This document shows positions 1-64,000 of a DNA stretch of 64,000 bases, in pieces. Each line of letters begins with the position of its first letter. The stretch's first letter is position 1. The stretch spans positions 930,001-994,000 of the forward strand of contig NZ_LSYT01000001.1 in NCBI RefSeq assembly GCF_001602525.1. The letters run 5' to 3'. The notes below the pieces were generated by a model. The model had not been told where the DNA came from. It was given only the letters and a program-made list of their open reading frames with translations, and did not search any database. Position numbers and translations under genes: made by a program. Source of the DNA: Flavobacterium chilense. Its GTDB lineage: Bacteria; Bacteroidota; Bacteroidia; Flavobacteriales; Flavobacteriaceae.

Positions 1-1091
1 AATTAACCGACGCAACAGAAACCGAAAAAAATCAAATCATAGCCGAAGCCTTAACAATACGGGCTTATGCCCACTTTTTGTTGTCCTTAATTTACAGTCA
101 AAACTATGGATATACCTTAAATGCAACTCATTTAGGAATCGTTTACAACACTCAATCGATAAAATCAGGTATTAAATATCCTGAAAGAGAAACAGTTGCT
201 AATACTTATTCTTTCATTATCAACGATTTAAAAACGGCAATTAATAATTATACCACTACTTCAGGTTTAGAAGGCCCTGCCTATTCTTATTTTAGCAGTA
301 ACAGCGCAAAAGCCTTGCTTGCAAGAGTTTATTTGTATAAAAGAGACTGGCAAAACGCCTACGACACAGCAAATGATGTTATTATAAATTCAGGAATGTC
401 CCTTATGAGTTCTGCTAATTTAGTATCAGAATGGGAAAAACCGGATTTGCCTGTTTCTGAAATTTTGCTGGAATTTTCGACTCCAAAAGACAATTCAGGA
501 ACCACATCGAGTTCTATGGCCTCAATATTTGGCTATTCTACCTCGCCTGCTCCTTCTTTTACCATATCAGATACAGGTCGAAAATATGTGGCTTCAAACG
601 ATTTATTCAATCTTTATGAAACAAACGACTTACGTAAAAAGCTATTTTTAAACTTACAGCTTTCTACTTTAATTGCCGGAAATCAAGTATTGCAACCTTA
701 TAATTTTACCAAAAAATACCATGACAATCCGGGTTATGTAGCTTTTAGATTAAGCGAAATGTATTTAATACGTGCCGAAGCCGCTGCTCAAAACAACAAA
801 CCAGATTTAGCAATGGCAGATATTAATATCATCAGGTCCCGTGCCAATGCCACACTTTTAACCAGTTCTGCCAATATTCTTGAAAACGTGCTTTTAGAAA
901 GAAGAAAAGAACTTTGTTTTGAAGGGCATTTATTATTTGATCTTCTTAGAAATCAAAGAGGAATCACCAGAAACGACGGCTGTATATCAAACATTTGCAG
1001 TCTAAACTACCCTTCTCCAAAATTTATATTGCCAATACCAACTTACAATATCAATCTTAACTCAAACTTAAAGCAAAATGAATCGTATTAA
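1..1091 (+). CDS. SusD/RagB-family nutrient-binding lipoprotein, 5'-truncated by window edge
   Basis: The open frame runs in from the left edge (first whole codon at base 3), so the signal peptide and start lie outside. What is visible is the alpha-helical TPR-like body of a SusD protein: ALTIRAYAHF near the edge, repeated helices with YLIRAEAAAQ, and the family's C-terminal LLERRKELCFEG followed by FILPIPTYNINLN near the end. SusD proteins are outer-membrane lipoproteins that act as lids on SusC TonB-dependent channels, and a susC is expected just upstream. The stop overlaps the next gene by 14 bases, so the two are translationally coupled. The substrate cannot be told from this part; a downstream haem peroxidase, not glycosidases, makes a carbohydrate role uncertain. 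Confidence 0.9.
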   Translation, partial: LTDATETEKNQIIAEALTIRAYAHFLLSLIYSQNYGYTLNATHLGIVYNTQSIKSGIKYPERETVANTYSFIINDLKTAINNYTTTSGLEGPAYSYFSSNSAKALLARVYLYKRDWQNAYDTANDVIINSGMSLMSSANLVSEWEKPDLPVSEILLEFSTPKDNSGTTSSSMASIFGYSTSPAPSFTISDTGRKYVASNDLFNLYETNDLRKKLFLNLQLSTLIAGNQVLQPYNFTKKYHDNPGYVAFRLSEMYLIRAEAAAQNNKPDLAMADINIIRSRANATLLTSSANILENVLLERRKELCFEGHLLFDLLRNQRGITRNDGCISNICSLNYPSPKFILPIPTYNINLNSNLKQNESY

Positions 1092-2550
1092 ATTTATATC
1101 GACCTTAAGTATTGCTGTAATACTATTATTTGCATCCTGTTCTAAAGATGATTACAAATTAGGCAGCGAAAATGTAAATCCGTATTTAAGATTTAATTTC
1201 CAGCTTAAAAGTGACAATACACCTCTTGAATATCCAACGGTAAATGCCGCTTTGATTCCTGTAGACCATTATGAAAACAAGTCTGTAAAAACACTAAAAG
1301 TTCCTGTAGCGCTAACATCCTTTTCATTAAAAAATCCTGTAACAGCTACTTTTAGTGCTACTACAACCGGAATCAGTGATAGTTATAGCTTAAATCCGAA
1401 AACAGAACTTACTTTTCAGACTAATAAATTAACCGATACTATTTTTGTTTCTTTTGATAAAAGATGGACAGCTAACCAAAGTATTACCTTAAAACTGGAA
1501 AATACTTCAGATCCTGAAATTCATATCGGGAATCTGAATACCGAAGCTGTAAACGATACTTTCAGAATAGATTTGGGCACAATTTCTACCAACTATACTT
1601 TTCCAGTAAGCAAAATCGATATTAAAGGAGTTAAAGGAGAAGTGATTGATTTTAAAGTAAATTTCCCTAACGGATTTTTCCCTTCAGAAATCGATAAGCT
1701 TGAAATGTTTCAGTTTTTAAACGGGTTTGATTACCAGCTTACCCATGATGATTATGGTACAAACAGAAACGCTGTTACGTATCATTTAACACTTTTAGAA
1801 GACATTCAGAATGATGATGTTTATTACGAAAGTTCGCTTACCTTAAACAATACAGCCAATTATCCTGCAACAGGAAATAAAATCCTGCAAATTGTAAAAC
1901 CTATAAAATCCCCAAGAGATGTTCTGGCTAATCCGGCTTCTAAATTCTACGATTTATCGAATCAGTTTTATCTGACTTATGGCGAAAACTGGTTTGATAA
2001 AAGCGGAACTTGTGCCTGGCAGGCATTTAATGCTTTTACGTTTCCGGTTGTGGTAACAAAAGACAATCCAAATGCTATTTTATACAGCGATAAAGGCACC
2101 ACAAATCCAAACGACGATATTTACCACGATGCTTTCAAAATTGGGTTTAATGTTGTTTCGGGAACTTCGACAACCAATTCTTTCAACTTAAAACGATGGT
2201 TTACCAACGAAAGTACTGCAGCTGCCAATTCTCCCGGATTTAACATCACTTCAGCATTAGAATTTTTCCCAGAAAACGGAAACAGTAAAACACAGGGCAA
2301 AGTATTGGTTATTCCGCAATATATTACCGTTGCAAGCACCACAAAAAACAGTCATATTATTGCAATTGCAGGCGAAGGAACTTATAAAGAAATCAGCACC
2401 GGATTATTTGAAATTTCGTTTGAATTAAAGTTAACCAATCAGGAGTTATTTGGAGGAACAGCTACTTCTCAATACAAAATATACAACAACAAAACCTATC
2501 CAAAAATAAGCCCGATAAACGAGCCTTGTGCCAAAGAAGTTGATCTTTAG
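1078..2550 (+). CDS. Surface lipoprotein next to SusD, DUF4843-like N-terminal part
   Basis: A 490-residue lipoprotein: hydrophobic signal followed by the lipobox ..LLFASC, so Cys at about residue 21 would be lipidated. The ATG lies inside the 3' end of the SusD gene. The first ~170 residues look like the beta-sandwich DUF4843 proteins that commonly follow SusC/SusD pairs. The rest (about 170-490) is a second beta-rich region that I do not recognise. Likely an accessory surface component of the same uptake complex, exposed outside the cell. No catalytic motif is visible. Family assignment is from general pattern and position; lipoprotein status is clear. Confidence 0.75.
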   Translation: MNRIKFISTLSIAVILLFASCSKDDYKLGSENVNPYLRFNFQLKSDNTPLEYPTVNAALIPVDHYENKSVKTLKVPVALTSFSLKNPVTATFSATTTGISDSYSLNPKTELTFQTNKLTDTIFVSFDKRWTANQSITLKLENTSDPEIHIGNLNTEAVNDTFRIDLGTISTNYTFPVSKIDIKGVKGEVIDFKVNFPNGFFPSEIDKLEMFQFLNGFDYQLTHDDYGTNRNAVTYHLTLLEDIQNDDVYYESSLTLNNTANYPATGNKILQIVKPIKSPRDVLANPASKFYDLSNQFYLTYGENWFDKSGTCAWQAFNAFTFPVVVTKDNPNAILYSDKGTTNPNDDIYHDAFKIGFNVVSGTSTTNSFNLKRWFTNESTAAANSPGFNITSALEFFPENGNSKTQGKVLVIPQYITVASTTKNSHIIAIAGEGTYKEISTGLFEISFELKLTNQELFGGTATSQYKIYNNKTYPKISPINEPCAKEVDL

Positions 2551-2625
2551 ATATAGACGTTTTAAATCGCAGCATTTAGTTTTAGTGTAACGTATTAACT
2601 ACATACAAAAACACCAATACATTCC

Positions 2626-2660
2626 GCTTTGTCAAAGTGTAAAACTCTGACAAAGCTTTT
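2626..2660 (+). terminator. Hairpin terminator after the SusD operon
   Basis: GCTTTGTCA (2626-2634) pairs perfectly with TGACAAAGC (2648-2656) and is followed by TTTT. It lies 75 bases after the lipoprotein stop and before the peroxidase gene, so the peroxidase may be a separate transcript or reached by readthrough. Confidence 0.6.
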
Positions 2661-2726
2661 GCCTCCAAACTAAAAGCTAAGATCGAAAACTAAGCATACA
2701 TCAAAAAAAACAAAAAAATAAAAGAA

Positions 2727-3869
2727 TTGAAAAAACTAATCTTTCCAATCTTACTCCTAATTAGTCTGACGGCTTACAAAAGCATCGAACAGCCTGATTA
2801 TATCGATATACAGGAATTAAGAAAATTGTATTCGAGCGGAGATCCGTCTTCCTGGCCTGCGCCTGAATTAGATAAAAGTATAGACAAAAAAGCATTCCAG
2901 GATATTGGAGTGCTTTCTGCTGTTCCATACCCGGAGTACAATCCGTATTCGAAAGAAAAAGAAAATCTGGGTAAAATATTGTTTTTTGATCCGAGATTAT
3001 CCAACAGCGGACAAATTGCCTGTGCTTCCTGTCATAATCCTGAACTGGGCTGGACTGACAATCTAACGCGCTCTTTTGGTCACGATCGTCAGACAGGAAA
3101 ACGCAACTCAATGACAATTTTAAACTCGGCGTATGCCAAAACTTTATTCTGGGACGGCCGTGCTTCAAGTCTTGAAGATCAGGCGCAATTTCCTATTGGA
3201 GATCCTCTCGAAATGAATGAGAAACTCACTATTGCGGTCGATAAAATTGCCAAAATCAAAGGTTATAATGAGCTTTTTACAGCTGCTTTTGGCGATAAAA
3301 AAGTAAGTCTGCAAAGAATACAATATGCAATTGCTACTTTCGAAAGATCGATTAATAGCCCGAAAAGTAAATTTGATCAGTTCATAAGCGGAAAATCTGA
3401 TGCTTATACCGATTCTCAGGTAAAAGGCCTGCATTTGTTCAGGACCAAAGCACAATGCATTAATTGTCATAATACACCTTATTTTAGCGACAATCAGTTT
3501 CATAACGACGGACAAACTTTATTTGGTACAAAAAATGAAGATTTCGGACGTTATAATGTGACGAAAAACAAAGATGATATTGGCAAATTCAGAACACCAA
3601 CCTTACGTGAAGTTGTCAATACCAAACCCTGGATGCATCACGGGCATTTTCCGTCTTTACTGGATGTTGTCGAATTGTATAATTTAGGAAATCCAGCTCC
3701 GGTACAGAAAAAATATCTGGGAACAGCACGTGATTCATTAATTCCAAAACCGGATCCGTTGCTCAAAAAGTTAGATTTAAGTAAAGAAGAAATCAGTGAT
3801 CTTCTCGCTTTTATCGAAACTTTGAGTACACCAACACGAAGAATTATTATTCCAGCCATGCCTAAGTAA
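2727..3869 (+). CDS. Di-haem cytochrome c peroxidase (CcpA/MauG family)
   Basis: A 380-residue exported protein with two c-type haem sites, CASCH at about residue 99 and CINCH at about residue 245, the hallmark of di-haem peroxidases that reduce hydrogen peroxide in the periplasm using cytochrome electrons (MauG relatives oxidise proteins). DPRLSNSGQIACASCH and the C-terminal FRTPTLRE match the family. The start is TTG at 2727; no in-frame ATG fits the signal peptide. The signal ends ..LTAYKS where relatives often have a lipobox Cys (LTACKS), so it may be soluble and not anchored. It follows a SusD/lipoprotein pair, an arrangement that suggests a shared metal- or haem-related substrate (inference). 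Confidence 0.88.
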   Translation: MKKLIFPILLLISLTAYKSIEQPDYIDIQELRKLYSSGDPSSWPAPELDKSIDKKAFQDIGVLSAVPYPEYNPYSKEKENLGKILFFDPRLSNSGQIACASCHNPELGWTDNLTRSFGHDRQTGKRNSMTILNSAYAKTLFWDGRASSLEDQAQFPIGDPLEMNEKLTIAVDKIAKIKGYNELFTAAFGDKKVSLQRIQYAIATFERSINSPKSKFDQFISGKSDAYTDSQVKGLHLFRTKAQCINCHNTPYFSDNQFHNDGQTLFGTKNEDFGRYNVTKNKDDIGKFRTPTLREVVNTKPWMHHGHFPSLLDVVELYNLGNPAPVQKKYLGTARDSLIPKPDPLLKKLDLSKEEISDLLAFIETLSTPTRRIIIPAMPK

Positions 3870-3921
3870 AGACAAATACAAAAACGGTTTCTTAAATTGT
3901 CCCCAAAATTTTTGAACCTGC

Positions 3922-3953
3922 AAAGCCTGTTTCCTTCTGAAACGGGCTTTTTT
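3922..3953 (+). terminator. Rho-independent terminator after the peroxidase
   Basis: AAAGCCTGTTTC (3922-3933) pairs with GAAACGGGCTTT (3939-3950), loop CTTCT, and runs into TTTTTT. Strong and well placed 53 bases after the stop codon. Confidence 0.85.
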
Positions 3954-4021
3954 ATGTTTTTTAAAGTTACTTAAAGTCTCTCTTATTATATATCATTAAA
4001 AAAATTTGTTTTAGAAATATC

Positions 4022-4044
4022 TATATCGTAATATTGCAATATTA
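4022..4044 (+). promoter_or_regulatory. ArsR operator 1
   Basis: TAATATTGCAATATTA at 4029-4044 is a perfect 16-base palindrome, preceded by TATATCG. The same motif (TATATCGCAATATTGC) recurs at 4399-4420. It lies 12 bases upstream of the ArsR start codon, the expected place for an autoregulatory ArsR/SmtB site. Binding by this ArsR is inferred. Confidence 0.7.
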
Positions 4045-4055
4045 AATTAAAAATC

Positions 4056-4382
4056 ATGGGCGCAACTAAAACAGAACATTTTACAGCTAAGCAAAATCAA
4101 ATTGCGACGATTGCAAAAGCTTTAGGGCATCCTGCCAGAATTGCCATTATTGAATATCTTTTAAAAGTAAATGAATGCATTTGCGGAGATATCGTTAATG
4201 AGCTTCCGTTAGCACAGCCAACCGTTTCGCAGCATCTTAAAGAATTGAAAAATGCCGGACTGATCAAAGGAAACATCGAAGGAAATGCCATTTGTTACTG
4301 CATAGACGAAACTACTTTTGATCTGTTAAAAACGTATTTCTCTACTATTATTGCCGTTACCAAAGAGCAGAAATGCTGTTGA
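4056..4382 (+). CDS. arsR: ArsR/SmtB-family metalloregulator, arsenic type
   Basis: A 108-residue winged-helix repressor: GHPARIAIIEYLL, then NECICGDIV, which carries the CxC thiol pair used by ArsR proteins to sense As(III)/Sb(III), then the recognition helix QPTVSQHLKELKNAGL and the wing. An extra KCC ends the protein and could supply further thiols. The gene heads the operon with DUF6428, a 41-aa peptide and ArsC, and palindromes sit on both sides of it. Expected action: bind the operators and release when trivalent arsenic binds. The fold and Cys pair are visible; the ligand is inferred from family and neighbours. Confidence 0.9.
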   Translation: MGATKTEHFTAKQNQIATIAKALGHPARIAIIEYLLKVNECICGDIVNELPLAQPTVSQHLKELKNAGLIKGNIEGNAICYCIDETTFDLLKTYFSTIIAVTKEQKCC

Positions 4383-4398
4383 CCTTTTTTTAAAAATT

Positions 4399-4420
4399 TA
4401 TATCGCAATATTGCATTATA
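4399..4420 (+). promoter_or_regulatory. ArsR operator 2, inside the operon
   Basis: TTATATCGCAATATTGCATTATAA; its core GCAATATTGC is a perfect 10-base palindrome that repeats the operator ahead of arsR. It lies between arsR (ends 4382) and the DUF6428 gene (starts 4437), implying a second, separately repressed promoter for the downstream genes. Confidence 0.7.
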
Positions 4421-4436
4421 ACAATAAAAATAAATA

Positions 4437-4904
4437 ATGATGAAATTATCAGAAATCAAAAAAATCCTTCCGAATTTAGAAAATACAGTGTTTCAGTTAG
4501 AAAACGGAACTTTTGTTCCCGAACATTTTCATGTTACCGAAGTAGGAACCATTACTAAAAAATTTATCGATTGCGGAGGCGTTATTCGCAATGAAAATGT
4601 AGTCAATTTTCAATTATGGAATGCCGATGATTACGAACACAGACTAAAGCCGGGAAAACTGCTACAGATCATCAAATTATCTGAAGAAAAACTGAATATC
4701 GAAGATTTTGATATTGAAGTAGAATATCAAAATGAAACGATTGGCAGATATGATTTAGAGTTTAATGGCAGTCATTTTATATTGAAAAACAAAGTTACAG
4801 CCTGCCTGGCACAAGATGCCTGCGGAATTCCATCTCAATCTGGTTTTATCGAGTTAAACAAGGACAAAACAAATTCCTGTTCTCCGGATTCCGGCTGTTG
4901 TTAA
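4437..4904 (+). CDS. DUF6428 family protein (ars-operon associated)
   Basis: A 155-residue cytoplasmic protein with no signal peptide, matching DUF6428, a family recurrently placed between arsR and arsC in Bacteroidota. EHFHVTEVG near residue 30 and two Cys-bearing segments, CLAQDACG near 122 and the tail SCSPDSGCC, are visible; the Cys-rich tail suggests thiol chemistry or metalloid binding. Biochemical function is unknown to me. The start may be either of two adjacent ATGs (4437 or 4440). The second ars palindrome lies just upstream. Confidence 0.85.
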   Translation: MMKLSEIKKILPNLENTVFQLENGTFVPEHFHVTEVGTITKKFIDCGGVIRNENVVNFQLWNADDYEHRLKPGKLLQIIKLSEEKLNIEDFDIEVEYQNETIGRYDLEFNGSHFILKNKVTACLAQDACGIPSQSGFIELNKDKTNSCSPDSGCC

Positions 4905-4907
4905 GCA

Positions 4908-5033
4908 ATGAGTGCCTTGTTCCTTAAATATAAAAAACCAATTATAATCACTACAGCTGTTATTGTTTTGCAACTCATTTTTGGTTTTGAGCCAAAGTTT
5001 TGCCTTATCAATATCATTTGGTTACTTGTTTAA
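4908..5033 (+). CDS. 41-residue single-span membrane peptide in the ars operon
   Basis: ATG at 4908, stop TAA at 5031-5033. The frame begins 3 bases after the DUF6428 stop and ends 3 bases before the arsC start, so it fills the gap exactly, as a real operon gene would. Translation begins MSALFLKYKKPIIITTAV: a short basic N-terminus, then one hydrophobic segment (about residues 11-26), then a short FEPKFC stretch and a second hydrophobic tail INIIWLLV. No homologue is recognised. It could be a small accessory membrane peptide or the remnant of a transporter; the tight spacing argues for a gene. Confidence 0.6.
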   Translation: MSALFLKYKKPIIITTAVIVLQLIFGFEPKFCLINIIWLLV

Positions 5034-5036
5034 ATT

Positions 5037-5468
5037 ATGACAAAAAAAATTCTGGTACTCTGCACAGGTAATAGTTGCAGAAGCCAAATCGCCGAAGGGT
5101 ATTTACGCCATTTTTCAGGAGATCAGGCAGAAATTTACAGTGCCGGTGTCGAAACACACGGTGTAAATCCAAGGGCGATCGAAACGATGAAAGAAGACGG
5201 AATCGATATTTCAAAACATACTTCAAATCATATTGATGAATATCAGAACATTGATTTTGATATTGTCCTTACGGTTTGTGATAATGCCAAAGAGAGATGC
5301 CCGTTTTTTCCGTCAAAAGCTCAAAAATTTCATCAAAACTTTCAGGACCCTGCCAAAGCAACCGGAACCGAAGAAGAAATTTTACAGGAGTTTAGATCTG
5401 TCCAACAAACTATAAAAGAATATTGTCATGATTTTATAAAAAACAATATATTTATAAAAGTAAATTAG
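5037..5468 (+). CDS. arsC: Arsenate reductase, thioredoxin-coupled low-MW phosphatase type
   Basis: A 143-residue enzyme with the low-molecular-weight tyrosine phosphatase fold. The P-loop CTGNSCRS gives nucleophile Cys9 and Arg15; VCDNAKERCPF gives Cys81 and Cys88, the relay pair of thioredoxin-linked ArsC; QDPAKA gives the general acid Asp104. It reduces As(V) to As(III) in the cytoplasm, Cys81-Cys88 forming the disulphide that thioredoxin resolves. Last gene of the ars operon; no ACR3 or ArsB exporter follows, so export of the arsenite formed must rely on a gene elsewhere. Confidence 0.93.
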   Translation: MTKKILVLCTGNSCRSQIAEGYLRHFSGDQAEIYSAGVETHGVNPRAIETMKEDGIDISKHTSNHIDEYQNIDFDIVLTVCDNAKERCPFFPSKAQKFHQNFQDPAKATGTEEEILQEFRSVQQTIKEYCHDFIKNNIFIKVN

Positions 5469-5473
5469 GTCAT

Positions 5474-5890
5474 ATGTCAGAGCAGAAATTAAATTTGAAT
5501 TTTAATCCAATGAATAAGCAATTGTTCAAAGAAAATCTCTTAAAAACAATTGAAGAAATAATTTCAACTCAAAAAAAATCCCAAACGAACTATAAATTTA
5601 CAATAACAATAGATGAAGAATCTGTTAAAAATCATAATTCAGCAGATGACTTGATGAGATTAGTCGTTTTTAACAACTATAATATACCAAATAAAATTAG
5701 AGAATTAGATGAAGTTATTGATTTCCTAACTCATCCTAAACTATACTTTCCATTATGGATAAATGTTTCTGTAAAAGAATATTTAAAAGATAGTATTATT
5801 TTTAAAATAGAATCAAGTTCCAGATTTAGAAAATCTTCTGAATTACAAAATAAGGAAACAAATCATCCGCCATTTAAGGCAATCTATTAA
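5474..5890 (+). CDS. Hypothetical protein, 138 aa
   Basis: The frame starts 5 bases after arsC. No family recognised. The product is Lys/Asn/Ile-rich, without signal or membrane segments, predicted mixed alpha/beta; NNYNIPNKIRELDEVIDFL in the middle and PLWINVSVKEYL later are its most distinctive parts. An alternative ATG at 5513 would remove 13 residues. AT-richness higher than the ars genes and the weak relation to them suggest an independent, perhaps recently acquired, small gene. Confidence 0.55.
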   Translation: MSEQKLNLNFNPMNKQLFKENLLKTIEEIISTQKKSQTNYKFTITIDEESVKNHNSADDLMRLVVFNNYNIPNKIRELDEVIDFLTHPKLYFPLWINVSVKEYLKDSIIFKIESSSRFRKSSELQNKETNHPPFKAIY

Positions 5891-5935
5891 AAATATCTTC
5901 AAAGAGTCTTTTTAGACATTCTAATTTATATAGTT

Positions 5936-6373
5936 TTATTTATTTTCATTATTTGATTTCAGAATATATTCTTTCATCTGTTTTTCGACATAAATATCCA
6001 GTAATAGCCAAATATCAAAATCAGTATAGAGATACATTTTTGCATAAAGTTTATCAATCATTTCGTCATCTGGATTTTGTTGGAATCGCTTATATATTTC
6101 TTGCAATATTTTTGATTCATTATTGGCTTCAATATTTCCTAATGCTGTAATTATATTTGGAACATGTTCTTTGATACTATTTTGAAGAACATCGCCTTGC
6201 ATATTCATTTCTGTATCAAAATCTATTAAAAAAATGATGTCTCTAATAAACTGAGGGTATTCAAGTAACTTATTTCTATCAATTGGCTCATTATAAATTT
6301 TAGCCATTGATTGGACAACATCATCGGCCGTCATGTCACATAAATTGTTTAATGTTTTTTCAATGAAATTCAT
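5936..6373 (-). CDS. DUF4375/DMP19-like protein
   Basis: A 145-residue, mostly helical cytoplasmic protein converging on the preceding gene. A region around residues 50-90 (FDTEMNMQGDVLQNSIKEHV then ALGNIEANNESKILQEIYK) resembles the DUF4375/DMP19 pattern of an acidic start, a glycine-containing turn and helices, though the usual NGGF motif is replaced by MQGD. DMP19 proteins include DNA mimics and many members of unknown role. Assignment is tentative. Confidence 0.5.
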   Translation of the reverse strand: MNFIEKTLNNLCDMTADDVVQSMAKIYNEPIDRNKLLEYPQFIRDIIFLIDFDTEMNMQGDVLQNSIKEHVPNIITALGNIEANNESKILQEIYKRFQQNPDDEMIDKLYAKMYLYTDFDIWLLLDIYVEKQMKEYILKSNNENK

Positions 6374-6611
6374 AAGTTAAATAATAAAAGACAAATTTAT
6401 GAATATTTAAGTTTTCAAAGAATCTGTAAAAATTATAAGTATATTAAAATAAGACAAACAATTATAAAACTTGACATACCAAATACTTATAATACTAATT
6501 TGCTATTCCTTCATTGAGGTATAAAATAACGCATCCGTCAAAATACAAATGTCGTTTTTTAAATTTGTGTGAAACCAAAAGAAGTTATTGCTTCTTCTAA
6601 AAAGTATTATC

Positions 6612-7262
6612 ATGAAATTAGAACACATTCAAATTCAGACCCGCAATATTCAAAAAACTGCTGCATTTTATACTACTGTATTAGAACTTCCCATCATCGA
6701 AAAAACAGCAACATCAATTAGCATTCAGGCGGGTGATTCTGTTTTAAAGTTTGTTAATGATCCAGAGTTTAAGTCGATTTATCATTTTGCCTTTAATATT
6801 CCGAAAAACAAACTTGATGAGGCAATTCAATGGTGCAAAAACAAAGTTGATTTGATTTTTATTAAAGATCAAAATGTCATCACAAACTTTGAAAACTGGA
6901 ATGCCAACGCGGTTTATTTCTATGATAATAATGGAAATTTACTGGAATTTATCGCCAGACATGATTTGAATAATGCACAAACAGAAACATTCACTTCAAA
7001 ATCAATTTTGAACATCAGTGAAATTGGTATCGTCAATGAAAATCCGTTAGCATTGGGAAAAGAATTAATAGCAGAATATGATTTGGAATTCTTTTCTAAA
7101 AATGACAATAGCGAACTTTTTGCCGCTGTTGGTGATGACGAAGGTTTACTAATTATGGTTAAACCAAATCGAAACTGGTATCCTACCCAAACACCATCTG
7201 AAAGCAATAAAACTGAAGTTAAAATAGTAAATAACGGAACTCAAATTGAATTAAAGTTTTAA
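6612..7262 (+). CDS. VOC-superfamily (glyoxalase/dioxygenase fold) protein
   Basis: A 216-residue protein starting at ATG 6612 (MKLEHIQIQTRNI); an upstream TTG at 6588 is less likely. Residues 1-120 form a complete betaalphabetabetabeta unit with metal-site candidates His4 and the Glu of NGNLLEFI; the second half, from about residue 125 (NISEIGIVNEN), looks like a weaker second unit. VOC proteins include glyoxalases, ring-cleavage dioxygenases and antibiotic-binding proteins; the substrate cannot be told. A TAAATTTG sequence at 6560-6567 fits the Bacteroidota -7 promoter box. Confidence 0.8.
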   Translation: MKLEHIQIQTRNIQKTAAFYTTVLELPIIEKTATSISIQAGDSVLKFVNDPEFKSIYHFAFNIPKNKLDEAIQWCKNKVDLIFIKDQNVITNFENWNANAVYFYDNNGNLLEFIARHDLNNAQTETFTSKSILNISEIGIVNENPLALGKELIAEYDLEFFSKNDNSELFAAVGDDEGLLIMVKPNRNWYPTQTPSESNKTEVKIVNNGTQIELKF

Positions 7263-7326
7263 AAGACTTTATTGTTTTCGTTATTTAATATTCTCTATTT
7301 TTATAGAAAACTAAAATTTCAAAAAA

Positions 7327-7725
7327 ATGCCATTTGTACGAATCAGTTTGCCTAAGAAACTTTCATTAGCAACCAAAAACAATATTTCAGCAGCGGTTCA
7401 TCAGTCTTTAATAGCTGAATTTAATATTCCGAAAGATGATTATTTTCATGTTATTGAAGAACTGGAGCAGCATCAGATTAAATATCCTGAAAGTTATCTT
7501 GGTATTTCACATTCTGAAGATATTGTATATGTTCAAATTACCGCAGGACAAGGCCGAACAGCCGAACAAAAGAAAAAATTATACCATCAAATTGCGACAA
7601 AAATTGCTGCAACAACAGAAATTCAGATCAATAATGTCATCATTATTTTATTAGAAAATAACGGTTTAGAAAATTGGTCTTTTGGTAATGGTGAAATTCA
7701 GGAACCTGCACATTTAAAGAAATAA
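7327..7725 (+). CDS. Tautomerase-family protein (4-OT-like)
   Basis: A 132-residue protein of the tautomerase superfamily. After removal of Met, Pro1 of MPFVRISLPKKLS would be the catalytic base. Two betaalphabeta halves are visible (residues 1-60 and 68-128), the second containing QGRTAEQKKKLYHQIA. The length fits the fused-dimer-like Tautomerase_2 group. The usual reaction is keto-enol tautomerisation in aromatic catabolism; the substrate is unknown. It ends 6 bases from the convergent barrel gene, with no terminator between. Confidence 0.8.
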   Translation: MPFVRISLPKKLSLATKNNISAAVHQSLIAEFNIPKDDYFHVIEELEQHQIKYPESYLGISHSEDIVYVQITAGQGRTAEQKKKLYHQIATKIAATTEIQINNVIIILLENNGLENWSFGNGEIQEPAHLKK

Positions 7726-7731
7726 AATCTT

Positions 7732-8808
7732 TTAAAAAGCTTCCCCGATACGGAAATAAAGTCCCCAATCGCCTTTTCCTACAGCGGCATCCAGACCTAC
7801 ATTAAATTTTTCGGTTTTAAATGCCCTGTAGCGAAAACCGGCTCCTGCTCCGGGATATAATTTCCAGTTGAAACTTTCTGTATCAGATCCGTAAATTGTA
7901 GCGATTCCGGCAAATCCAACCAATCCCATTCTTTTATTGAAATTGTATCGATATTCAGCCTGTAAATCCATTAATCCGTCACCACGGTATTTGCCTTCAG
8001 AATATCCTCTTATATCTTCGTTTCCAATAGTTACCTGCTGTTCGAAAGCAATATTTCCTAATCCGAATTTACCCGAAAAACGGGCAGCCAGAACATCAGT
8101 TCCGTTTCGCATTGGAAAATATTTATTGAATTCTGAAAGTATTTTATTGGCATTGACATCGTTTCCAAACCATTCCGGATAACTCAGCCATCGCAATTTT
8201 ATCTTATCGCCCTTGGTCGGATAATAAACAGCGTCGCGTGTATCATACATCGTAATCAGCTGCAAACCATTAGTATGAGTTACAGACGATGGCTGAACAT
8301 CATCTTCATATTTTGTATTATAATGAGCATAAGCATAACCAAGTCCTGCATACAAGCTTTTTATTACTTTACGCTGAAGGCTAAAATTAACCATTGTGGT
8401 TTTGGTTCCGTAATTGTAAAAATCCGGTGTATCAATATCGTCTACAAAATACTGGGCGTTCTGATTGCCAGTTGCTACAAAAAATTGTGCACGCCAGTGG
8501 TCTTCTTTAAAATACCATTTATTGAATGAAGCTATAAAATAAGATTTATTGGTTGTATAAACTCCTGAAATACCAGATAAGGATTTAGGTGAAATCGTAT
8601 CGGCTTTGTTTAATTTGTACATCATCATGGGAATGGCACCAAACATAAAGTCGAGTGTTCTGTTGTAATTGATATACGGCATCACATTAAAATCAATACT
8701 TTTTGTATGCCCTTTTGATGTTGCAATACTATCTGTTGGCTTTTTTTGTGACCATGTTTGGCAATACCATAAACATAATAGTATCGAAAGTAAAAGTATT
8801 TTCTTCAT
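7732..8808 (-). CDS. BamA/TamA-family outer-membrane barrel protein, no POTRA
   Basis: Started at the ATG at 8808 (MKKILLLSILLCLW..), which gives a proper signal peptide ending ..QTWSQ; the frame continues 14 codons upstream without one. The 358-residue product is barrel throughout, with alternating aromatic strands, RGYSEGKYRG (a VRGF/Y-like strap motif of Omp85 barrels) near residue 250 and a C-terminal strand ending in aromatic F. The length leaves no room for POTRA domains, so it matches the short bacterial surface antigen group of unknown cargo. Confidence 0.75.
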   Translation of the reverse strand: MKKILLLSILLCLWYCQTWSQKKPTDSIATSKGHTKSIDFNVMPYINYNRTLDFMFGAIPMMMYKLNKADTISPKSLSGISGVYTTNKSYFIASFNKWYFKEDHWRAQFFVATGNQNAQYFVDDIDTPDFYNYGTKTTMVNFSLQRKVIKSLYAGLGYAYAHYNTKYEDDVQPSSVTHTNGLQLITMYDTRDAVYYPTKGDKIKLRWLSYPEWFGNDVNANKILSEFNKYFPMRNGTDVLAARFSGKFGLGNIAFEQQVTIGNEDIRGYSEGKYRGDGLMDLQAEYRYNFNKRMGLVGFAGIATIYGSDTESFNWKLYPGAGAGFRYRAFKTEKFNVGLDAAVGKGDWGLYFRIGEAF

Positions 8809-8936
8809 CGTTATGTTTTTAATATATAACAAAACTAATACTTCACTCAAAAACAGCCTTTTAATTTACCTTGTCATACGTTGCATATTATAAAATGAAA
8901 CCATCTTTATTCTTTTTATGTGGTTTAGAAAATAAA

Positions 8937-8959
8937 AATCGCCGCAAATTGCGGCGATT
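8937..8959 (-). terminator. Terminator of the P-type ATPase gene
   Basis: AATCGCCGCAA (8937-8947) and TTGCGGCGATT (8949-8959) form an 11-base perfect inverted repeat just past the ATPase stop (8962). On the minus strand it is followed by a T-rich run (TTTTTATTTTC). Confidence 0.85.
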
Positions 8960-8961
8960 AG

Positions 8962-10962
8962 TTAAAATTTCATTTTCTGAATCCTTACGGCATTTAGTAT
9001 AGCCAATAATGCAACTCCAACATCGGCAAAAACAGCTTCCCACATGGTGGCAAGTCCGCCGGCGCCCAGGATTAATACAAAAGCTTTTACCACAAAGGCT
9101 AAGGTGATATTTTGCCAGACAATTTTTTTGGTTTGTTTTCCTATATTGATTGCCATTGCAATTTTACTTGGCTTATCATCCTGAATCACAACATCGGCGG
9201 TTTCAATGGTGGCATCGCTTCCTAAACCTCCCATTGCAATACCAACGGTACTTAAGGCAATTACCGGAGCATCATTTACACCATCTCCAACAAAAGCTAC
9301 GGTTTCGTTTTTAGCTTTAATTTCGTTTAGTTTATTGACTTTGTCTTCCGGCAATAAATCGCCGTAAGAGTTTGGTATTCCTAATTTATCAGCAACAAAT
9401 TGTACTACATTGGCTTTATCACCGCTCAACATGGTTACTTTTACGCCTAATGCTTTTAGTTTGCTTACAGCTTCCTGCGCATCGGCTTTGATTTCATCAG
9501 CAATGGTTAAATACCCTGCGAATTTGTTATCGTAAGCAATCGCAATTGTGGTATATACAACCGCATTTGGATCAACATTGTAATTGATATTGAATTTATC
9601 CAGTAATTTGAAATTCCCTACATGCAGCTCTTTTCCGTTGATTTCGGCTTTTAAACCATGCCCTGAAATTTCTTCTACATTTTTTAGTTCAACTGATGCA
9701 TCAATTTGCCCCACATGATTGTGAATTGCTGTAGCTACAGGATGTGTACTCTGACTTTCTAAAACATTTACCAGTTTCAGAATCTCTTCTTTATCAAAAC
9801 CTTCCTGAATAATGACTTCCTGTACTTTAAAAACACCTTCGGTCATAGTTCCGGTTTTATCCATAACCACATTCTGAATGGTAGAAATACTGTCCAAAAA
9901 GTTACTTCCTTTAAACAAAATTCCGTTTTTACTCGCCGCTCCAATTCCGCCAAAATATCCTAACGGAATACTAATAACTAAAGCGCACGGACATGAAATT
10001 ACCAGAAAAACCAAAGCTCTGTACAGCCAATCACTAAAAACGTAGTTAGAGACAAAAAGCATTGGCAACAAACAAATGGCAATTGCAAGATACACTACAA
10101 TTGGGGTGTAAATCTTGGCAAATTTGCGAATAAACAGTTCGGCTGGAGCTTTTTTTGTTGTCGCATTTTGTACCATTTCCAAGATCTTAGAAAGCTTACT
10201 GTCTTTATATGCCGTTGTTACTTTTACTAATGCAATAGTGTTGCCATTGATCATTCCGGCTAAAACAGTTTCTCCTTTTACTTTGGTATCTGGCTTGCTT
10301 TCTCCGGTAAGAGCCGCAGTATTAAACGAAGCCGTATCTGATAGTAATTCGCCATCCAAACCTAGTTTTTCTCCTGCTTTTAGCTGAATTGTCGATCCTA
10401 TCGCAACATCAGCCGCTTTGACTTTTGTGGCAACATTATTTTCTACCACATTTACCTCATCAGGTCGCTGATCGAGTAAACTTTTGATATTTGATTTTGC
10501 ACGGCTTACCGCCAATCCCTGAAAGTTTTCTCCAATGGTATAAAACAACATTACGGCAACACCTTCGGGATATTCTCCTATGGCAAATGCACCAATTGTG
10601 GCAATACACATCAGGAAAAATTCGGAGAAAACATCCCCTTTTATAATGCTTTCATAAGCTTCTTTTAAAACCGGAAGTCCAACTGGCAAATAAGCTATAA
10701 CATACCAGGCAATTCTAACATAGCCTGAAAACCAGTTTTGCGGAAAATAGTGGTCCAAACCAATCCCAATAAGTAACAAAACAAAGGAAATTATGGCTGG
10801 TAAAAACATTTTAAACAAACCTCCATCAGCATTATGTTCGTGGTCGTGACCGTGATCATGTCCATCATTATCATTATGCACCGGCTCATCGTGTGAACAG
10901 CAGCAGCTGGCTTGTTTGGGTTTATTTTTTATAATTTTTTCTTCTTTATGTAAATGTTCCAT
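8962..10962 (-). CDS. P1B-type heavy-metal ATPase (Zn/Cd/Pb type)
   Basis: A 666-residue inner-membrane pump. The N-terminus carries a CCCSHDE Cys cluster and a His-rich run (GHDHGHDHEHN) in place of a classical metal-binding domain. Core motifs are present: SCPCALVIS (ion site), the phosphorylated Asp in DKTGTMTEG, an HP motif in STHPVATAI, GDGVNDAP, and near the end a Lys in AFVVKAF and an Asp in FADVGVALL, as in ZntA/CadA proteins. It exports divalent Zn/Cd/Pb from cytoplasm to periplasm, where the RND system encoded upstream on the same strand could carry them out. Own terminator at 8937. Confidence 0.92.
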   Translation of the reverse strand: MEHLHKEEKIIKNKPKQASCCCSHDEPVHNDNDGHDHGHDHEHNADGGLFKMFLPAIISFVLLLIGIGLDHYFPQNWFSGYVRIAWYVIAYLPVGLPVLKEAYESIIKGDVFSEFFLMCIATIGAFAIGEYPEGVAVMLFYTIGENFQGLAVSRAKSNIKSLLDQRPDEVNVVENNVATKVKAADVAIGSTIQLKAGEKLGLDGELLSDTASFNTAALTGESKPDTKVKGETVLAGMINGNTIALVKVTTAYKDSKLSKILEMVQNATTKKAPAELFIRKFAKIYTPIVVYLAIAICLLPMLFVSNYVFSDWLYRALVFLVISCPCALVISIPLGYFGGIGAASKNGILFKGSNFLDSISTIQNVVMDKTGTMTEGVFKVQEVIIQEGFDKEEILKLVNVLESQSTHPVATAIHNHVGQIDASVELKNVEEISGHGLKAEINGKELHVGNFKLLDKFNINYNVDPNAVVYTTIAIAYDNKFAGYLTIADEIKADAQEAVSKLKALGVKVTMLSGDKANVVQFVADKLGIPNSYGDLLPEDKVNKLNEIKAKNETVAFVGDGVNDAPVIALSTVGIAMGGLGSDATIETADVVIQDDKPSKIAMAINIGKQTKKIVWQNITLAFVVKAFVLILGAGGLATMWEAVFADVGVALLAILNAVRIQKMKF

Positions 10963-10989
10963 AGATGGATAATTTCAAGTTTTTAATGG

Positions 10990-11235
10990 CTTGTTTCAGG
11001 CTTGTTTTGTTTCAAATTTTAAATCCCTAAAAACAGTTCCTAAAGTTACATCTTTTGAGACAATTGTTTTCAAAGTATGTATATTTTAATCTTGCAAAGT
11101 TTTAGTATTCTTTGTTTCAGGTTTGTTTTGTTTCAGGCTTCAGGTTATTGAACTGGCGAACTTTGCGTAAATCTTAGCACTTCTTACGGTTAAACCAACC
11201 CGAAACCCGAAACCTGAAACTTGAAACTTGAAACA
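10990..11235. repeat. Intergenic word repeats between ATPase and adaptor genes
   Basis: This 290-base gap contains repeated GTTTCAGG/GTTTTGTTTC words (near 10995-11015 and 11115-11145) and their complements CCTGAAAC and TTGAAAC in tandem (11205-11235), so the two ends can pair as an imperfect long hairpin. ACTTTGCG.. words typical of this genome's intergenic regions also occur. No coding frame is supported. Confidence 0.55.
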
Positions 11236-11252
11236 AACCTTAAAACAAAATC

Positions 11253-12476
11253 TTAATGTCCGTGTTCTCCTCCGCCTTTCATTGCTGAAAGCAGATAGAA
11301 AGCTCCTTTTGTTACTATTTTTGCTTTTTCAGGAACACGGTCTACAAATTTCACCTCTGTAAAGCCTAAATCTGTGGTTCCGGGAACTACTTCAATCGCT
11401 TTAAAATGAGTTTCTTTTTCATGAGGAGTTCCGGATTCCGGTTTCTTTTCTTCATGTGCTTCTTCTTCCATAAAAACAAAATACTTGTCTGCATTTCGAA
11501 CCACAGCATCTTTTGGTAGTGCCGGAACAGTGGCATTGGTAATATTGATGTTTGCCGAAACATACATACCCGGAATCAATCCTTTGGCATCAGCCGATTC
11601 AATTTTAGCATGAACAGCAACCGTTTTACTTTCGTTCGAAAATGATTTATTAATTCCGAAGATCTTTCCTTTTATCGATTTATTGGACTGATTTGTTAAA
11701 ACAAAATCGATTACCTGCCCTACCGAAATAGAACCCAAATCTTTCTCATATACATTTAAATCCAGATGCATCTGGCTGTTATCAACTACTTCAAACAATA
11801 CTACCCCGGTTTGTGCATAGGCTCCTTTTGCAATGCTTATTTTACCTACATAACCGCTGATTGGTGCCACAATGGGAACTAACGAAGTACTGCCTTTTGT
11901 ATTGATATGCAAAGCATCTAATTTGTTTTTTGCTGCCTGTGCCCTTGCTCTTTCTGCTGCTAATTTTGATTTTACTTCCTGAAAAACTTTCCTCGGATTT
12001 ACATTTTCGTCACTCAAGGTCTTCTGACGATTGTATTCTAATTGCAAATATTCGATATTGGCAGTAGCCGAATGATAATCTTCCTGCATTTCGATCACTT
12101 CCAGATTCTGAATCGTTGCCAGCACTTTTCCTTTGTTGACAAAAATACCTTCCAGAACAAAAATATCCTTTACCGTTCCTCCTATCAAAGTCGAAACTTC
12201 GGCAGAGTTTTGTGGCGGCACTGTGGTATATCCGTTTGCTTTTATGACTTTGTTCAAGTTTCTGTTTTCTACAAATCCTGTTTCGATCCCAACTGTTTTA
12301 TATTGTGATTCGTTTAAAGCCACTTCTGTTTGTGATTTTTCTTCTTCCTGTGGTTCTTCTGTTTTCTTTTCATTGCAGGAAATTAATATTCCGCTGTAGG
12401 CTAGAAGCAATAAGCAATAACCTAATCTTCTTTGCGATAAAATCTTTGCGAACTTTGCGGTTAAATTTATTTTCAT
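11253..12476 (-). CDS. HlyD-type periplasmic adaptor of a heavy-metal RND pump (CzcB/CusB-like)
   Basis: A 407-residue adaptor. Lipobox ..GILISC anchors it at about Cys34. Barrel-sandwich, hairpin and beta-barrel regions follow (about 60-330); VAPISGYVGKISIAKG is the lipoyl-half signature. A His-rich segment (HEEKKPESG..HEKETH) near 345 and the C-terminal GGGEHGH could bind metal. It links the inner-membrane pump encoded by 13881-17009 to the TolC-like channel, 2 bases away, so it forms an operon with it. The first ~20 codons (KFAKILSQRRLG) read through a CTTTGCG-type repeat word, so the true start could lie slightly downstream. Confidence 0.9.
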   Translation of the reverse strand: MKINLTAKFAKILSQRRLGYCLLLLAYSGILISCNEKKTEEPQEEEKSQTEVALNESQYKTVGIETGFVENRNLNKVIKANGYTTVPPQNSAEVSTLIGGTVKDIFVLEGIFVNKGKVLATIQNLEVIEMQEDYHSATANIEYLQLEYNRQKTLSDENVNPRKVFQEVKSKLAAERARAQAAKNKLDALHINTKGSTSLVPIVAPISGYVGKISIAKGAYAQTGVVLFEVVDNSQMHLDLNVYEKDLGSISVGQVIDFVLTNQSNKSIKGKIFGINKSFSNESKTVAVHAKIESADAKGLIPGMYVSANINITNATVPALPKDAVVRNADKYFVFMEEEAHEEKKPESGTPHEKETHFKAIEVVPGTTDLGFTEVKFVDRVPEKAKIVTKGAFYLLSAMKGGGEHGH

Positions 12477-12478
12477 TT

Positions 12479-13720
12479 TTAATTGTTTTTGATGGTTGGA
12501 AATTGAAGCTCGATGGCACTCTGGTTAAAATTATGGGTCGCCTCTGTATATTGTTTTTTAATATCGATTGCCTGATTTAAAAAACTGATGTACGCCCAAT
12601 AACTCATATCGCCATTGGCATACCCTTTTTGTGCCGTTGTAATGATCTGATCGGCGTACTGAAGCCCTTCTTTCTGATAATAATCCAATGCCTTTTTTTG
12701 CTTTTCGAAGTTATTCTGCAATTCCTGCTTTTGCAGATTCAGTGTTAATTTATTTTTGTCTAAAGCCAATTGCGATTGCGAAATACTAATAGAAGCTGCC
12801 TGTGCTTTTGCGGTATTCACGCCTCCAAATAACGGAATCTGTAATCCGGCGGTAAAGCCCTGAAACAATGATTCAGTATTGATGGTTTGGGCAAAATATC
12901 CCAGTCCCAGTTTAGGAGTTCGCATTGCTTTGTAAGTCCTGGCTTCTTTTTGATATACTGATATTTGCTGCTGATAAAAATCGGTCATCAAGCCTTCTGC
13001 TTTCGAACTTCCTTCTTCTTTCAGCATTGTATATTGTAAAGAGGTTTGATCATCAGGCACAATATTTTCATCTGTCTGAACAAAAAACTGGAGTTGCTTT
13101 TGGTAAATCGCCAAATCGTATTCTAATTGGGCTTTTTGGGTTTCAATCTCTTTTACTTTCGCTTTAGCGCTGATTACTTCAATGTTTCCGCTTTCTCCAG
13201 TCTGAAAACGTAATTCTGCATTCTTCAGGAATTTGGTATAGATGTCATTGAGTTCTGAATTTAATTTCTGAATCGAAACACCATACAAATACTGATAATA
13301 CGCCAGTGTTACCGCTTTTTCGATTTCATAAGACGATAATGCTTTTCGTTTTTCGGCTAGTTTTACGAGTTCTTCCTGCAGCTGACGATTGGCTTTTGTG
13401 ATATTTCCTATTGGAAAAAACTGCTGTATCGAAACGTTATGATCAAAATCAACACTATTAAATTGTCCGCCCTGATATTGTACCTGAAGCGGTTCCGGCT
13501 GAAAAGCAGTCTTTTTCAAAACTGTTTGTCGTTCTATTTCTTTATCCGCAATTTTTAAATCAATGTTGCTTGATTTGGCAAGCTCGATTGCCTTTTCTAA
13601 TGTAATTTTTTGCTGTGCAAATGTTGTTTTGCATGCCAGTAGAAACGCTATTAGCCACAAAGTTCGCGAAAGACTTTTCGCAAAACTTTTTTGGATTATA
13701 TGATATGATATGTTTTTCAT
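12479..13720 (-). CDS. TolC-family outer-membrane efflux channel (CzcC-like)
   Basis: A 413-residue protein with a signal peptide ending ..TTFAQ and two outer-membrane efflux repeats of long helices and short strands (about 25-215 and 225-410), e.g. ITLEKAIELAKSSNIDLKIA at the N-terminus. It forms the exit duct for the RND pump. The stop is 2 bases from the adaptor start. As with the adaptor, the N-terminus (KSFAKSLSRTLWL) overlaps a genome-wide intergenic word. Confidence 0.9.
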   Translation of the reverse strand: MKNISYHIIQKSFAKSLSRTLWLIAFLLACKTTFAQQKITLEKAIELAKSSNIDLKIADKEIERQTVLKKTAFQPEPLQVQYQGGQFNSVDFDHNVSIQQFFPIGNITKANRQLQEELVKLAEKRKALSSYEIEKAVTLAYYQYLYGVSIQKLNSELNDIYTKFLKNAELRFQTGESGNIEVISAKAKVKEIETQKAQLEYDLAIYQKQLQFFVQTDENIVPDDQTSLQYTMLKEEGSSKAEGLMTDFYQQQISVYQKEARTYKAMRTPKLGLGYFAQTINTESLFQGFTAGLQIPLFGGVNTAKAQAASISISQSQLALDKNKLTLNLQKQELQNNFEKQKKALDYYQKEGLQYADQIITTAQKGYANGDMSYWAYISFLNQAIDIKKQYTEATHNFNQSAIELQFPTIKNN

Positions 13721-13754
13721 TTTTTAATTTTTAATCTTATTGTCTTATTTTTTA

Positions 13755-13854
13755 TTTCACGCAGATTTTAAAAAGATTTAAACAGATAGGTGCAGATGAT
13801 TATTGGTACATTTTTTAAATAAAATCTGTTTTAATCAGCAATATCTGCGTGAAA
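13755..13854. repeat. 100-base inverted repeat between pump and channel genes
   Basis: TTTCACGCAGAT (13755-13766) pairs perfectly with ATCTGCGTGAAA (13843-13854), and AAACAGAT/ATCTGTTTT pair inside it. It lies between the RND pump stop (13881) and the channel start (13720), where it may attenuate or process the transcript. The same words occur elsewhere in Flavobacterium-type intergenic DNA (general impression, not searched). Confidence 0.65.
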
Positions 13855-13880
13855 AAAATTATTTTAATCTCTCCAAAACT

Positions 13881-16800
13881 TTATGATCTTACTTCTTTGC
13901 GGTTAAATTTACTTTCCAGCAATAAATACAAAATCGGTAAAACGATTAGCGTTAATAATGTTGCAGAAAATAAACCTCCAATAACTACAGTTGCTAAAGG
14001 TTTTTGTACCTCTGCTCCTCCGCTGGTTGATAATGCCATTGGCATAAATCCTAAGGAGGCTACGGCAGCGGTCATTAAAACAGGACGTAATCTGGTTTTG
14101 GTTCCGATTAAAACTCGTTGCAGCGGATCTAAAATTCCTTCAGCTTTAAGCTGATTGAAATACGAAATCAGAACAATTCCGTTTAAGACCGCGATTCCGA
14201 ATAAGGCAATAAAACCAATTCCTGCCGAAATACTAAACGGCATTCCGCGTAACCAAAGTGCAAAAACACCTCCAATAGCTGATAACGGAATGGCAGTAAA
14301 AATTAATCCTGCCTGTTTGAAACTTTTGAAAGTAAAATACAACAGTACTAATATTAATCCCAGAGCAATTGGCAATGCAACCGAAAGTCGCTTGGTGGCT
14401 TCGATTAAATTCTCAAACTGACCGCCATAGGTGACATAATATCCCGCAGGAAGTTTAAAATTTTTATCCAGCTTTTGCTGAATCTCCTCTACTACACTTT
14501 TAATATCACGGCCGCGAACGTTTAATCCAACCGTGATTCGGCGTTTTCCGTCTTCGCGGATTACCTGTACCGGACCTTGCTCATAATCAACAGTTGCCAC
14601 TTGCGAAAGCGGTACCTGCTGACCGTTTGGCAACGGAATAAACAGATTGCTCACATCCGTAATATCAGCACGATTGTCTTCGTTCATCCTAACCACAACA
14701 TCAAACCTTTTACTTTCGTCATAAATTTTTCCGGCACTTTCTCCGGCAAATGATGAGCGGATAATCTGGTTGATGTCTGAAATGTTCAATCCGTATAAGG
14801 CAATTTTATTATAATCGTATTTAATGGTAATTTGCGGTAATCCTGTTACTTTATCGGCTTTTAAATCCCCAATCCCGTCAATGCTTTTAATCTTTGAGAT
14901 TAACTCAGTGGCTTTAGCATCCAGAATTTCCAAATCATCTCCAAAAATTTTGATCGCGATGTCGCTTCGGCTTCCGGTCATTAACTCGTTAAAACGCATT
15001 TGTATAGGCTGCGAAATCTCGATATTGGCTCCCGGAATTATTTCCATCTCTTCTTTCATGGCATTTGCCAGTTCTTCCCAGTTACGGTATTTTTTAGACC
15101 ATTCTTTTTTGTCTTTCAATACAATAATCAAATCACCGCTTTCAATAGGCATTGGATCTGTTGGGATTTCCCCGCTTCCAATTTTGGTGACTATGGTTTT
15201 GATTTCCGGAAACTTTGCTTTTAAAATCTGCTCGTATTTTGTCGTTGTTTCTACCATCTGCGTAAGCGAGCTTCCAGTCATAATAGTCGCATTTATAGCC
15301 AAATCGCCTTCTTCGATGGTTGGAATAAATTCACCTCCCATATTCTGAAAAACAATTAATCCCAAGGCAAACAACCCAAGTGATATTCCCAGAACGATCT
15401 TTTTAAATTGTAATGCTTTATTCAAAAGCGGTGTATATAAATTCTCGAACCAAAGCATCATTCTGTCACTGAAATTTGCTTTATGTTCTGTTTTCTTTGA
15501 AAGAAACAAAGCACTCATCATCGGAACATACGTCAGCGAAAGTATAAAAGCACCAATTACAGCAAATCCAACGGTCATTGCCATTGGTTTGAACATTTTT
15601 CCTTCGGTTCCGATTAAGGCTAAAATTGGGAGATAAACGATCAGGATAATGATTTCTCCAAAAGCGGCACTATTTCTGATTTTTGATGCCGAGTTATAGA
15701 CTTCAACATCCATTTCGCCTTGCGACAATTCTTTTTTGTTTTTGAGTTTCTGCAAATGATGCATCGTAGCTTCTACGATAATAACGGCTCCATCTACAAT
15801 GATTCCAAAATCGATTGCTCCTAGGCTCATTAAATTTCCGCTTACGCCAAAGGCATTCATCAAAATAATAGCAAACAGCATCGCTAACGGAATTACCGAA
15901 GCAACGATCAATCCTGCGCGAAGATTGCCCAGAAATAAGATCAGTACAAAAATGACGATTAAAGCGCCTTCGAGTAAGTTTTTTGTAACGGTTCCGATAG
16001 CGTTATCAACCAGTTTTCCTCTGTCGATAAAGGCTTCGGCAACTACACCTTCCGGCAGGCTTTTGTTAATCTGAACCATTCTTTCTTTAACACGATCAAC
16101 GACTGCGCTGGAATTTTCGCCTTTGAGCATCAATACCATTCCGGAAACGATTTCTCCTTTTCCGTCTTTGGTTGAAGCTCCGTAACGTAAAGCAACGCCT
16201 TCGCGGACTTCGGCAACATCACGGACTAAAACGGGAGAACCGTTTCGGTTTTTAACCACGACATTTCCGAGATCTTTTGTACCTTTTGCCATTCCGACAC
16301 CACGAATAAAATAAGCATACTGATCTTTTTCAATATAAGCACCTCCGGTATTTTGGTTGTTTTTTTCGAGGGCATCAAAAATTTCGGTAATCGTTACGCC
16401 CAGACTGTTCAAGGTATTAGGATTAACGGCAATTTCGTATTGTTTTAACTTTCCGCCCCAGGTACTGACATCTGCAACGCCTTTAACGCCCTGCAATTGC
16501 GGAATAATGATCCAATCCTGAATGGTTCTTAGTTTAACTGCGTCGTATTTGTTTTCGTAGCCTTTTTTGGCATACACATCATATTGGTAAATTTCTCCCA
16601 ATCCGGTTGAAATAGGCGCTAATTCGGGCGAACCAGCGTAGGCAGGAATATTTTCTTCGGCTTGTTTTAAGCGTTGAAAGATCTGTTCTCTGGCCCAGTA
16701 AATATCGACATCGTCTTCAAAAACAACGGTGACTACAGATAATCCAAAACGGGAAATACTGCGAAGTTCGATCACATCCGGAACTGTTTTTACAGCTTGT

Positions 16801-17009
16801 TCCAGCGGATAGGTTATTAATTGTTCGACTTCCTGACTGGCCAAAGTAGGCGCTGTTGTGATAATCTGCACCTGATTATTGGTGATATCCGGCAAAGCGT
16901 CTAATGGTAATTTTTTAAGCGAATAGCTTCCCCAGGCTATTAAAACAAGGGTAAGTAATAGTATAACGAACTTATTCTTTATACTAAACTGTATAATTTT
17001 ATCTAACAT
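13881..17009 (-). CDS. Heavy-metal efflux RND pump (CzcA/CusA family)
   Basis: A 1042-residue inner-membrane RND transporter of normal length: TM1 near residues 12-30, large periplasmic loops at about 40-340 and 560-860, and the HME signature in TM4, DFGIIVDGAVIIVE, with the two Asp and one Glu of the proton relay. It uses the proton gradient to drive Zn/Co/Cd or Cu/Ag from the periplasm through adaptor and channel. The DFG..VDGA pattern resembles the divalent-cation (Czc) group, and the Zn-type ATPase nearby agrees, but specificity is inferred. First gene of the pump-channel-adaptor series. Confidence 0.93.
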   Translation of the reverse strand: MLDKIIQFSIKNKFVILLLTLVLIAWGSYSLKKLPLDALPDITNNQVQIITTAPTLASQEVEQLITYPLEQAVKTVPDVIELRSISRFGLSVVTVVFEDDVDIYWAREQIFQRLKQAEENIPAYAGSPELAPISTGLGEIYQYDVYAKKGYENKYDAVKLRTIQDWIIIPQLQGVKGVADVSTWGGKLKQYEIAVNPNTLNSLGVTITEIFDALEKNNQNTGGAYIEKDQYAYFIRGVGMAKGTKDLGNVVVKNRNGSPVLVRDVAEVREGVALRYGASTKDGKGEIVSGMVLMLKGENSSAVVDRVKERMVQINKSLPEGVVAEAFIDRGKLVDNAIGTVTKNLLEGALIVIFVLILFLGNLRAGLIVASVIPLAMLFAIILMNAFGVSGNLMSLGAIDFGIIVDGAVIIVEATMHHLQKLKNKKELSQGEMDVEVYNSASKIRNSAAFGEIIILIVYLPILALIGTEGKMFKPMAMTVGFAVIGAFILSLTYVPMMSALFLSKKTEHKANFSDRMMLWFENLYTPLLNKALQFKKIVLGISLGLFALGLIVFQNMGGEFIPTIEEGDLAINATIMTGSSLTQMVETTTKYEQILKAKFPEIKTIVTKIGSGEIPTDPMPIESGDLIIVLKDKKEWSKKYRNWEELANAMKEEMEIIPGANIEISQPIQMRFNELMTGSRSDIAIKIFGDDLEILDAKATELISKIKSIDGIGDLKADKVTGLPQITIKYDYNKIALYGLNISDINQIIRSSFAGESAGKIYDESKRFDVVVRMNEDNRADITDVSNLFIPLPNGQQVPLSQVATVDYEQGPVQVIREDGKRRITVGLNVRGRDIKSVVEEIQQKLDKNFKLPAGYYVTYGGQFENLIEATKRLSVALPIALGLILVLLYFTFKSFKQAGLIFTAIPLSAIGGVFALWLRGMPFSISAGIGFIALFGIAVLNGIVLISYFNQLKAEGILDPLQRVLIGTKTRLRPVLMTAAVASLGFMPMALSTSGGAEVQKPLATVVIGGLFSATLLTLIVLPILYLLLESKFNRKEVRS

Positions 17010-17188
17010 TTTTAAGGTATAATGACGTGAGAAACTTAGACAAGATTTTGTCTGTTACTTCTGTGGAGAGTCCACAACGTTTCCAGTGATTGCTGATGGA
17101 AAATTTTAGATATACAGCATTTTTAAAATCAAAAGCCGTTAATTTTCAATCTAAGATCTAAAATCAATAATCTCCCGGACAGGTGTCA

Positions 17189-17512
17189 TTATGCTATTTG
17201 AGGGGGCTGCCAGATACTTCCGTAGAAATTGGAAGCTAAAACAGAATTATAATTGGGTAATGGAACTGAAATAATAGAACAGGTTACAGGAAAATCAAAA
17301 ACTACAGAGGTCTGATAACTTAAAACCTGTGCACCACAACAATTACAGGTGCAAAATGGTGAACATAAATCGTTTTGTTTATCATGAGTATGATTCGCTT
17401 CTGAAGAGAACTGAGCCGTTTTATGTGCAACACTATTTACTTCCATATCTGCACAGGGCATATTTGAAAGTGCCATCAAATAAATTGATAATAGTATTGT
17501 TATCCATTTCAT
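17189..17512 (-). CDS. DUF6660 small exported Cys-rich protein
   Basis: Started at ATG 17512 (MKWITILLSIYLMALS), which gives a clean signal peptide; the longer frame adds 30 charged residues. The 107-residue product has a signal ending around ..MPCADM, a His-containing segment NHTHDKQ and a Cys cluster CSPFCTCNCCG, then a short tail. This is the DUF6660 family, often next to metal-efflux genes in Bacteroidota. A periplasmic metal sensor or sponge role is plausible but unproved. It is the most upstream minus-strand gene of the efflux block. Confidence 0.8.
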   Translation of the reverse strand: MKWITILLSIYLMALSNMPCADMEVNSVAHKTAQFSSEANHTHDKQNDLCSPFCTCNCCGAQVLSYQTSVVFDFPVTCSIISVPLPNYNSVLASNFYGSIWQPPQIA

Positions 17513-17828
17513 AAGCACAAAAATAATATTTATTCTTTTACAAAAAGTAAATATTTTATGATGTTTATTTTTAAAAATCAAGAACATTTTAACAGAACAC
17601 ACTGATTATCTTCATCTTATAAGTATAGTTTCTTAAAAAATATTATAACTGTTAATTTTTTTTAATTAACTTTAACAATAATTAACACATATTTCAAAAC
17701 TTTTACCCTTAAAACCATATAAACTATACTCCTGTAAAACAAAAAGATAAGCCGACATAGTCCCCCTATTCATTAGTACACATTATTATTTACGCAGTTT
17801 TATTAATTAATTTTAAAAACACTCATCA
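17513..17828. other. Divergent intergenic region, no gene seen
   Basis: About 316 very AT-rich bases separate the minus-strand metal block from the plus-strand barrel genes. It must hold the promoters for both directions. I see no ORF, no clean hairpin and no recognisable operator palindrome. Confidence 0.5.
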
Positions 17829-18950
17829 ATGAAATGTAACAAACTAATATCAGCCGCTTTCTTATTCTTTAGTATTCAATTTTTCGGTCAGGTTTATACT
17901 GACAAAATCGTAGGAGAAAAAAACAAACAATTAAAAGATAGTCTTAAAACAATCGATTATCCTTATGCTCTGCCCATCTGGGGAGAAAAGGTAGCTCAAA
18001 AAGGGTATAATTTACCTTATTCTGCAGGGCTTTCAGTGAACTATTTCTGGCAGGATTCAGAAATTACGATAAAAAACCTTCAGGTAGGTTTTAATAATGG
18101 CCCCATGTATAATTTAGACGAAATTGTTCGTTTTGATAAATCGTCTGTAGAAGCCGGAGCGATCACAATCAGACCGGATATCTGGCTGCTTCCTTTTTTA
18201 AATGTCTACGGAATTTTTGGAAAAGCAAAACCTACTACCAAAATAAATGCGGGAATCTGGATTCCCGATGCCGATAATAACTGGTCGCAAATTGCCAGTT
18301 TTAATACCAAAGCCAATTTTGATGCGACGACGTTTGGATTAGGCTTAACGCCTACTATTGGTATTGGCGGCGGCTGGCTGGCTCTTGACATGAATATGTC
18401 CTGGAGCGATGTGAGTGCGCTGGATAAACCTGCTTTTTCTTATATTTTTGGACCAAGGCTTGGAAAAACCTTTAAACTTCGTAAGCCTGAAAGAACTATT
18501 GCTTTGTGGGTTGGCGGTTTCAGGGTTCACATTGAAGGAAATACGCAGGGAAATATTGCTTTATCTGATGTATTAAATCTGGATAACGCTCAGCAAAAAG
18601 TAGATGAAGGCTTGAACAAAGTATCTGAAAACCAGACAAAAGTTGATACCTGGTGGGATGGATTAACGGCTTCTCAGCAAAAAAATCCTGCCAATATTGC
18701 GAAACACAATACTGCTAACAGAGCGCTGGAATCTGCCGGAAACTTTTTAGCTACTCTGGATGGGGCTTTGAGTACTGCCGGATCATCAACGGTTCAGTAT
18801 TCTTTACAAAAGGCACCTAAAGATATGTGGAATTTTATTGTTGGGTCTCAGTTTCAATACAATAAACATATTATGTTTAGAGCAGAAGCCGGATTTTTAG
18901 GAACCCGTACACAATTTTTAACGGGTCTTCAGTACCGTTTTGGACTTTAA
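17829..18950 (+). CDS. Outer-membrane beta-barrel protein, function unknown
   Basis: A 373-residue exported protein: signal ending ..FFGQ, then strongly amphipathic strands (LPYSAGLSVNYFWQD, GITIGIGGGWLALDMNMSW-like pattern, AEAGFLGTRTQFLTGLQYRFGL) and a C-terminal aromatic-rich strand, typical of outer-membrane barrels. A helical, Asn/Gln-rich insert (about residues 250-310) probably projects outward or into the periplasm. No family name recognised. It is followed at 10 bases by a PorT-like barrel, so the two form an operon. Confidence 0.7.
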   Translation: MKCNKLISAAFLFFSIQFFGQVYTDKIVGEKNKQLKDSLKTIDYPYALPIWGEKVAQKGYNLPYSAGLSVNYFWQDSEITIKNLQVGFNNGPMYNLDEIVRFDKSSVEAGAITIRPDIWLLPFLNVYGIFGKAKPTTKINAGIWIPDADNNWSQIASFNTKANFDATTFGLGLTPTIGIGGGWLALDMNMSWSDVSALDKPAFSYIFGPRLGKTFKLRKPERTIALWVGGFRVHIEGNTQGNIALSDVLNLDNAQQKVDEGLNKVSENQTKVDTWWDGLTASQQKNPANIAKHNTANRALESAGNFLATLDGALSTAGSSTVQYSLQKAPKDMWNFIVGSQFQYNKHIMFRAEAGFLGTRTQFLTGLQYRFGL

Positions 18951-18960
18951 TCTTTTCTTT

Positions 18961-19734
18961 ATGAAAAAAGGTTTATGGTTACTTATCGCGTTATTTTGTA
19001 TCGCTCCTATACATTCTCAGGTTTTAATTTCTTTAATTTTTGGAGACAAACTTAATTCGCCATTTCTGGAATTTGGTTTAGAAGGCGGTGCCAATTTCTC
19101 TACTATTTCAGGCCTTGAAAGTACGGGAACAAATGTGGGTTTTAATCTTGGTTTTTACTTTGATTTCAGATCTAAACAAAATCCTGCCTGGATGATTAAT
19201 ACAGGTGTTATTGTGAAATCACCAATGGGTGCGCATGACATTCCGGTCTATTCTTTAAACGACGTCAATCTGGACAATACTTTTGCCGGAGGAAGCGTAA
19301 ACCGCGAAATACGTTACTTTAATGTGCCTATTTTGATTAAATATCAGTTTAAAAATAATATTTACCTTAAAACAGGTCCGCAATTTGGTTTATTGGCTAA
19401 AGCATTTGATGAATTTAAGAAAGAAGTTGACAAGGACGATGTGGTCTATAAAAAGAATATCAGGGATCAGATTCGGGTTATTGATGCCGGTATTGCTTTT
19501 GGCGCAGGTTATCATATGAATGTTGGCAATGGCTTGAATATAACGGTGCAATATTATTACGGACTGGTTCCGGTCATGAAAGGCGATGGTCCAAATGTGT
19601 ACAACAGATCATTCTATCTCACTGCCGGAATTCCTATAGGAAAAGGAAAAGCAGCGCAAAAACGAGCTGAAAAAGAAGCTGAACTAAATAAAGTTATTCT
19701 TCCTGAAGATGAAATGGTGAAACCTAAACAATAA
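18961..19734 (+). CDS. PorT-family outer-membrane beta-barrel protein
   Basis: Started at ATG 18961 (MKKGLWLLIALFCIAP); the frame opens 7 codons earlier inside the preceding gene's stop region. 257 residues: signal ending ..HSQ, then the PorT/outer-membrane beta-barrel pattern (FLEFGLEGGANFSTI, RYFNVPILIKYQF, LKTGPQFGLLAKA) and a charged periplasmic tail with KKRAEKEAELN-like composition. Family members are small membrane barrels of mixed function; a secretion role cannot be assumed. The stop is 2 bases from the convergent CheB-like gene. Confidence 0.8.
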   Translation: MKKGLWLLIALFCIAPIHSQVLISLIFGDKLNSPFLEFGLEGGANFSTISGLESTGTNVGFNLGFYFDFRSKQNPAWMINTGVIVKSPMGAHDIPVYSLNDVNLDNTFAGGSVNREIRYFNVPILIKYQFKNNIYLKTGPQFGLLAKAFDEFKKEVDKDDVVYKKNIRDQIRVIDAGIAFGAGYHMNVGNGLNITVQYYYGLVPVMKGDGPNVYNRSFYLTAGIPIGKGKAAQKRAEKEAELNKVILPEDEMVKPKQ

Positions 19735-19736
19735 TA

Positions 19737-20321
19737 TTAGGTATTGATAATGCTAATAAATTCCAGGATTTCCTGATTGTCCAATACAAAATCAGGAGCT
19801 GCATTTAAAACGGCATTGTGTGGCATAAAAGGCATTTCGGCTGCTGTTGGGTTTTGTACTACAATGGTTCCTCCGGCGGCTTTTATGGCTTTTAGACCAT
19901 AAGTACCATCGGTATTGGATCCTGATAATAAAATGCCCACTAAAGTTTCTTTGTAAACTTCGGCAGCAGACTCAAAAGAAACATCTATGCTTGGACGACT
20001 GTAGTTTATTTTCTCGGAAATATCTAAAGAAAGTGTATCGTTTTTTTCGAATAGTAAATGATAATTTGAAGGCGCTACATAAACAAATCCGGGTAAAAGC
20101 GGCACTTTATCTTCAACCGGTTTTACTGAAACTTTTGATTTTAGCGTAATTAATTCTTCTAATGTCTGATCATCTGTACTTTTCCTGTGTACTACAATTA
20201 CAATAGCAAAACCATTTAGTTGAGGCAAATCAGGTAAAATTTGCATCAAAGCATTTAAACTTCCTGCCGATCCGCCAATGATGACTACTTTGCAATTTGA
20301 TATTATTTTACTTTCCTCCAT
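19737..20321 (-). CDS. CheB-type methylesterase domain, stand-alone
   Basis: A 194-residue protein consisting of a CheB catalytic domain without receiver. Visible triad elements: Ser in IIGGSAGSL (residue ~18), His in VVHRKST (~46), Asp in SGSNTDGTYG (~136). CheB removes methyl or amide groups from chemoreceptor glutamates. No chemoreceptor or CheA is seen here; instead it overlaps the CheR-like gene by 19 bases and follows two sensor kinases, so it probably tunes a kinase-based pathway. Confidence 0.88.
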   Translation of the reverse strand: MEESKIISNCKVVIIGGSAGSLNALMQILPDLPQLNGFAIVIVVHRKSTDDQTLEELITLKSKVSVKPVEDKVPLLPGFVYVAPSNYHLLFEKNDTLSLDISEKINYSRPSIDVSFESAAEVYKETLVGILLSGSNTDGTYGLKAIKAAGGTIVVQNPTAAEMPFMPHNAVLNAAPDFVLDNQEILEFISIINT

Positions 20322-21112
20322 ATTTTTTCTTTGCCTAACTGTTTGTATTTGTTTGGCGCTATAGAATATTTTATTGTTTCTTTTGTTCCTAATGCCAGAA
20401 AACCTAAAACAGCTAAACTTTCGTCAAATAAATTAATGACTCTTTTTTGGAGATCATTATCAAAATAAATTAAAACATTACGGCACAATATCATATCAAA
20501 TTCATTAAATGAAGTATCTGAAACGAGGTTGTGCTGTGAGAAAACCATTTTTTCTGCCAGTTCTTCATTAAACTTGGCAATGCCATAATTAGCAATATAG
20601 TAACTTGAAAAATCTTCCTGTCCGCCGGCATCACGATAGTTTTCTGAATATTCTTTCATCATCCGTAAAGGGAAAATTCCTTTTTTGGCTGTTTCCAGAA
20701 CTGTAGCATTTATATCTGTGGCATAAATAAGGGATTTGTGGAGCAAACCTGCTTCTTTTAGCATAATGGCCATCGAATATACTTCTTCGCCTGTAGAACA
20801 TCCGGCATGCCATAATCTAATAAAGGGTTTTGTCCCTAATAAGGGTAATATTTCTTTTCTGAGAACAGTATAAAAAGCCGGGTCACGAAACATCTCTGTA
20901 ACATTTACCGTAATTTCGTCGACCATTCTTTTATAATACTCGGTATCATATCGAACTCTTGAGAGAAATTCATGAAAATGAGTAAATCCATCCAAATGCA
21001 TTACCCGGTTTACGCGTCGTTTTAACGAAGCTCTCGAATAACTGCTAAAGTCAAAACCATAATATTCATAAACATCATTAATAAGTGTTTCTAACTCGAT
21101 ATCTTCAATCAT
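20303..21112 (-). CDS. CheR-type SAM-dependent protein methyltransferase
   Basis: A 269-residue CheR protein: helical N-terminal domain (YGFDFSSYSRASLKRRVNR), then the methyltransferase domain with the SAM loop RLWHAGCSTGEEVYSMA, ATDINATVLETA and FDMILCRNVLIYFD. It would methylate glutamates of a sensor protein, countered by the adjacent CheB. The 19-base overlap with that gene indicates coupled translation. The receiver gene upstream is 6 bases away. Confidence 0.92.
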   Translation of the reverse strand: MIEDIELETLINDVYEYYGFDFSSYSRASLKRRVNRVMHLDGFTHFHEFLSRVRYDTEYYKRMVDEITVNVTEMFRDPAFYTVLRKEILPLLGTKPFIRLWHAGCSTGEEVYSMAIMLKEAGLLHKSLIYATDINATVLETAKKGIFPLRMMKEYSENYRDAGGQEDFSSYYIANYGIAKFNEELAEKMVFSQHNLVSDTSFNEFDMILCRNVLIYFDNDLQKRVINLFDESLAVLGFLALGTKETIKYSIAPNKYKQLGKEKIWRKVK

Positions 21113-21118
21113 AATCCA

Positions 21119-21484
21119 TTAAATTTTGCTTAAAAGAAGCAGTAATTTATCCACATCAACCGGTTTAGAGATGTACGCATCTGCTCCGGCCTCCAAACAT
21201 TTCTCTTTATCTCCTACCATTGCCTGTGCCGTTACTACCACAATAAAAACTGATCTTCTGCCAGGAAGTGCCTTTATTAACGGAATAGCATCGTAACCAT
21301 CCATCTCAGGCATCATCATATCAATCAAAACCGCATCGATATGTTCATCAGTACTTAATAGTTTCAAAGCTTCTTCGGCACTTAAACAAGACAAGCAATC
21401 ATATGATTTGGCACGTAAAGTGTGTTCTAAAGCAAAAATGTTTCTAGAATCATCATCAATAATTAAGAGTCTTTTTTTATTCAT
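21119..21484 (-). CDS. Single-domain response regulator
   Basis: A 121-residue receiver: acidic pocket IIDDDSRN, phospho-acceptor Asp in AVLIDMMMPEMDGYD (about residue 56), switch Thr in VVTAQAM, Lys in ISKPVD. No output domain. The sequence is close to the third receiver of the hybrid kinase upstream (same IDDDxRNIFAL/VDDDVRNIYSL pattern), so the two probably arose by duplication and may share a phosphodonor. Confidence 0.92.
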   Translation of the reverse strand: MNKKRLLIIDDDSRNIFALEHTLRAKSYDCLSCLSAEEALKLLSTDEHIDAVLIDMMMPEMDGYDAIPLIKALPGRRSVFIVVVTAQAMVGDKEKCLEAGADAYISKPVDVDKLLLLLSKI

Positions 21485-21535
21485 TTCGTCTACTTTTTAT
21501 TTTTTTGTCACGAATGTGCGTTCTGTTTTTTTGCC

Positions 21536-21609
21536 ACGAATTGCACGAATCTGCCCTAATTTTTAAATTCCTGCTTTACTTTTAATTTGTGGAAATTCGG
21601 GCAATTCGT
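21536..21609. repeat. Intergenic inverted repeat with CACGAATT words
   Basis: ACGAATTGC (21536-21544) pairs with GCAATTCGT (21601-21609) across an AT-rich spacer in the 140-base gap between the lone receiver and the hybrid kinase. GTCACGAA/GCCACGAA words repeat within it. Belongs to the simple-word intergenic repeats of this genome. Confidence 0.5.
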
Positions 21610-21624
21610 AGCGTCTTTTTTATT

Positions 21625-24600
21625 TTATATTTTATCGTACAACCATACTCTCAATAACGAAAGTAACTGATCAATATCTACCGGTTTGGTGATATAATCT
21701 GAAGCTCCCGCCTTAATACATTTTTCTCTGTCGCCTGTCATAGCCTTGGCTGTTACAGCTATTAAAGGTAAGTTTAAAAATTTAGGCATGCTACGGATTT
21801 TTTCGGCAGTTTCGTAACCATCCATATTCGGCATCATCATATCCAGTAAAACAATATCTGTATCCGGATTTTCATTTAATGTTTTAATGGCTTCTTTACC
21901 ATCAAAAGCAGTAATGACATTCATTTTAAAAACTTCCAGGGCTTTTGTAAGCGAATAAATATTACGAACATCATCGTCTACAATCAATACTTTTTTCTCG
22001 TGTAGAATGTTGTTGAGTAAATTTAGCTTTTTATAGCTTTCTTTTTTGTCTTTTGCATCTTTTTTATCTTCGACTAAATGAAGGAAAAGCGAAACTTCAT
22101 CCAGCATTCTTTGGTACGAATGTGCAGTTTTTACAATAATAGAATCAGCATATTTTTTAATTTTAACTTCTTCTTTCATCGATAAACTTTTTCCTGTAAA
22201 TACAATTACAGGCAGGTTTTCTAATCCCGGAGATTTCTTCACGCCATCTAAAATCTGATAAGCATGTTTGTCCGGAATTCCCATATCAAGAATCACACAA
22301 TCTACTTCGGTTTTGGTAAGTGCTTCTAATCCTTGTGAAACTTCACTTTTTATTTCGGAGTTGATATTGTATGTTTCTAAAAAGTAGGCTAATGCTTTTG
22401 CATGTTTTGGATTATCTTCTATAATCAGAACTTTTTGGGCTTCTTTATTAATGATATGTTCAATTCGTAAAAACACATCCGGAATTTTATCAAAAGCAAC
22501 CGGTTTGTCTAAGAAATCTACGGCTCCTTTTAGCAAACTTTCCTGTTTCAATTTGTGCGATGACATAATATGAACCGGAATATGTTTGGTTTCTGCATGG
22601 TTTTTTAATTCTTCCAGTACTTCCCAGCCACTTTTTATTGGTAATTCGATATCCAGTAAAACTCCAACCGGTTTATAATGCAAAGTAAAATTAAGCGCAT
22701 AATCGCCTCGGACAGAAACAATACCTTTGTATCCTTTTTTTCTGGTAAAGGTTAAAAGTGATTTGGCAAAATTGATGTCATCCTCGACAATTAAAATGAC
22801 TTTATCTCCCGGTAAAACAGAATCTCTGTCATCTTCGATTTCATCAGGAATTGTTGCGCTGATGTATTTGTTTTTTGCAGTTGTTTTTTCATCCGGTTCA
22901 ACCTCAGTAAATTCAGTTGGCGGTATTTTTTCTACATTGATTTTATGAATGGCAGATCCAAAAACAGGCAAACATAATGTAAATGTACTTCCTTGATTAA
23001 CTTTACTATGCAGGATAATCTCGCCTCGAAGCAGTTTTGCCAGTTCTCTGCTAATAGACAACCCTAAACCGGTTCCGCCATATTTACGTTTTGTAGAACC
23101 ATCTGCTTGTTGGAAAGCTTCAAAAACTAAAGGCTGTTTTTCTAACGGAATTCCGATTCCGGTATCTTTTACAATAAAACAAATAATTTTATCGTCGTCT
23201 GTACTTATTTTAATTTCCAGACTAACTGTACCTTTTTCAGTGAATTTTATCGCATTCGAAATCAGGTTTTTCAGAATTTGCTCTAAACGCATTTTGTCTG
23301 TTTTAATGACAATTGGCGCATCTTTCGAAATGATTTCAAAAGCAACTCCTTTCTCTTTTGCTACCTGATTGAATAAATTCCATAACGTATCCGTGATTTC
23401 TTTTGTTGAAACATCTAAGAACTCCAACTCCATTTTTCCGGCTTCGATTTTCGAAAGATCCAGAATCTCATCGATCAATCCTAATAAACTGTTTCCTGAA
23501 CTCTGGATTACTTTGGCAAACTCAATTTCTTCGGCTACCATGCTTTTGTTATTATTTTCGGATAACAAACGGCTTAACAGCAAAATCGAATTTAAAGGAG
23601 TTCTTAATTCGTGCGACATATTTGCCAAAAACTCTGATTTGTAACGTGTAGTCAGTTCCAGAGCTTCTGATTTCTTCTGGATTTCGTTGTTTTTTTCTTC
23701 CAGTAAAACACTTCTTTCAGACAATTCTTCATTGGTTTGTTCCAGTTCTTCCTGTTGTACACGAAGTTCTTCTTCAGAAGCCTGAAGTTTTTCTGTTTGT
23801 GCTTCTAATTCTGCATTGATCGCTTCCAGTTCGCTGTGCTGAACCTGAAGTTCTTCAGACTGCGCTTTGGTTTCTTCCAGTAATTCGAGTACTCTTTTTC
23901 TGTTTTGAGTTGATTTAATAGCAATTCCAATATTATTTGCAACTGTTCTTAAAAATTCCAGATGCAGGTCCGAAAATCCATAAATACTTGCTAATTCCAT
24001 GGCACCTTCGATCCTGTTATCCAACAAAGGAAGGGCAACAATATGAGTAGGTTTTATTTGTCCTAAAGCATAATTAATCTGAATATCATCCGGAGATAAT
24101 GTTTTTAATTCCAGTAATTTTCCTGAAACTATTGCCTGACCAATTAAGCCTTCTCCTTTTTGGATTCGTTCTCTATTTTTACTTGGTATATAGCTATATC
24201 CTCCGGCTGCATAAAGTTCATTATCTTCTAAAACATATAAAACTCCTGCACTGCTATTGGTATACTGACATACAAATTCGATTACATCTTTAGATAATTT
24301 TTGCATCAGTTTGTCGCCAAGCATCACATTATTCAAATTCGCAATACCGGTTTGAAGCCATTCTTTTTGTGACAATAAATCGAAAGAACTTTTAAGCGAA
24401 ACACCCATATTATTCAATGATTCTCCCACACTTCCCAATGCATCAGCTTTGGTATCGTCTACACGAATGTCATAATTTCCGTTCGAAATATTGCTGGCAA
24501 TCGTACTGATAACATCAATTCTGTCTGCAGTTTCCCTGTCTTTTTTCTCGAGTTCGTTTTGAAGTAAAGCACGTTCGTTAAAATCTTTTAATATTCTGAT

Positions 24601-25194
24601 TAAAAACACAATCGAAATAATAAAGGCGATAATAAAAGCAACAATGATCAGGATAACGCTGTAATTACCATAGCGTTCTGAATTCTCGTTTCGTTCTTTT
24701 AAAAGATTTTGTTCTGTGTTTTCAATTGATTTAATTTTTGCACGCAAATCGCTCATCATATTACGGCCTTCGGTAAGGTCGAATGTGGCTGAGTTTTTTC
24801 CGAAACGTTTTTTTACAATTTGATTGTTCAGGTATTTAAAAAAATTGTCGCGCAGCGTTTTTAATTCTTTTAACTGTGTTTGTTGTGAAGAATTATCGAT
24901 TGTAAGTTCAGTTACTTTTTCAAAATAAGCATTTGATTTTGCTTCAGCATCATTGTATCTTTCTACAAACTGTTCGTCGCCCGTAATTAGATAACCTCGC
25001 ATGCTGGTTTGCGCTTCTGTAATGATAGCCGAACCTTCGTTGAGATTATAAATAACATCCTGAGTATGATTGACCCAGGAATTGCTGTCTAACAAGCTTT
25101 TTATACTAAGATACGAGGCTGTCGAACTAATCATTAAGACCAGCAACGAAACCGTTGAACTTATTAATAAATTTCTTTTAAAATTACTCTTCAT
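21625..25194 (-). CDS. Hybrid sensor histidine kinase: CHASE3-HAMP-GAF-HisKA-HATPase-3x receiver
   Basis: An 1189-residue membrane kinase. TM1 at about 9-31, CHASE3 sensor about 35-170, TM2 about 177-197, HAMP about 200-265, GAF about 285-425, a long Glu-rich coiled coil 430-520, HisKA with phospho-His in NMSHELRTP (about 533), HATPase with DTGIGI and GGTGLGLS. Three receivers follow: about 805-920 (LLDIELP), 930-1045 (ILDMGIP) and 1070-1189 (LLDMMMP). CHASE3 senses an unknown periplasmic signal. The three receivers and the nearby CheB/CheR pair suggest methylation-tuned multistep phosphorelay (inference). It lies 16 bases downstream of the receiver-kinase. Confidence 0.92.
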   Translation of the reverse strand: MKSNFKRNLLISSTVSLLVLMISSTASYLSIKSLLDSNSWVNHTQDVIYNLNEGSAIITEAQTSMRGYLITGDEQFVERYNDAEAKSNAYFEKVTELTIDNSSQQTQLKELKTLRDNFFKYLNNQIVKKRFGKNSATFDLTEGRNMMSDLRAKIKSIENTEQNLLKERNENSERYGNYSVILIIVAFIIAFIISIVFLIRILKDFNERALLQNELEKKDRETADRIDVISTIASNISNGNYDIRVDDTKADALGSVGESLNNMGVSLKSSFDLLSQKEWLQTGIANLNNVMLGDKLMQKLSKDVIEFVCQYTNSSAGVLYVLEDNELYAAGGYSYIPSKNRERIQKGEGLIGQAIVSGKLLELKTLSPDDIQINYALGQIKPTHIVALPLLDNRIEGAMELASIYGFSDLHLEFLRTVANNIGIAIKSTQNRKRVLELLEETKAQSEELQVQHSELEAINAELEAQTEKLQASEEELRVQQEELEQTNEELSERSVLLEEKNNEIQKKSEALELTTRYKSEFLANMSHELRTPLNSILLLSRLLSENNNKSMVAEEIEFAKVIQSSGNSLLGLIDEILDLSKIEAGKMELEFLDVSTKEITDTLWNLFNQVAKEKGVAFEIISKDAPIVIKTDKMRLEQILKNLISNAIKFTEKGTVSLEIKISTDDDKIICFIVKDTGIGIPLEKQPLVFEAFQQADGSTKRKYGGTGLGLSISRELAKLLRGEIILHSKVNQGSTFTLCLPVFGSAIHKINVEKIPPTEFTEVEPDEKTTAKNKYISATIPDEIEDDRDSVLPGDKVILIVEDDINFAKSLLTFTRKKGYKGIVSVRGDYALNFTLHYKPVGVLLDIELPIKSGWEVLEELKNHAETKHIPVHIMSSHKLKQESLLKGAVDFLDKPVAFDKIPDVFLRIEHIINKEAQKVLIIEDNPKHAKALAYFLETYNINSEIKSEVSQGLEALTKTEVDCVILDMGIPDKHAYQILDGVKKSPGLENLPVIVFTGKSLSMKEEVKIKKYADSIIVKTAHSYQRMLDEVSLFLHLVEDKKDAKDKKESYKKLNLLNNILHEKKVLIVDDDVRNIYSLTKALEVFKMNVITAFDGKEAIKTLNENPDTDIVLLDMMMPNMDGYETAEKIRSMPKFLNLPLIAVTAKAMTGDREKCIKAGASDYITKPVDIDQLLSLLRVWLYDKI

Positions 25195-25209
25195 GTTTTT
25201 TGGTTATAG

Positions 25210-26424
25210 TTATTCGTATTTTAATGGAAGTATGATAATAAAGCTTGCTCCCTTGCCCAGCTGACTTTTTGCTGTAATTAATCCGTTGTGTTTTTCTATG
25301 ATTTTTTTGGCAATTGCCAGTCCAATTCCGGTTCCTTCGTAAGACTGACGATCGTTTAAGCTTTGGAAAATAATGAAAATACGATCGAGATAAATTTCAT
25401 CAAAACCAATTCCGTTATCTTTTACAGTAATTCTGCAAAATTTCCCTTGCGGGGAAACAGGACTGTCAAACGATTTGTTTGAAATGATTTCTGAGGTAAT
25501 TTCGATTAACGGATGTTCTGAGTTTCCGGAAAACTTCAGGGCATTTCCGATCAGATTCTGAAAAACCTGTCTCAGCTGACTCGGAATACTGTCTATAGTA
25601 GGAAGTTCGCTGGTTCTTATGGTAGCATTTTTTCTCTCGATCAGATAATCAAAATCCGAAAGGACTTCCTGCAAAACCACATTTAAGTCTGTTACTTCCG
25701 GTTTTACCTGCGACGATAATCTGGAATAAGCCAGTAAGTCTGTAATTAAAGTCTGCATTCTTTCGGCTGATTTAATCGTACGATCTACATAATCAACCGC
25801 TTTTGCATCATTAGCAAGATAAAGTTCTTTGATAATTTTTATAAAGATCTGGATCTTTCGGATCGGTTCATTTAAATCGTGCGAAACGACCCAGGAAAAT
25901 TGTTGGAGTTCGTGGTTTTTCATCTCTAATTCTTCGTTTTTCAAAACCAGTTCTTTGGTCCTTTCCGCGATTTTAATTTCGAGATTGTCCTGTGCTTCTT
26001 TCCTGATTTTTATTTCTTTAGAAAGCAATTCTTTAATTCCTTTCAGCTCATTTTGCTGTTCATAGATCTTAAGGAATGTTTTTACTTTTAAAATCAATAA
26101 ATCAGAATCGACAGGCTTTGTAATGTATTCTACCGCACCGGTTTCGTACCCTTTAAAAATGTATTTTTTTTCAATATTAAGTGCTGATAGAAAAATAACC
26201 GGAATGTCTTTAGTGCGTTTGTTGCCCGAAAGGATTTTAACCACTTCAAATCCGTCAAGTCCCGGCATCTGAACGTCCATTATAATCAGGCAATAATTTG
26301 TTTTAAGGATTTTTTTCAGGGCTTCTTCCCCCGACTCCGCAGTATCTACGTCGATATTATGCAGCTCTAATGTTTTTTTTAAGGCAATGATATTGGCCTT
26401 TATATCGTCTACAATTAATACCAT
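25210..26424 (-). CDS. Cytoplasmic receiver-histidine kinase
   Basis: A 404-residue protein with reversed hybrid order: receiver at 1-120 (LIVDDIKAN, Asp in LIIMDVQMPGLDG, ITKPVD), coiled linker about 125-175, HisKA with phospho-His in VVSHDLNEP, HATPase about 280-404 with DNGIGF and YEGTGIGLAIAKK. No membrane segment, so its input is likely phosphorylation of its own receiver by another kinase. First gene of the five-gene signalling operon running down to 19737. Confidence 0.92.
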   Translation of the reverse strand: MVLIVDDIKANIIALKKTLELHNIDVDTAESGEEALKKILKTNYCLIIMDVQMPGLDGFEVVKILSGNKRTKDIPVIFLSALNIEKKYIFKGYETGAVEYITKPVDSDLLILKVKTFLKIYEQQNELKGIKELLSKEIKIRKEAQDNLEIKIAERTKELVLKNEELEMKNHELQQFSWVVSHDLNEPIRKIQIFIKIIKELYLANDAKAVDYVDRTIKSAERMQTLITDLLAYSRLSSQVKPEVTDLNVVLQEVLSDFDYLIERKNATIRTSELPTIDSIPSQLRQVFQNLIGNALKFSGNSEHPLIEITSEIISNKSFDSPVSPQGKFCRITVKDNGIGFDEIYLDRIFIIFQSLNDRQSYEGTGIGLAIAKKIIEKHNGLITAKSQLGKGASFIIILPLKYE

Positions 26425-26724
26425 ACTGTTTTTAGGGGAGTAAAATGTTAGGAATAAAATTCGTTTTTGGTTTGAAAAATATTGAAAATGCCCTTTAAAA
26501 ATAGCTGATCCTATTATTAAACAACATTGGCAAAGCCTTCAAATGTATAAAAAAAAAGAGGAAAGGAATTTTATCGAAATTGAAAATCGTTACATAATTC
26601 CCATGTTTGACCTTAAAATTGCACAACCATTTTTATTGGGATAATTTTAAAATTCTTTCGGTTAATCTGGTTTTCTTTCATTAACTACTTTAGAGTCAGA
26701 TTAATTGCTCTAAACTTACGAATT
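26425..26724. other. Intergenic region between divergent signalling operon and SDR gene
   Basis: 300 bases, AT-rich, carrying the divergent promoters. I see no ORF and no clear palindrome; short TTAA/CTTT words only. Confidence 0.45.
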
Positions 26725-27573
26725 ATGAAAAAGACACAAACATTTCCGGAACAAAAACAGGAGCTTCCGGGACACGAATATAAAATGAATCCGGAACCTG
26801 AAATTATAAGAGAAAATTATGTGGGGAGCGGGAAACTACTGGGAAAAGTCGCTTTTATAACCGGCGGTGACAGCGGTATTGGCCGAAGTGTTGCGGTACA
26901 TTTTGCCAGAGAAGGCGCTAATATTGCCATTGTTTATCTCAAAGAAGATAAAGATGCACTGGCAACCAAAGAATTAATTGAAAAAGAAGGCCAGCAATGT
27001 TTGATTATCAGCGGTGATTTAAAAGACGAAAAATTCTGCAAAAGTGCTGTGAAAAAGTGCCAGATCTTATTCAAAAAAATAAATATTGTGGTTAATAATG
27101 CTGCTGTACAATTCCCTCAAAACGAGTTAGAAAAAATAACAGCTTCTCAGCTTCATAAAACATTCGAAACCAATATCTATCCGTATTTTTATATTACAAA
27201 AGCAGCTTTACCTTTCTTAGAAAAAGGCGATACTATTATCAACACCAGTTCGGTCACAGCCTATCGCGGCAGTGAGCATCTGGCAGATTATGCGAGTACA
27301 AAAGGGGCTATTGTAAGTTTTACGCGATCTTTATCGACAATGCTTGCCAAAAAACAAATCCGTGTAAATGGTGTTGCTCCCGGTCCTATCTGGACACCGC
27401 TAATCGTGGCCAGTTTTGATAATCTAGCAGATTTTGGAAAAGACAATCCAATGGAACGAGCCGGACAGCCATCTGAAGTCGCTCCTGCTTATGTTTTTCT
27501 GGCTTGCGAAGACAGTAGTTATATCACCGGACAATTTATCCATATTAATGGTGGTGAATTGGTTGGTGGGTAA
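26725..27573 (+). CDS. SDR-family NAD(P)-dependent oxidoreductase (YghA/YhdF-like)
   Basis: A 282-residue short-chain dehydrogenase with the extended N-terminus of the YghA/YhdF group (FPEQKQELPGHEYKMNP). Rossmann motif TGGDSGIGRS near residue 47, NNAAVQ, catalytic Ser in NTSSVTAY and Tyr-Lys in YASTKGA, and VNGVAPGPIWTPL. It oxidises or reduces an unknown alcohol/carbonyl; the group is associated with general stress. Monocistronic, with its own upstream region. Confidence 0.9.
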   Translation: MKKTQTFPEQKQELPGHEYKMNPEPEIIRENYVGSGKLLGKVAFITGGDSGIGRSVAVHFAREGANIAIVYLKEDKDALATKELIEKEGQQCLIISGDLKDEKFCKSAVKKCQILFKKINIVVNNAAVQFPQNELEKITASQLHKTFETNIYPYFYITKAALPFLEKGDTIINTSSVTAYRGSEHLADYASTKGAIVSFTRSLSTMLAKKQIRVNGVAPGPIWTPLIVASFDNLADFGKDNPMERAGQPSEVAPAYVFLACEDSSYITGQFIHINGGELVGG

Positions 27574-27747
27574 TTTATAAGTACTAAGATTCTGAGTTTT
27601 TATCCTGACTTTAATAGTATAATTTAATCTCGTAAAAACGCAAAGTTTTTAGTTTATCAAATCTTAAATAAAAACATGACGTCTCGCCTTTACGAGATTT
27701 CAAAACCTTAGCATCTTAGTATCTCAGAACCTTAGCACCTTAAAAAA

Positions 27748-28008
27748 ATGAACTTCATAGATATTATTGGACTTTTTGCAGGAACTTGCGTTACGATTTC
27801 GGTGATTCCGCAAATTTTAAAAGTCTGGAAAACCAAGAAAGTCAAAGAGATTTCGCTTAAAACTTTTGGGATTCTGACTTTTGGTATTTTGGTATGGATT
27901 GTTTACGGAATCTTAAAAGAAGATCTCCCTATTATCATTACCAACAGCGTTTCTTTATGCCTGAACCTCATTATGGTTTATTTTATCATTTACTATGAAA
28001 AAGAATGA
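27748..28008 (+). CDS. SemiSWEET sugar transporter
   Basis: An 86-residue protein of three membrane helices (about 4-24, 38-57, 63-83) with the PQ-loop signature SVIPQILKVWKTKK: Pro-Gln in TM1 followed by a basic loop. SemiSWEETs dimerise to form a facilitator for small sugars across the inner membrane. Length and spacing match the family exactly. The 170 bases upstream are filled with CTTAG/GAACCTTAG words and no gene. Confidence 0.88.
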   Translation: MNFIDIIGLFAGTCVTISVIPQILKVWKTKKVKEISLKTFGILTFGILVWIVYGILKEDLPIIITNSVSLCLNLIMVYFIIYYEKE

Positions 28009-28070
28009 GTTTTTTTTAGAGATGCTGAGATGCTAAGGTTCTGAGATTTTAAGTTTGTTATGGAAATAAA

Positions 28071-28096
28071 AAAAACAGCCCGTAAAAGCTGTTTTT
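28071..28096. terminator. Bidirectional terminator
   Basis: AAAAACAGC (28071-28079) pairs with GCTGTTTTT (28088-28096). It has A/T runs on both sides and lies between the convergent SemiSWEET and AraC-like genes, so it serves both. Confidence 0.8.
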
Positions 28097-28125
28097 CGTA
28101 ATAGTCGAAGTGTATGTAATGCTTA

Positions 28126-28956
28126 TTAGCTAGCTAATTTTTGATTGAATGGCTTATAGGATAAATGATATTTTTCTTTGAAAATGCGTGGCAAATAGTG
28201 TCGGCTGGCTAATCCTGCGGCATTTATTACTTCAGAAATATGCATACCTGAAATTCTTTTTATTTCATTGATTGGTCTGGTTGCCAGATTAAAAATAGAT
28301 TCGATTGTTTTGAGGTAGTTATAACTATGCTGGGCTATCTCCATCTCTACAATTTCGTTTAAGATTACTTTTTTAAGCAAATTTCTAACAATTCCCTGTT
28401 GTGGAAGTGTTTTTAATTCCTGCCATTTCTGAGCAATCTTTAAGTTTCCGTAACCTGTATAAATATAATTTCCAGGTTCGTTTATAAATCTTTTCTTTAG
28501 CTGCGAAATCATTTCAAAATCCTGATCTTCAGCAGCAATCATAGTTGGTATTCCTATTAATGAAAACTGTATCTGTTTATGGCTCTCAAAATGCAACACA
28601 CTATTGATTGATGATGTATTGCTTAAAACTCCGGTTTGATTCTTTTTAAGACTTGTTTTCTCTCCATTTATACCAAAACTGTGTGTAAATCGTCCGTTTT
28701 CGCAATAGGCAAAAAATACAGGCGCTGTCTGAAAAGATTCTATACTTAAACTTACATCCTGATTTAATGTAAGGTCAAAAGTCAAATGAGACATTTTATT
28801 GTCCAGACAAACGCCACTAATAGTTCCTTTTGCCCATTTTGATTTAATCGCTAAACGATATTCATTATTATTAAAGGTTAATTCGCCATTAAAACTATCT
28901 TTAAGATCATTAAAAATAGTATCAAATCTTCCTGTATTTAAGTATAGTTTTTTCAT
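28126..28956 (-). CDS. AraC-like transcriptional regulator with diverged N-terminus
   Basis: A 276-residue protein. The last ~60 residues contain one clear AraC recognition motif: ISEVINAAGLASRHYLPRIF followed by KYHLSYKPFNQ, as in the second AraC helix-turn-helix. The first HTH is degenerate (RPINEIKRISG). The N-terminal 200 residues are beta-rich and lack an obvious cupin motif. A DNA-binding regulator is likely; effector and targets are unknown. The 300 bases upstream contain TTCGTAC direct repeats (28980-29050) that could be its site. Confidence 0.7.
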   Translation of the reverse strand: MKKLYLNTGRFDTIFNDLKDSFNGELTFNNNEYRLAIKSKWAKGTISGVCLDNKMSHLTFDLTLNQDVSLSIESFQTAPVFFAYCENGRFTHSFGINGEKTSLKKNQTGVLSNTSSINSVLHFESHKQIQFSLIGIPTMIAAEDQDFEMISQLKKRFINEPGNYIYTGYGNLKIAQKWQELKTLPQQGIVRNLLKKVILNEIVEMEIAQHSYNYLKTIESIFNLATRPINEIKRISGMHISEVINAAGLASRHYLPRIFKEKYHLSYKPFNQKLAS

Positions 28957-29257
28957 AATGCTCTGGTTTTAATAAAATGGTTCGTACTTATTTACGTACA
29001 AAACATCAGCTTGGTTTTTACAACTTTTTGATATTTCAAATTTCGTACATGTTGCTAATCAATTTATTATACAATTTCAGAGAGATATTTCATAATTAAA
29101 AGTTAGACGTTGTGAATCATAAGTTTTGAATTGTATACTCTCAAATCCTGGCAACTCAGCATCTTAGTACCTTAGCGCCTAACATAAAAAAAACAGCTGC
29201 TCCGGATAATACCCGAAACAACTGTTCATCAGCAAAATAAAAAACTCTTATATTTAA
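28957..29257. other. Intergenic region with TTCGTAC repeats and CTTAG words
   Basis: No ORF is supported. TTCGTAC occurs at about 28980-28987 and 29041-29048, with TACGTAC between, possibly operator sites for the adjacent AraC-like gene. From 29130 the sequence turns into CTCAGCATCTTAGTACCTTAGCGCC, one of the recurrent intergenic word strings of this genome, followed by an imperfect AACAGCTG/CAACTGTT hairpin near 29195-29225 that may terminate the next minus-strand gene. Confidence 0.45.
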
Positions 29258-29596
29258 TTATGTAAGCTCATTTATATCGGCATTTTTAGCATAATTTACC
29301 TTTGGGATTTCTTTAAAAAATTCGGCTTCTTCTAAGTCGGCTGTTGGTCCGTATCCCAATAAATGTGTTCCTTTCTTTTTATCCTTTGTTTCGATTACAT
29401 ACAAAATCGACATATCATCAGGATCGCTCATGCCTTCATATCTGTGATGAGCCACAATAAAAATGTCTTCAGGATCATAAACATCTTTAGTTTCTGAATC
29501 TACGAGATATTTACCATCAAACAAATAATTAGTGGTATAGCCTTCGTTTTGGTATTTTTTTATATAGTCGGTTTCGTGTTTTTGCTCTTTTTTCAT
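29258..29596 (-). CDS. Small conserved protein often mislabelled phosphoribosylpyrophosphate synthetase
   Basis: A 112-residue cytoplasmic protein with EGYTTNYLFDGKYL, then DPEDIFIVAHHRYEGMSDPDDMSILYVIE and a C-terminal LLGYGPTAD. This pattern belongs to a small Bacteroidota family of ~100 residues that databases sometimes call phosphoribosylpyrophosphate synthetase; it is far too short for that enzyme and lacks its PRPP motif. Function unknown; its position among stress and signalling genes fits a general-stress role. Family recall is from memory. Confidence 0.7.
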   Translation of the reverse strand: MKKEQKHETDYIKKYQNEGYTTNYLFDGKYLVDSETKDVYDPEDIFIVAHHRYEGMSDPDDMSILYVIETKDKKKGTHLLGYGPTADLEEAEFFKEIPKVNYAKNADINELT

Positions 29597-29824
29597 GATT
29601 CAGTCGATTTAAGATTTTTTTCAAATCTGTTATTTATTCAAATTTCATCATTGAAATCAAATAAAATTAACTCAATTGATTTTTATATTATCTCATTCAA
29701 AAAAATCGAAATAGAATCAATATTTATTTTACTAATTTTAACAATTATCCGGAGCTTATTCCTAAAATCCTAAATACGTAATACTGATGCTTTATTGTTT
29801 TAATCCAAAACAAAACCACTTTTA

Positions 29825-32800
29825 ATGAGTACTGTAAATCACAATTTTCTGGCGAATGGAGGCGAAATGGGTGCATTAACACGCGCCAAAGACTGGAGTT
29901 CAACTCCTGTTGGCTCTGTTGATTCATGGCCACAAAGTTTACGCACTACTCTGGGTATTCTTTTAAATTCAAAATTTCCCATGTTTTTATTCTGGGGACC
30001 GGATCATATTTGTTTTTATAATGATGCTTATCGCCCAAGTCTTGGAAATGATGGTAAACATCCTGCTATTTTAGGACAAAAAGGTGCTGAATTCTGGCCG
30101 GAAATCTGGGATTTTATAAAACCATTAATCGATCAGGTATTAACTGAAGGAGAAGCAACCTGGCACGAAGACCAATTATTACCAATTTACAGAAACGGAA
30201 AAATGGAAGATGTTTACTGGACTTTTAGCTATAGTCCTGTAAACAATGATGAAGGCGAAGTAACCGGCGTATTGGTTATTTGTAATGAAACTACCGAAAA
30301 GGTAAAAATTCATAAAAAGCTGGAAAACAGCAACGAACGTTATCGAAATAATATTTTACAAACTCCTAATGCCATGTGCATTTTTAGGGGAAAAGACCAT
30401 GTAATTGAAATTGCAAATGACTTGATGCTCGAAATCTGGGAACGAAAAATAGAAGATGTTATCAATCAGCCTGTTTTTGATGCGCTGCCAGAAGTAAGAG
30501 ATCAGGGTTTAGAAGCAATTCTGGAAGATGTTTATACTACGGGAGAAAAGTTTATGGCGTATGAACTTCCGGTTAAGTTAACCCGAAAAGGCAAGATCGA
30601 AAATACTTTTATCAATGTTGTTTACGAAGCTTTGAAAGAACCTGACGGAACAATTTCCGGTATTGTTGCAATTGCAAACGATGTGACGGTTCAGGTAATT
30701 TCGCGTTTTGCTGTTGAGGAAAGTGAGAAACGCTTTAGAAACACGGTAAAACAGCTTCCGCTTGGAATTGCGATTCTTAAAGGTGCTGATTTGGTGGTAG
30801 AAATGGCTAATGCAACTTACTTGCAAATTGTAGATAAAACAGAAGATCAGATTGTGGGAAAGCCTGTTTTTGCATTGGTTCCTGAGGCAAAAGACAAAGT
30901 ATATCCGTTACTTTCTAAAGTCTATGAAGACGGAATCCCGTATTATACCGACGAATTAGAGGTTACACTGAATCGTTATGAAAAACAGGAGGTTTGCTAC
31001 TTTAATTTGGTTTTTCATCCTTTAAAAGACGAAAACAATGCTATTGAAGGTGTTATTATTGTGACCTATGAAGTTACAGAAGCTGTAAAAGCAAGGCATT
31101 TACTGACTGAAAGTGAAAAGGCATTTAGAGAACTGGTGATGGACTCTCCTATTGCAATGGCCATTTTTAGGGGAAAAGATCATATTATTGAAATGGCGAA
31201 CAATGCTATGATGAAAACAATCTGGCAAAAGAAGAAAAAGGAAACGATTGGAAAACCTATTCTTGAAGTTTTCCCTGAATTGCTGGAACAAAAATATCCT
31301 GAGTTGCTGGATCAGGTTGTTCTGAATAAGAAAATTGTACGCGAAAACGAATCAATTGCTTATGTGAACATAAAAGGAGAACCTAAAAAGTTCTATCTGG
31401 ATTATCAATATACTCCGTTACTGGAGAAAGAAGGAAATCCCTCTGGAGTTATGGTAACGGTTAATGATGTAACCTCAAAAGTAGAAGCGCGTAAAAAGGT
31501 CGAAGATGCCGAAGAAAGAGCCCGATTAGCTGCTGAAATTGCCGAAATCGCAACCTGGGATTTAAATGTACCAACTCAGGAATTGATTTACTCTGAAAAT
31601 TTAGTTACTATTTTCGGACATGATAAAGCCTTAAAATTGACACGTCCGGAGATCAAAGAGCAAATGCATCCGGATGATAAGCAAATTGTAGAAGAAGCTT
31701 ATAAAATGGCGCTTAAAACCAGTATTTACAAATACGAATCGCGAATTATTAAACCTGATAATTCAATTTCGTGGATCAGGGCACACGGCAAGATCTTTTT
31801 TGACGAAAATAAAAAGCCTGTAAAAATGCTGGGAACTGTGATGGATATTACAGATGAGAAAAACAATCAGGAGACTTTGATTAAAAGCGAACAAAAATTC
31901 AGGCTTCTTGCTGATTCGATGCCGCAGCATATCTGGACAAGTGATCCTTTGGGAAATCTCAATTATTTTAACCAGTCTGTTTATACCTATTCCGGAATAC
32001 CGGTTGAAGAAATTACTAAAAAAGGATGGCTTCAGATTGTGCATCCTGAAGATCGCGAAGCCAATGTTAACGCCTGGATGGAAGCTGTAAAAACAGGAAA
32101 AGATTTTTTACTGGAACATCGATTTCGACGTTATGATGGCGAATACAGATGGCAGCTAAGCCGCGCTATTGCTCAAAAAGATGCTCAGGGAAAAATTCAG
32201 ATGTGGGTAGGTACAAGTACTGATATTCACGATCAAAAGAATTTTACCAATCAGCTGGAAAAAGAAGTTTTTGAACGTACGGAACAGCTGGAAATCAAAA
32301 ACAGGGATTTGATTAATATGAATATTGAACTCCAGTCTTTTGCTTATATATCAAGTCATGACTTGCAGGAACCACTTCGCAAAATTCAGACTTTTGCCAG
32401 CCGATTGTCTGATCTGGATGAACAGAATATTTCGGCGAAAGCCAAAACATACCTCAACCGAATTGAATTTTCGGCAAAGAGAATGCAGACTTTAATCCAG
32501 GATCTTTTAGAATATTCCAGAACCAACTCTGCCGAAAGAGTTTTTGTAAAAACCAATATGGACGATATTGCCGAAGAAATCAAAAGTGATTTTTCTGAAC
32601 GTATCGAAGAAAAAAATGCGCAAATTAACTTTTATCCTTTAGGACAAGCGACTATTATTCCGTTTCAGTTTAGACAATTACTTCATAATCTAGTCGGGAA
32701 TGCGTTAAAATTCTCCAGAAAAGAAGTTGATCCGGTTGTCGAAATCAAAGCAAAAAGAATAAGAGGAACCCGAATAAAACAGGAAATAAATTATCCGGAT

Positions 32801-33034
32801 AAAATGTATTACCATCTTCAGGTTTCTGATAACGGAATTGGTTTTGACCCGGAATATAAGGATCGCATTTTTGAGGTTTTTCAGCGCTTAAATACAGAAA
32901 ATGAGTTTGCCGGAACGGGAATTGGACTTGCCATTGTAAAAAAGATTGTAGAAAACCACAAAGGCATTATTACCGCAAGGGGCGAAAAAGATAAAGGTGC
33001 TACTTTTGATATTTACATTCCGGTAATCCAGTAA
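29825..33034 (+). CDS. Multi-PAS sensor histidine kinase
   Basis: A 1069-residue cytoplasmic kinase without membrane spans. Six PAS-like units in series (about 20-150, 165-295, 305-430, 435-555, 565-690, 695-815). The second to fourth share FRGKDHVIEIAN / LKGADLVVEMAN / FRGKDHIIEMAN, a sign of internal duplication. The fifth and sixth are PAS_3-like (RAHGKIFFDENKKPV). HisKA phospho-His in YISSHDLQEPLRK at about 840, HATPase with DNGIGFDP and FAGTGIGLAIVKK. Such proteins sense several cytoplasmic signals. The receiver gene at 33040 is convergent and is a plausible partner. Confidence 0.92.
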   Translation: MSTVNHNFLANGGEMGALTRAKDWSSTPVGSVDSWPQSLRTTLGILLNSKFPMFLFWGPDHICFYNDAYRPSLGNDGKHPAILGQKGAEFWPEIWDFIKPLIDQVLTEGEATWHEDQLLPIYRNGKMEDVYWTFSYSPVNNDEGEVTGVLVICNETTEKVKIHKKLENSNERYRNNILQTPNAMCIFRGKDHVIEIANDLMLEIWERKIEDVINQPVFDALPEVRDQGLEAILEDVYTTGEKFMAYELPVKLTRKGKIENTFINVVYEALKEPDGTISGIVAIANDVTVQVISRFAVEESEKRFRNTVKQLPLGIAILKGADLVVEMANATYLQIVDKTEDQIVGKPVFALVPEAKDKVYPLLSKVYEDGIPYYTDELEVTLNRYEKQEVCYFNLVFHPLKDENNAIEGVIIVTYEVTEAVKARHLLTESEKAFRELVMDSPIAMAIFRGKDHIIEMANNAMMKTIWQKKKKETIGKPILEVFPELLEQKYPELLDQVVLNKKIVRENESIAYVNIKGEPKKFYLDYQYTPLLEKEGNPSGVMVTVNDVTSKVEARKKVEDAEERARLAAEIAEIATWDLNVPTQELIYSENLVTIFGHDKALKLTRPEIKEQMHPDDKQIVEEAYKMALKTSIYKYESRIIKPDNSISWIRAHGKIFFDENKKPVKMLGTVMDITDEKNNQETLIKSEQKFRLLADSMPQHIWTSDPLGNLNYFNQSVYTYSGIPVEEITKKGWLQIVHPEDREANVNAWMEAVKTGKDFLLEHRFRRYDGEYRWQLSRAIAQKDAQGKIQMWVGTSTDIHDQKNFTNQLEKEVFERTEQLEIKNRDLINMNIELQSFAYISSHDLQEPLRKIQTFASRLSDLDEQNISAKAKTYLNRIEFSAKRMQTLIQDLLEYSRTNSAERVFVKTNMDDIAEEIKSDFSERIEEKNAQINFYPLGQATIIPFQFRQLLHNLVGNALKFSRKEVDPVVEIKAKRIRGTRIKQEINYPDKMYYHLQVSDNGIGFDPEYKDRIFEVFQRLNTENEFAGTGIGLAIVKKIVENHKGIITARGEKDKGATFDIYIPVIQ

Positions 33035-33039
33035 TTGAG

Positions 33040-33471
33040 TTAGGATTTGTATACGAAATCTTTATCTGTTGGATGAAACTTTGTCCAGTCAATTTCGATG
33101 GCGTGTTCGATCGATTTTACGATATCTTTCATCAAAACAGGTTTTGTGATAAATAAACTCGCTCCCAAATTACGGCATCTTTCAATAATGCTCGGCTCAT
33201 TTGAAGTCGAGAAAATAACAACAGGAATGTCATTTTTCTTTTCTGAATTTTTAAGCTCAGACAAAACATCAAATCCGTTTTTACCCGGCATGTTCAAATC
33301 TAAAAACACTACATGTGGCGTTGGGGGCGGATTATAAATAGCCGTTAGCAACTTTTCTCCTCCTGAATATGTCTGAAGCTGTATTTTTTTGGATAATGAT
33401 TCTACGGCATCTGTAAAAATGCTTAAATCATCTTCATCGTCATCTGTATAAAATATAGTAAAATCAGTCAT
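33040..33471 (-). CDS. Single-domain response regulator (Rcp1-like)
   Basis: Started at ATG 33471 (MTDFTIFYTDDDEDD); an upstream TTG is less likely. 143 residues: acidic pocket DDDEDDLS, phospho-acceptor Asp in VVFLDLNMPGKNGFD, Ser in VIFSTSNEP, Lys in ITKPVLM. It is of the class that pairs with phytochrome or PAS kinases and has a short C-terminal extension (HPTDKDFVYKS) in place of an output domain. Only 5 bases separate it from the convergent multi-PAS kinase. Confidence 0.9.
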   Translation of the reverse strand: MTDFTIFYTDDDEDDLSIFTDAVESLSKKIQLQTYSGGEKLLTAIYNPPPTPHVVFLDLNMPGKNGFDVLSELKNSEKKNDIPVVIFSTSNEPSIIERCRNLGASLFITKPVLMKDIVKSIEHAIEIDWTKFHPTDKDFVYKS

Positions 33472-33725
33472 GTGGTATTTGCAAATTTGAGAATTGTTCT
33501 TCTCCAAAGATAACCAAATTTATAGATTAATCAATGCCTTTTCGATTATCACTCCAAAACACTATAATTGAAATCTCATAATTTAAAAACTGAATTATGT
33601 AAGCTCAAAAAGCATAAAAATGGCAACTTTACAAGTATTAAGTTTTTGATGAAATTCGTGATTTTAGTAACCACTAAATGAGAATTTTATAAAATAATAT
33701 ATCACAATTTAAAAAGTATAAAGCC

Positions 33726-34226
33726 ATGGGAGATCACAAAGACCTTACGAACGAATTTGCTGTAGATAAAATAAAAGATCTTGCAGAAAATATAAAAACG
33801 TGCATGTTTTGCACTTACGACGAATACAGACTACAATCACGCCCAATGTCTGTTCAGAAAATTGATGATTCAGGCCAGCTTTGGTTTCTATCAGACCGAA
33901 ACAGCAGCCATAATGCCGAAATTAGCCTTAATCCTCAGGTTGAGCTCTTTTTTTCTGAGCCACACGACAAATTCCTTACCATTCATGGTAACGCTTCTAT
34001 TTCGTACGACAGGGAAACAATTAAAGAATTATACGATCCAATTGTGAAGGTTTGGATGCCAGGCGGCGAAGATGACCGGAATTTAAGCGTAATCAAGGTA
34101 ATTCCGGAAGATGGTTATTACTGGAACAACAAAAACGGGAAAATGGTCGCTATTGCTAAAATGGCCGTTGCAATGGTAAGCGGTAAAACAATGGATGACG
34201 GAATTGAAGGTAATTTGAAGTTATAA
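33726..34226 (+). CDS. Pyridoxamine 5'-phosphate oxidase-like FMN-binding general stress protein
   Basis: A 166-residue split-barrel flavin-binding protein of the general stress protein 26 group: CMFCTYDEYRLQSRPMSVQ, LWFLSDRNSSHNAEIS, VELFFSEPHD, HGNASISYDR and YWNNKNGK line the usual FMN site. Such proteins bind FMN or FAD; few have known substrates, and family members are induced by stress. It starts the run of stress genes up to 40 kb. Confidence 0.88.
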   Translation: MGDHKDLTNEFAVDKIKDLAENIKTCMFCTYDEYRLQSRPMSVQKIDDSGQLWFLSDRNSSHNAEISLNPQVELFFSEPHDKFLTIHGNASISYDRETIKELYDPIVKVWMPGGEDDRNLSVIKVIPEDGYYWNNKNGKMVAIAKMAVAMVSGKTMDDGIEGNLKL

Positions 34227-34255
34227 AGATTTAACGTCAAAAAGCACAAAGTTTT

Positions 34256-34320
34256 TTAGCCACAGATTTAAAAGATTACAGTGATTTTAAAATCCTTTGA
34301 ATCCTTAAATCTGTGGCTAA
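34256..34320. repeat. Long perfect inverted repeat between convergent genes
   Basis: TTAGCCACAGATTTAA (34256-34271) pairs perfectly over 16 bases with TTAAATCTGTGGCTAA (34305-34320), and CACAAAGTT / AACTTTTGTG extend the arms. Located between convergent genes ending at 34226 and 34354, with a T7 run after it on the plus strand; a probable bidirectional terminator made from a genome-wide GCCACAGATTT word. Confidence 0.75.
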
Positions 34321-34353
34321 TTTTTTTATAACTTTTGTGTTTAAGCTTTTAGA

Positions 34354-35067
34354 TCATTCCAACATATGTTTTAACTCTAAAGCATTTAAAATTCCGGCTT
34401 CACTTGCCGTATTATTAAAATACAAAAATCCTGATTTAGAATTAATTACACGTTTTATATCAAGTAATTCTTTAGCACTATAACTTGAATAAAACATCTT
34501 AGGAGTTCCATGCAATCTGATATAAATAAGCGGAAAATCTTTAAAAATAGTTTGTGGCAATTGCGGGTGACTTACACTGCAAAAGGTAATATTGTTTACT
34601 AAAAAGGCGTCCCAGACTTCCTGATTCCACCAACTTTCATGACGAAATTCAATTACATTTTGAAACGTTAAGTCTACATTATCGATTATCTGACGGAGTT
34701 TTGCTGCGGTAAACGAATAACTGGGCGGAAACTGGAATAATATACAGCCTAATTTCTCTTTTAAACCGGTTTTACAAACATTATAAAACTCTGATAACAG
34801 GTTTTCGCAGTCTGTAAATTTGCGAATATGTGTAATTTCTTTAGGCGCTTTTACTGAAAAAATAAAATTTTCCGGTGCTTTTTTATACCAGTTTTCAAAA
34901 ATTTTAACCGTTGGAAACCTATAAAAGCTTCCGTTGAACTCATACGTGTTAAAGTGCTGGAAATAAAACTCAAAGAACCCTGAACCAGACATATTGTCAG
35001 GGTAGAAAATTCCCTTCCAGAACCTGTTATTGTAACTTGAACAGCCTATTAAAAACTTATTTTTCAT
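34354..35067 (-). CDS. DUF72 (YecE-like) protein
   Basis: Started at ATG 35067, whose ATGA overlaps the stop of the glycosylase gene; the frame extends upstream inside that gene and is not needed. 237 residues with TIM-barrel-like DUF72 pattern: FLIGCSSYNNRFWKGIFYP, YEFNGSFYRFP, FSVKAPKEITHIRKF, LGCILFQFPPSY, VIEFRHESWW, YIRLHGTPKMFYSSYS. Function is not established; the family is often near DNA-repair genes, and translational coupling with an Fpg/Nei glycosylase supports a repair-linked role. Confidence 0.9.
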   Translation of the reverse strand: MKNKFLIGCSSYNNRFWKGIFYPDNMSGSGFFEFYFQHFNTYEFNGSFYRFPTVKIFENWYKKAPENFIFSVKAPKEITHIRKFTDCENLLSEFYNVCKTGLKEKLGCILFQFPPSYSFTAAKLRQIIDNVDLTFQNVIEFRHESWWNQEVWDAFLVNNITFCSVSHPQLPQTIFKDFPLIYIRLHGTPKMFYSSYSAKELLDIKRVINSKSGFLYFNNTASEAGILNALELKHMLE

Positions 35068-35795
35068 ATGTGTAATTTTTGACAGTTGGTACAGAAAAAA
35101 CTTCTGCGGTTTTTCTTTCCTGTGTGTTTTCTGATTAGCGGAAGATTGCATCGCAAACACATTTTTTTGTTGTGTGCCAGCCAGTGTTTTTTCAATTCAA
35201 ATTTTTTCTTCCAGTATAAAAATTCAAAACTATAAATCGAAGCCTCGCTAATAATCCAGCTGAGATCTTCCGGCGGAATTTTCCCTGTCAATGATTCCGG
35301 ATGAATCCGGCATCGATACAAAACTTCGTTTTTGATAATATTCCCTACTCCGGCAAAAATATTTTGTTCTAAAAGAGCGTCGCAAATCATTTCGTTTGGT
35401 ATGGCTTCTAAACTCTGTTTTGCCTTTTCAGGATCCCAGGAATCATTCATTACATCTTCGCTCCAATTGTAATAATTGTTTATATCGCCTTCCAGAATTT
35501 TAATTGAACAGGTATAAAAGTTAAGTTCGCCGTTTTTAAAGACTAAACTTAGTCTGGGCACCGTTTCTTTTCGTTCATTAATGCGATAAGTACCAAACAT
35601 GAGCAGGTGAATTTTTACCGTAAAGTCCTCAAAACAAATCAAAAAATGCTTTCCCCAGGTTTTAAAGGATTTTATGACCTGATGATGCATTCGTTGAATA
35701 TCAATAGAACTATTCCCGGAAACCGAAATGATCTTTTGTCCCGAAAACTGCTGTACTTCTTCTTTTAAAATCAATATTGATGGACCTTCTGGCAT
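35064..35795 (-). CDS. Fpg/Nei-family DNA glycosylase/AP lyase
   Basis: A 243-residue base-excision repair enzyme. MPEGPSI gives the catalytic Pro (residue 2) and Glu3; ALLEQNIFAGVGNIIKNEVLYRCRIHP is the helix-two-turn-helix; the C-terminal zinc finger has CxRC (MCLRC) and CTNC pairs with R..F between. It excises oxidised bases and nicks the abasic site. The Nei (endonuclease VIII) branch is suggested by the N-terminus but not certain. Couples translationally to DUF72 through a 4-base overlap. Confidence 0.9.
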   Translation of the reverse strand: MPEGPSILILKEEVQQFSGQKIISVSGNSSIDIQRMHHQVIKSFKTWGKHFLICFEDFTVKIHLLMFGTYRINERKETVPRLSLVFKNGELNFYTCSIKILEGDINNYYNWSEDVMNDSWDPEKAKQSLEAIPNEMICDALLEQNIFAGVGNIIKNEVLYRCRIHPESLTGKIPPEDLSWIISEASIYSFEFLYWKKKFELKKHWLAHNKKMCLRCNLPLIRKHTGKKNRRSFFCTNCQKLHI

Positions 35796-35862
35796 AATAC
35801 TTTATTTTTTAAAGCAAAAAAGTGCAACTTTAAGTCACACTTTTTAGTCTGTTATTTACTTC

Positions 35863-36435
35863 TTAATCAGCTTCTGCAGCTTCAAGGTTTACTGCATTAA
35901 CAGCTACTTCTGTCAATTTTTTGTCAGCGCCTTTTTCTTCGTCTAATGTTAGTTCCAAGATCGAAGCGGCTTCGGTCAGACCAAGCGTTTCTGCAAATTG
36001 TCTTAAAGTCCCGTAAGTTGCTATTTCATAATGCTCTATTTTCTGACTTGCTGCAATAATTCCGGCGTCACGTACTACTCCTATTTCGGTTTCTTCCAGA
36101 ATTCCTTTTCCTTCTTCAATTAGGCCTTCCATAGCATCGCATTTTTTTGCGGTTGCCTTTTGGTGAATAAGTGCAAAAACTTTCTCTAAACGTGTTATAT
36201 GTTCTTCAGTTTCGACTAAATGATGGTTTATTGCATCGATTAATTCTGGTGATGTTGCATTTTTAGCCATCGTTGGAAGCGCTTTTGTCAAGGCTTTTTC
36301 TGCCCAGTAAATGTCTTTTAGTCCGTCTTCAAACAATTCTGTCAATCCGGATGCTGCATTTGACTTAGGCTTGGTTACTCCTTTTTTGACTCCCGGTTTT
36401 GCAGTAGTTTCTTTTTTACTCACTATAGTTTTCAT
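35863..36435 (-). CDS. Ferritin-like DUF892 (YciE/YciF) protein
   Basis: A 190-residue protein. A 30-residue Lys/Ala/Pro-rich tail (KKETTAKPGVKKGVTKPKS) precedes the four-helix DUF892 domain: ELFEDGLKDIYWAEKALTKALP, HLVETEEHITRLEKVF, MEGLIEEGKGILEE, KIEHYEIATYGTLR with conserved Glu/His of a di-metal site. Members are induced by osmotic or oxidative stress. The basic tail could bind DNA or the acidic proteins encoded just downstream (speculative). Confidence 0.9.
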   Translation of the reverse strand: MKTIVSKKETTAKPGVKKGVTKPKSNAASGLTELFEDGLKDIYWAEKALTKALPTMAKNATSPELIDAINHHLVETEEHITRLEKVFALIHQKATAKKCDAMEGLIEEGKGILEETEIGVVRDAGIIAASQKIEHYEIATYGTLRQFAETLGLTEAASILELTLDEEKGADKKLTEVAVNAVNLEAAEAD

Positions 36436-36622
36436 GGTAATAATTTTATGGATTAATAATACTCAAAATTACCACCTTGATTATCAGTCAGGTTACATCA
36501 TTAACCATTAAAGTTGCAAGCTAATCACCTGCAGATTATACAACTTGATTTTAGAATTCTGTAAGACAATTCGTTTGAACGGGAGATAAATTTGTATGAC
36601 TTAAATTTTAAACATAATTGCC

Positions 36623-36934
36623 ATGAAAGCACATACAGATACTATTTATCAGGAAGCCATACTTTTCTTTCATCAAAAATACCAGCAGGGACATTTGGAT
36701 GTAGATACTGCTATTTTGATTGATAATGCTATCGACAAGCTCCTGCAAAAAGACCATATTATCAGAAATGAAAATATTCCGAATGAAGAGCAAGTAGTCA
36801 ATGAAGACGATTACATCACTAATAATCAGGAAAATGAAGATGATTTTAATCAACCAGAAGATTTTGATGATGAAGAACATATCGAAGATGAAGATCATTT
36901 TGATGACGATGATTTAGAAAGAAATGATAATTAG
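36623..36934 (+). CDS. Acidic-tailed hypothetical protein, 103 aa
   Basis: Two parts: a helical head (1-50: MKAHTDTIYQEAILFFHQKY.. AILIDNAIDKLLQKD) and an extremely acidic tail (51-103) rich in Asp/Glu with few hydrophobics. No signal peptide. A TAAATTTG box at 36587-36594 fits the -7 promoter element, and a strong terminator follows at 36971, which supports a real monocistronic gene. Function unknown. Confidence 0.7.
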   Translation: MKAHTDTIYQEAILFFHQKYQQGHLDVDTAILIDNAIDKLLQKDHIIRNENIPNEEQVVNEDDYITNNQENEDDFNQPEDFDDEEHIEDEDHFDDDDLERNDN

Positions 36935-36970
36935 AATTCTTTTACTGCTACACTCATTTTTCAGGAAAAT

Positions 36971-37005
36971 AAAAAAATCCGCTATTGTTTATAGCGGATT
37001 TTTTT
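36971..37005 (+). terminator. Rho-independent terminator
   Basis: AAAAAAATCCGCTAT (36971-36985) pairs perfectly with ATAGCGGATTTTTTT (36991-37005), loop TGTTT. Ends the acidic-tailed gene. Confidence 0.9.
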
Positions 37006-37125
37006 ATGGAATCATCAAAACATAATCATCTGTTAATTATACAATTACAATTGATAATCTTATAATAGAAACGACATATTTCATACCTAGATTTGTGATA
37101 TACAAATATTTAAAATTCAAATATC

Positions 37126-37578
37126 ATGGATACTTCAAATAAAAAAAACAGCGTTTTTAAAAATCATAATTCATACGACAGAAACAATGCAGTCAATGAC
37201 GAATTCTTTGATTTAGACAGAACAAAAGAAACAAAAGACAGTAACGAAGAGATCGCTAATCGCGGTTATACGGTAAGAGACGGACACAATCCTAATAAAC
37301 CAAATCCAGATGAGGATGATCTTGATCTCGATGATGACTTAAATGATGATTTTCATACAGACCGTGATCTGGAGGACAACAATGATGTGTATGAAGTTGA
37401 ACTGGAAGATGAAGATGCCGAACTGGATATTGACGGAAATGAACTCAATGAAGTAAACGATGAACTTGATAACCCATCAGACGATTTTAATGAAACCGAA
37501 GACGACCTTGAAGATCTTGATGACGACGATGAAGATGACGAAGGCGAAGAATATATCGAAGATGATGTTCAGAGATAG
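37126..37578 (+). CDS. Highly acidic, probably disordered protein, 150 aa
   Basis: After a polar head (KKNSVFKNHNSYDRNN) residues 60-150 are almost entirely Asp/Glu/Asn/Leu (DEDDLDLDDDLNDDF.. LEDLDDDDEDDEGEE), strongly suggesting an intrinsically disordered polyanion. No signal peptide. It begins after a TAGATTTG (-7-like box at 37088). It resembles its neighbour at 36623 in composition but not in order. Possible roles are hydration protection or DNA mimicry; neither is shown. Confidence 0.7.
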   Translation: MDTSNKKNSVFKNHNSYDRNNAVNDEFFDLDRTKETKDSNEEIANRGYTVRDGHNPNKPNPDEDDLDLDDDLNDDFHTDRDLEDNNDVYEVELEDEDAELDIDGNELNEVNDELDNPSDDFNETEDDLEDLDDDDEDDEGEEYIEDDVQR

Positions 37579-37595
37579 AGAAAGCTACAAAGCTA

Positions 37596-37780
37596 CAAAG
37601 GTTCAAAGAGGCAAAGGTTAAAAGTTTATATACTTTATCTTTCTTCTTTGAACCTTTGTCTTTTCATTTTCATTTTCATTTTCAACCTTAGCCCCTCAGA
37701 ACCTTTGCCCCTTTGAACCTTTGTCTTTTCACTTCTATTTTCAACCTTAGTCCCTCAGAACCTTTGCCCCTTTGAACCTT
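37596..37780. repeat. Tandem and inverted intergenic repeats
   Basis: A ~65-base unit starting TTTGAACCTTTGTCTTTTCA and ending CAGAACCTTTGCCCC lies at 37647-37711 and again, slightly shortened, at 37712-37770, followed by a third TTTGAACCTT. The opposite-strand word AAAGGTTCAAAGAGGCAAAG at 37596-37615 pairs with the unit end, so the convergent intergenic region can form a long hairpin that probably terminates both flanking genes. Confidence 0.65.
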
Positions 37781-37788
37781 AAAAAAAC

Positions 37789-38436
37789 CTAATCCCCAAT
37801 TTTTTCCAGAACCGGAATATCGTCCATTTTTTCCAGGCGCTCTGCCAGTCCTGCCCTTGCCTCTTTTAGTTCTTCTTCGGCAGCTATGAGTTCTTTGTAT
37901 AATTCGTCTTTTCCAGAAGAAACCTGTTCAATTTTACGCATGATTTCGTAAATCTCACCTTCGGCTTCCATTACTTTCAGTCTTTTGTAATAAGTCAGGC
38001 TTTCGGTCATGTGTGCCAATGCAATCATTGCTGTTAGAAACGGATGATTGTTGGTTACATTGACATCTTTAATTTTTCCGTGTTCGAGTTCAACTTTCAA
38101 AGCAAAAGCAAATTCTTCCATGTTAAAAGCTTCATATTTGCTTTTTGGATTTAAATAGGCCTTAATTGACTCAACGTTGTTCATTGTAGACAAATCTACG
38201 TCTGTCTGCTTTTTATCGTTTAAATCCTTAAAAACGACGTTTCCTATCGCTCTTGCCTCGTCAACTGTAGGATCGTTTTTAGGATTTTCGAAATCCCGTG
38301 TTGACCAGTCCCAATTTTGAGGATGTACAGGTTTGATATATTTTTCGCAAAAATCTGTTACATCGTTTTTTAAACTTACCATTTCATCGTCTCTTTTGAT
38401 GTAAACGTCCTGGTAAGCACCGCTTTTCGTTCCCAT
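37789..38436 (-). CDS. DUF5661-containing protein
   Basis: A 215-residue cytoplasmic protein. Residues ~115-175 show the DUF5661 pattern: FNMEEFAFALKVELEHG, TNNHPFLTAMIALAHMTESLTYYKRL. A coiled C-terminal part (EELKEARAGLAERLEKM) follows. The N-terminal 100 residues (CEKYIKPVHPQNWDW) are not recognised. Function unknown; the company of stress genes fits a stress role. Confidence 0.7.
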   Translation of the reverse strand: MGTKSGAYQDVYIKRDDEMVSLKNDVTDFCEKYIKPVHPQNWDWSTRDFENPKNDPTVDEARAIGNVVFKDLNDKKQTDVDLSTMNNVESIKAYLNPKSKYEAFNMEEFAFALKVELEHGKIKDVNVTNNHPFLTAMIALAHMTESLTYYKRLKVMEAEGEIYEIMRKIEQVSSGKDELYKELIAAEEELKEARAGLAERLEKMDDIPVLEKIGD

Positions 38437-38465
38437 AATTCTTGTTTTTTATTTTTTGAAAATAT

Positions 38466-38502
38466 AAACGACACATTTACCTGAATATATGTGTCGTTTT
38501 TT
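38466..38502. terminator. Hairpin between two minus-strand genes
   Basis: AAACGACACAT (38466-38476) pairs with ATGTGTCGTTT (38489-38499), followed on the plus strand by TTT. The T-run favours plus-strand termination, but both neighbours are minus-strand; it may end the DUF1328 transcript. Confidence 0.55.
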
Positions 38503-38528
38503 GATTGTTATTTTATTTACTATGCTGA

Positions 38529-38690
38529 CTAAATTCTTTTTCTTCCGGTAATTAGAGATATAACGAATAAAACTAAAAATATGAAGAATAAAACTTTAGC
38601 GATACTGGCGGCTCCGGCTGCAATTCCGGTAAAACCAAATATTCCGGCGATGATCGCAAGAATAATAAAAATGACTGTATAACGTAACAT
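38529..38690 (-). CDS. DUF1328 small membrane protein (YtjA-like)
   Basis: ATG at 38690, stop TAG at 38531-38529, 53 residues, beginning [20 protein letters not shown] and ending [10 protein letters not shown]. Two hydrophobic helices separated by the glycine-rich [12 protein letters not shown]: the DUF1328/YtjA pattern exactly, at the family's usual length. Such proteins sit in the inner membrane and appear in stress regulons; the molecular role is unknown. Easily missed for its size. Confidence 0.88.
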
Positions 38691-38799
38691 AAGTGTGATT
38701 TTTTAATTAATAATGATTTTGTTTGTTACTCAAATTTCATACTTTTTAAAGAGATGTATTAACTCCAAAAATTCTTTTATTATCGTAATCAAAGCCGTT

Positions 38800-39888
38800 T
38801 TACAATAAATCGACCTGATAGTTTTGTATGAGTTCCGAAAAGGCAATTTCGCTATGCGAAAAATACTCTTTGTTGCTTCGGCATTTTTTAGCACGTTCAA
38901 AATATTGCTCAATCGAACCGTCTTCGTAAGTAGAAACCAATAACGGATGAACGTAATAATTTTTACATACATTTCTCGTATTGCCCAAAGCTTCGGCTGT
39001 AGTATCAAAAGCAGTCAAAATGTTCTTTTTGATTTCTTTTTCATCTGTAGTGATTCCAATTTCCATCAAAGTTTCAAAAAACACGATAGAAGCTGCCCAG
39101 GTTCTAAAATCTTTGGCACTAAAATACTCTCCCGAAATTTCATGCAAGTATTCGTTTACCATATGGCTGTCGAGTACTTTACGTTCGCCGTTTTTATCAT
39201 AATATTTAAAAACTTCCCAACCCGGAATTTCCTCACAGCGGCTTACCAGTTTTATCAATTTCTTATTTCGGGTTGTAATCGTGTGCTTCACTCCTTTTTT
39301 ACCTGTAAATTCAAACTTGAGCGAATTTTTATTAATGTTGATATGTCGTTTTCTTAAAGTCGAAAGTCCGTACGATTTATTGTCTTTGGCATATTTCTCG
39401 TTTCCAATCCTAATGTGGGTTTCTTCCATTAACCGAATCACCAGAGCAATCACTTTTTCTTTAGACCATTCTTTTTGTTCCAAATCCAGATCGACTTTTT
39501 CCCTTATAGCGGGTAATTTGCTTCCAAACTCGGCTATTTTGTAGAATTTAGTTTGATTTCTGATCAAATTCCACTTAGGGTGATATCGGTATTGTTTTCT
39601 GTTTTTATCATCCAGACCAACCGCTTGCAAATGTCCGTTTGGCAAATCCGAAATCTGAACATTCTCCCACGCCGGCGGAAGCACCAGACTCTTTATGCGT
39701 TTAAGCTCGCTTTTTTGTTTAATACAGCGTCCGTTTTTTTTATAAACAAAACCCTCTTCGCATTTACAGCGTTCAATAGGCAATTTTTGATTATTATTGA
39801 TATAAACCAAATCTAATTTTTCAAGCACCAAATGCGGTGTTTTAATCAATTGATTCATTAATTTTTCGGTTTTTGCTGCTGCATTCAT
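38800..39888 (-). CDS. DNA topoisomerase IB (poxvirus-like)
   Basis: A 362-residue type IB topoisomerase. N-terminal domain with KRIKSLVLPPAWENVQIS, then KQYRYHPKW and the catalytic domain: HIRIGNEKYA (Arg160), GLSTLRKRH, a Lys in FTGKKGV, KDFRTWAAS (Arg262) and catalytic Tyr312 in NYYVHP. It relaxes both positive and negative supercoils by a 3'-phosphotyrosine intermediate without ATP. The N-terminus also holds an unusual Cys-containing stretch (ERCKCEEGF.. GRC). Bacterial IB enzymes are usually accessory and found among stress genes, as here. Confidence 0.92.
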   Translation of the reverse strand: MNAAAKTEKLMNQLIKTPHLVLEKLDLVYINNNQKLPIERCKCEEGFVYKKNGRCIKQKSELKRIKSLVLPPAWENVQISDLPNGHLQAVGLDDKNRKQYRYHPKWNLIRNQTKFYKIAEFGSKLPAIREKVDLDLEQKEWSKEKVIALVIRLMEETHIRIGNEKYAKDNKSYGLSTLRKRHININKNSLKFEFTGKKGVKHTITTRNKKLIKLVSRCEEIPGWEVFKYYDKNGERKVLDSHMVNEYLHEISGEYFSAKDFRTWAASIVFFETLMEIGITTDEKEIKKNILTAFDTTAEALGNTRNVCKNYYVHPLLVSTYEDGSIEQYFERAKKCRSNKEYFSHSEIAFSELIQNYQVDLL

Positions 39889-39911
39889 GGTAGTTGGTTG
39901 CTTTATTTTGC

Positions 39912-39972
39912 CACAGATTTCAGATTTTTAAAATGTTTTCCGATATATTTAATTCATCCGTTTCTCTGTGGC
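39912..39972. repeat. GCCACAGA inverted repeat
   Basis: GCCACAGA (39912-39919) and TCTGTGGC (39965-39972) flank an AT-rich loop in the gap between the topoisomerase start and the SAP-like gene stop. Same word family as the repeat at 34256-34320. Confidence 0.55.
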
Positions 39973-39981
39973 ATAATTAGT

Positions 39982-40221
39982 TTAATTGGTACGTAAGGAT
40001 TTAATCAGATTTTTTTTGTTCATGTACGAACGTCCCTGAATACCAACTCTTTTAGCCTGTTGGTACAATTCTTCTTTTGTCCATTCTTCATAAGGCTTTG
40101 CTCTTCCTCCTTTTTCGCCTGCATCTGGAGTATTAGCAATTCGGGCCGATTTTTCTTTACTGTAACCCTTTTTTACAAGAGCTTCGTATTGTTCCTCATT
40201 TTTAATTCGTGGATTTGCCAT
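39982..40221 (-). CDS. Small Rho-N/SAP-like protein, 79 aa
   Basis: A short basic protein: NEEQYEALVKKGYSKEKSARIAN, a Gly-rich hinge GEKGGRAKPYEE, then WTKEELYQQAKRVGIQGRSYMNKKNLIKSL, which has the helix-extended loop-helix of Rho N-terminal/SAP domains that bind nucleic acid. Database names for such proteins include DUF7218 or Rho termination factor; it is not Rho itself. Probably a small DNA-binding stress protein. Confidence 0.75.
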   Translation of the reverse strand: MANPRIKNEEQYEALVKKGYSKEKSARIANTPDAGEKGGRAKPYEEWTKEELYQQAKRVGIQGRSYMNKKNLIKSLRTN

Positions 40222-40403
40222 GACTAAAAGTTTTTAGATTAATAATCAATGTATGGTTTACCAAAATTCCTCAAAAAGAAAGAATTAACCGTTATATAAT
40301 TCTGTTATAACTTTTCATAATTAACTACAGCTGAGATCGTTTGTCGAAATAAACATTCAATTTTTACTTTTAATCAGGAATGCAATTTTGTTATTAGAAT
40401 TTT

Positions 40404-40479
40404 CAGGAGCTATTTCCTGCTGTCCTTCCAATCTTTTGTGCCGAACCCCGGCACAAAAGGATTTTCCCTCCCATCAGGG
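40404..40479. repeat. Three-hairpin palindromic element
   Basis: Three stems in a row: CAGGA/TCCTG (40404-40419, loop GCTATT), a central perfect 11-base stem CTTTTGTGCCG/CGGCACAAAAG (40433-40459, loop AACCC), and CCCT/AGGG (40466-40479), followed by GCTAGGA. The layout GAGCTATTTCC..TGTCC - palindrome - GGATTTT..GGGCTAGG resembles a dispersed repeat I recall from Flavobacterium genomes, though copies cannot be counted here. No T-run follows, so it is not a simple terminator. Confidence 0.65.
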
Positions 40480-40533
40480 CTAGGATATTCGGTTTCATAA
40501 GAAAGTTATTATAAAAAGAATAATGGATTTTGC

Positions 40534-40541
40534 TATATTTG
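40534..40541 (+). promoter_or_regulatory. Candidate -7 box upstream of a structured RNA
   Basis: TATATTTG matches the Bacteroidota TAnnTTTG consensus exactly. No good -33 TTG lies 17-23 bases upstream. It would place the transcript start near 40548, at the first AAACTACGAC repeat and ~35 bases ahead of the structured RNA. Confidence 0.45.
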
Positions 40542-40546
40542 CGGCT

Positions 40547-40686
40547 CTTAAACTACGACCTTAAGAACGAAATAAGATTTGCCCTTGTATTATGTGTGCG
40601 GTATCGGAAACGACCGTAGGCGCTGTCGTAGGCGTTAGAAACGCTAAGATACAGGGGTTTTTATATTCTCAAACTACGACATTATG
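40547..40686 (+). repeat. Direct repeats flanking the structured RNA
   Basis: CTTAAACTACGACCTTAAG (40547-40565) recurs as CTCAAACTACGACATTATG (40668-40686), 121 bases apart, with 16 of 19 bases the same. The second copy ends in the start codon of the 77-aa gene. The first is also a small hairpin (CTTAA/TTAAG). The pair brackets the RNA element precisely. Confidence 0.65.
40582..40662 (+). ncRNA. Candidate structured RNA (riboswitch- or attenuator-like), class unknown
   Basis: CCCTTGTAT (40582-40590) pairs with ATACAGGGG (40649-40657) over 9 bases (one wobble), closing a multiloop with at least two hairpins: CGG..TCG-GAAA-CGACCG (40599-40616, GNRA tetraloop) and GCGTT-AGA-AACGC (40632-40644). 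CGTAGGCG repeats at 40615-40622 and 40627-40634. TTTTT follows directly (40658-40662). The compact fold, T-run, upstream -7 box and a gene 22 bases later resemble a cis-regulatory RNA. It does not match tRNA or any riboswitch class I can recall. Pairing was done by eye. Confidence 0.5.
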
Positions 40687-40687
40687 A
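40592..40687 (+). CDS. Possible 31-residue leader peptide
   Basis: ATG at 40592 lies inside the first loop of the RNA element and the frame runs through it to TGA at 40685-40687, overlapping the ATG of the next gene as ATGA. Translation begins MCAVSETTVGAVVGVRNAKI. The ATGA junction is typical of coupled translation, but the composition is set by the RNA stems, so the frame may be accidental. Confidence 0.3.
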   Translation: MCAVSETTVGAVVGVRNAKIQGFLYSQTTTL

Positions 40688-40917
40688 GTACAAACACCCT
40701 TTCGAAAGAAGCCGAAACCAGGCTGATGAATTTTTTTAATCATACCATCGATCCACAAGGTATGGCAAAAGCAATAAGACAAGCAAATTACATACTTGCC
40801 CTTGGACTTATGAGAGAACACGAAACGTTTCAAAACGAAAGAGCCAGCCTCGAAAACAGTTTTTACTGGCTCAACGAATTAGCCGAAATTTTAAATCCTT
40901 ATTTGGGTGTAGAGTAA
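40684..40917 (+). CDS. Hypothetical protein, 77 aa, downstream of the structured RNA
   Basis: A small helical cytoplasmic protein (MSTNTLSKEAETRLMNFFNH.. AIRQANYILALGLMREHETF.. SFYWLNELAEILNPYLGVE). No family recognised, no signal or membrane segment. Its start codon is embedded in the second AAACTACGAC repeat, and a strong terminator follows at 40960, so RNA element and gene look like one monocistronic unit. Function unknown. Confidence 0.65.
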   Translation: MSTNTLSKEAETRLMNFFNHTIDPQGMAKAIRQANYILALGLMREHETFQNERASLENSFYWLNELAEILNPYLGVE

Positions 40918-40959
40918 AGTTTTTTTACCAGTTCATTTAAAAATTTATCTATTATAAAC

Positions 40960-40995
40960 AAAAGACGATATACTAAAAAGTGTATCGTCTTTTTT
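40960..40995 (+). terminator. Rho-independent terminator
   Basis: AAAAGACGATATAC (40960-40973) pairs with GTGTATCGTCTTTT (40980-40993) and runs into further T residues. Ends the 77-aa gene. Confidence 0.85.
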
Positions 40996-41183
40996 GTTCT
41001 TTGAAAAAAATCCTCACCTATTATTCCTGTTTTTTTTATGTAGTTAAAAGTCTTATTCTGTTATTCATATAACTTATAAGGGCCTATAAAAGAATTCTGT
41101 TTTTTCAACTTTACTAAAATCCTGTTTGCAAAATACGGATCTGAAAAAATAAACACTTTTTATAATGTTAACCTTCTTTTATA

Positions 41184-43055
41184 ATGGCAAAACCGGATAA
41201 TACTTTAAAACGAAAAATGCGTGAAGAAAAAGAAAACGCCGAAGATGGTTTAAAATTTGTTATCGATGGGGCCAAAATCAGGTGCGATTTATGTACCGTT
41301 CCAGATGGAGACCTAAAAGCAAATTTTGATACCCCAAGCATACAAGACAAACGTGTTGTTACAGTCGTAGAAAAAGATATGACAAGTCTGATCTTTAAAG
41401 GCAATTGCAAAAAAAGCCCTTACAGTTCCAGCCCATGTGCCTCGGTAATGAAACTTACCGATTGGAAAGATCCCGGAACTGTATATTTTCAGGATCAGTT
41501 ACCTGTACTTTTAAGAAGCACCATAAAATGCGAATACGGAAGTATTGATATCAAAATTACAGATTGCGGACAACGAAATTTAATTACAGATATTGATACT
41601 ATTGGTGCGCCTGTGCCTAGTGTAATAGAAAAAACGGATGCGGATTTTATAGTTCAATTTAGGCATTTGGATTCTTATAATGGAGAGTTTGGCTTCGATT
41701 GGATGAGAGATGAATATTTAGAAGGAATTTGTATTGATGGTCTTGAGGATTTAAAAAAATTATATTCAAATATTGACGGTTCTCCTTTTAAAATAAACAG
41801 TGAAGATTATTATATTCCTTGGTTAAGTTTATTTAAAGAACATAGAAGTAAAACTGGTGTAGATGTAAGGTTAAAACTATCTGTAACACTAAAAAAAGGA
41901 GATCTGGATGACACTGATATAATTCGGCTAGAACCACCAATTGGGATTAAAATTATTCCAAATACTCTAAATGCAAAAGAAGCAAATGATACAGAAATTT
42001 TAATCACATGTAATCAAGATTTAAATAGTGATGTTGCTATTGAAGCATTTAACAAAAATAATCAAACAATAGGAAAATTAAACATCATAAAAAATTCAGT
42101 TAAATATAATTTACCAATAAAATTCATAATTGTGGATGAAGCTGACACATCAAAAAGTTATTATTCTAAAGTATTTGATGCGTTTGATGATCCTTTTTTT
42201 TCTGATTTAAAAAAGACTCTTAGTAGTAACTCTCTTAATCAAGCTTTAATAAATCCAGTTTTTGTCGATAAATCTGTAGCCGAAATAGAATTTTTAAAAA
42301 TCGATTTTGAAGATTTTAAAAACAGAAAATTAATTGACATACCTGAAGGAATGAAACAACCTAGATTTCCAGAAGATAATAATTTATTAAAAGATGAATT
42401 AATTAAATTAGCAAAGGAAAAGAATAAAAATTTTAAAGGAATTTTCGTTTTCATGACTGTTTTCCATCAAAAAGGAAAAGAATCAGGTTTTTCCTGGACC
42501 TATCCTCGAAATAATCAGGCAGTTATTATAGGAACTAGAGGAGTAAATTCAAAAATTACCTATTTGCATGAGATTGGTCACTGTTTAGGTCTTGAGCATG
42601 TATTTACGGAGAAAAACAAAAATAATGCAAATATATTGAATCTTGAAAGCAATATTAAAATTAACGAAAATAACATAAAGGTTTTTGAAAAAAACATAAA
42701 AGATAAAGAAGATTTTTTAAAGCAGTTTAAGAATAAATCAGCATCCGAAATAATAAAATTTAAGGATGGTACAAAGAAAAGTGTAGGTGAAATACAAAAA
42801 GAACAGCAAGAAGCAATCAATGACCAGAAACAAAAAATCGAAAATGAAAATATAGAATTAAATACCAATATATGTGATTTAGAAGATTTTCAAAGATTAA
42901 TAAATTTGTGTGTGTTCGAACGTGGTACTACCGATAATATCATGGATTATGATTCTAAAAAAGATGAAGAAAGTCCTAATAAAAATAATTTAATATCATT
43001 TTTTAAATGGCATTGGGACTTGATGCAAGAAGAGACTATCAAATATTATAACTAA
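41184..43055 (+). CDS. DUF4280 PAAR-like protein with C-terminal metzincin protease: candidate contact-dependent effector
   Basis: A 623-residue protein without signal peptide. Residues ~22-130 match DUF4280, a PAAR-like spike-tip domain, with Cys pairs (IRCDLC 34/37; GNCKKS 75; SSPCAS 85; IKCEYG 116). A beta-rich middle (150-330) follows. The C-terminal domain holds HEIGHCLGLEH (462-472), the metzincin HExxHxxGxxH zinc site, and the Met-turn DNIMDYD (Met587); between them lies a charged coiled-coil insert (~478-575). Spike-plus-enzyme architecture is that of a type VI secretion cargo effector that cleaves proteins in a target. Two exported genes follow at 6 and 1 bases, as immunity genes do. 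Delivery system and target are inferred; no T6SS structural genes lie in the window. Confidence 0.8.
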   Translation: MAKPDNTLKRKMREEKENAEDGLKFVIDGAKIRCDLCTVPDGDLKANFDTPSIQDKRVVTVVEKDMTSLIFKGNCKKSPYSSSPCASVMKLTDWKDPGTVYFQDQLPVLLRSTIKCEYGSIDIKITDCGQRNLITDIDTIGAPVPSVIEKTDADFIVQFRHLDSYNGEFGFDWMRDEYLEGICIDGLEDLKKLYSNIDGSPFKINSEDYYIPWLSLFKEHRSKTGVDVRLKLSVTLKKGDLDDTDIIRLEPPIGIKIIPNTLNAKEANDTEILITCNQDLNSDVAIEAFNKNNQTIGKLNIIKNSVKYNLPIKFIIVDEADTSKSYYSKVFDAFDDPFFSDLKKTLSSNSLNQALINPVFVDKSVAEIEFLKIDFEDFKNRKLIDIPEGMKQPRFPEDNNLLKDELIKLAKEKNKNFKGIFVFMTVFHQKGKESGFSWTYPRNNQAVIIGTRGVNSKITYLHEIGHCLGLEHVFTEKNKNNANILNLESNIKINENNIKVFEKNIKDKEDFLKQFKNKSASEIIKFKDGTKKSVGEIQKEQQEAINDQKQKIENENIELNTNICDLEDFQRLINLCVFERGTTDNIMDYDSKKDEESPNKNNLISFFKWHWDLMQEETIKYYN

Positions 43056-43061
43056 GAAATC

Positions 43062-43622
43062 ATGAAATATAACTTTACTTTATATTTTTTACTGTGTGCT
43101 AGTAGCATACATATATTTGCTCAAATGAAAAATTATTCTGTTTTTGATAAAGATGATTTTGATAAAATGGGCATTCCCAAAAACCTTAATGGACAAGTAA
43201 TATATCAAGGATATGTTAAAGGAATTGGTTATGTTGCTAATCAGATAGCAGAATATAAAAATGGGAAAAAACACGGGCATTTTATTTATTTTAATAAGGG
43301 AGAATTTGTAGGTGAAGAATATTATGTCAATGGTATTCGTAATGGATATTTTTCACTTGGAGAATGGTCAGGATTTTATAAAAACGGAAGAAAAGATGGA
43401 ATATGGAAACATTCGAGTGATACTGGAGATTCCGAAATTATTACATACAAAAAAGGAGAAAAACATGGCTATTATGAATATAAATATGCCATAATTAAAA
43501 TTATAGGAAGATATAAAGATGATAAAAAAGATGGTCAGTGGATTACTTATAATGAAAAAGGAGAGATATTAAATAAATCATTTTTTAAGAAAGGAGTTGA
43601 AATCAATATAGAAAAGAAATAA
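43062..43622 (+). CDS. Exported YwqK/MORN-repeat protein, candidate immunity protein
   Basis: A 186-residue protein with a signal ending ..IFAQ and five to six MORN/YwqK-type repeats (YKNGKKHGHFIYFNKGE, FYKNGRKDGIW, YKKGEKHGYYEY, YKDDKKDGQWITYNEKG). Such beta-hairpin repeat proteins are frequent antitoxins or immunity proteins in polymorphic-toxin loci. Begins 6 bases after the metzincin effector; periplasmic location would fit protection against a protease delivered there. Role inferred. Confidence 0.75.
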   Translation: MKYNFTLYFLLCASSIHIFAQMKNYSVFDKDDFDKMGIPKNLNGQVIYQGYVKGIGYVANQIAEYKNGKKHGHFIYFNKGEFVGEEYYVNGIRNGYFSLGEWSGFYKNGRKDGIWKHSSDTGDSEIITYKKGEKHGYYEYKYAIIKIIGRYKDDKKDGQWITYNEKGEILNKSFFKKGVEINIEKK

Positions 43623-43623
43623 A

Positions 43624-44364
43624 ATGAAAAAACTTTTTTTTATAGCAATTCTGTTCATTTTTTATAATTGCAATGCTCAAATAAAGAAAGAAAATAAGCC
43701 AATTGTAAAAGTAGTAATACCTATACGAAATAAACAAGCTTGTGGTAATGACAATAATATTTCCCTCAAAAAAAGAGATTATTGGCGAGCCAATAATTAT
43801 TATGATGAAAAACAAAGCTATTATAATTTGAGCACTGCTAAAAATATCTTAACCGTAAAAAAAGAATATTCTATTAAAAATGGATTTCTTTTTTTTAATA
43901 ATAAGTTAGTTGATAGCCTTGAAATATATTTTGGAGCATGTAATGGCGTTTTTTATAATGTTGGTATTTTAAAAGGCCTACCAGTAAGTCAAAATATTAT
44001 TATTGCCAATAATCCCTATCCAAGTATGTATGGTATTCAATATACCCCAAATGAAACTATTTTTACATTTTTAGATTACAATAGTACACTTATAAACGGA
44101 ACAGGTAATTTAAAGAAATATTATTACAGTAAATGGGATGGCAAAACTCAGAATTATTCAAAAGAAATTTTAAAAGAAGAAGGCGAGGTTAAAAATAATT
44201 TTAAGCTTGGTGAATGGAAGTATTACAATAAAAATGGCGTAATCGACAGTACAAAAACATACACATTAAAAGATTCGGTAGATGTTCGCTTTCCACATTG
44301 TATTTTCAATAAAAAAGAACCTTGTTATTCTGAAAATAAAAGTAGTAATGCCTATACGAAATAA
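43624..44364 (+). CDS. Second exported MORN-like protein, 3' end altered by a duplication
   Basis: A 246-residue protein with a signal ending ..NCNAQ. The middle is unrecognised; near the end GEVKNNFKLGEWKYYNKNGVIDS is a MORN/YwqK unit like those of its neighbour. The start is 1 base after the preceding stop, so they are one operon. The last seven codons lie in a copy of the gene's own 5' region (43710-43790 repeated at 44341-44421) read one base out of frame, so the C-terminus was probably reset by recombination. Possible second immunity or accessory protein. Confidence 0.7.
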   Translation: MKKLFFIAILFIFYNCNAQIKKENKPIVKVVIPIRNKQACGNDNNISLKKRDYWRANNYYDEKQSYYNLSTAKNILTVKKEYSIKNGFLFFNNKLVDSLEIYFGACNGVFYNVGILKGLPVSQNIIIANNPYPSMYGIQYTPNETIFTFLDYNSTLINGTGNLKKYYYSKWDGKTQNYSKEILKEEGEVKNNFKLGEWKYYNKNGVIDSTKTYTLKDSVDVRFPHCIFNKKEPCYSENKSSNAYTK

Positions 44365-44421
44365 ACAAACTTTTGATAATGACAATAATATTTTCTTCAA
44401 AAAAAGAGATTATTAACGAGC
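44341..44421 (+). pseudogene. Decayed duplicate of the start of the preceding gene
   Basis: 81 ungapped bases here match 43710-43790 with eight differences. In the original frame the copy reads VVMPIRNKQTFDNDNNIF.. then KRDY and a TAA in place of W. Nothing beyond resembles the parent, so this is the remnant of a second paralogue lost from an immunity-gene series. Confidence 0.7.
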
Positions 44422-44439
44422 ATCAGAGTATTTACTTTT

Positions 44440-44889
44440 TTACGCTACCTTATTTTTGATAGCAAACATAATCTCATCGTAGTTTTCGAAATTATCAGGA
44501 GAAACAACCAAAGTCCTGTTATTTTCTAATTTTATGATACTTATACTATAACCATCAGTTAAATATCCTGATTTAGTTTGCATTCTGATTTTTCTTCTCT
44601 CAATACCAATTATACTTGTAAAAGGAATATACTGTTTTTGACCAGAAATTAATAAGATTTTTTCAATTCCCTGATCTGTAATTATTAATTTGAAAGTTCG
44701 CAACAAATCCAATGCTGCAAAAAAGAAAAATAATATAAATATAAATGATACAATAAATACAGGATTTTTGATAAGTCGGGAATATTGCGAAATACTGTTT
44801 AAACACAGATATACTGTAATCATGAAAAGCAGAAAACCAGCTCCTATTCTCGCCCAAAATAATTTTCTGAATTTTGATTCAATTTGCAT
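44440..44889 (-). CDS. Two-helix membrane protein with PH-like domain
   Basis: 149 residues: two membrane helices (about 12-32, 43-65) then a ~80-residue beta domain (LIITDQGIEKILLISGQKQYIPFTSIIGIERR.. NRTLVVSPDNFENYDEIMFAI) of bacterial PH/YdbT style. Same plan as the gene at 47015. Located opposite the effector operon; no known function. Confidence 0.6.
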   Translation of the reverse strand: MQIESKFRKLFWARIGAGFLLFMITVYLCLNSISQYSRLIKNPVFIVSFIFILFFFFAALDLLRTFKLIITDQGIEKILLISGQKQYIPFTSIIGIERRKIRMQTKSGYLTDGYSISIIKLENNRTLVVSPDNFENYDEIMFAIKNKVA

Positions 44890-44901
44890 AGTTGTAAATC
44901 G

Positions 44902-46371
44902 TTATTTGTAATGATCATAAAATTGGTTTCTAAACAATTCTGTTGGATCATACTTCTTTTTTAATCTAAAGAACTCATCAGATTCGGGATAAACTTTTCT
45001 CATTTTCTCTCTATCAATATGCAAACGATACGGAAGATAAAATGTGCCATTATTTTTAATTGCAACATCTACCAGTTGATTCGTTAAAACTTTCATTTCC
45101 TTTTCTTCTTTTTCATTTTTTTTCTGGTTGAAAAGAAAAACAAATCCAAAAACATCTTCTTTAGCATAACTCATATAAGTATCTTCGTCTTTATTAACAG
45201 CGCGAATAGTTATATTAAGTAAATCAAGTTTCGATTGCAGTAAAACTGGCTTTATGTCTTTTATAAATTGATTAAAATTTCGTTCCGGAATAAAATATTC
45301 CTGCAATAAATCAGTAGAATTTGGGTCTTTGTTTTCGATTAATGATACATGGTCGTTCAGTAATTCATTTCGCGAAAAGACATTGTGTTTTGTTATTTTA
45401 TTCATTCCGATTTCTAAGTCCCAGCGCAAACGCTTTCCGTATTCACTACGTACAGAGCTTCTAAAAACCAATCGTTTTGTTTCTTCATTCTTATTATTTT
45501 GCTCATGAATTGGTAATGGTTTCTGATCAACCTCTTCAAAGAAATTAAGAGTTGCTTCTTCTAAAAACTCTTTGTTAGAAATCTTCAACCTTCCAAAAAC
45601 TAAATTTACCTTCGGGTTATCCAGAATTAGTTTTTTATAATAAGAAATATAATTTTCAGGACTTAAACGAAAATATTTAAATTGTAAAGCTTTATTATCA
45701 ACCACTTTAAGTTTGACTTCTAAAATAATACCAAAAAGTCCGTAACCACCTAATACAAGTTTAAACAATTCAGGATTTTTATCTCTGCTGCAAGTGATAA
45801 CTTCACCTTTATAATTCATTAAAGTAAAAGAAAGTACTGAGGATGAAATTGGCGCTGAATCTTTTTGCCAGCCATGCCCATTTACGCTTATAGAGCCTCC
45901 AACCGAAAACGAGCTAAAAGCCTGCATAACTGCAATCGATTTTCCGTATTGATCTAAATATTCAATTGCGTCCTGCCACAAGGCGCCAGACCCAATAATT
46001 AATACATTATTTACTTCATCTAATGACATATGTTTGTAGGGCAACATATTTAAAACAATCCCATCTGGATAAATAGTATGTCCGCCCATACTGTGTTGAG
46101 CGCCTGCGATAGAAATTTTGAGATGATGTTTCTGGGCATACTTTAAAACTTCTTTCAGCTGATTTATCATTTCCTTCTTATCATTAGGAACTTTAATAAT
46201 TGTATCTACTTTAGTTAAATTAAGCTGGCTGGCATCGTTGGCATAACCATTCGGAATATCTGTTTTCTTGTCCGTTTCATTCAATTTTGTTTTTAAAACA
46301 TGGCAAACCGGAATAGTAATAAAAACTACTATAACTAAAATTATCAGAATCCAAATGTATTTTTTCTTCAT
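44902..46371 (-). CDS. Membrane-anchored FAD-binding oxidoreductase (VAO/PCMH family)
   Basis: A 489-residue protein with an N-terminal membrane anchor (about 4-24) and a PCMH FAD domain: ISIAGAQHSMGGHTIYPDG, VLIIGSGALWQDAIEYL, SFSVGGSISVNGHGWQ, GGYGLFGIILEVKLKV. The C-terminal substrate domain ends FFRLKKKYDPTELFRNQFY, the family's end motif. It belongs with alditol/gulonolactone-type oxidases; the acceptor and substrate are unknown. Position 12 bases upstream of the PH-like gene. Confidence 0.88.
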   Translation of the reverse strand: MKKKYIWILIILVIVVFITIPVCHVLKTKLNETDKKTDIPNGYANDASQLNLTKVDTIIKVPNDKKEMINQLKEVLKYAQKHHLKISIAGAQHSMGGHTIYPDGIVLNMLPYKHMSLDEVNNVLIIGSGALWQDAIEYLDQYGKSIAVMQAFSSFSVGGSISVNGHGWQKDSAPISSSVLSFTLMNYKGEVITCSRDKNPELFKLVLGGYGLFGIILEVKLKVVDNKALQFKYFRLSPENYISYYKKLILDNPKVNLVFGRLKISNKEFLEEATLNFFEEVDQKPLPIHEQNNKNEETKRLVFRSSVRSEYGKRLRWDLEIGMNKITKHNVFSRNELLNDHVSLIENKDPNSTDLLQEYFIPERNFNQFIKDIKPVLLQSKLDLLNITIRAVNKDEDTYMSYAKEDVFGFVFLFNQKKNEKEEKEMKVLTNQLVDVAIKNNGTFYLPYRLHIDREKMRKVYPESDEFFRLKKKYDPTELFRNQFYDHYK

Positions 46372-46413
46372 ATTTTTTTATTAACCCTTGTTTATAAAAG
46401 ATTTTATTTTTTT

Positions 46414-46998
46414 TTAATGGCAATACTCTTTAAACTTAATCGTTTTCAATGCTTTTATAAATTCTTTCTCTGTTTTCTCTTTCAAATTTTGTCCATAAAA
46501 AGACATTCTTGTTTTATTGAAGTTTTTTTTACTTCCTTCTAAACTATCAATATAAATACCAGTTGTACCAAACTCTTTATTTACTGGTGTAATTAACTTT
46601 GCCATAAAACAATCAATTTTTTGTGATACAAATTTTTGCTTCAGATACTTTTTAAAATCAATATTCCCGGAAATCGAATCTACAACTAAATGCTTCGTTT
46701 TCTTTAAAAGCTCTTTTTGTATTTTACTTAATTCTGCATAACTTTTTTTATCATATACTAAAGAGATATTATTTTTAGTCACATCACCCGAATACCAACC
46801 AATATCAAAAATTAAAGTATCTTTTTTCTCCGTAATAACTCCTCCTACATAACTATCTGTTCCCTTGATTTCAATTTGACTCCAATCTTGAGGAACGGTT
46901 ATCTCAAAACTTTCAAAGTCAATTGTTTTATATTCTGACTTAGAATTACAGCAACTAATTAAAATAGAGGCTAATATTAAAAATAATGTTTGTTTCAT
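46414..46998 (-). CDS. Lipoprotein of unknown function
   Basis: 194 residues with lipobox ILISC (Cys ~16-17). The mature part (ITVPQDWSQIEIKGTDSYVGG.. LIFDIGWYSGDV) is a mixed alpha/beta fold of the PsbP/DUF1795-like sort but too weak to name. Same strand as the flanking membrane genes, 42 bases upstream of the FAD oxidase. Could be an accessory or immunity lipoprotein. Confidence 0.65.
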   Translation of the reverse strand: MKQTLFLILASILISCCNSKSEYKTIDFESFEITVPQDWSQIEIKGTDSYVGGVITEKKDTLIFDIGWYSGDVTKNNISLVYDKKSYAELSKIQKELLKKTKHLVVDSISGNIDFKKYLKQKFVSQKIDCFMAKLITPVNKEFGTTGIYIDSLEGSKKNFNKTRMSFYGQNLKEKTEKEFIKALKTIKFKEYCH

Positions 46999-47014
46999 TT
47001 TTATCTTTTAAATT

Positions 47015-47605
47015 TTAACTGATTTCTATATTTCGATCAAAATATTTTCGGAAAAAAATTGTAGCATTATTAATATCAGTTTGATGTAATTCAAGATGCT
47101 GAAAAAAACAATTTTTACCATCTTTTAGCTTTAAGATCAAATCATCTTTAGTAAATACAATACTTTCAATTTGTTCTATTTCTATAAAATGTTTTTGCTT
47201 TCCATTTTCAAAATACAAGATTTTATTTTCCTGTTTTATTAGTGCACTTGGAATAATAATTACACCTTTTAGAATCAATAACAAACCTGAAATAAAAAAA
47301 AGAAGTGATATCATTTTTTCGTTTTCATAAACAGAAAAGAATATAATGGAACCTACAAAAGCCATAAGCCCAAAAATAAAAGGCAGTATATTTAAATAAG
47401 TATCATTACTACTTTTTAATCTAATTTCATTATCATAATTATTGTTTAAATATTTTATTGATTGGTATATATCAAATAATAGTAAAGGCAAACAAATAAA
47501 TGGAATATAATTACTTAAGCCTGGAATATATTCGTCAATATCTATAAAAAAGGCTAATAAAAGGACTCCACATATAATATTTAAAATAATTGTACTGATT
47601 TTCAT
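47015..47605 (-). CDS. Four-helix membrane protein with PH-like tail
   Basis: 196 residues: hydrophobic helices at about 5-22, 33-49, 73-91, 99-119, then a beta tail (ILYFENGKQKHFIEIEQIESIVFTKDDLILKLKDGKN) like the PH-type domain of the 44440 gene. No signal peptide. Function unknown; 16 bases upstream of the lipoprotein gene. Confidence 0.65.
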   Translation of the reverse strand: MKISTIILNIICGVLLLAFFIDIDEYIPGLSNYIPFICLPLLLFDIYQSIKYLNNNYDNEIRLKSSNDTYLNILPFIFGLMAFVGSIIFFSVYENEKMISLLFFISGLLLILKGVIIIPSALIKQENKILYFENGKQKHFIEIEQIESIVFTKDDLILKLKDGKNCFFQHLELHQTDINNATIFFRKYFDRNIEIS

Positions 47606-47686
47606 ATTATACTTTTAATTGCAGTTATAGTAAACTGCTGCGCTAATATAAAACAAAACCTATTACAAATAAACTTACAATAAAAC

Positions 47687-47727
47687 CTGCTGTTTGGGAT
47701 GTTAGCCCAACGCATACCAAACAGCAG
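47687..47727. terminator. Hairpin CTGCTGTTTGG/CCAAACAGCAG
   Basis: 11-base perfect inverted repeat (47687-47697 and 47717-47727) enclosing GATGTTAGCCCAACGC. It lies just after the stop of the minus-strand beta-helix gene at 47736; GATGTTAGC recurs in the palindrome cluster at 48883, so it may belong to that repeat family. Confidence 0.6.
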
Positions 47728-47735
47728 ATAATTTT

Positions 47736-48443
47736 TTATATTTCTTTGTAAAAAGATTTTCCTTCACGTAACCTGTCATACCATTCATTATCGTTAATGG
47801 TGTCATAGTAATCATCCATTTCGTCCATTTCATCTTCTTCTATTTGTTCATCGGTTACAGGCTCGTTAAGTATAGCATGATCAACCAGGTCGTAAAAAGC
47901 CCTGTCGCTCATAAAGTCAATATTATTTTTCTTTTCATTTACGCGCCAGGTGTTGCCGTAAGCTTTTTCAAAATTGATTATACCGTTTATTTCAAAAAAA
48001 TGTTCTTCGGGATAAAAGAATTCGGCCTTTGCATTGCCTTGTATAATGGCTGAACAATCGTTGTAGTGGCCTATAAGAGCGCCTTCTATTTCTACATTAC
48101 CCAGTACTTCTAACGTGCCACCAGTTATAAGATTTTTAGCTTTGAAGTTGCCGCCTACAAAAAGAAATGTGATTGGCTCATCATCATAGTGCTCTAACAA
48201 ACCATTTACAGTAAGGTTACCGGTTACAATGAGGTTGTTTACTTTATCACCCAACTCAAAGTTCCCATCGATGGTAAGATCGCCTATACATATCAATGTA
48301 TCACAACCCCATTCATTTTCTTCATCATAATCTATATGATATTCCAATAGTTCTTTATCTATGTTTGATTTTTCAATCAGCTTATAGATTTCTTCTTTGC
48401 TTATTTCGCATTTGCGTAAACTTTTTGTGTTTTGTAATAGCAT
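47736..48443 (-). CDS. Bactofilin-like right-handed beta-helix protein
   Basis: 235 residues. After a short helical head (KCEISKEEIYKLIEKSN) comes a series of beta-helix coils: GDLTIDGNFELGDKVNNLIVTG.. LTVNGLL.. FVGGNFKAKNLITGG.. LEVLGNVEIEGALIG, as in bactofilins and polymer-forming cytoskeletal domains; the tail is acidic. No signal. In Bacteroidota such proteins occur in toxin-immunity clusters as well as cytoskeletal loci; the setting here favours the former (inference). Confidence 0.65.
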   Translation of the reverse strand: MLLQNTKSLRKCEISKEEIYKLIEKSNIDKELLEYHIDYDEENEWGCDTLICIGDLTIDGNFELGDKVNNLIVTGNLTVNGLLEHYDDEPITFLFVGGNFKAKNLITGGTLEVLGNVEIEGALIGHYNDCSAIIQGNAKAEFFYPEEHFFEINGIINFEKAYGNTWRVNEKKNNIDFMSDRAFYDLVDHAILNEPVTDEQIEEDEMDEMDDYYDTINDNEWYDRLREGKSFYKEI

Positions 48444-48678
48444 ATGTTTTTTGTTTTGATAGAATTAATAAGATCTTTTTTTTATTTTTTGTACTAAGCA
48501 GCATTGCTACTGTTGGGCTTTTGTTGCCTCGCACACTTGTACCATAGTAATACTATTGGGCAATGTACTGGTTGTTGTATTTATACTTATTTTTTTTGAC
48601 AGAATTTACAGGATTTACATGATTGTTTATTAAAGGTTGTTTCGAAAAATTTGCATCCTGCACTGAAGACGCATAAGC

Positions 48679-49001
48679 AATAGCATAGGGCAACTCCCTA
48701 TGAATAGTAGCGAACCTAAACCTAAGCCCTGAAAGGGCGAAAGCCATTGCGTTATTATATTCGTTTGTTTTGTTCATAATTGCTTACGCCCTTTCAGGGC
48801 TTTTTTTATTTGCTTGTTCATAGGGCGTTGCCCTATGCTATTGCTTTCGGGCTTTCAGCCCTTGCTTCTTTTCGCTGTTCGGGATGTTAGCACAGAACAT
48901 CCTGAACGGTTGTTAATAGGGATTTGTAATCCCATGATGTAATGGATTTGGAAATCCATTTTTATCTGTAGTTCCACATGCGCTGCGCTAACATGTGGAA
49001 C
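48679..49001. repeat. Cluster of nested palindromes (probable mobile or REP-like element)
   Basis: Five structures: AATAGCATAGGG.. (48679-48704) and its complement at 48817-48842 (26 bases, one mismatch), each also self-complementary; inside them GCCCTGAAAGGGC (48726-48738) and GCCCTTTCAGGGC (48788-48800); then TTCGGGATGTT/AACATCCTGAA (48878-48906); GGGATT/AATCCC (48919-48933) and GGATTT/AAATCC; GTTCCACATG/CATGTGGAAC (48971-49001). A 621-base gene-free stretch. Translating it gives AMAFALSG-type peptides often mis-annotated as proteins. Confidence 0.8.
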
Positions 49002-49064
49002 AGCAAATCCTTAAAATCCTGTCTGTTATTTTAATAGTTGCACTGTAGTTGTGTTCAAAAAAAA

Positions 49065-49931
49065 TTATCCCATATCACAATCTTCCAAGCGTGGATCGTT
49101 TTCCAGTATGTAATAGCTTATTACTCGGAGAATGAATCCTGGTATGCCGAAGGCTGTATTCAGTTGCTTGTCGCCGCCAAATATGCGGGCATCACTAAAA
49201 TCTCCGCCGTGGTCAAAGGTGATGATGAGCGGTTCGCCTAATTTGTTTTTACGTCCTTTGTCGAGCAGGAACCAGTTTTGTGCAGCCTGTGCAAAATCTT
49301 TGTAACGTTCTTCGTTGCTGCTGAATTTTCCGTCTTCGTCTTCTTCAAAATCATAATCATCATAACCTTCAAAAGAACCTGAGTCGCCGGATGCATCCCA
49401 ATAGAAGCCGCCTACATCGCCATTGTCGAACGTTACTGAGCCATGCAATGCTGCTGCTTTGCGGTGAGATGCGGGCATGTCTTTTGGTGCGCGGGCTGCA
49501 TTGGGTGCGCCAAATTGTGCGGTGTACACTGTGCCATCGGTGGCTTTCAGGTCCAGTTCAAGCCAGCCGGCATTGTCCCTGCATGCTACAAGGCGTGCAA
49601 GCAGATCTTGCAGAATTTCTTTACATGCAGGCGTTGCGGCCCAGGACTCAAAATGTTTTTGCAGTGCTGCTATTTGCTCTGCAAGCGTTCCTTTTGCTAA
49701 GGATACTCTTTCTGCCGTTGCTGCGCCTTCTTCTATATAACCTTTTTTTGTTTTTTCGGCTATTAGTTTGTCTGCTTCTTTCTGGCACTGCATTTCGGTG
49801 TCGAATGTTTTCGTTTGTGTTTGTCCGGTAGTACCTGTTTTGCCGTAGTTAACGGTAAAGCTGTTGCTGATTACTTCTATGCTCCAGAATTTTGAGCTTT
49901 TGTCGTCTGTGTAGGTGAATGTTTTTTTCAT
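49065..49931 (-). CDS. WGR-domain protein with unknown C-terminal domain
   Basis: 288 residues. The first ~70 are a WGR domain ([23 protein letters not shown].. [23 protein letters not shown]), a module that in PARPs binds DNA or protein. The rest is Ala/Asp/Gly-rich (about 90-288: [19 protein letters not shown].. [17 protein letters not shown].. [16 protein letters not shown]), not a known catalytic domain. It is visibly GC-richer than every neighbour, which suggests recent acquisition. No partner gene is adjacent. Confidence 0.75.
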
Positions 49932-50000
49932 TTTTTTGTTATTTGTTTATTTTAGCTAATACCTTGATTTTTTGAACCAAATACTATTTAATATCACTTA

Positions 50001-50040
50001 GTTTGATAAAACAATTCCATACGGAAATGTTTTATCAAAC
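50001..50040. repeat. 18-base inverted repeat with 4-base loop
   Basis: GTTTGATAAAACAATTCC (50001-50018) and GGAAATGTTTTATCAAAC (50023-50040) match at 17 of 18 positions. Lies between the WGR gene and the ankyrin remnant; no T-run, so perhaps an element end or protein-binding site. Confidence 0.6.
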
Positions 50041-50081
50041 ACTCAACAATATACTTATGCTTGTTTTTTTTGGGGCTGATG

Positions 50082-50234
50082 CTAAAGTGGTATTTCCCAT
50101 TCTTCTTTAATAAAATGGGGTGCATCTGCTTCAATTAGCGCTTTTACAATTTCCAGATAGCCGTGCTCTGAAGCAGTCTCTGTAGTTGTACTATTTTTTG
50201 TAGTTGCCTTTTTTATAGGATTGGTTTGGCAAAA
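50082..50234 (-). pseudogene. Ankyrin-repeat protein remnant
   Basis: Minus-strand frame ending at TAG 50082-50084 reads TASEHGYLEIVKALIEAD then APHFIKEEWEIPL: an ankyrin repeat helix pair followed by a plausible natural C-terminus. Upstream the frame is Thr-rich and blocked by TGA, with no start. So only the last ~45 codons of a former ankyrin gene remain. The rest of 49932-50502 shows no gene. Confidence 0.55.
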
Positions 50235-50502
50235 TCAACCAGATAGCACTGTAATATGTTATGACACGAATTAAATTATTATTCTTATCTGTGGTATTTT
50301 TATAAATTCTGATGTTATATACAGTGTATTTCTTATACAAAAATGTGTTGTTTTTCTTAAAAAAACAAAATATAATGCATTATTAACATAGCAATCTATA
50401 TTATTACTGTATCCAAATCATATAACATTATTCAAAAATGCTGTAAGACATTCTTCACACAATCTGGATAATTTTACATCATAACATTTAAACTATGAAA
50501 TC

Positions 50503-51093
50503 ATGAAAAAAATAGTATTAGCCGGAAAAGCAATTTTAGGAGCAGGATTATTGATTATATTTTTGAATTCCTGTAAAAACGAAACCAAACAAGAAGATCC
50601 AAAAGAAGTAGCAGAAGATAGCAACGAAGCCAAATTTGACTCTGTTGCAGATAAAAAAGATGATTCGGAATTTTTAGTAGATATCGCAGAAGTAAATCTT
50701 GCTGAAATCGAAATTGGAAAACTGGCTCAAACCAAAAGTACCAATGCTGAAGTGAAGAAATTTGGAAAAATGCTTGTTGATGAGCATACCAAATCAGCTT
50801 CTGAAGTTAGCGCTTTAGCTAAAGCAAAAAACTTCACTTTACCAACTTCGTTAACTGAAGAAGGTCAGGATGAATATAAAAAACTAAATGAAAAATCAGG
50901 TCTTGACTTTGATAAAAAATTCGCCGATATGATGATCGACGGACACGAAAAAGCAATTGACAAATTGAAAAAAGCAACTGAAGACGCAAAAGATCAAGAT
51001 GTTAAACTTTGGGCATCAAATAATATAGCACCGCTTACCGCTCATTTGGAGCATGCGAAATTGCTTAAACAAGACTTAGACAAAAAGAAATAA
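50503..51093 (+). CDS. DUF4142 lipoprotein
   Basis: 196 residues with lipobox FLNSC (Cys ~24), an acidic linker, then the ferritin-like helical DUF4142 domain: FLVDIAEVNLAEIEIGKLA, FGKMLVDEHTKSASEVSALA, FDKKFADMMIDGHEKAIDKLKKA. Family members are exported and often near stress or catalase genes; function unknown. Own terminator follows at 51122. Confidence 0.88.
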   Translation: MKKIVLAGKAILGAGLLIIFLNSCKNETKQEDPKEVAEDSNEAKFDSVADKKDDSEFLVDIAEVNLAEIEIGKLAQTKSTNAEVKKFGKMLVDEHTKSASEVSALAKAKNFTLPTSLTEEGQDEYKKLNEKSGLDFDKKFADMMIDGHEKAIDKLKKATEDAKDQDVKLWASNNIAPLTAHLEHAKLLKQDLDKKK

Positions 51094-51121
51094 ATTTAAT
51101 TGGTTATTATTTATTTTCAAA

Positions 51122-51155
51122 AAACCCCTTAAGAGTTGAATTGCTTAAGGGGTTT
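51122..51155 (+). terminator. Rho-independent terminator
   Basis: AAACCCCTTAAG (51122-51133) pairs perfectly with CTTAAGGGGTTT (51144-51155), then TTTG. Ends the DUF4142 gene. Confidence 0.85.
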
Positions 51156-51294
51156 CTTTGTTTTTAGGCACAAAGGTATTGATTTACAAAGGTTAAAAGG
51201 TTTTATAAAGACACACCACATGTACATTTAATTCGTTTAAGATATACTATAACAAATTAAGCCTTTGTTGCTTTGAAAATATACCTTTTTGAAC

Positions 51295-52656
51295 CTAGGC
51301 TCCTAGCGAGCCGGCAATCATTTTACCTTTATAAAAAACGCCTTCTCTTTTAGGTAAACGTGCTACGGCTTCGGCGGAGCAGGTTGCTTTTACCAAAATA
51401 AAATTGGCTTCGTCATTTGCTGCAGGCCAAACACGTTTTCCTGAATCGTTAAGTGGTAAAATTTCATCTTTTGTTGCAATATGCAAAGCGCGGCTTAAAC
51501 TATACTCATCCGTCCAGCCATACAACTGTGCGCAGAGTTTTGCTTTTTCGAGCATATCACAAGTCCCGAAAGGCTGCCAGTGATCTACAATACTATCGGT
51601 TCCGGTCATTAATTTTACACCGTATTTTTTCAAAGTCGGAATTGGCATTATGGTTTTCCCAATCGGAATCGTAGACACTACTCCTATTCCTAGATTTCCC
51701 ATTTGCTCAGCTATTTTTTCCATGTCTTTTGGATCCATTCTTGCTAAAGCAAATCCGTGACTGATATAGGTTTTTCCTTGTAGTTGTTTATTTTCCTCTG
51801 TTCTTTTAATAATATATTCAATCGCAGATTTGCCGGCTGGAGGCGATTCATGCAAATGTATGTCAATACCTTTATTCGTATCAATTGCAATCTGAAACAT
51901 GGTATCTAATGATTTTTCCATATTTCCATCAACGTTTGTAGGATCTAGTCCGCCTATGAAATCAATTCCCATACTGGCCGATTCTCTTAACAAAGATTCC
52001 GATTGCGAATATAAGATTCCGTGTTGTGGGAAAGCAACAATTTCCCAACCAAAACTATCTTTATTTTTCTCTAATGCTGCCTGCAAATGTTCTAAACTTT
52101 TTAATCCGCTTACAGGATCGATATTACATTGACAACGCGCAAAATAACTTCCCTGACTTTGCATTAGTTTGATCGCCTCTTCCGCTTTATGCTGAGAATC
52201 CGGTAACAATTGCGGAATTAACTTTTGCTCCAGCGTAATCATATCTTTTACCGTATAACCTTTTCTTGGTGCAGCATTCCAGGTTCCGCTGCCATAATAG
52301 GTTTTATCAATATGGATGTGCATATCTCGCAATCCCGGAAGCATTAAAAGTCCTTTGCCATCAACGGTTTTTAATTTCAAAGCAGGTTTTCCTGTAATGA
52401 TGCTTTTAATTTTACCATCGGCAATGTGCAAATTATATAAAGCTGTTTTGGTGGCAATTACTTCATTCTTTTCATTGTATTCAAAACCATCTTCTAATCG
52501 TACATTCATTAAAAGATATTCGTTCAAAGCTGTTTTATTTTCTTCTGGCAATACTTGTGCTACTGCATTGCCTCCAATTCCTGAAAACAAGGCTGCACCG
52601 GTGGCTGCGGCTCCTAATCCTAAGAATTTTTTTCTGCTCATTTTATGCTCTTCCAT
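51295..52656 (-). CDS. Amidohydrolase (cytosine deaminase-like metal-dependent hydrolase)
   Basis: 453 residues. N-terminus SRKKFLGLGAAATGAALFSG looks like a Tat-type leader with RK instead of RR. Metal-site motifs: HIHIDKTYY (about 114-116), DIHLHESP, SHGFALARMD, GTDSIVDHWQPFG. The H(x)H + GTW pattern is close to cytosine deaminase-like amidohydrolases; substrate unknown. It neighbours the divergent-in-function AraC gene (same strand, 116 bases upstream), a likely regulator. Confidence 0.85.
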   Translation of the reverse strand: MEEHKMSRKKFLGLGAAATGAALFSGIGGNAVAQVLPEENKTALNEYLLMNVRLEDGFEYNEKNEVIATKTALYNLHIADGKIKSIITGKPALKLKTVDGKGLLMLPGLRDMHIHIDKTYYGSGTWNAAPRKGYTVKDMITLEQKLIPQLLPDSQHKAEEAIKLMQSQGSYFARCQCNIDPVSGLKSLEHLQAALEKNKDSFGWEIVAFPQHGILYSQSESLLRESASMGIDFIGGLDPTNVDGNMEKSLDTMFQIAIDTNKGIDIHLHESPPAGKSAIEYIIKRTEENKQLQGKTYISHGFALARMDPKDMEKIAEQMGNLGIGVVSTIPIGKTIMPIPTLKKYGVKLMTGTDSIVDHWQPFGTCDMLEKAKLCAQLYGWTDEYSLSRALHIATKDEILPLNDSGKRVWPAANDEANFILVKATCSAEAVARLPKREGVFYKGKMIAGSLGA

Positions 52657-52772
52657 AAATTATATTTTATCTTCTTTGAGTTTGTTATACGATTTTGCAA
52701 TAACACTCTGACGACAAATAGAATGTATTGCTTTGCAAAAATCGTGATAAACTAAAAACGAGAACGGTAATA

Positions 52773-53645
52773 TTACGGATAAGGATGGTAAAAATTATAA
52801 CTTTGCTTAAAATCGCCCGGAGTTTTGCCTGTATATTTTTTAAATACTTTGCTGAAATAGGTATTATCATTAGACCCCAACTGATATGCTATTTCTTTGA
52901 TAGACAAATCAGTACTGGTAAGCAAACGTTTTGCTTCGAGAATTGTCCTTTCTTTTATTACATCGCCTGCGGGAATTTTTAGATATTTCTGAGATAGAAT
53001 ATTAAGGTAATTGGGAGTAATATTTAATCTATTAGCATAAAAATTCACCGAAGATTCCTGATTAAAATGCTCATCAATCAAGGCGTTAAACCTCCTGATC
53101 ATTTTTTCGGGTTTGGTCGAAGAATCATGCTCCGGAAATTGATTCAAATAATCCTTTTGCAATAACTTAAGCATTAAATGCAAACGAAGCAGTACTATTT
53201 CTTTGGTAAGCATTTCATTGTCAGACAATACCAGTTCGATTTCATGTAACTGATTTTTAAATTCCTCAAATTTTATCTGAGTTAAAGAAAGACAAGACGG
53301 TACACTTTGCTCAAAAAAAGGAAACACTCCTAAATTCGAGAAAATAGTTATTACATCTGCCGAAAGCATGAGTTGAAATCCTGTAGTATCTACATCAAGC
53401 GACCAGTTATGGACTTGTCCGGGCCTGATAAAATACACCTGATAATCCTTTACTGTATATTGTGTAAAATCGACATAGTGAACTCCCGATCCTTTCTCAA
53501 CGAAAAACACGAGATAAAAATCATGTTTATGTGGTTGTTCAAATTCGTTTCTTCCCTTAACACTATGGCGAAATAAGGTAATACCCAAAGTTTCTTCTCC
53601 AAGTATATTACCAACAGATAAAACGGGAATCGGATATTTTTGCAA
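52773..53645 (-). CDS. AraC-family transcriptional regulator with cupin sensor
   Basis: 290 residues: N-terminal cupin-like sensor (HKHDFYLVFFVEKGSGVHYVDF, RPGQVHNWSL) and a C-terminal double HTH (FYANRLNITPNYLNILSQKYL; SIKEIAYQLGSNDNTYFSKVFKKYTGKTPGDF). It probably responds to a small organic ligand and controls the amidohydrolase just downstream or the dehydrogenase gene upstream. The long gap on its 5' side holds a terminator. Confidence 0.9.
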   Translation of the reverse strand: MQKYPIPVLSVGNILGEETLGITLFRHSVKGRNEFEQPHKHDFYLVFFVEKGSGVHYVDFTQYTVKDYQVYFIRPGQVHNWSLDVDTTGFQLMLSADVITIFSNLGVFPFFEQSVPSCLSLTQIKFEEFKNQLHEIELVLSDNEMLTKEIVLLRLHLMLKLLQKDYLNQFPEHDSSTKPEKMIRRFNALIDEHFNQESSVNFYANRLNITPNYLNILSQKYLKIPAGDVIKERTILEAKRLLTSTDLSIKEIAYQLGSNDNTYFSKVFKKYTGKTPGDFKQSYNFYHPYP

Positions 53646-53713
53646 GGGAAAACTGGATTAATGGTTCACTTTCAAAATTAATAATTAAATGGTATAAGTT
53701 TTCCAAAAGAATA

Positions 53714-53751
53714 AAAAAAGGCCTGACTCAAATAGAGTCAGACCTTTTTTT
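53714..53751. terminator. Bidirectional terminator
   Basis: AAAAAAAGGCCTGACTC (53714-53730) pairs with GAGTCAGACCTTTTTTT (53736-53751) with one C/A mismatch; A and T runs on both sides. It ends the alcohol dehydrogenase transcript upstream of the AraC gene. Confidence 0.85.
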
Positions 53752-53827
53752 ATTCTGTGTAACTTTTTAGTTCGCGCAAAAGCTTACAGTTTATAAACCT
53801 CTGAACCTTTGTTACTTTGAACCTTTG

Positions 53828-54880
53828 TTACTTAAGAGAAGCCATATCAATTACAAAACGATATTTAATATCACCTTTTAATAATCTTTCGTAAGCATCA
53901 TTTACTTCATTTACACCAATCACTTCAATATCAGCAGTGATATTATGCTCAGCGCAGAAATCAAGCATTTCCTGAGTTTCGGCAATTCCGCCAATAGCAG
54001 AACCAGCAAAACTTCTTCTTCCTAAAATAAGGCTAAATGAAGTTACAGGAAGCGGATCCATTGGAGCTCCAACCAAAGCTAATGTTCCGTCTACTTTTAG
54101 TAAATTCAGGTAAGAATCGATATTGTGTTCTGCCGAAACGCAATCCAGAATAAAATTCAGGCTTTTGGCATGTTTTGCCATTTGTTCCGGATCTGTAGAC
54201 AAAACTACTTCGTCTGCACCCAAACGTTTTGCATCTTCTGTTTTTGATAATGAAGTAGTAAAAACCACCACATGAGCCCCCATAGCTTTTGCCAATTTGA
54301 TTCCCATATGCCCTAAACCACCAATACCTACGATTCCTACTTTTTGTCCGGGACCAACTTTCCAGTGTTTTAAAGGAGAATATGTTGTAATTCCGGCACA
54401 AAGTAAAGGTGCAACTCCCGCAAGATCTAATTTGTCTGAAATGTGTAATACATAATTTTCATCAACAACAATACTTTGAGAATATCCTCCAAAAGTCTGT
54501 CCGCCTAAATGTTTGTCCGGTGAATTGAAAGTTAATGTACTTCCTTCATCACAAAATTGCTCCAAATCATTTTTACAATGCTCACATTCTCTGCAGGAAT
54601 CGACCATACATCCTACTCCTGCCAGTTGACCAACTTTAAAGTTCTTAACATGATCTCCCACTTTTACTACTCTTCCCACAATTTCGTGCCCCGGAACGAT
54701 TGGATAAATAGTTCCGTGCCATTCGTTTCTTGCAGAGTGTAAATCAGAATGACAAATTCCGCAGTATAAAATCTCAATTTCTACATCATGAGACAATACC
54801 GCCCTACGCTGAATGTCTAATGTTTGTAAAGGCGCTTCGGCAGCTTCTGTACCAAAAGCTTTTATGTTTTTTGTTTCCAT
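53828..54880 (-). CDS. Zinc-dependent NAD(P) alcohol dehydrogenase (YahK-like)
   Basis: 350 residues, medium-chain dehydrogenase. Catalytic zinc ligands Cys40 (YCGICHSDLH), His65-Glu66 (VPGHEIVG) and a Cys in LLCAGITTY; structural zinc Cys96, 99, 102, 110 (SCRECEHCKNDLEQFC); Rossmann GIGGLGHMGIKLAKAMG. Such enzymes reduce or oxidise a wide range of aldehydes/alcohols with NADPH. The cupin genes and AraC regulator upstream suggest a small detoxification or catabolic unit. Confidence 0.92.
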   Translation of the reverse strand: METKNIKAFGTEAAEAPLQTLDIQRRAVLSHDVEIEILYCGICHSDLHSARNEWHGTIYPIVPGHEIVGRVVKVGDHVKNFKVGQLAGVGCMVDSCRECEHCKNDLEQFCDEGSTLTFNSPDKHLGGQTFGGYSQSIVVDENYVLHISDKLDLAGVAPLLCAGITTYSPLKHWKVGPGQKVGIVGIGGLGHMGIKLAKAMGAHVVVFTTSLSKTEDAKRLGADEVVLSTDPEQMAKHAKSLNFILDCVSAEHNIDSYLNLLKVDGTLALVGAPMDPLPVTSFSLILGRRSFAGSAIGGIAETQEMLDFCAEHNITADIEVIGVNEVNDAYERLLKGDIKYRFVIDMASLK

Positions 54881-55016
54881 GTAAAATATTTGTTTTTATT
54901 GTTTGTTTTTTGTTTCAGATTTCAATATCACAAAGCTTTTTTGTTTTTATTAAGGTACTGATACACTAAGGTTATAAGTTTTTTTTCTTAGAACCTTAGC
55001 GACTCAGCAACTTAGA

Positions 55017-55421
55017 CTATTTTCCAAAACTAAAATACTCTTCGTCTGTAACGCTTTCCAGCCAGATTCCTTTTCCTTTATCTATTTCTGTAATAATACT
55101 AATGTGTGAAAAACGGCTAAAAGGTGTTGCGCCATACCAGTGTTCTATGCCTGGTAAAATTGTAATTACCTCATCTTTATGAAGCAAACGAATGGCTGAA
55201 CCTTTTTCCTGAAAATAGCCAATTCCGTCTGTTGCGATAAATAATTGTAAACTTGCGTTGATATGCCAATTACATCTGGAACCCGGTTCAAAAGACACTT
55301 CTTTTATAACCGTATTATCCGGATGAATGTTGCTGGTTTGTTTTTTATATGAAACATCACCAGTCATAAAAGTATTCGGGATTTTTCCCTCTTCAATAGC
55401 AGAAGTATAAAGTGTTGACAT
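55017..55421 (-). CDS. Cupin protein with one metal ligand changed
   Basis: 134 residues, single cupin domain, closely similar in plan to the next gene (GKGIWLESVTDEEYFSFGK vs GIVDWLEPVTDEQYNSFK). The first motif reads CNWHINASLQ where the paralogue has NNWHTHPGGQ, so the second His is Asn and the metal site is probably weakened. The second motif retains His in EHWYGAT. Possibly a regulatory or degenerate partner of its paralogue. Confidence 0.8.
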   Translation of the reverse strand: MSTLYTSAIEEGKIPNTFMTGDVSYKKQTSNIHPDNTVIKEVSFEPGSRCNWHINASLQLFIATDGIGYFQEKGSAIRLLHKDEVITILPGIEHWYGATPFSRFSHISIITEIDKGKGIWLESVTDEEYFSFGK

Positions 55422-55517
55422 AAAATTGATTTTTTGAGATTGATTTTTTATTTAAATAAGACCTAACAAAACCGTTAATTAACGTTAGATCACCAAAAAC
55501 AACACTTTTTACTTTTA

Positions 55518-55934
55518 TTATTTAAAGCTATTGTATTGTTCATCGGTTACTGGTTCCAGCCAGTCTACTATACCTTTTTCGGTATTAGTGCTAATAGCAA
55601 TGTGGGTAAATTCGTTATCTGGTGAAGCTCCGTGCCAATGTTTAATTTCGGGCTGAATATTGACTACATCACCTTCCTGAAGCAACTGAATTGGTTTTCC
55701 TTCTTCCTGATAATATCCTGTTCCTTTTGTAACTATTAAGATTTGTCCGCCGGGATGTGTATGCCAATTGTTTCTCGCACCTGCTTCGAAAACTACATTA
55801 CCCACAGCAGTATTTAAAACCGGATCATTTGGAACCAACATCTTCACCCATGCTTTTCCTGTAAAATAATCCGCAGAAGCTAAATCTCCTTTTGGGAAAA
55901 TAGTTTCATTTAATTGATTTTCTGGTTCTTTCAT
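55518..55934 (-). CDS. Cupin protein (metal-binding)
   Basis: 138 residues: motif 1 NNWHTHPGGQILIV (His, His, Gln) and motif 2 EIKHWHGASP, the standard cupin metal set. Such Bacteroidota cupins often sit with carboxymuconolactone decarboxylases and alcohol dehydrogenases. Small-molecule isomerase or storage function is unknown. Tandem with the diverged paralogue at 55017 and downstream of the AraC gene at 56123. Confidence 0.85.
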   Translation of the reverse strand: MKEPENQLNETIFPKGDLASADYFTGKAWVKMLVPNDPVLNTAVGNVVFEAGARNNWHTHPGGQILIVTKGTGYYQEEGKPIQLLQEGDVVNIQPEIKHWHGASPDNEFTHIAISTNTEKGIVDWLEPVTDEQYNSFK

Positions 55935-56122
55935 AATTATTTTGTTTTTGTATATCAGTGCTGGAAACTAAATTAGAAAGCTAGAATGCGCTTTATAGAA
56001 GTTATATTTAGTCAGCGAAAAACCGATAGAGGTTAATACTAATTATTTCAGGGCAAAATTAGCTTAGTAATGCCAACCCGAAATAACAATAATCAAACAA
56101 AAAATTAAGAATTTGAAACAAT

Positions 56123-56995
56123 TTAGGATCGTAACGATTTTGGAATCGTTCCGGTGAGTCTTTTAAAGTAATTATTAAAATAACTCGGATATTCAAATCC
56201 AAGCGAATATCCAATATCCGAAATACTCCAATCTGTGTGTTGCAGTAATGCTTTGGCTTCGCCAATGATTCTCTCCGTAATATGCGCCGTAGTGGGTTTT
56301 CCGGTTACTTCTTTTACAGAACGGTTTAAATGATTCACGTGAACCGCCAGGCTCTGTGCATAATCCTGAGGTGTTTTTAATGCCAAAGGTTCATTTTTTG
56401 TTTCAATAGGAAATTGTCTTTCTAATAATTCCAGAAATAAGGAAGTAATTCTCGAAGACGCATTTTTATGTTTAAAGAAATTTTCTGTAGGCTGCATTTT
56501 CATCGATTCATGCAAAATCAGATTGATATAATTACGGATTAAGTCATCTTTAAAAACATAATCCGTTTCCTGTTCTTCGATCATTTTTCGAAACAGTGAA
56601 TCTATAAACACTTTTTGTTCAGGAGATAAGGTAAAAATAGGAGTTCCGCCAATTTTAAACAAAGGCGATTCATGGAGACTTTCAGAACGATCATTTGCCC
56701 TTAAAAACTCTTCAGTAAAAACGCAGGCATATCCTTCATAAACAGGCGAAATAATTTCCCACGAATACGGAATAATCGGATTTCCGAAAAACAATATCGT
56801 TCCGTCCGTTTCAATTCCGCGATCAGCATAATGAATAAGACTCTTACTGGTATTGATACAAATTTTGTAAAAATCCCTGCGGTTATAAGTCGGAATTTTA
56901 CTCACATCACCGTTTACCTCATAGACTTTAAAGCCTTTTAGCTTTAAATCGTTTATACCAAGTTCAGAAGCTTGAAATTCTAATTGATCTTTCAT
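56123..56995 (-). CDS. AraC-family transcriptional regulator
   Basis: 290 residues with a beta-rich N-terminal sensor (DGTILFFGNPIIPYSWE.. GYACVFTEEFLRAN) and a C-terminal double HTH (LAVHVNHLNRSVKEVTGKPTTAHI; SISDIGYSLGFEYPSYFNNYFKRLTGTIP). It is the farthest-upstream gene of the minus-strand set cupin-cupin-dehydrogenase and the likely regulator of those genes. Confidence 0.9.
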   Translation of the reverse strand: MKDQLEFQASELGINDLKLKGFKVYEVNGDVSKIPTYNRRDFYKICINTSKSLIHYADRGIETDGTILFFGNPIIPYSWEIISPVYEGYACVFTEEFLRANDRSESLHESPLFKIGGTPIFTLSPEQKVFIDSLFRKMIEEQETDYVFKDDLIRNYINLILHESMKMQPTENFFKHKNASSRITSLFLELLERQFPIETKNEPLALKTPQDYAQSLAVHVNHLNRSVKEVTGKPTTAHITERIIGEAKALLQHTDWSISDIGYSLGFEYPSYFNNYFKRLTGTIPKSLRS

Positions 56996-57060
56996 GCGGC
57001 AAAGTTATGAAAATCAAACATAAAAAAACGATTTCGGGTTTAAAATGAATTGTTTAGAAT

Positions 57061-57239
57061 TTAACCGCAATGTGCGCAAAGCTTTTTTATAGTAGATTGT
57101 CTTGACAAACGCCAAGAGCGCAAAGCTTTGTCAATTAGCTTTACGCACTTAGTATTTTGAAATTGCCACAATGAAACAAAAACTTTTAGGCTTTGAGGCT
57201 TTGCGAGATTAAAAAGAAACCTGCGCACTTTGTGGTTAA
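57061..57239. repeat. Long imperfect inverted repeat with TTTGCG words
   Basis: TTAACCGCAATGTGCGCA (57061-57078) pairs with TGCGCACTTTGTGGTTAA (57222-57239) at 16 of 18 positions; inside, GCGCAAAGCTTT occurs twice and GACAAA/TTTGTC pair. This fills the 360-base gap between the AraC start and tetR; after it come CCTGAAAC tandem words (57255-57290). No gene seen. Confidence 0.65.
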
Positions 57240-57306
57240 TTTTTATTCTCATTTCAAACCTGAAACTTCAAACCTGAAACCTGAAACAAAATAAACCATC
57301 AAAAAA

Positions 57307-57337
57307 TTGGATAATTATACCAATCGGTATATATTTG
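57307..57337 (+). promoter_or_regulatory. tetR promoter with operator 1 in the spacer
   Basis: TTG (57307-57309), 20-base spacer, TATATTTG (57330-57337): a textbook Bacteroidota promoter. The spacer is occupied by ATACCAATCGGTAT (57317-57330), one of three copies of this palindrome in 1.3 kb. A repressor bound here would block the promoter directly, so tetR is autoregulated. Confidence 0.85.
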
Positions 57338-57357
57338 TGCTCTTATTTTTTACCATT

Positions 57358-57948
57358 ATGAGTAAAGCCGAGAAAACGAAACAATTTATTATAGAAAAAA
57401 CTGCTCCCCTTTTTAACATGAAAGGGTACAGCGGAACTTCTATGAGTGATATTACCACTGCTACCGGACTTACAAAAGGGAGCATTTATGGTAATTTCGA
57501 AAATAAAGACGAAGTTGCGATTGCTGCTTTTAAATTTAATGTAAAAAAACTTCAGGATACTTTTACCAATGAAATCGAAAAGCAAACCAGCTTTAAAGAC
57601 AAATTGCTGGTATATCCAAGATTGTATTCTGACTATTATGATTTAAGGCTTACACAAGGTGGCTGCCCTATCATTAATACTGCCACAGAAGCCGACGACA
57701 CACATCCTATTTTAAAAAAGAAAGTAGAAAATGTAATTCTTTCCTGGAAAGACAAATTAGTTTCTATTATCGAACAGGGAATTGCTGCCGGTGAATTTAA
57801 ATCCCAGTCTATCGATCCTGAAAAAACAGCCTTAACCATTATTGCTATTATTGAAGGCGCTGTTATGATTACTAAAATTACAGGAAATCTATCTCACTTA
57901 TCTACTATCATGCTTTCGCTGAATAAAATCATCGAAGACTTAGAATAA
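57358..57948 (+). CDS. TetR/AcrR-family repressor
   Basis: Started at ATG 57358, 20 bases after the -7 box; a longer frame begins upstream of the promoter and is rejected. 196 residues: N-terminal HTH (GYSGTSMSDITTATGLTKGSIYGNFENKDEVA), then a helical ligand domain with GGCPIINTATEADDTHP. Its operators precede itself, the thioesterase and the exporter genes. Release would be triggered by a hydrophobic compound exported by the MFS pump. Confidence 0.93.
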   Translation: MSKAEKTKQFIIEKTAPLFNMKGYSGTSMSDITTATGLTKGSIYGNFENKDEVAIAAFKFNVKKLQDTFTNEIEKQTSFKDKLLVYPRLYSDYYDLRLTQGGCPIINTATEADDTHPILKKKVENVILSWKDKLVSIIEQGIAAGEFKSQSIDPEKTALTIIAIIEGAVMITKITGNLSHLSTIMLSLNKIIEDLE

Positions 57949-57972
57949 TTATATATTTTTTTGACTAAAAAT

Positions 57973-57986
57973 ATACCAATTGGTAT
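57973..57986 (+). promoter_or_regulatory. TetR operator 2
   Basis: ATACCAATTGGTAT, a perfect 14-base palindrome, 23 bases ahead of the thioesterase start. Same consensus as operators 1 and 3. Confidence 0.85.
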
Positions 57987-58008
57987 TATAATTAAATTAC
58001 ACAACTTA

Positions 58009-58458
58009 ATGAAAAAACAAACAAGATTACAAGTATTACAAAATCATATTGACGGAGAATTTACAGCATCGCCATCACCTTTCATGCTTTGGATGAAACC
58101 TATAGTAGTCGCTGCCGAAGCAGGTACCGTTACATTCAAATATACAGTTCGTGAGGAAATGTCGAATCCGGTTAAGAGTTTGCACGGAGGTGTAACCGCT
58201 GCAATTGCTGATGATTGTATTGGCGCCACGATGTTCTCTCTTGATGAAGAAACTTTTTATACAACCATAAATCTTGTTGTAGACTACTTTGCTCCTGCTT
58301 TTGTTGGAGATACTATTATTGCCAAGACTGCCATTATCAGAAAAGGGAAACAAATTGTAAACGCACAATGCGAAATCTGGAACAGCAACCAAACAAGATT
58401 AATAGCCAGAGCCACTTCTAATCTTCTTAAAACTAATATTGTAAAAAAGGAATTGTAA
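58009..58458 (+). CDS. PaaI-type hotdog thioesterase
   Basis: Started at ATG 58009, downstream of operator 2. 149 residues with the hotdog fold: MSNPVKSLHGGVTAAIADDCIGATMF carries the HGG and the catalytic Asp/Asn-type position of the PaaI/YbgC group, then INLVVDYFAPA. It hydrolyses acyl- or aryl-CoA thioesters. Its place between the repressor and exporter with its own operator shows it is co-controlled; it may clear CoA-bound aromatic acids or toxic fatty acyl groups. Confidence 0.88.
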   Translation: MKKQTRLQVLQNHIDGEFTASPSPFMLWMKPIVVAAEAGTVTFKYTVREEMSNPVKSLHGGVTAAIADDCIGATMFSLDEETFYTTINLVVDYFAPAFVGDTIIAKTAIIRKGKQIVNAQCEIWNSNQTRLIARATSNLLKTNIVKKEL

Positions 58459-58470
58459 ATATTTTAAATC

Positions 58471-58523
58471 CATAGAAACACAGATTTTCAGCCTTTTTTA
58501 AGCATAAGAACTGTGTTTCTATG
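58471..58523. repeat. Inverted repeat CATAGAAACACAG
   Basis: CATAGAAACACAG (58471-58483) pairs perfectly with CTGTGTTTCTATG (58511-58523); the loop holds CCTTTTTTA. Follows the thioesterase stop by 13 bases, so it may terminate or attenuate toward the exporter gene. Three ACATTTT tandem units follow (58544-58567). Confidence 0.65.
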
Positions 58524-58596
58524 TATTAGTTATTTATTACAACTTACATTTTACATTTTACATTTTACAAAACAACACTTTTTTTTAACCAAAAAT

Positions 58597-58610
58597 ATAC
58601 CGATTGGTAT
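58597..58610 (+). promoter_or_regulatory. TetR operator 3
   Basis: ATACCGATTGGTAT, the exact reverse complement of operator 1, 12 bases ahead of the exporter start codon. Confidence 0.85.
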
Positions 58611-58621
58611 AAAATAATTTT

Positions 58622-60172
58622 ATGACACCATTAAACCGAAAACTGCTCATTTTTACCGTTATTCTGGCTGCGATTATGGAATTAATTGATATTTCGATTG
58701 TAAACGTTGCACTTTCTCATATGAGCGGAAACCTGGGCGCTACACTCGAAGATACTTCCTGGGTTATTACTGCTTATGCTATTGCCAATGTAATTATTAT
58801 ACCTATAACGAGTTTTTTAAGTGCTAATCTTGGCAGACGAAACTATTATATTGGTTCGGTTATTTTGTTTACGTTTTGTTCTTTTATGTGCGGACATTCT
58901 TCTAATATCTGGATGCTGGTATTTTTTAGGTTTTTTCAGGGAATTGGCGGTGGTGCTTTATTATCTATCTCGCAGGTAGTGGTTTTTGAACTTTTCCCAA
59001 AAGACAAACAATCCACAGCAGGTGCTTTGTTTGGAGCAGGAATCTTCATTGGTCCAACGATTGGACCAACATTGGGCGGTTATATTACCGAAAACTACGA
59101 TTGGCCGTGGATCTTTTTAATCAACATTCCCATTGGGATTTTAGTAACGATTTCCTGTTATTTCCTATTGCGTGAACCAAGCGTAAAACCGGAAATTACC
59201 AAAGTCGACTGGACAGGAATTGCTTTATTAGCAATTGGCGTTGGTGCCTTGCAAACGGTTTTGGAAAGAGGTGAAGTCGAAGACTGGTTTGAAACCCGCT
59301 ATATTGTGGTGCTAACCGTAATTGCTCTTAGTACGTTACTTACTTTTATTTATTGGGAGTTAACGATCGAAAATCCAGTGGTAAACCTCAGGGTTTTAAA
59401 AAGTAAATCGCTGAGTATAGCAGCGATTCTAACTTTTGTAACAGGATTTGGTATGTTTATTTCGATCTATATAACTCCCGTTGTGGCACAACGTCTTTTA
59501 AGTTTTTCTCCTTATCAAACCGGATTGCTTTTACTTCCGGGAGCTTTGTTTGCTTTGCTTGCCTTAAAAACATGCGGAACACTTTTACAAAAAGGAGTTT
59601 CTCCCGTTATCATTATTGCAGCAGGATTTCTTTTGTTTATTTATTTCAATTGGCGAATGTCCGGAATGACTTTAAACACAAGTGCTGCCGAAGTTGCCAC
59701 ATCGCTTATTTTTCGAGCCCTGGGAATGGCTTTACTTACCGTTCCGCTTACAATGCTGGCCGTTTCTTCTTTGGATGATAAAGATGTCGGACAAGGCGCA
59801 GCACTCAACAATATGATGCGTCAACTGGGCGGATCTTTCGGTGTATCAATCATTAATACTTATATCGCACACCGATTTGCTGCTCATCGAAACGAATTGG
59901 TATCGAATGTAACGCAATATAATGTAATCGCTATGGATCGAATAAATGCCTATATCAAATATTTTCAAAGTAGAGGTTTTGCTTATAATGAAGCCAAATT
60001 TAAAGCATTAAAACTCACAGAAAATGTCATTATGAGACAATCGTCACTATTAAGTTACAGAGATGCTTTTTTTCTTGTTGGATTGTTTTTTGTCCTGACT
60101 TTGCCGCTTCTTTTATTTGTGATGAATAAATCAAAGAAAACAAAAACGAACATGATTATTTCAGATCATTAA
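58622..60172 (+). CDS. DHA2-family (EmrB-like) MFS drug/acid exporter
   Basis: 516 residues with 14 predicted membrane helices: motif DISIVNVALSHMSGNLG in TM1, WVITAYAIANVIIIP, motif A-like GRRNYYIGS, motif C in GIFIGPTIGPTLGGYI, and DWPWIFLINIPIG. DHA2 pumps use the proton gradient to expel hydrophobic drugs or uncouplers, often with an EmrA adaptor and TolC; none follows here. Controlled through operator 3 by the adjacent TetR. Confidence 0.93.
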   Translation: MTPLNRKLLIFTVILAAIMELIDISIVNVALSHMSGNLGATLEDTSWVITAYAIANVIIIPITSFLSANLGRRNYYIGSVILFTFCSFMCGHSSNIWMLVFFRFFQGIGGGALLSISQVVVFELFPKDKQSTAGALFGAGIFIGPTIGPTLGGYITENYDWPWIFLINIPIGILVTISCYFLLREPSVKPEITKVDWTGIALLAIGVGALQTVLERGEVEDWFETRYIVVLTVIALSTLLTFIYWELTIENPVVNLRVLKSKSLSIAAILTFVTGFGMFISIYITPVVAQRLLSFSPYQTGLLLLPGALFALLALKTCGTLLQKGVSPVIIIAAGFLLFIYFNWRMSGMTLNTSAAEVATSLIFRALGMALLTVPLTMLAVSSLDDKDVGQGAALNNMMRQLGGSFGVSIINTYIAHRFAAHRNELVSNVTQYNVIAMDRINAYIKYFQSRGFAYNEAKFKALKLTENVIMRQSSLLSYRDAFFLVGLFFVLTLPLLLFVMNKSKKTKTNMIISDH

Positions 60173-60303
60173 AATTTAAATTCATCCATTAAATTATATG
60201 TCACCCGCCGGGGTTTAAGGAAAGCTCCAGCGGAACGATATATTTATAAAAATCTGCAAACATTTCTATTCTAAGCTCAACAGAACGACATCTGTTTTAA
60301 ATG

Positions 60304-63138
60304 CTATTTATTCTTTAAATTAATGTTTAAAACATCTGCCTTTAGTCCTTTGGCGGAAGCCGATAAAATAACATCACTATCACTTTCATCTTTTTGAATA
60401 ATAATCTGAGCATAACCGTTAAACAATTTACGTTTCCACGGATCTGATGGCGTAATCACCTGAATAATTCCCGGATCTGTATTCATAACATCCCAGTCTT
60501 TTATTTTTTGAAGCGGTTTTACAATGATATAAATTATGTTTTTCCCTTCTTTTAATATATCAGTCTTTAAAATGTATTTTTGAGCATCTTCTGCACTTGC
60601 TGTGACTTTATTTCCGTTAACAAAAATTACAGCCTCTACTCCTATTTTCTTATAAAAAAAATTGACACTATTGTTTTTAGAATTGTTTTTCAAATCAAAT
60701 TCACCCTGATAAGCATAAGACAAAGCCTGATTTTTATAATCCCGGTCTTTAAAAGCTGTTACCCAATTATTTTGTGAATAAGAAGGCTGTTCCTGCGGCA
60801 AATTGGTTTCTGATAATCGCTGTTCTTTTAAATTAGTTATAGAAACCAAAGTGATATCATCAATAAAAGTATCTTTTTCTAAGGATGTTGGATCACCATT
60901 TCCAACTCCCAGAATCTTTCCTCCTTTTATCGAAAATGTAATTTCGTTATTTGCTGTTGGTACCTGCAACCCTTTTTTATCCAAAACTTCAACTGTTACT
61001 ACAGCAACATTAGCTTTTAAAGGATTTTGTGCATCAACTAAAAGTTTAATCGATTCCGGATCTTCAGTTGTCTTCTGAATTTCAGTTAGGATTTTCCTGT
61101 CGTTTTTATATCCAATAGCCTGCAATGTTCCGGGTGCATATTTTACCTTCCATTCTAAATGTCCGTATTGCTCCATTTTCTTTTTTCCTAAACTCTTTTG
61201 GTTCAGGAAAAGTTCCACTTCATCACAATTAGAATATACCCAAACATCAATTTCTTTTCCTTCCATTCCTTTCCAGTTCCAATGTGGCATGAGGTGTAAA
61301 ACGGGTTCATTTTGCCACCAGGATTTCAAATAAAACACATTGTCTTTTGGGAAACCACAAAGATCCATCATTCCGAAATACGACGTAACCGAAGGCCAGC
61401 CATAAGGTGTTGGTTCACCACGATAATCAAAACCGGTCCAGATAAACATTCCAGCCAGATAAGGTCTTGCCGCATAAAACTTCCAGCCTTCTTCAATACT
61501 GTAAAAAGTTGGTCGTGGCTTTTTATCATAAGCACTTTGATAATGGTTGGCATCATCAGTAAAATAAATCCCCCGCGTCGCAAAAGTCGAACCTTCTTCC
61601 GTTCCCATTCCGGATTGATTTTTAAACTCATTTCGATGCGCATCGATATCACCATTTCCCATATAATTGTAGCCCATAATTTCGACTACAGATGAGATTC
61701 CGCTTTTAAAACCACTGCTTATTCCTATTGTTACTGGTCTTGTTGGGTCAATACTTTTGCTAAATCCCTGCATTATATTAGTAATACGTTCCCCAACAAT
61801 TCCGCCTTCAATATTCCATTCCTCATTTCCAACAGACCAGCAAAAAACACTTGGATGATTGCGATCCCGTTCAATCATTCGCTTTAAATCGTTCAAATGA
61901 TAATCGTTAATTCCCATCAAACGTGTTTCATCAATCACCAGCATTCCTAATTTATCACAGGCATCGAGCAATTCCGGAGTTGGCGGATTATGCGAACAAC
62001 GATACCCATTACAGCCCATTTCTTTAAGCTTTTTTATTCGGTAATATTGTAATTCATCGGGCAAAGCAGTACCAATTCCTGCATGGTCCTGATGATTGTT
62101 GGTTCCTTTTAGTTTTAAAGGTTTCCCGTTTAAGAAAAAACCTTTTTCAGCATCAAAACGGATCGTTCGTATTCCGAAATTAGTCTCATAACTATCAATA
62201 ATTTTACCTTCTTGTTTGATCTGAGTCTGTAAAAGATACAAATTGGGCGTATCAATATCCCATAATAACGGATTTAAAACTTGTAATTTTGAAGTGATTT
62301 TTGCTGTTTTATAAAAATCCGGCGCCAATGTGTTTTCAGAAATACTGGAAACTTGCTTACCGGAAGGATCTAAAATTGTTTGTACTATTTCAATTGAACC
62401 TTTATAATTTCCTTTATTCTCTATGGTAACTTCGGCTGTAACCCCGGCATTTGAATTTTTGATTTCAGCAATTACATAAGTTCCGTTTGAGATTATATGC
62501 AAAGGATTTGTTTTTTGAAGATAAACATGTCTGTAAATTCCAGCGCCTTCATAAAACCAGCCTTCTTCCATAGAAGCATCGGCACGAACAACAATTGTAT
62601 TTTCTCCGCCATAATTTACATAAGCTGTTACATCGTATTCAAAACCATTGTAACCACTTTCTTCTGTTCCAAGAAAATGACCATTGAAAAATACTTTTGA
62701 ATTTCTAAAAACACCATCAAATTTTAGCGAGATAATCTTCCCAAGATCACTTTCAGGAATGGTTATTTTTTTTCGGTACCAGCCTATACTTTTTTCAGGA
62801 AAGCCTTTTCCGGCAGCTTTAAAACCATGGCTAAAACTTCCTTTTTCGCTAAAATCCTGTTCAACAGCCCAATCGTGCGGAAGATCTAGTTTTCTCCAAG
62901 CCCTGTCATCAAATCCCGGTGCTGCCGGGCCATCGCCAAAACCTGTTTTCGATAAGTAGGAAAAATAACCTTCGGCATGACCAAAATCTTTTTGTGTTTC
63001 ATAAGAATGACCTAATGAAAAGCGCCAGTCTTTATCTATCAGGATTAATTGCCTTTCCTGTTTATCCTGAGCAAACGAATGGATCGAAATTAAACAGACA
63101 AAATACAGGAGTAATGCTTTCAGGGAAATAGTTTTCAT
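60304..63138 (-). CDS. Secreted GH2 glycosidase (beta-galactosidase-like)
   Basis: 944 residues: signal ending ..HSFAQ; sugar-binding jelly-roll (about 30-210: DLPHDWAVEQDF, GWYRKKITIPES); Ig-like domain (220-325); TIM barrel (330-600: KLKGTNNHQDHAGIG, NGYRCSHNPPTPELLDACDKLG); acid/base Glu439 in SVGNEEW and nucleophile probably Glu514 in GTEEGSTFATRG; C-terminal DUF4982-like and further beta domains (620-944). It removes terminal beta-linked sugars in the periplasm. No SusC/D genes adjoin it, so the polysaccharide is unknown. Confidence 0.92.
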   Translation of the reverse strand: MKTISLKALLLYFVCLISIHSFAQDKQERQLILIDKDWRFSLGHSYETQKDFGHAEGYFSYLSKTGFGDGPAAPGFDDRAWRKLDLPHDWAVEQDFSEKGSFSHGFKAAGKGFPEKSIGWYRKKITIPESDLGKIISLKFDGVFRNSKVFFNGHFLGTEESGYNGFEYDVTAYVNYGGENTIVVRADASMEEGWFYEGAGIYRHVYLQKTNPLHIISNGTYVIAEIKNSNAGVTAEVTIENKGNYKGSIEIVQTILDPSGKQVSSISENTLAPDFYKTAKITSKLQVLNPLLWDIDTPNLYLLQTQIKQEGKIIDSYETNFGIRTIRFDAEKGFFLNGKPLKLKGTNNHQDHAGIGTALPDELQYYRIKKLKEMGCNGYRCSHNPPTPELLDACDKLGMLVIDETRLMGINDYHLNDLKRMIERDRNHPSVFCWSVGNEEWNIEGGIVGERITNIMQGFSKSIDPTRPVTIGISSGFKSGISSVVEIMGYNYMGNGDIDAHRNEFKNQSGMGTEEGSTFATRGIYFTDDANHYQSAYDKKPRPTFYSIEEGWKFYAARPYLAGMFIWTGFDYRGEPTPYGWPSVTSYFGMMDLCGFPKDNVFYLKSWWQNEPVLHLMPHWNWKGMEGKEIDVWVYSNCDEVELFLNQKSLGKKKMEQYGHLEWKVKYAPGTLQAIGYKNDRKILTEIQKTTEDPESIKLLVDAQNPLKANVAVVTVEVLDKKGLQVPTANNEITFSIKGGKILGVGNGDPTSLEKDTFIDDITLVSITNLKEQRLSETNLPQEQPSYSQNNWVTAFKDRDYKNQALSYAYQGEFDLKNNSKNNSVNFFYKKIGVEAVIFVNGNKVTASAEDAQKYILKTDILKEGKNIIYIIVKPLQKIKDWDVMNTDPGIIQVITPSDPWKRKLFNGYAQIIIQKDESDSDVILSASAKGLKADVLNINLKNK

Positions 63139-63434
63139 AGATAATGTGGTTAGCCAGTGCGATAAAAATATAGATTTTAAACGAACAGAATTAATAGTAT
63201 TTTATCAAAATATGATCGCTGACAACAATATTAGTTCGTTTTTGTAAACATAAAAGTTGATATTTACGATTTCAGAAAGCTGCCAAAAACCAATATTACT
63301 ATTTGATATACAACTCAATAACACCGAATGTTAAAATTTAGAATCATTCTATTGCCTCTCTTTTATCAAATTATTTTGTTTTGATGTAATTTTATAATTG
63401 AATTAAAATAAAATTAGAAAAACGAGCTATTATT

Positions 63435-63818
63435 ATGAGTGTTATTAATGATGAAAGTAAACTTATTAGCACCATTAAACGCGTTGATCAGAAGATTAAT
63501 AAACTTAATGATCAAAAAATCATCGCCTTTTTTGAAGCTCTTGGTTTAACAGAAAGAGAAGATGTTCCTAAGAATTTCCTGGAATGGGAAACAATTCTTA
63601 TTGTAGTTCCGGATCGCCATGTATCTCACCAGTTAAAATATTATAAGTATTCGATTGACAGACTTTCTTTTGTTACCAACCCGAATGCGCAGGAAATCCA
63701 TATTTTTGATTTTAACGAATGGAAAAACATCACCCGAAATAAAACACAATTTCAAATTAGAGAATTATTAAAGAATAGTTTTGGCGGTGTACGAAACCAT
63801 GCCGACAGATTGAATTGA
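63435..63818 (+). CDS. Hypothetical protein, 127 aa
   Basis: A cytoplasmic mixed alpha/beta protein: ISTIKRVDQKINKLNDQKI helix, then LEWETILIVVPDRHVSHQLKYYKYS and NAQEIHIFDFNEWKNI. No family recognised. A strong terminator follows. Its 296-base upstream gap (63139-63434) holds only AT-rich sequence and the GH2 gene's promoter region. Confidence 0.6.
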   Translation: MSVINDESKLISTIKRVDQKINKLNDQKIIAFFEALGLTEREDVPKNFLEWETILIVVPDRHVSHQLKYYKYSIDRLSFVTNPNAQEIHIFDFNEWKNITRNKTQFQIRELLKNSFGGVRNHADRLN

Positions 63819-63845
63819 GTTTGTTTCAGCTTATCCTCTAAACAA

Positions 63846-63880
63846 AAATACCTTTGTCTATAACTTTGACAAAGGTATTT
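63846..63880 (+). terminator. Rho-independent terminator (bidirectional)
   Basis: AAATACCTTTGTC (63846-63858) pairs perfectly with GACAAAGGTATTT (63868-63880), followed by TTATTT. It ends the 127-aa gene and abuts the stop of the convergent partial gene. Confidence 0.9.
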
Positions 63881-64000
63881 TTATTTAATTTCAAAAATCC
63901 TGATGAACTTTTTCTCTAATTTTTTCCGTCTTCTTTCTTCTTTCCATTTTGAATAGAAAATAACAAAAAGTAAAAACAAATTCACAATGGTAGAAGCTCT
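63881..64000 (-). CDS. 3' end of a membrane protein gene, cut by the window edge
   Basis: Minus-strand frame open from the right edge to TAA at 63883-63881. The 39 visible residues begin RASTIVNLFLLFVIFYSKW, a membrane helix, then a strongly basic tail KEERRKKLEKK.. ending FEIK. A cytoplasmic basic tail after a final helix is typical of membrane proteins; the family cannot be told. Confidence 0.6.
   Translation of the reverse strand, partial: RASTIVNLFLLFVIFYSKWKEERRRKKLEKKFIRIFEIK

Follow-up and report, generated by a model that had tools for sequence, protein, structure and literature searches.

A segment of the Flavobacterium chilense genome, at positions 40534-40917 of the window (the whole 64,000-nt stretch analyzed here: assembly GCF_001602525.1, contig NZ_LSYT01000001.1, positions 930,001 to 994,000, forward strand), is very probably a C4-type antisense cassette, in which a structured RNA would block translation of an adjacent 77-codon gene. 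The RNA itself belongs to an already catalogued family, c4-2, and, judging by its sequence and those of its relatives, it appears to be the chromosomal relative of an antisense switch found in phages. The features of the cassette are given in Table 1.

Table 1. Features of the c4-2 cassette, with positions in the window
Feature	Position	Strand	Basis
Bacteroidota-type -7 promoter box TAnnTTTG (TATATTTG)	40534-40541	+	sequence and recurrence in relatives
Putative upstream target mimic (a1/b1-like), AAACTACGAC, with core CTACGAC at 40553-40559	40550-40559	+	exact complement of the loop
c4-2 RNA	40581-40660	+	RF02944 match and stem covariation
Antisense seed GTCGTAG, loop of the second hairpin	40625-40631	+	sequence and duplex tests
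Second antisense element UUAGAA (a'-like), mostly single-stranded	40635-40640	+	matched classes over relatives
Putative target (a2/b2-like), TTCT followed by AAACTACGAC	40666-40680	+	exact 7-8 nt complement of the seed
Probable target gene, 77 codons, small helical protein (predicted)	40684-40917	+	no family match; purifying selection

When the whole window was searched, the covariance model of c4-2 (RF02944) was matched over its full length (63.5 bits, where the cut-off is 41; model positions 1-79 of 79; E 8.6e-12), and c4-2 and Flavo-1 were the only families to reach gathering score in the Rfam scan. No riboswitch reached gathering score in that scan, and no tRNA or tmRNA was found in the window. 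The initial annotation had recognized no known class with this layout and had itself named an Rfam hit as an observation that would count against its proposal, and this match is such a hit; its alternative suggestion of a small RNA in its own right is upheld. Rfam types the family simply as sRNA. The structural elements that it described are all in place, namely a closing stem of nine pairs, to which one G-U end pair can be added (40581-40590 with 40649-40658), a GNRA hairpin capped by GAAA (40598-40617), a second hairpin (40619-40636), and a T5 run (40658-40662). The predicted fold has an energy of -31.2 kcal/mol (z -3.4), with 2 of 200 shuffles being equally good. Moreover, in an alignment (A3) of 70 of the 89 distinct c4-2 cores scoring at least 59 bits, with the window copy (L003) as first row, the 25 pairs of the stems were kept in 97.8% of cells, a value reached by none of 500 shuffles, and 20 of the 25 had changed on both sides, so that the compensatory changes sought in relatives were indeed found. 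Sliding the partner positions abolished this signal. A further alignment (A1) comprised the window and 43 of 79 loci, and RF02944 is listed in a table of R-scape-improved families in the available excerpt of PMC11701678.

While the scaffold of the RNA is conserved, the loop of its second hairpin is not, and it is this loop that ties the RNA to its surroundings. The near-identical repeats previously seen to bracket the RNA are two occurrences of AAACTACGAC, at 40550-40559 and 40671-40680, one on each side of c4-2, and both contain the exact complement of the loop, CTACGAC (the downstream copy at 40674-40680). The upstream copy lies near the putative transcription start, where phage P1 has its putative a1/b1 sites, and the downstream copy ends three bases 5' of the ATG (40684) of the 77-codon gene. 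The same relationship recurs across relatives, with a seed match of at least 7 nt being present in 88 of 108 upstream flanks and 74 of 108 downstream flanks, versus 10% and 8% of non-cognate pairings, respectively, and 43 different seed strings were seen in 87 loci. Duplex energies were compared using one locus per distinct antisense segment (93 segments, from the 124 loci with a gene among 132). In these 93 non-redundant loci, the mean energy with the RNA's own upstream site was -18.0 kcal/mol, versus -11.4 for strangers, while that with its own downstream site was -15.0 kcal/mol, versus -10.3; neither own-flank mean was reached in any of 10,000 re-pairings, in permutations that ignore kinship. 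A locus's own flank is seldom the single best partner (20 of 93 loci upstream and 16 of 93 downstream, with a median of four others being better) because seeds recur between loci; for the window copy, two upstream and ten downstream flanks of other loci outscore its own. Since the loop is complementary to the start of the gene and the two change together, c4-2 most likely blocks the gene's translation.

The second antisense element behaves similarly, if less cleanly. In the window it is imperfect, with five of six positions pairing with 40666-40671 and fewer pairing upstream, as judged by eye. Among relatives, 74 of the 90 RNAs with UAGGA as second element have UCCUA upstream, and 10 of the 11 with UAAGA have UCUUA upstream. 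Downstream agreement is weaker: where a UAGGA locus is followed by a gene (84 loci), UCCUA is present in 48. In a second subfamily of 19 loci, the RNA is instead set against the initiation codon of the gene and the codons after it (ATGCAAAA, ATGACTAAA, ATGACAAAA, ATGCTAAAA, and ATGCAAACA), and on average 7.5 of 8 positions are paired with a locus's own gene versus 5.7 for other classes, a difference seen in none of 10,000 permutations. Two members of this subfamily, L029 and L030, sit in phage-like stretches; an RT-17 RNA (RF03020, 40.6 bits against a cut-off of 40.4) occurs at L030 144-226, upstream of the prophage c4-2.

In the mechanism envisaged here, one transcript would start near 40548, ~7 bases downstream of the promoter box, and would carry first the target mimic, then c4-2, and after it the true target and the 77-codon gene. 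The folded RNA would present a seed of 7-8 nt and a short second element, both of which would pair with the target just 5' of the ATG and thereby exclude ribosomes. As in P1, c4-2 may be cut free to act in trans on other copies of the transcript. The upstream mimic would give the transcript a further site for pairing with the RNA, a role that is putative in P1 too. The idea that the mimic generally masks the seed found no support, as nested folds placed the mimic on the seed at more than 0.5 in only 4 of 45 loci, with the window at 0.52. The target was likewise placed on the seed at more than 0.5 in only 5 of 45, a result that counts against the mechanism. Use of the promoter is suggested by the perfect TAnnTTTG box, which had been pointed out at 40534-40541 (TATATTTG) and proves to be a recurrent feature, being present in 67 of 108 upstream flanks versus 4.9 expected from shuffles.

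Clan CL00128 groups c4-2 with C4 (RF01695) and c4-a1b1 (RF03163), and phage P1 contains both of the latter. According to the available excerpts of two papers, C4 blocks translation of ant and is the basis of P1/P7 heteroimmunity (PMC12197685), and the C4 RNA of P1/P7 is processed by RNase P and represses translation (PMC5320573). In the P1 record, the order is promoter P1c4, putative a1 and b1, C4, a2, b2, icd, and ant1; a1 and a2 are both TTGACAG and have their complement within C4, as does b2 (GTTAGTGA), from which b1 differs by one letter. The window resembles this arrangement in its sequence of promoter, upstream sites, RNA, downstream sites, and small gene, and the RNAs share a tetraloop hairpin, a hairpin with an antisense loop, and then a second antisense element. 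An upstream a1/b1-like copy and elements complementary to the start region, the second imperfectly so, are features of C4-type systems found in the window. There are also clear differences. The window RNA scores as c4-2 and not as C4, the C4 model having no gathering match in the window, where overlapping clan members were reduced to the best one. An upstream copy of the target sites is shared with c4-a1b1, yet that model gives no match in the window. The key is the hairpin loop, whereas the specificity element of C4 is, in the excerpt of PMC5320573, the a' loop. Furthermore, the gene behind the window's c4-2 is unrelated to icd by eye, no ant follows it in the window, and control of an antirepressor operon was not found there, the gene having no match in Pfam, NCBIfam, or PHROGs. 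Compared with c4-2 as catalogued, the window copy is full-length, has the same fold, and differs in nothing structural; what is added here is a target and a set of keys. Finally, the Group 1 C4-like sRNAs of A. baumannii, as described in the excerpt of PMC5320573, are likewise numerous per chromosome and differ in their specificity loop, but their targets are left open there, whereas each c4-2 matches the gene behind it.

The F. chilense genome has three copies of c4-2, and the other two follow the same rule, with loop CTTAACG matching its own repeats CGTTAAG (L001) and loop CTTGCA matching TGCAAG (L002). In a survey of the genus, c4-2 was matched in 28 of 150 genomes (26 above the cut-off), at 108 places in total and with up to eight copies per genome. 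Searches of the family and the phylum matched 10 of 397 and 11 of 395 genomes, respectively, the organism's own genome included in each, and added 24 loci, matches to which no locus was assigned being disregarded. Keys within one genome tend to differ, with a 6-mer being shared by 2 of 93 pairs within a genome versus 234 of 3648 between genomes, a tendency that is only suggestive, as 272 of 5000 permutations were as low. Some copies are truncated, and extra copies with no gene directly behind them (L009 1871-1947, L020 1501-1580, and L039 1201-1277) lie near a complete cassette, possibly as decayed copies or free-standing regulators. The idea that the sequence is a transposon end found no support, as no neighboring gene family is shared by more than 23 of 82 loci and the 77-aa protein has no relative in phage, plasmid, or viral-contig collections at the thresholds used. 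Two further inspections of neighboring genes covered 12 and 9 loci.

Several relatives of the RNA are found in phages or beside antirepressor genes. Genome G146 has a sub-threshold c4-2 match (28.8 bits) immediately upstream of a Bro-N gene (Pfam 3.8e-25; PHROGs anti-repressor Ant 1.4e-40), in the same stretch as a Mu-type portal gene. Five viral contigs encoding the closest relatives of this Bro-N protein were scanned (L228-L232), and sub-threshold c4-2 matches were found directly upstream of the Bro-N relative in L228 (28.2 bits, E 0.07) and L229 (33.5 bits, E 0.002), where the start regions of the genes match the RNA; no c4-2 match was found upstream of the Bro-N relatives in L230-L232. An antirepressor gene stands behind the weak c4-2 relatives in L030, L228, and L229, and elsewhere a KilA-N gene is nearby (L219) or there are tape-measure matches (L221 and L222). 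Two cultured F. psychrophilum phages, 6H and 23T, possess c4-2 above the cut-off (49.4 bits), with key TTTAGTCA facing a ATGACTAAA start; the 23T sequence reads N at the position of the ORF behind the site. Phages 2A and FPSV-F7 gave no c4-2 match up to E 1; by eye they have a like layout but are keyed by TTTTTGCA, which faces ATGCAAAAA, and the ATG targeted in 2A opens an annotated gene of 103 aa.

Given these phages, it is conceivable, although doubtful, that the c4-2 cassettes on chromosomes form a domesticated RNA immunity system with multiple keys, which would also silence C4-controlled genes of incoming temperate phages sharing a key. The key of 6H and 23T is shared with loci L090, L092, and L093, whose neighbors are non-phage-looking, and 2A and FPSV-F7 are keyed differently from 6H and 23T, much as P1 differs from P7; the suggestive divergence of keys within a genome would also fit. 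However, common ancestry may be all that lies behind shared keys, and the site in 6H is followed by an ORF of only 34 codons, which is not annotated.

The 77-codon gene has 223 relatives among genome contigs, of which 80 (79 loci) were kept, the loci being from Flavobacterium or from records named as close kin; no relative was found in phage, plasmid, or viral-contig collections at the thresholds used. The gene is under purifying selection, with a median dN/dS of about 0.18, a rough value given a median dS of 1.05, near saturation (67 gapless genes, from which 1368 pairs remained once those with dS undefined or at least 1.5 had been dropped). The structure model of its 77-aa product shows three helices at modest confidence (pTM 0.34), and homology with a 91-aa family is not claimed (hhalign probability 12%). 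By nucleotide profile, c4-2 lies upstream in 63 of the 79 loci, with seed matches of at least 6 nt on both sides in 49 of the 63. When the other 16 were examined by eye, L152 had an intact c4-2, ten had a degenerate RNA but retained the promoter and 5' element, three (L161, L168, and L176) had no such RNA, and L156 and L159 had a divergent Cro/C1-type HTH gene in its place. The box and 5' element TCTTAAATCTTCACATT persist beside a degenerate c4-2 in L134, L137, L173, L207, L208, and L212, and the 5' element may therefore have a role of its own. A fourth copy of the 77-aa family in the F. chilense genome (L225 8201-8751, G000:C3), without c4-2, is divergent from an HTH_3 gene (6.1e-17) across the palindrome ATTACACCCATACATGGGTGTAAT, an arrangement like that in L156 and L159. 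That the gene would lie under either a phage-type RNA or a phage-type repressor suggests a phage-regulatory origin for the family, and by analogy one can guess that the protein acts as ant or icd does.

This gene also invites a rather unlikely reading as a toxin-antitoxin-like module, in which a harmful 77-aa protein would be held in check by c4-2 as its RNA antitoxin. Its position is that of P1 icd, annotated as an inhibitor of cell division, and genomes with several differently keyed copies, some of them truncated, would be in keeping with such a module, but relatives retain the gene where c4-2 has decayed or is absent, the fourth copy in this genome does without the RNA, and comparison by eye revealed no likeness to Icd. 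It is improbable, too, that c4-2 is a trans-acting sRNA with its main targets among other mRNAs and the adjacent gene being incidental, as proposed for the C4-like sRNAs of A. baumannii in the excerpt of PMC5320573; the few c4-2 copies with no gene behind them would agree with this, yet each seed varies together with the sequences flanking it at its locus, and the exact AAACTACGAC with an ATG within 9 bases occurs just twice in the genome, once here and once inside an unrelated CDS.

The initial annotation had also entertained a leader ORF, and a 31-codon frame that overlaps the ATG at 40684 is indeed present (40592-40687); its ending on the next start is not conserved. In the 102 loci where a gene lies downstream, the corresponding frame stops on the start of that gene in 4 cases, short of it in 73, and extends into the gene in 8; in the other 17 there is no ATG to open it. 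The ORF was accordingly rejected as a unit. Separately, in 52 of the 102 loci (L001, L002, and others) the 5' mimic is followed by an ATG, as is the true target, and this ATG opens a short frame running into c4-2. A ligand-binding riboswitch or leader-peptide attenuator, both of which had been offered on the strength of the compact multiloop and overlapping ORF, and to which the ATG between mimic and RNA might be added, is highly improbable given an Rfam family of another kind, a leader ORF that is not maintained, and a conserved scaffold whose loop varies between loci but stays complementary to its own flanks, which is antisense logic.

The neighborhood of the cassette deserves brief mention. 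A Flavo-1 RNA (RF01705, 62.3 bits) adjoins it at 40409-40485 on the minus strand, and with 88 matches in the F. chilense genome (79 above the cut-off), Flavo-1 is a highly repeated element. On the other side, at 41184-44364 (+), lies a gene with a DUF4280 domain and a weak match to a metzincin-type protease. Two small proteins are encoded next to it, of which the first has weak MORN-like repeats. We take the DUF4280 protein to be a candidate secreted effector, and its small neighbors may be immunity proteins.

No published account of key-target covariation or of multicopy cassettes was found in a literature search that did not extend to the likely first descriptions of c4-2 and C4; as far as that literature goes, key-to-target covariation and multicopy chromosomal cassettes are new, and no priority is claimed. 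An Rfam family typed merely as sRNA gains a likely target and mechanism, and mutually different antisense keys are seen to coexist on chromosomes. The 43 seed strings amount to a collection of natural compensatory mutants, from which it could be learned how few base pairs decide RNA-RNA specificity. The cassettes also point to an undescribed family of small proteins under purifying selection, and would tie the chromosomes of Flavobacterium to the immunity logic of phage P1.
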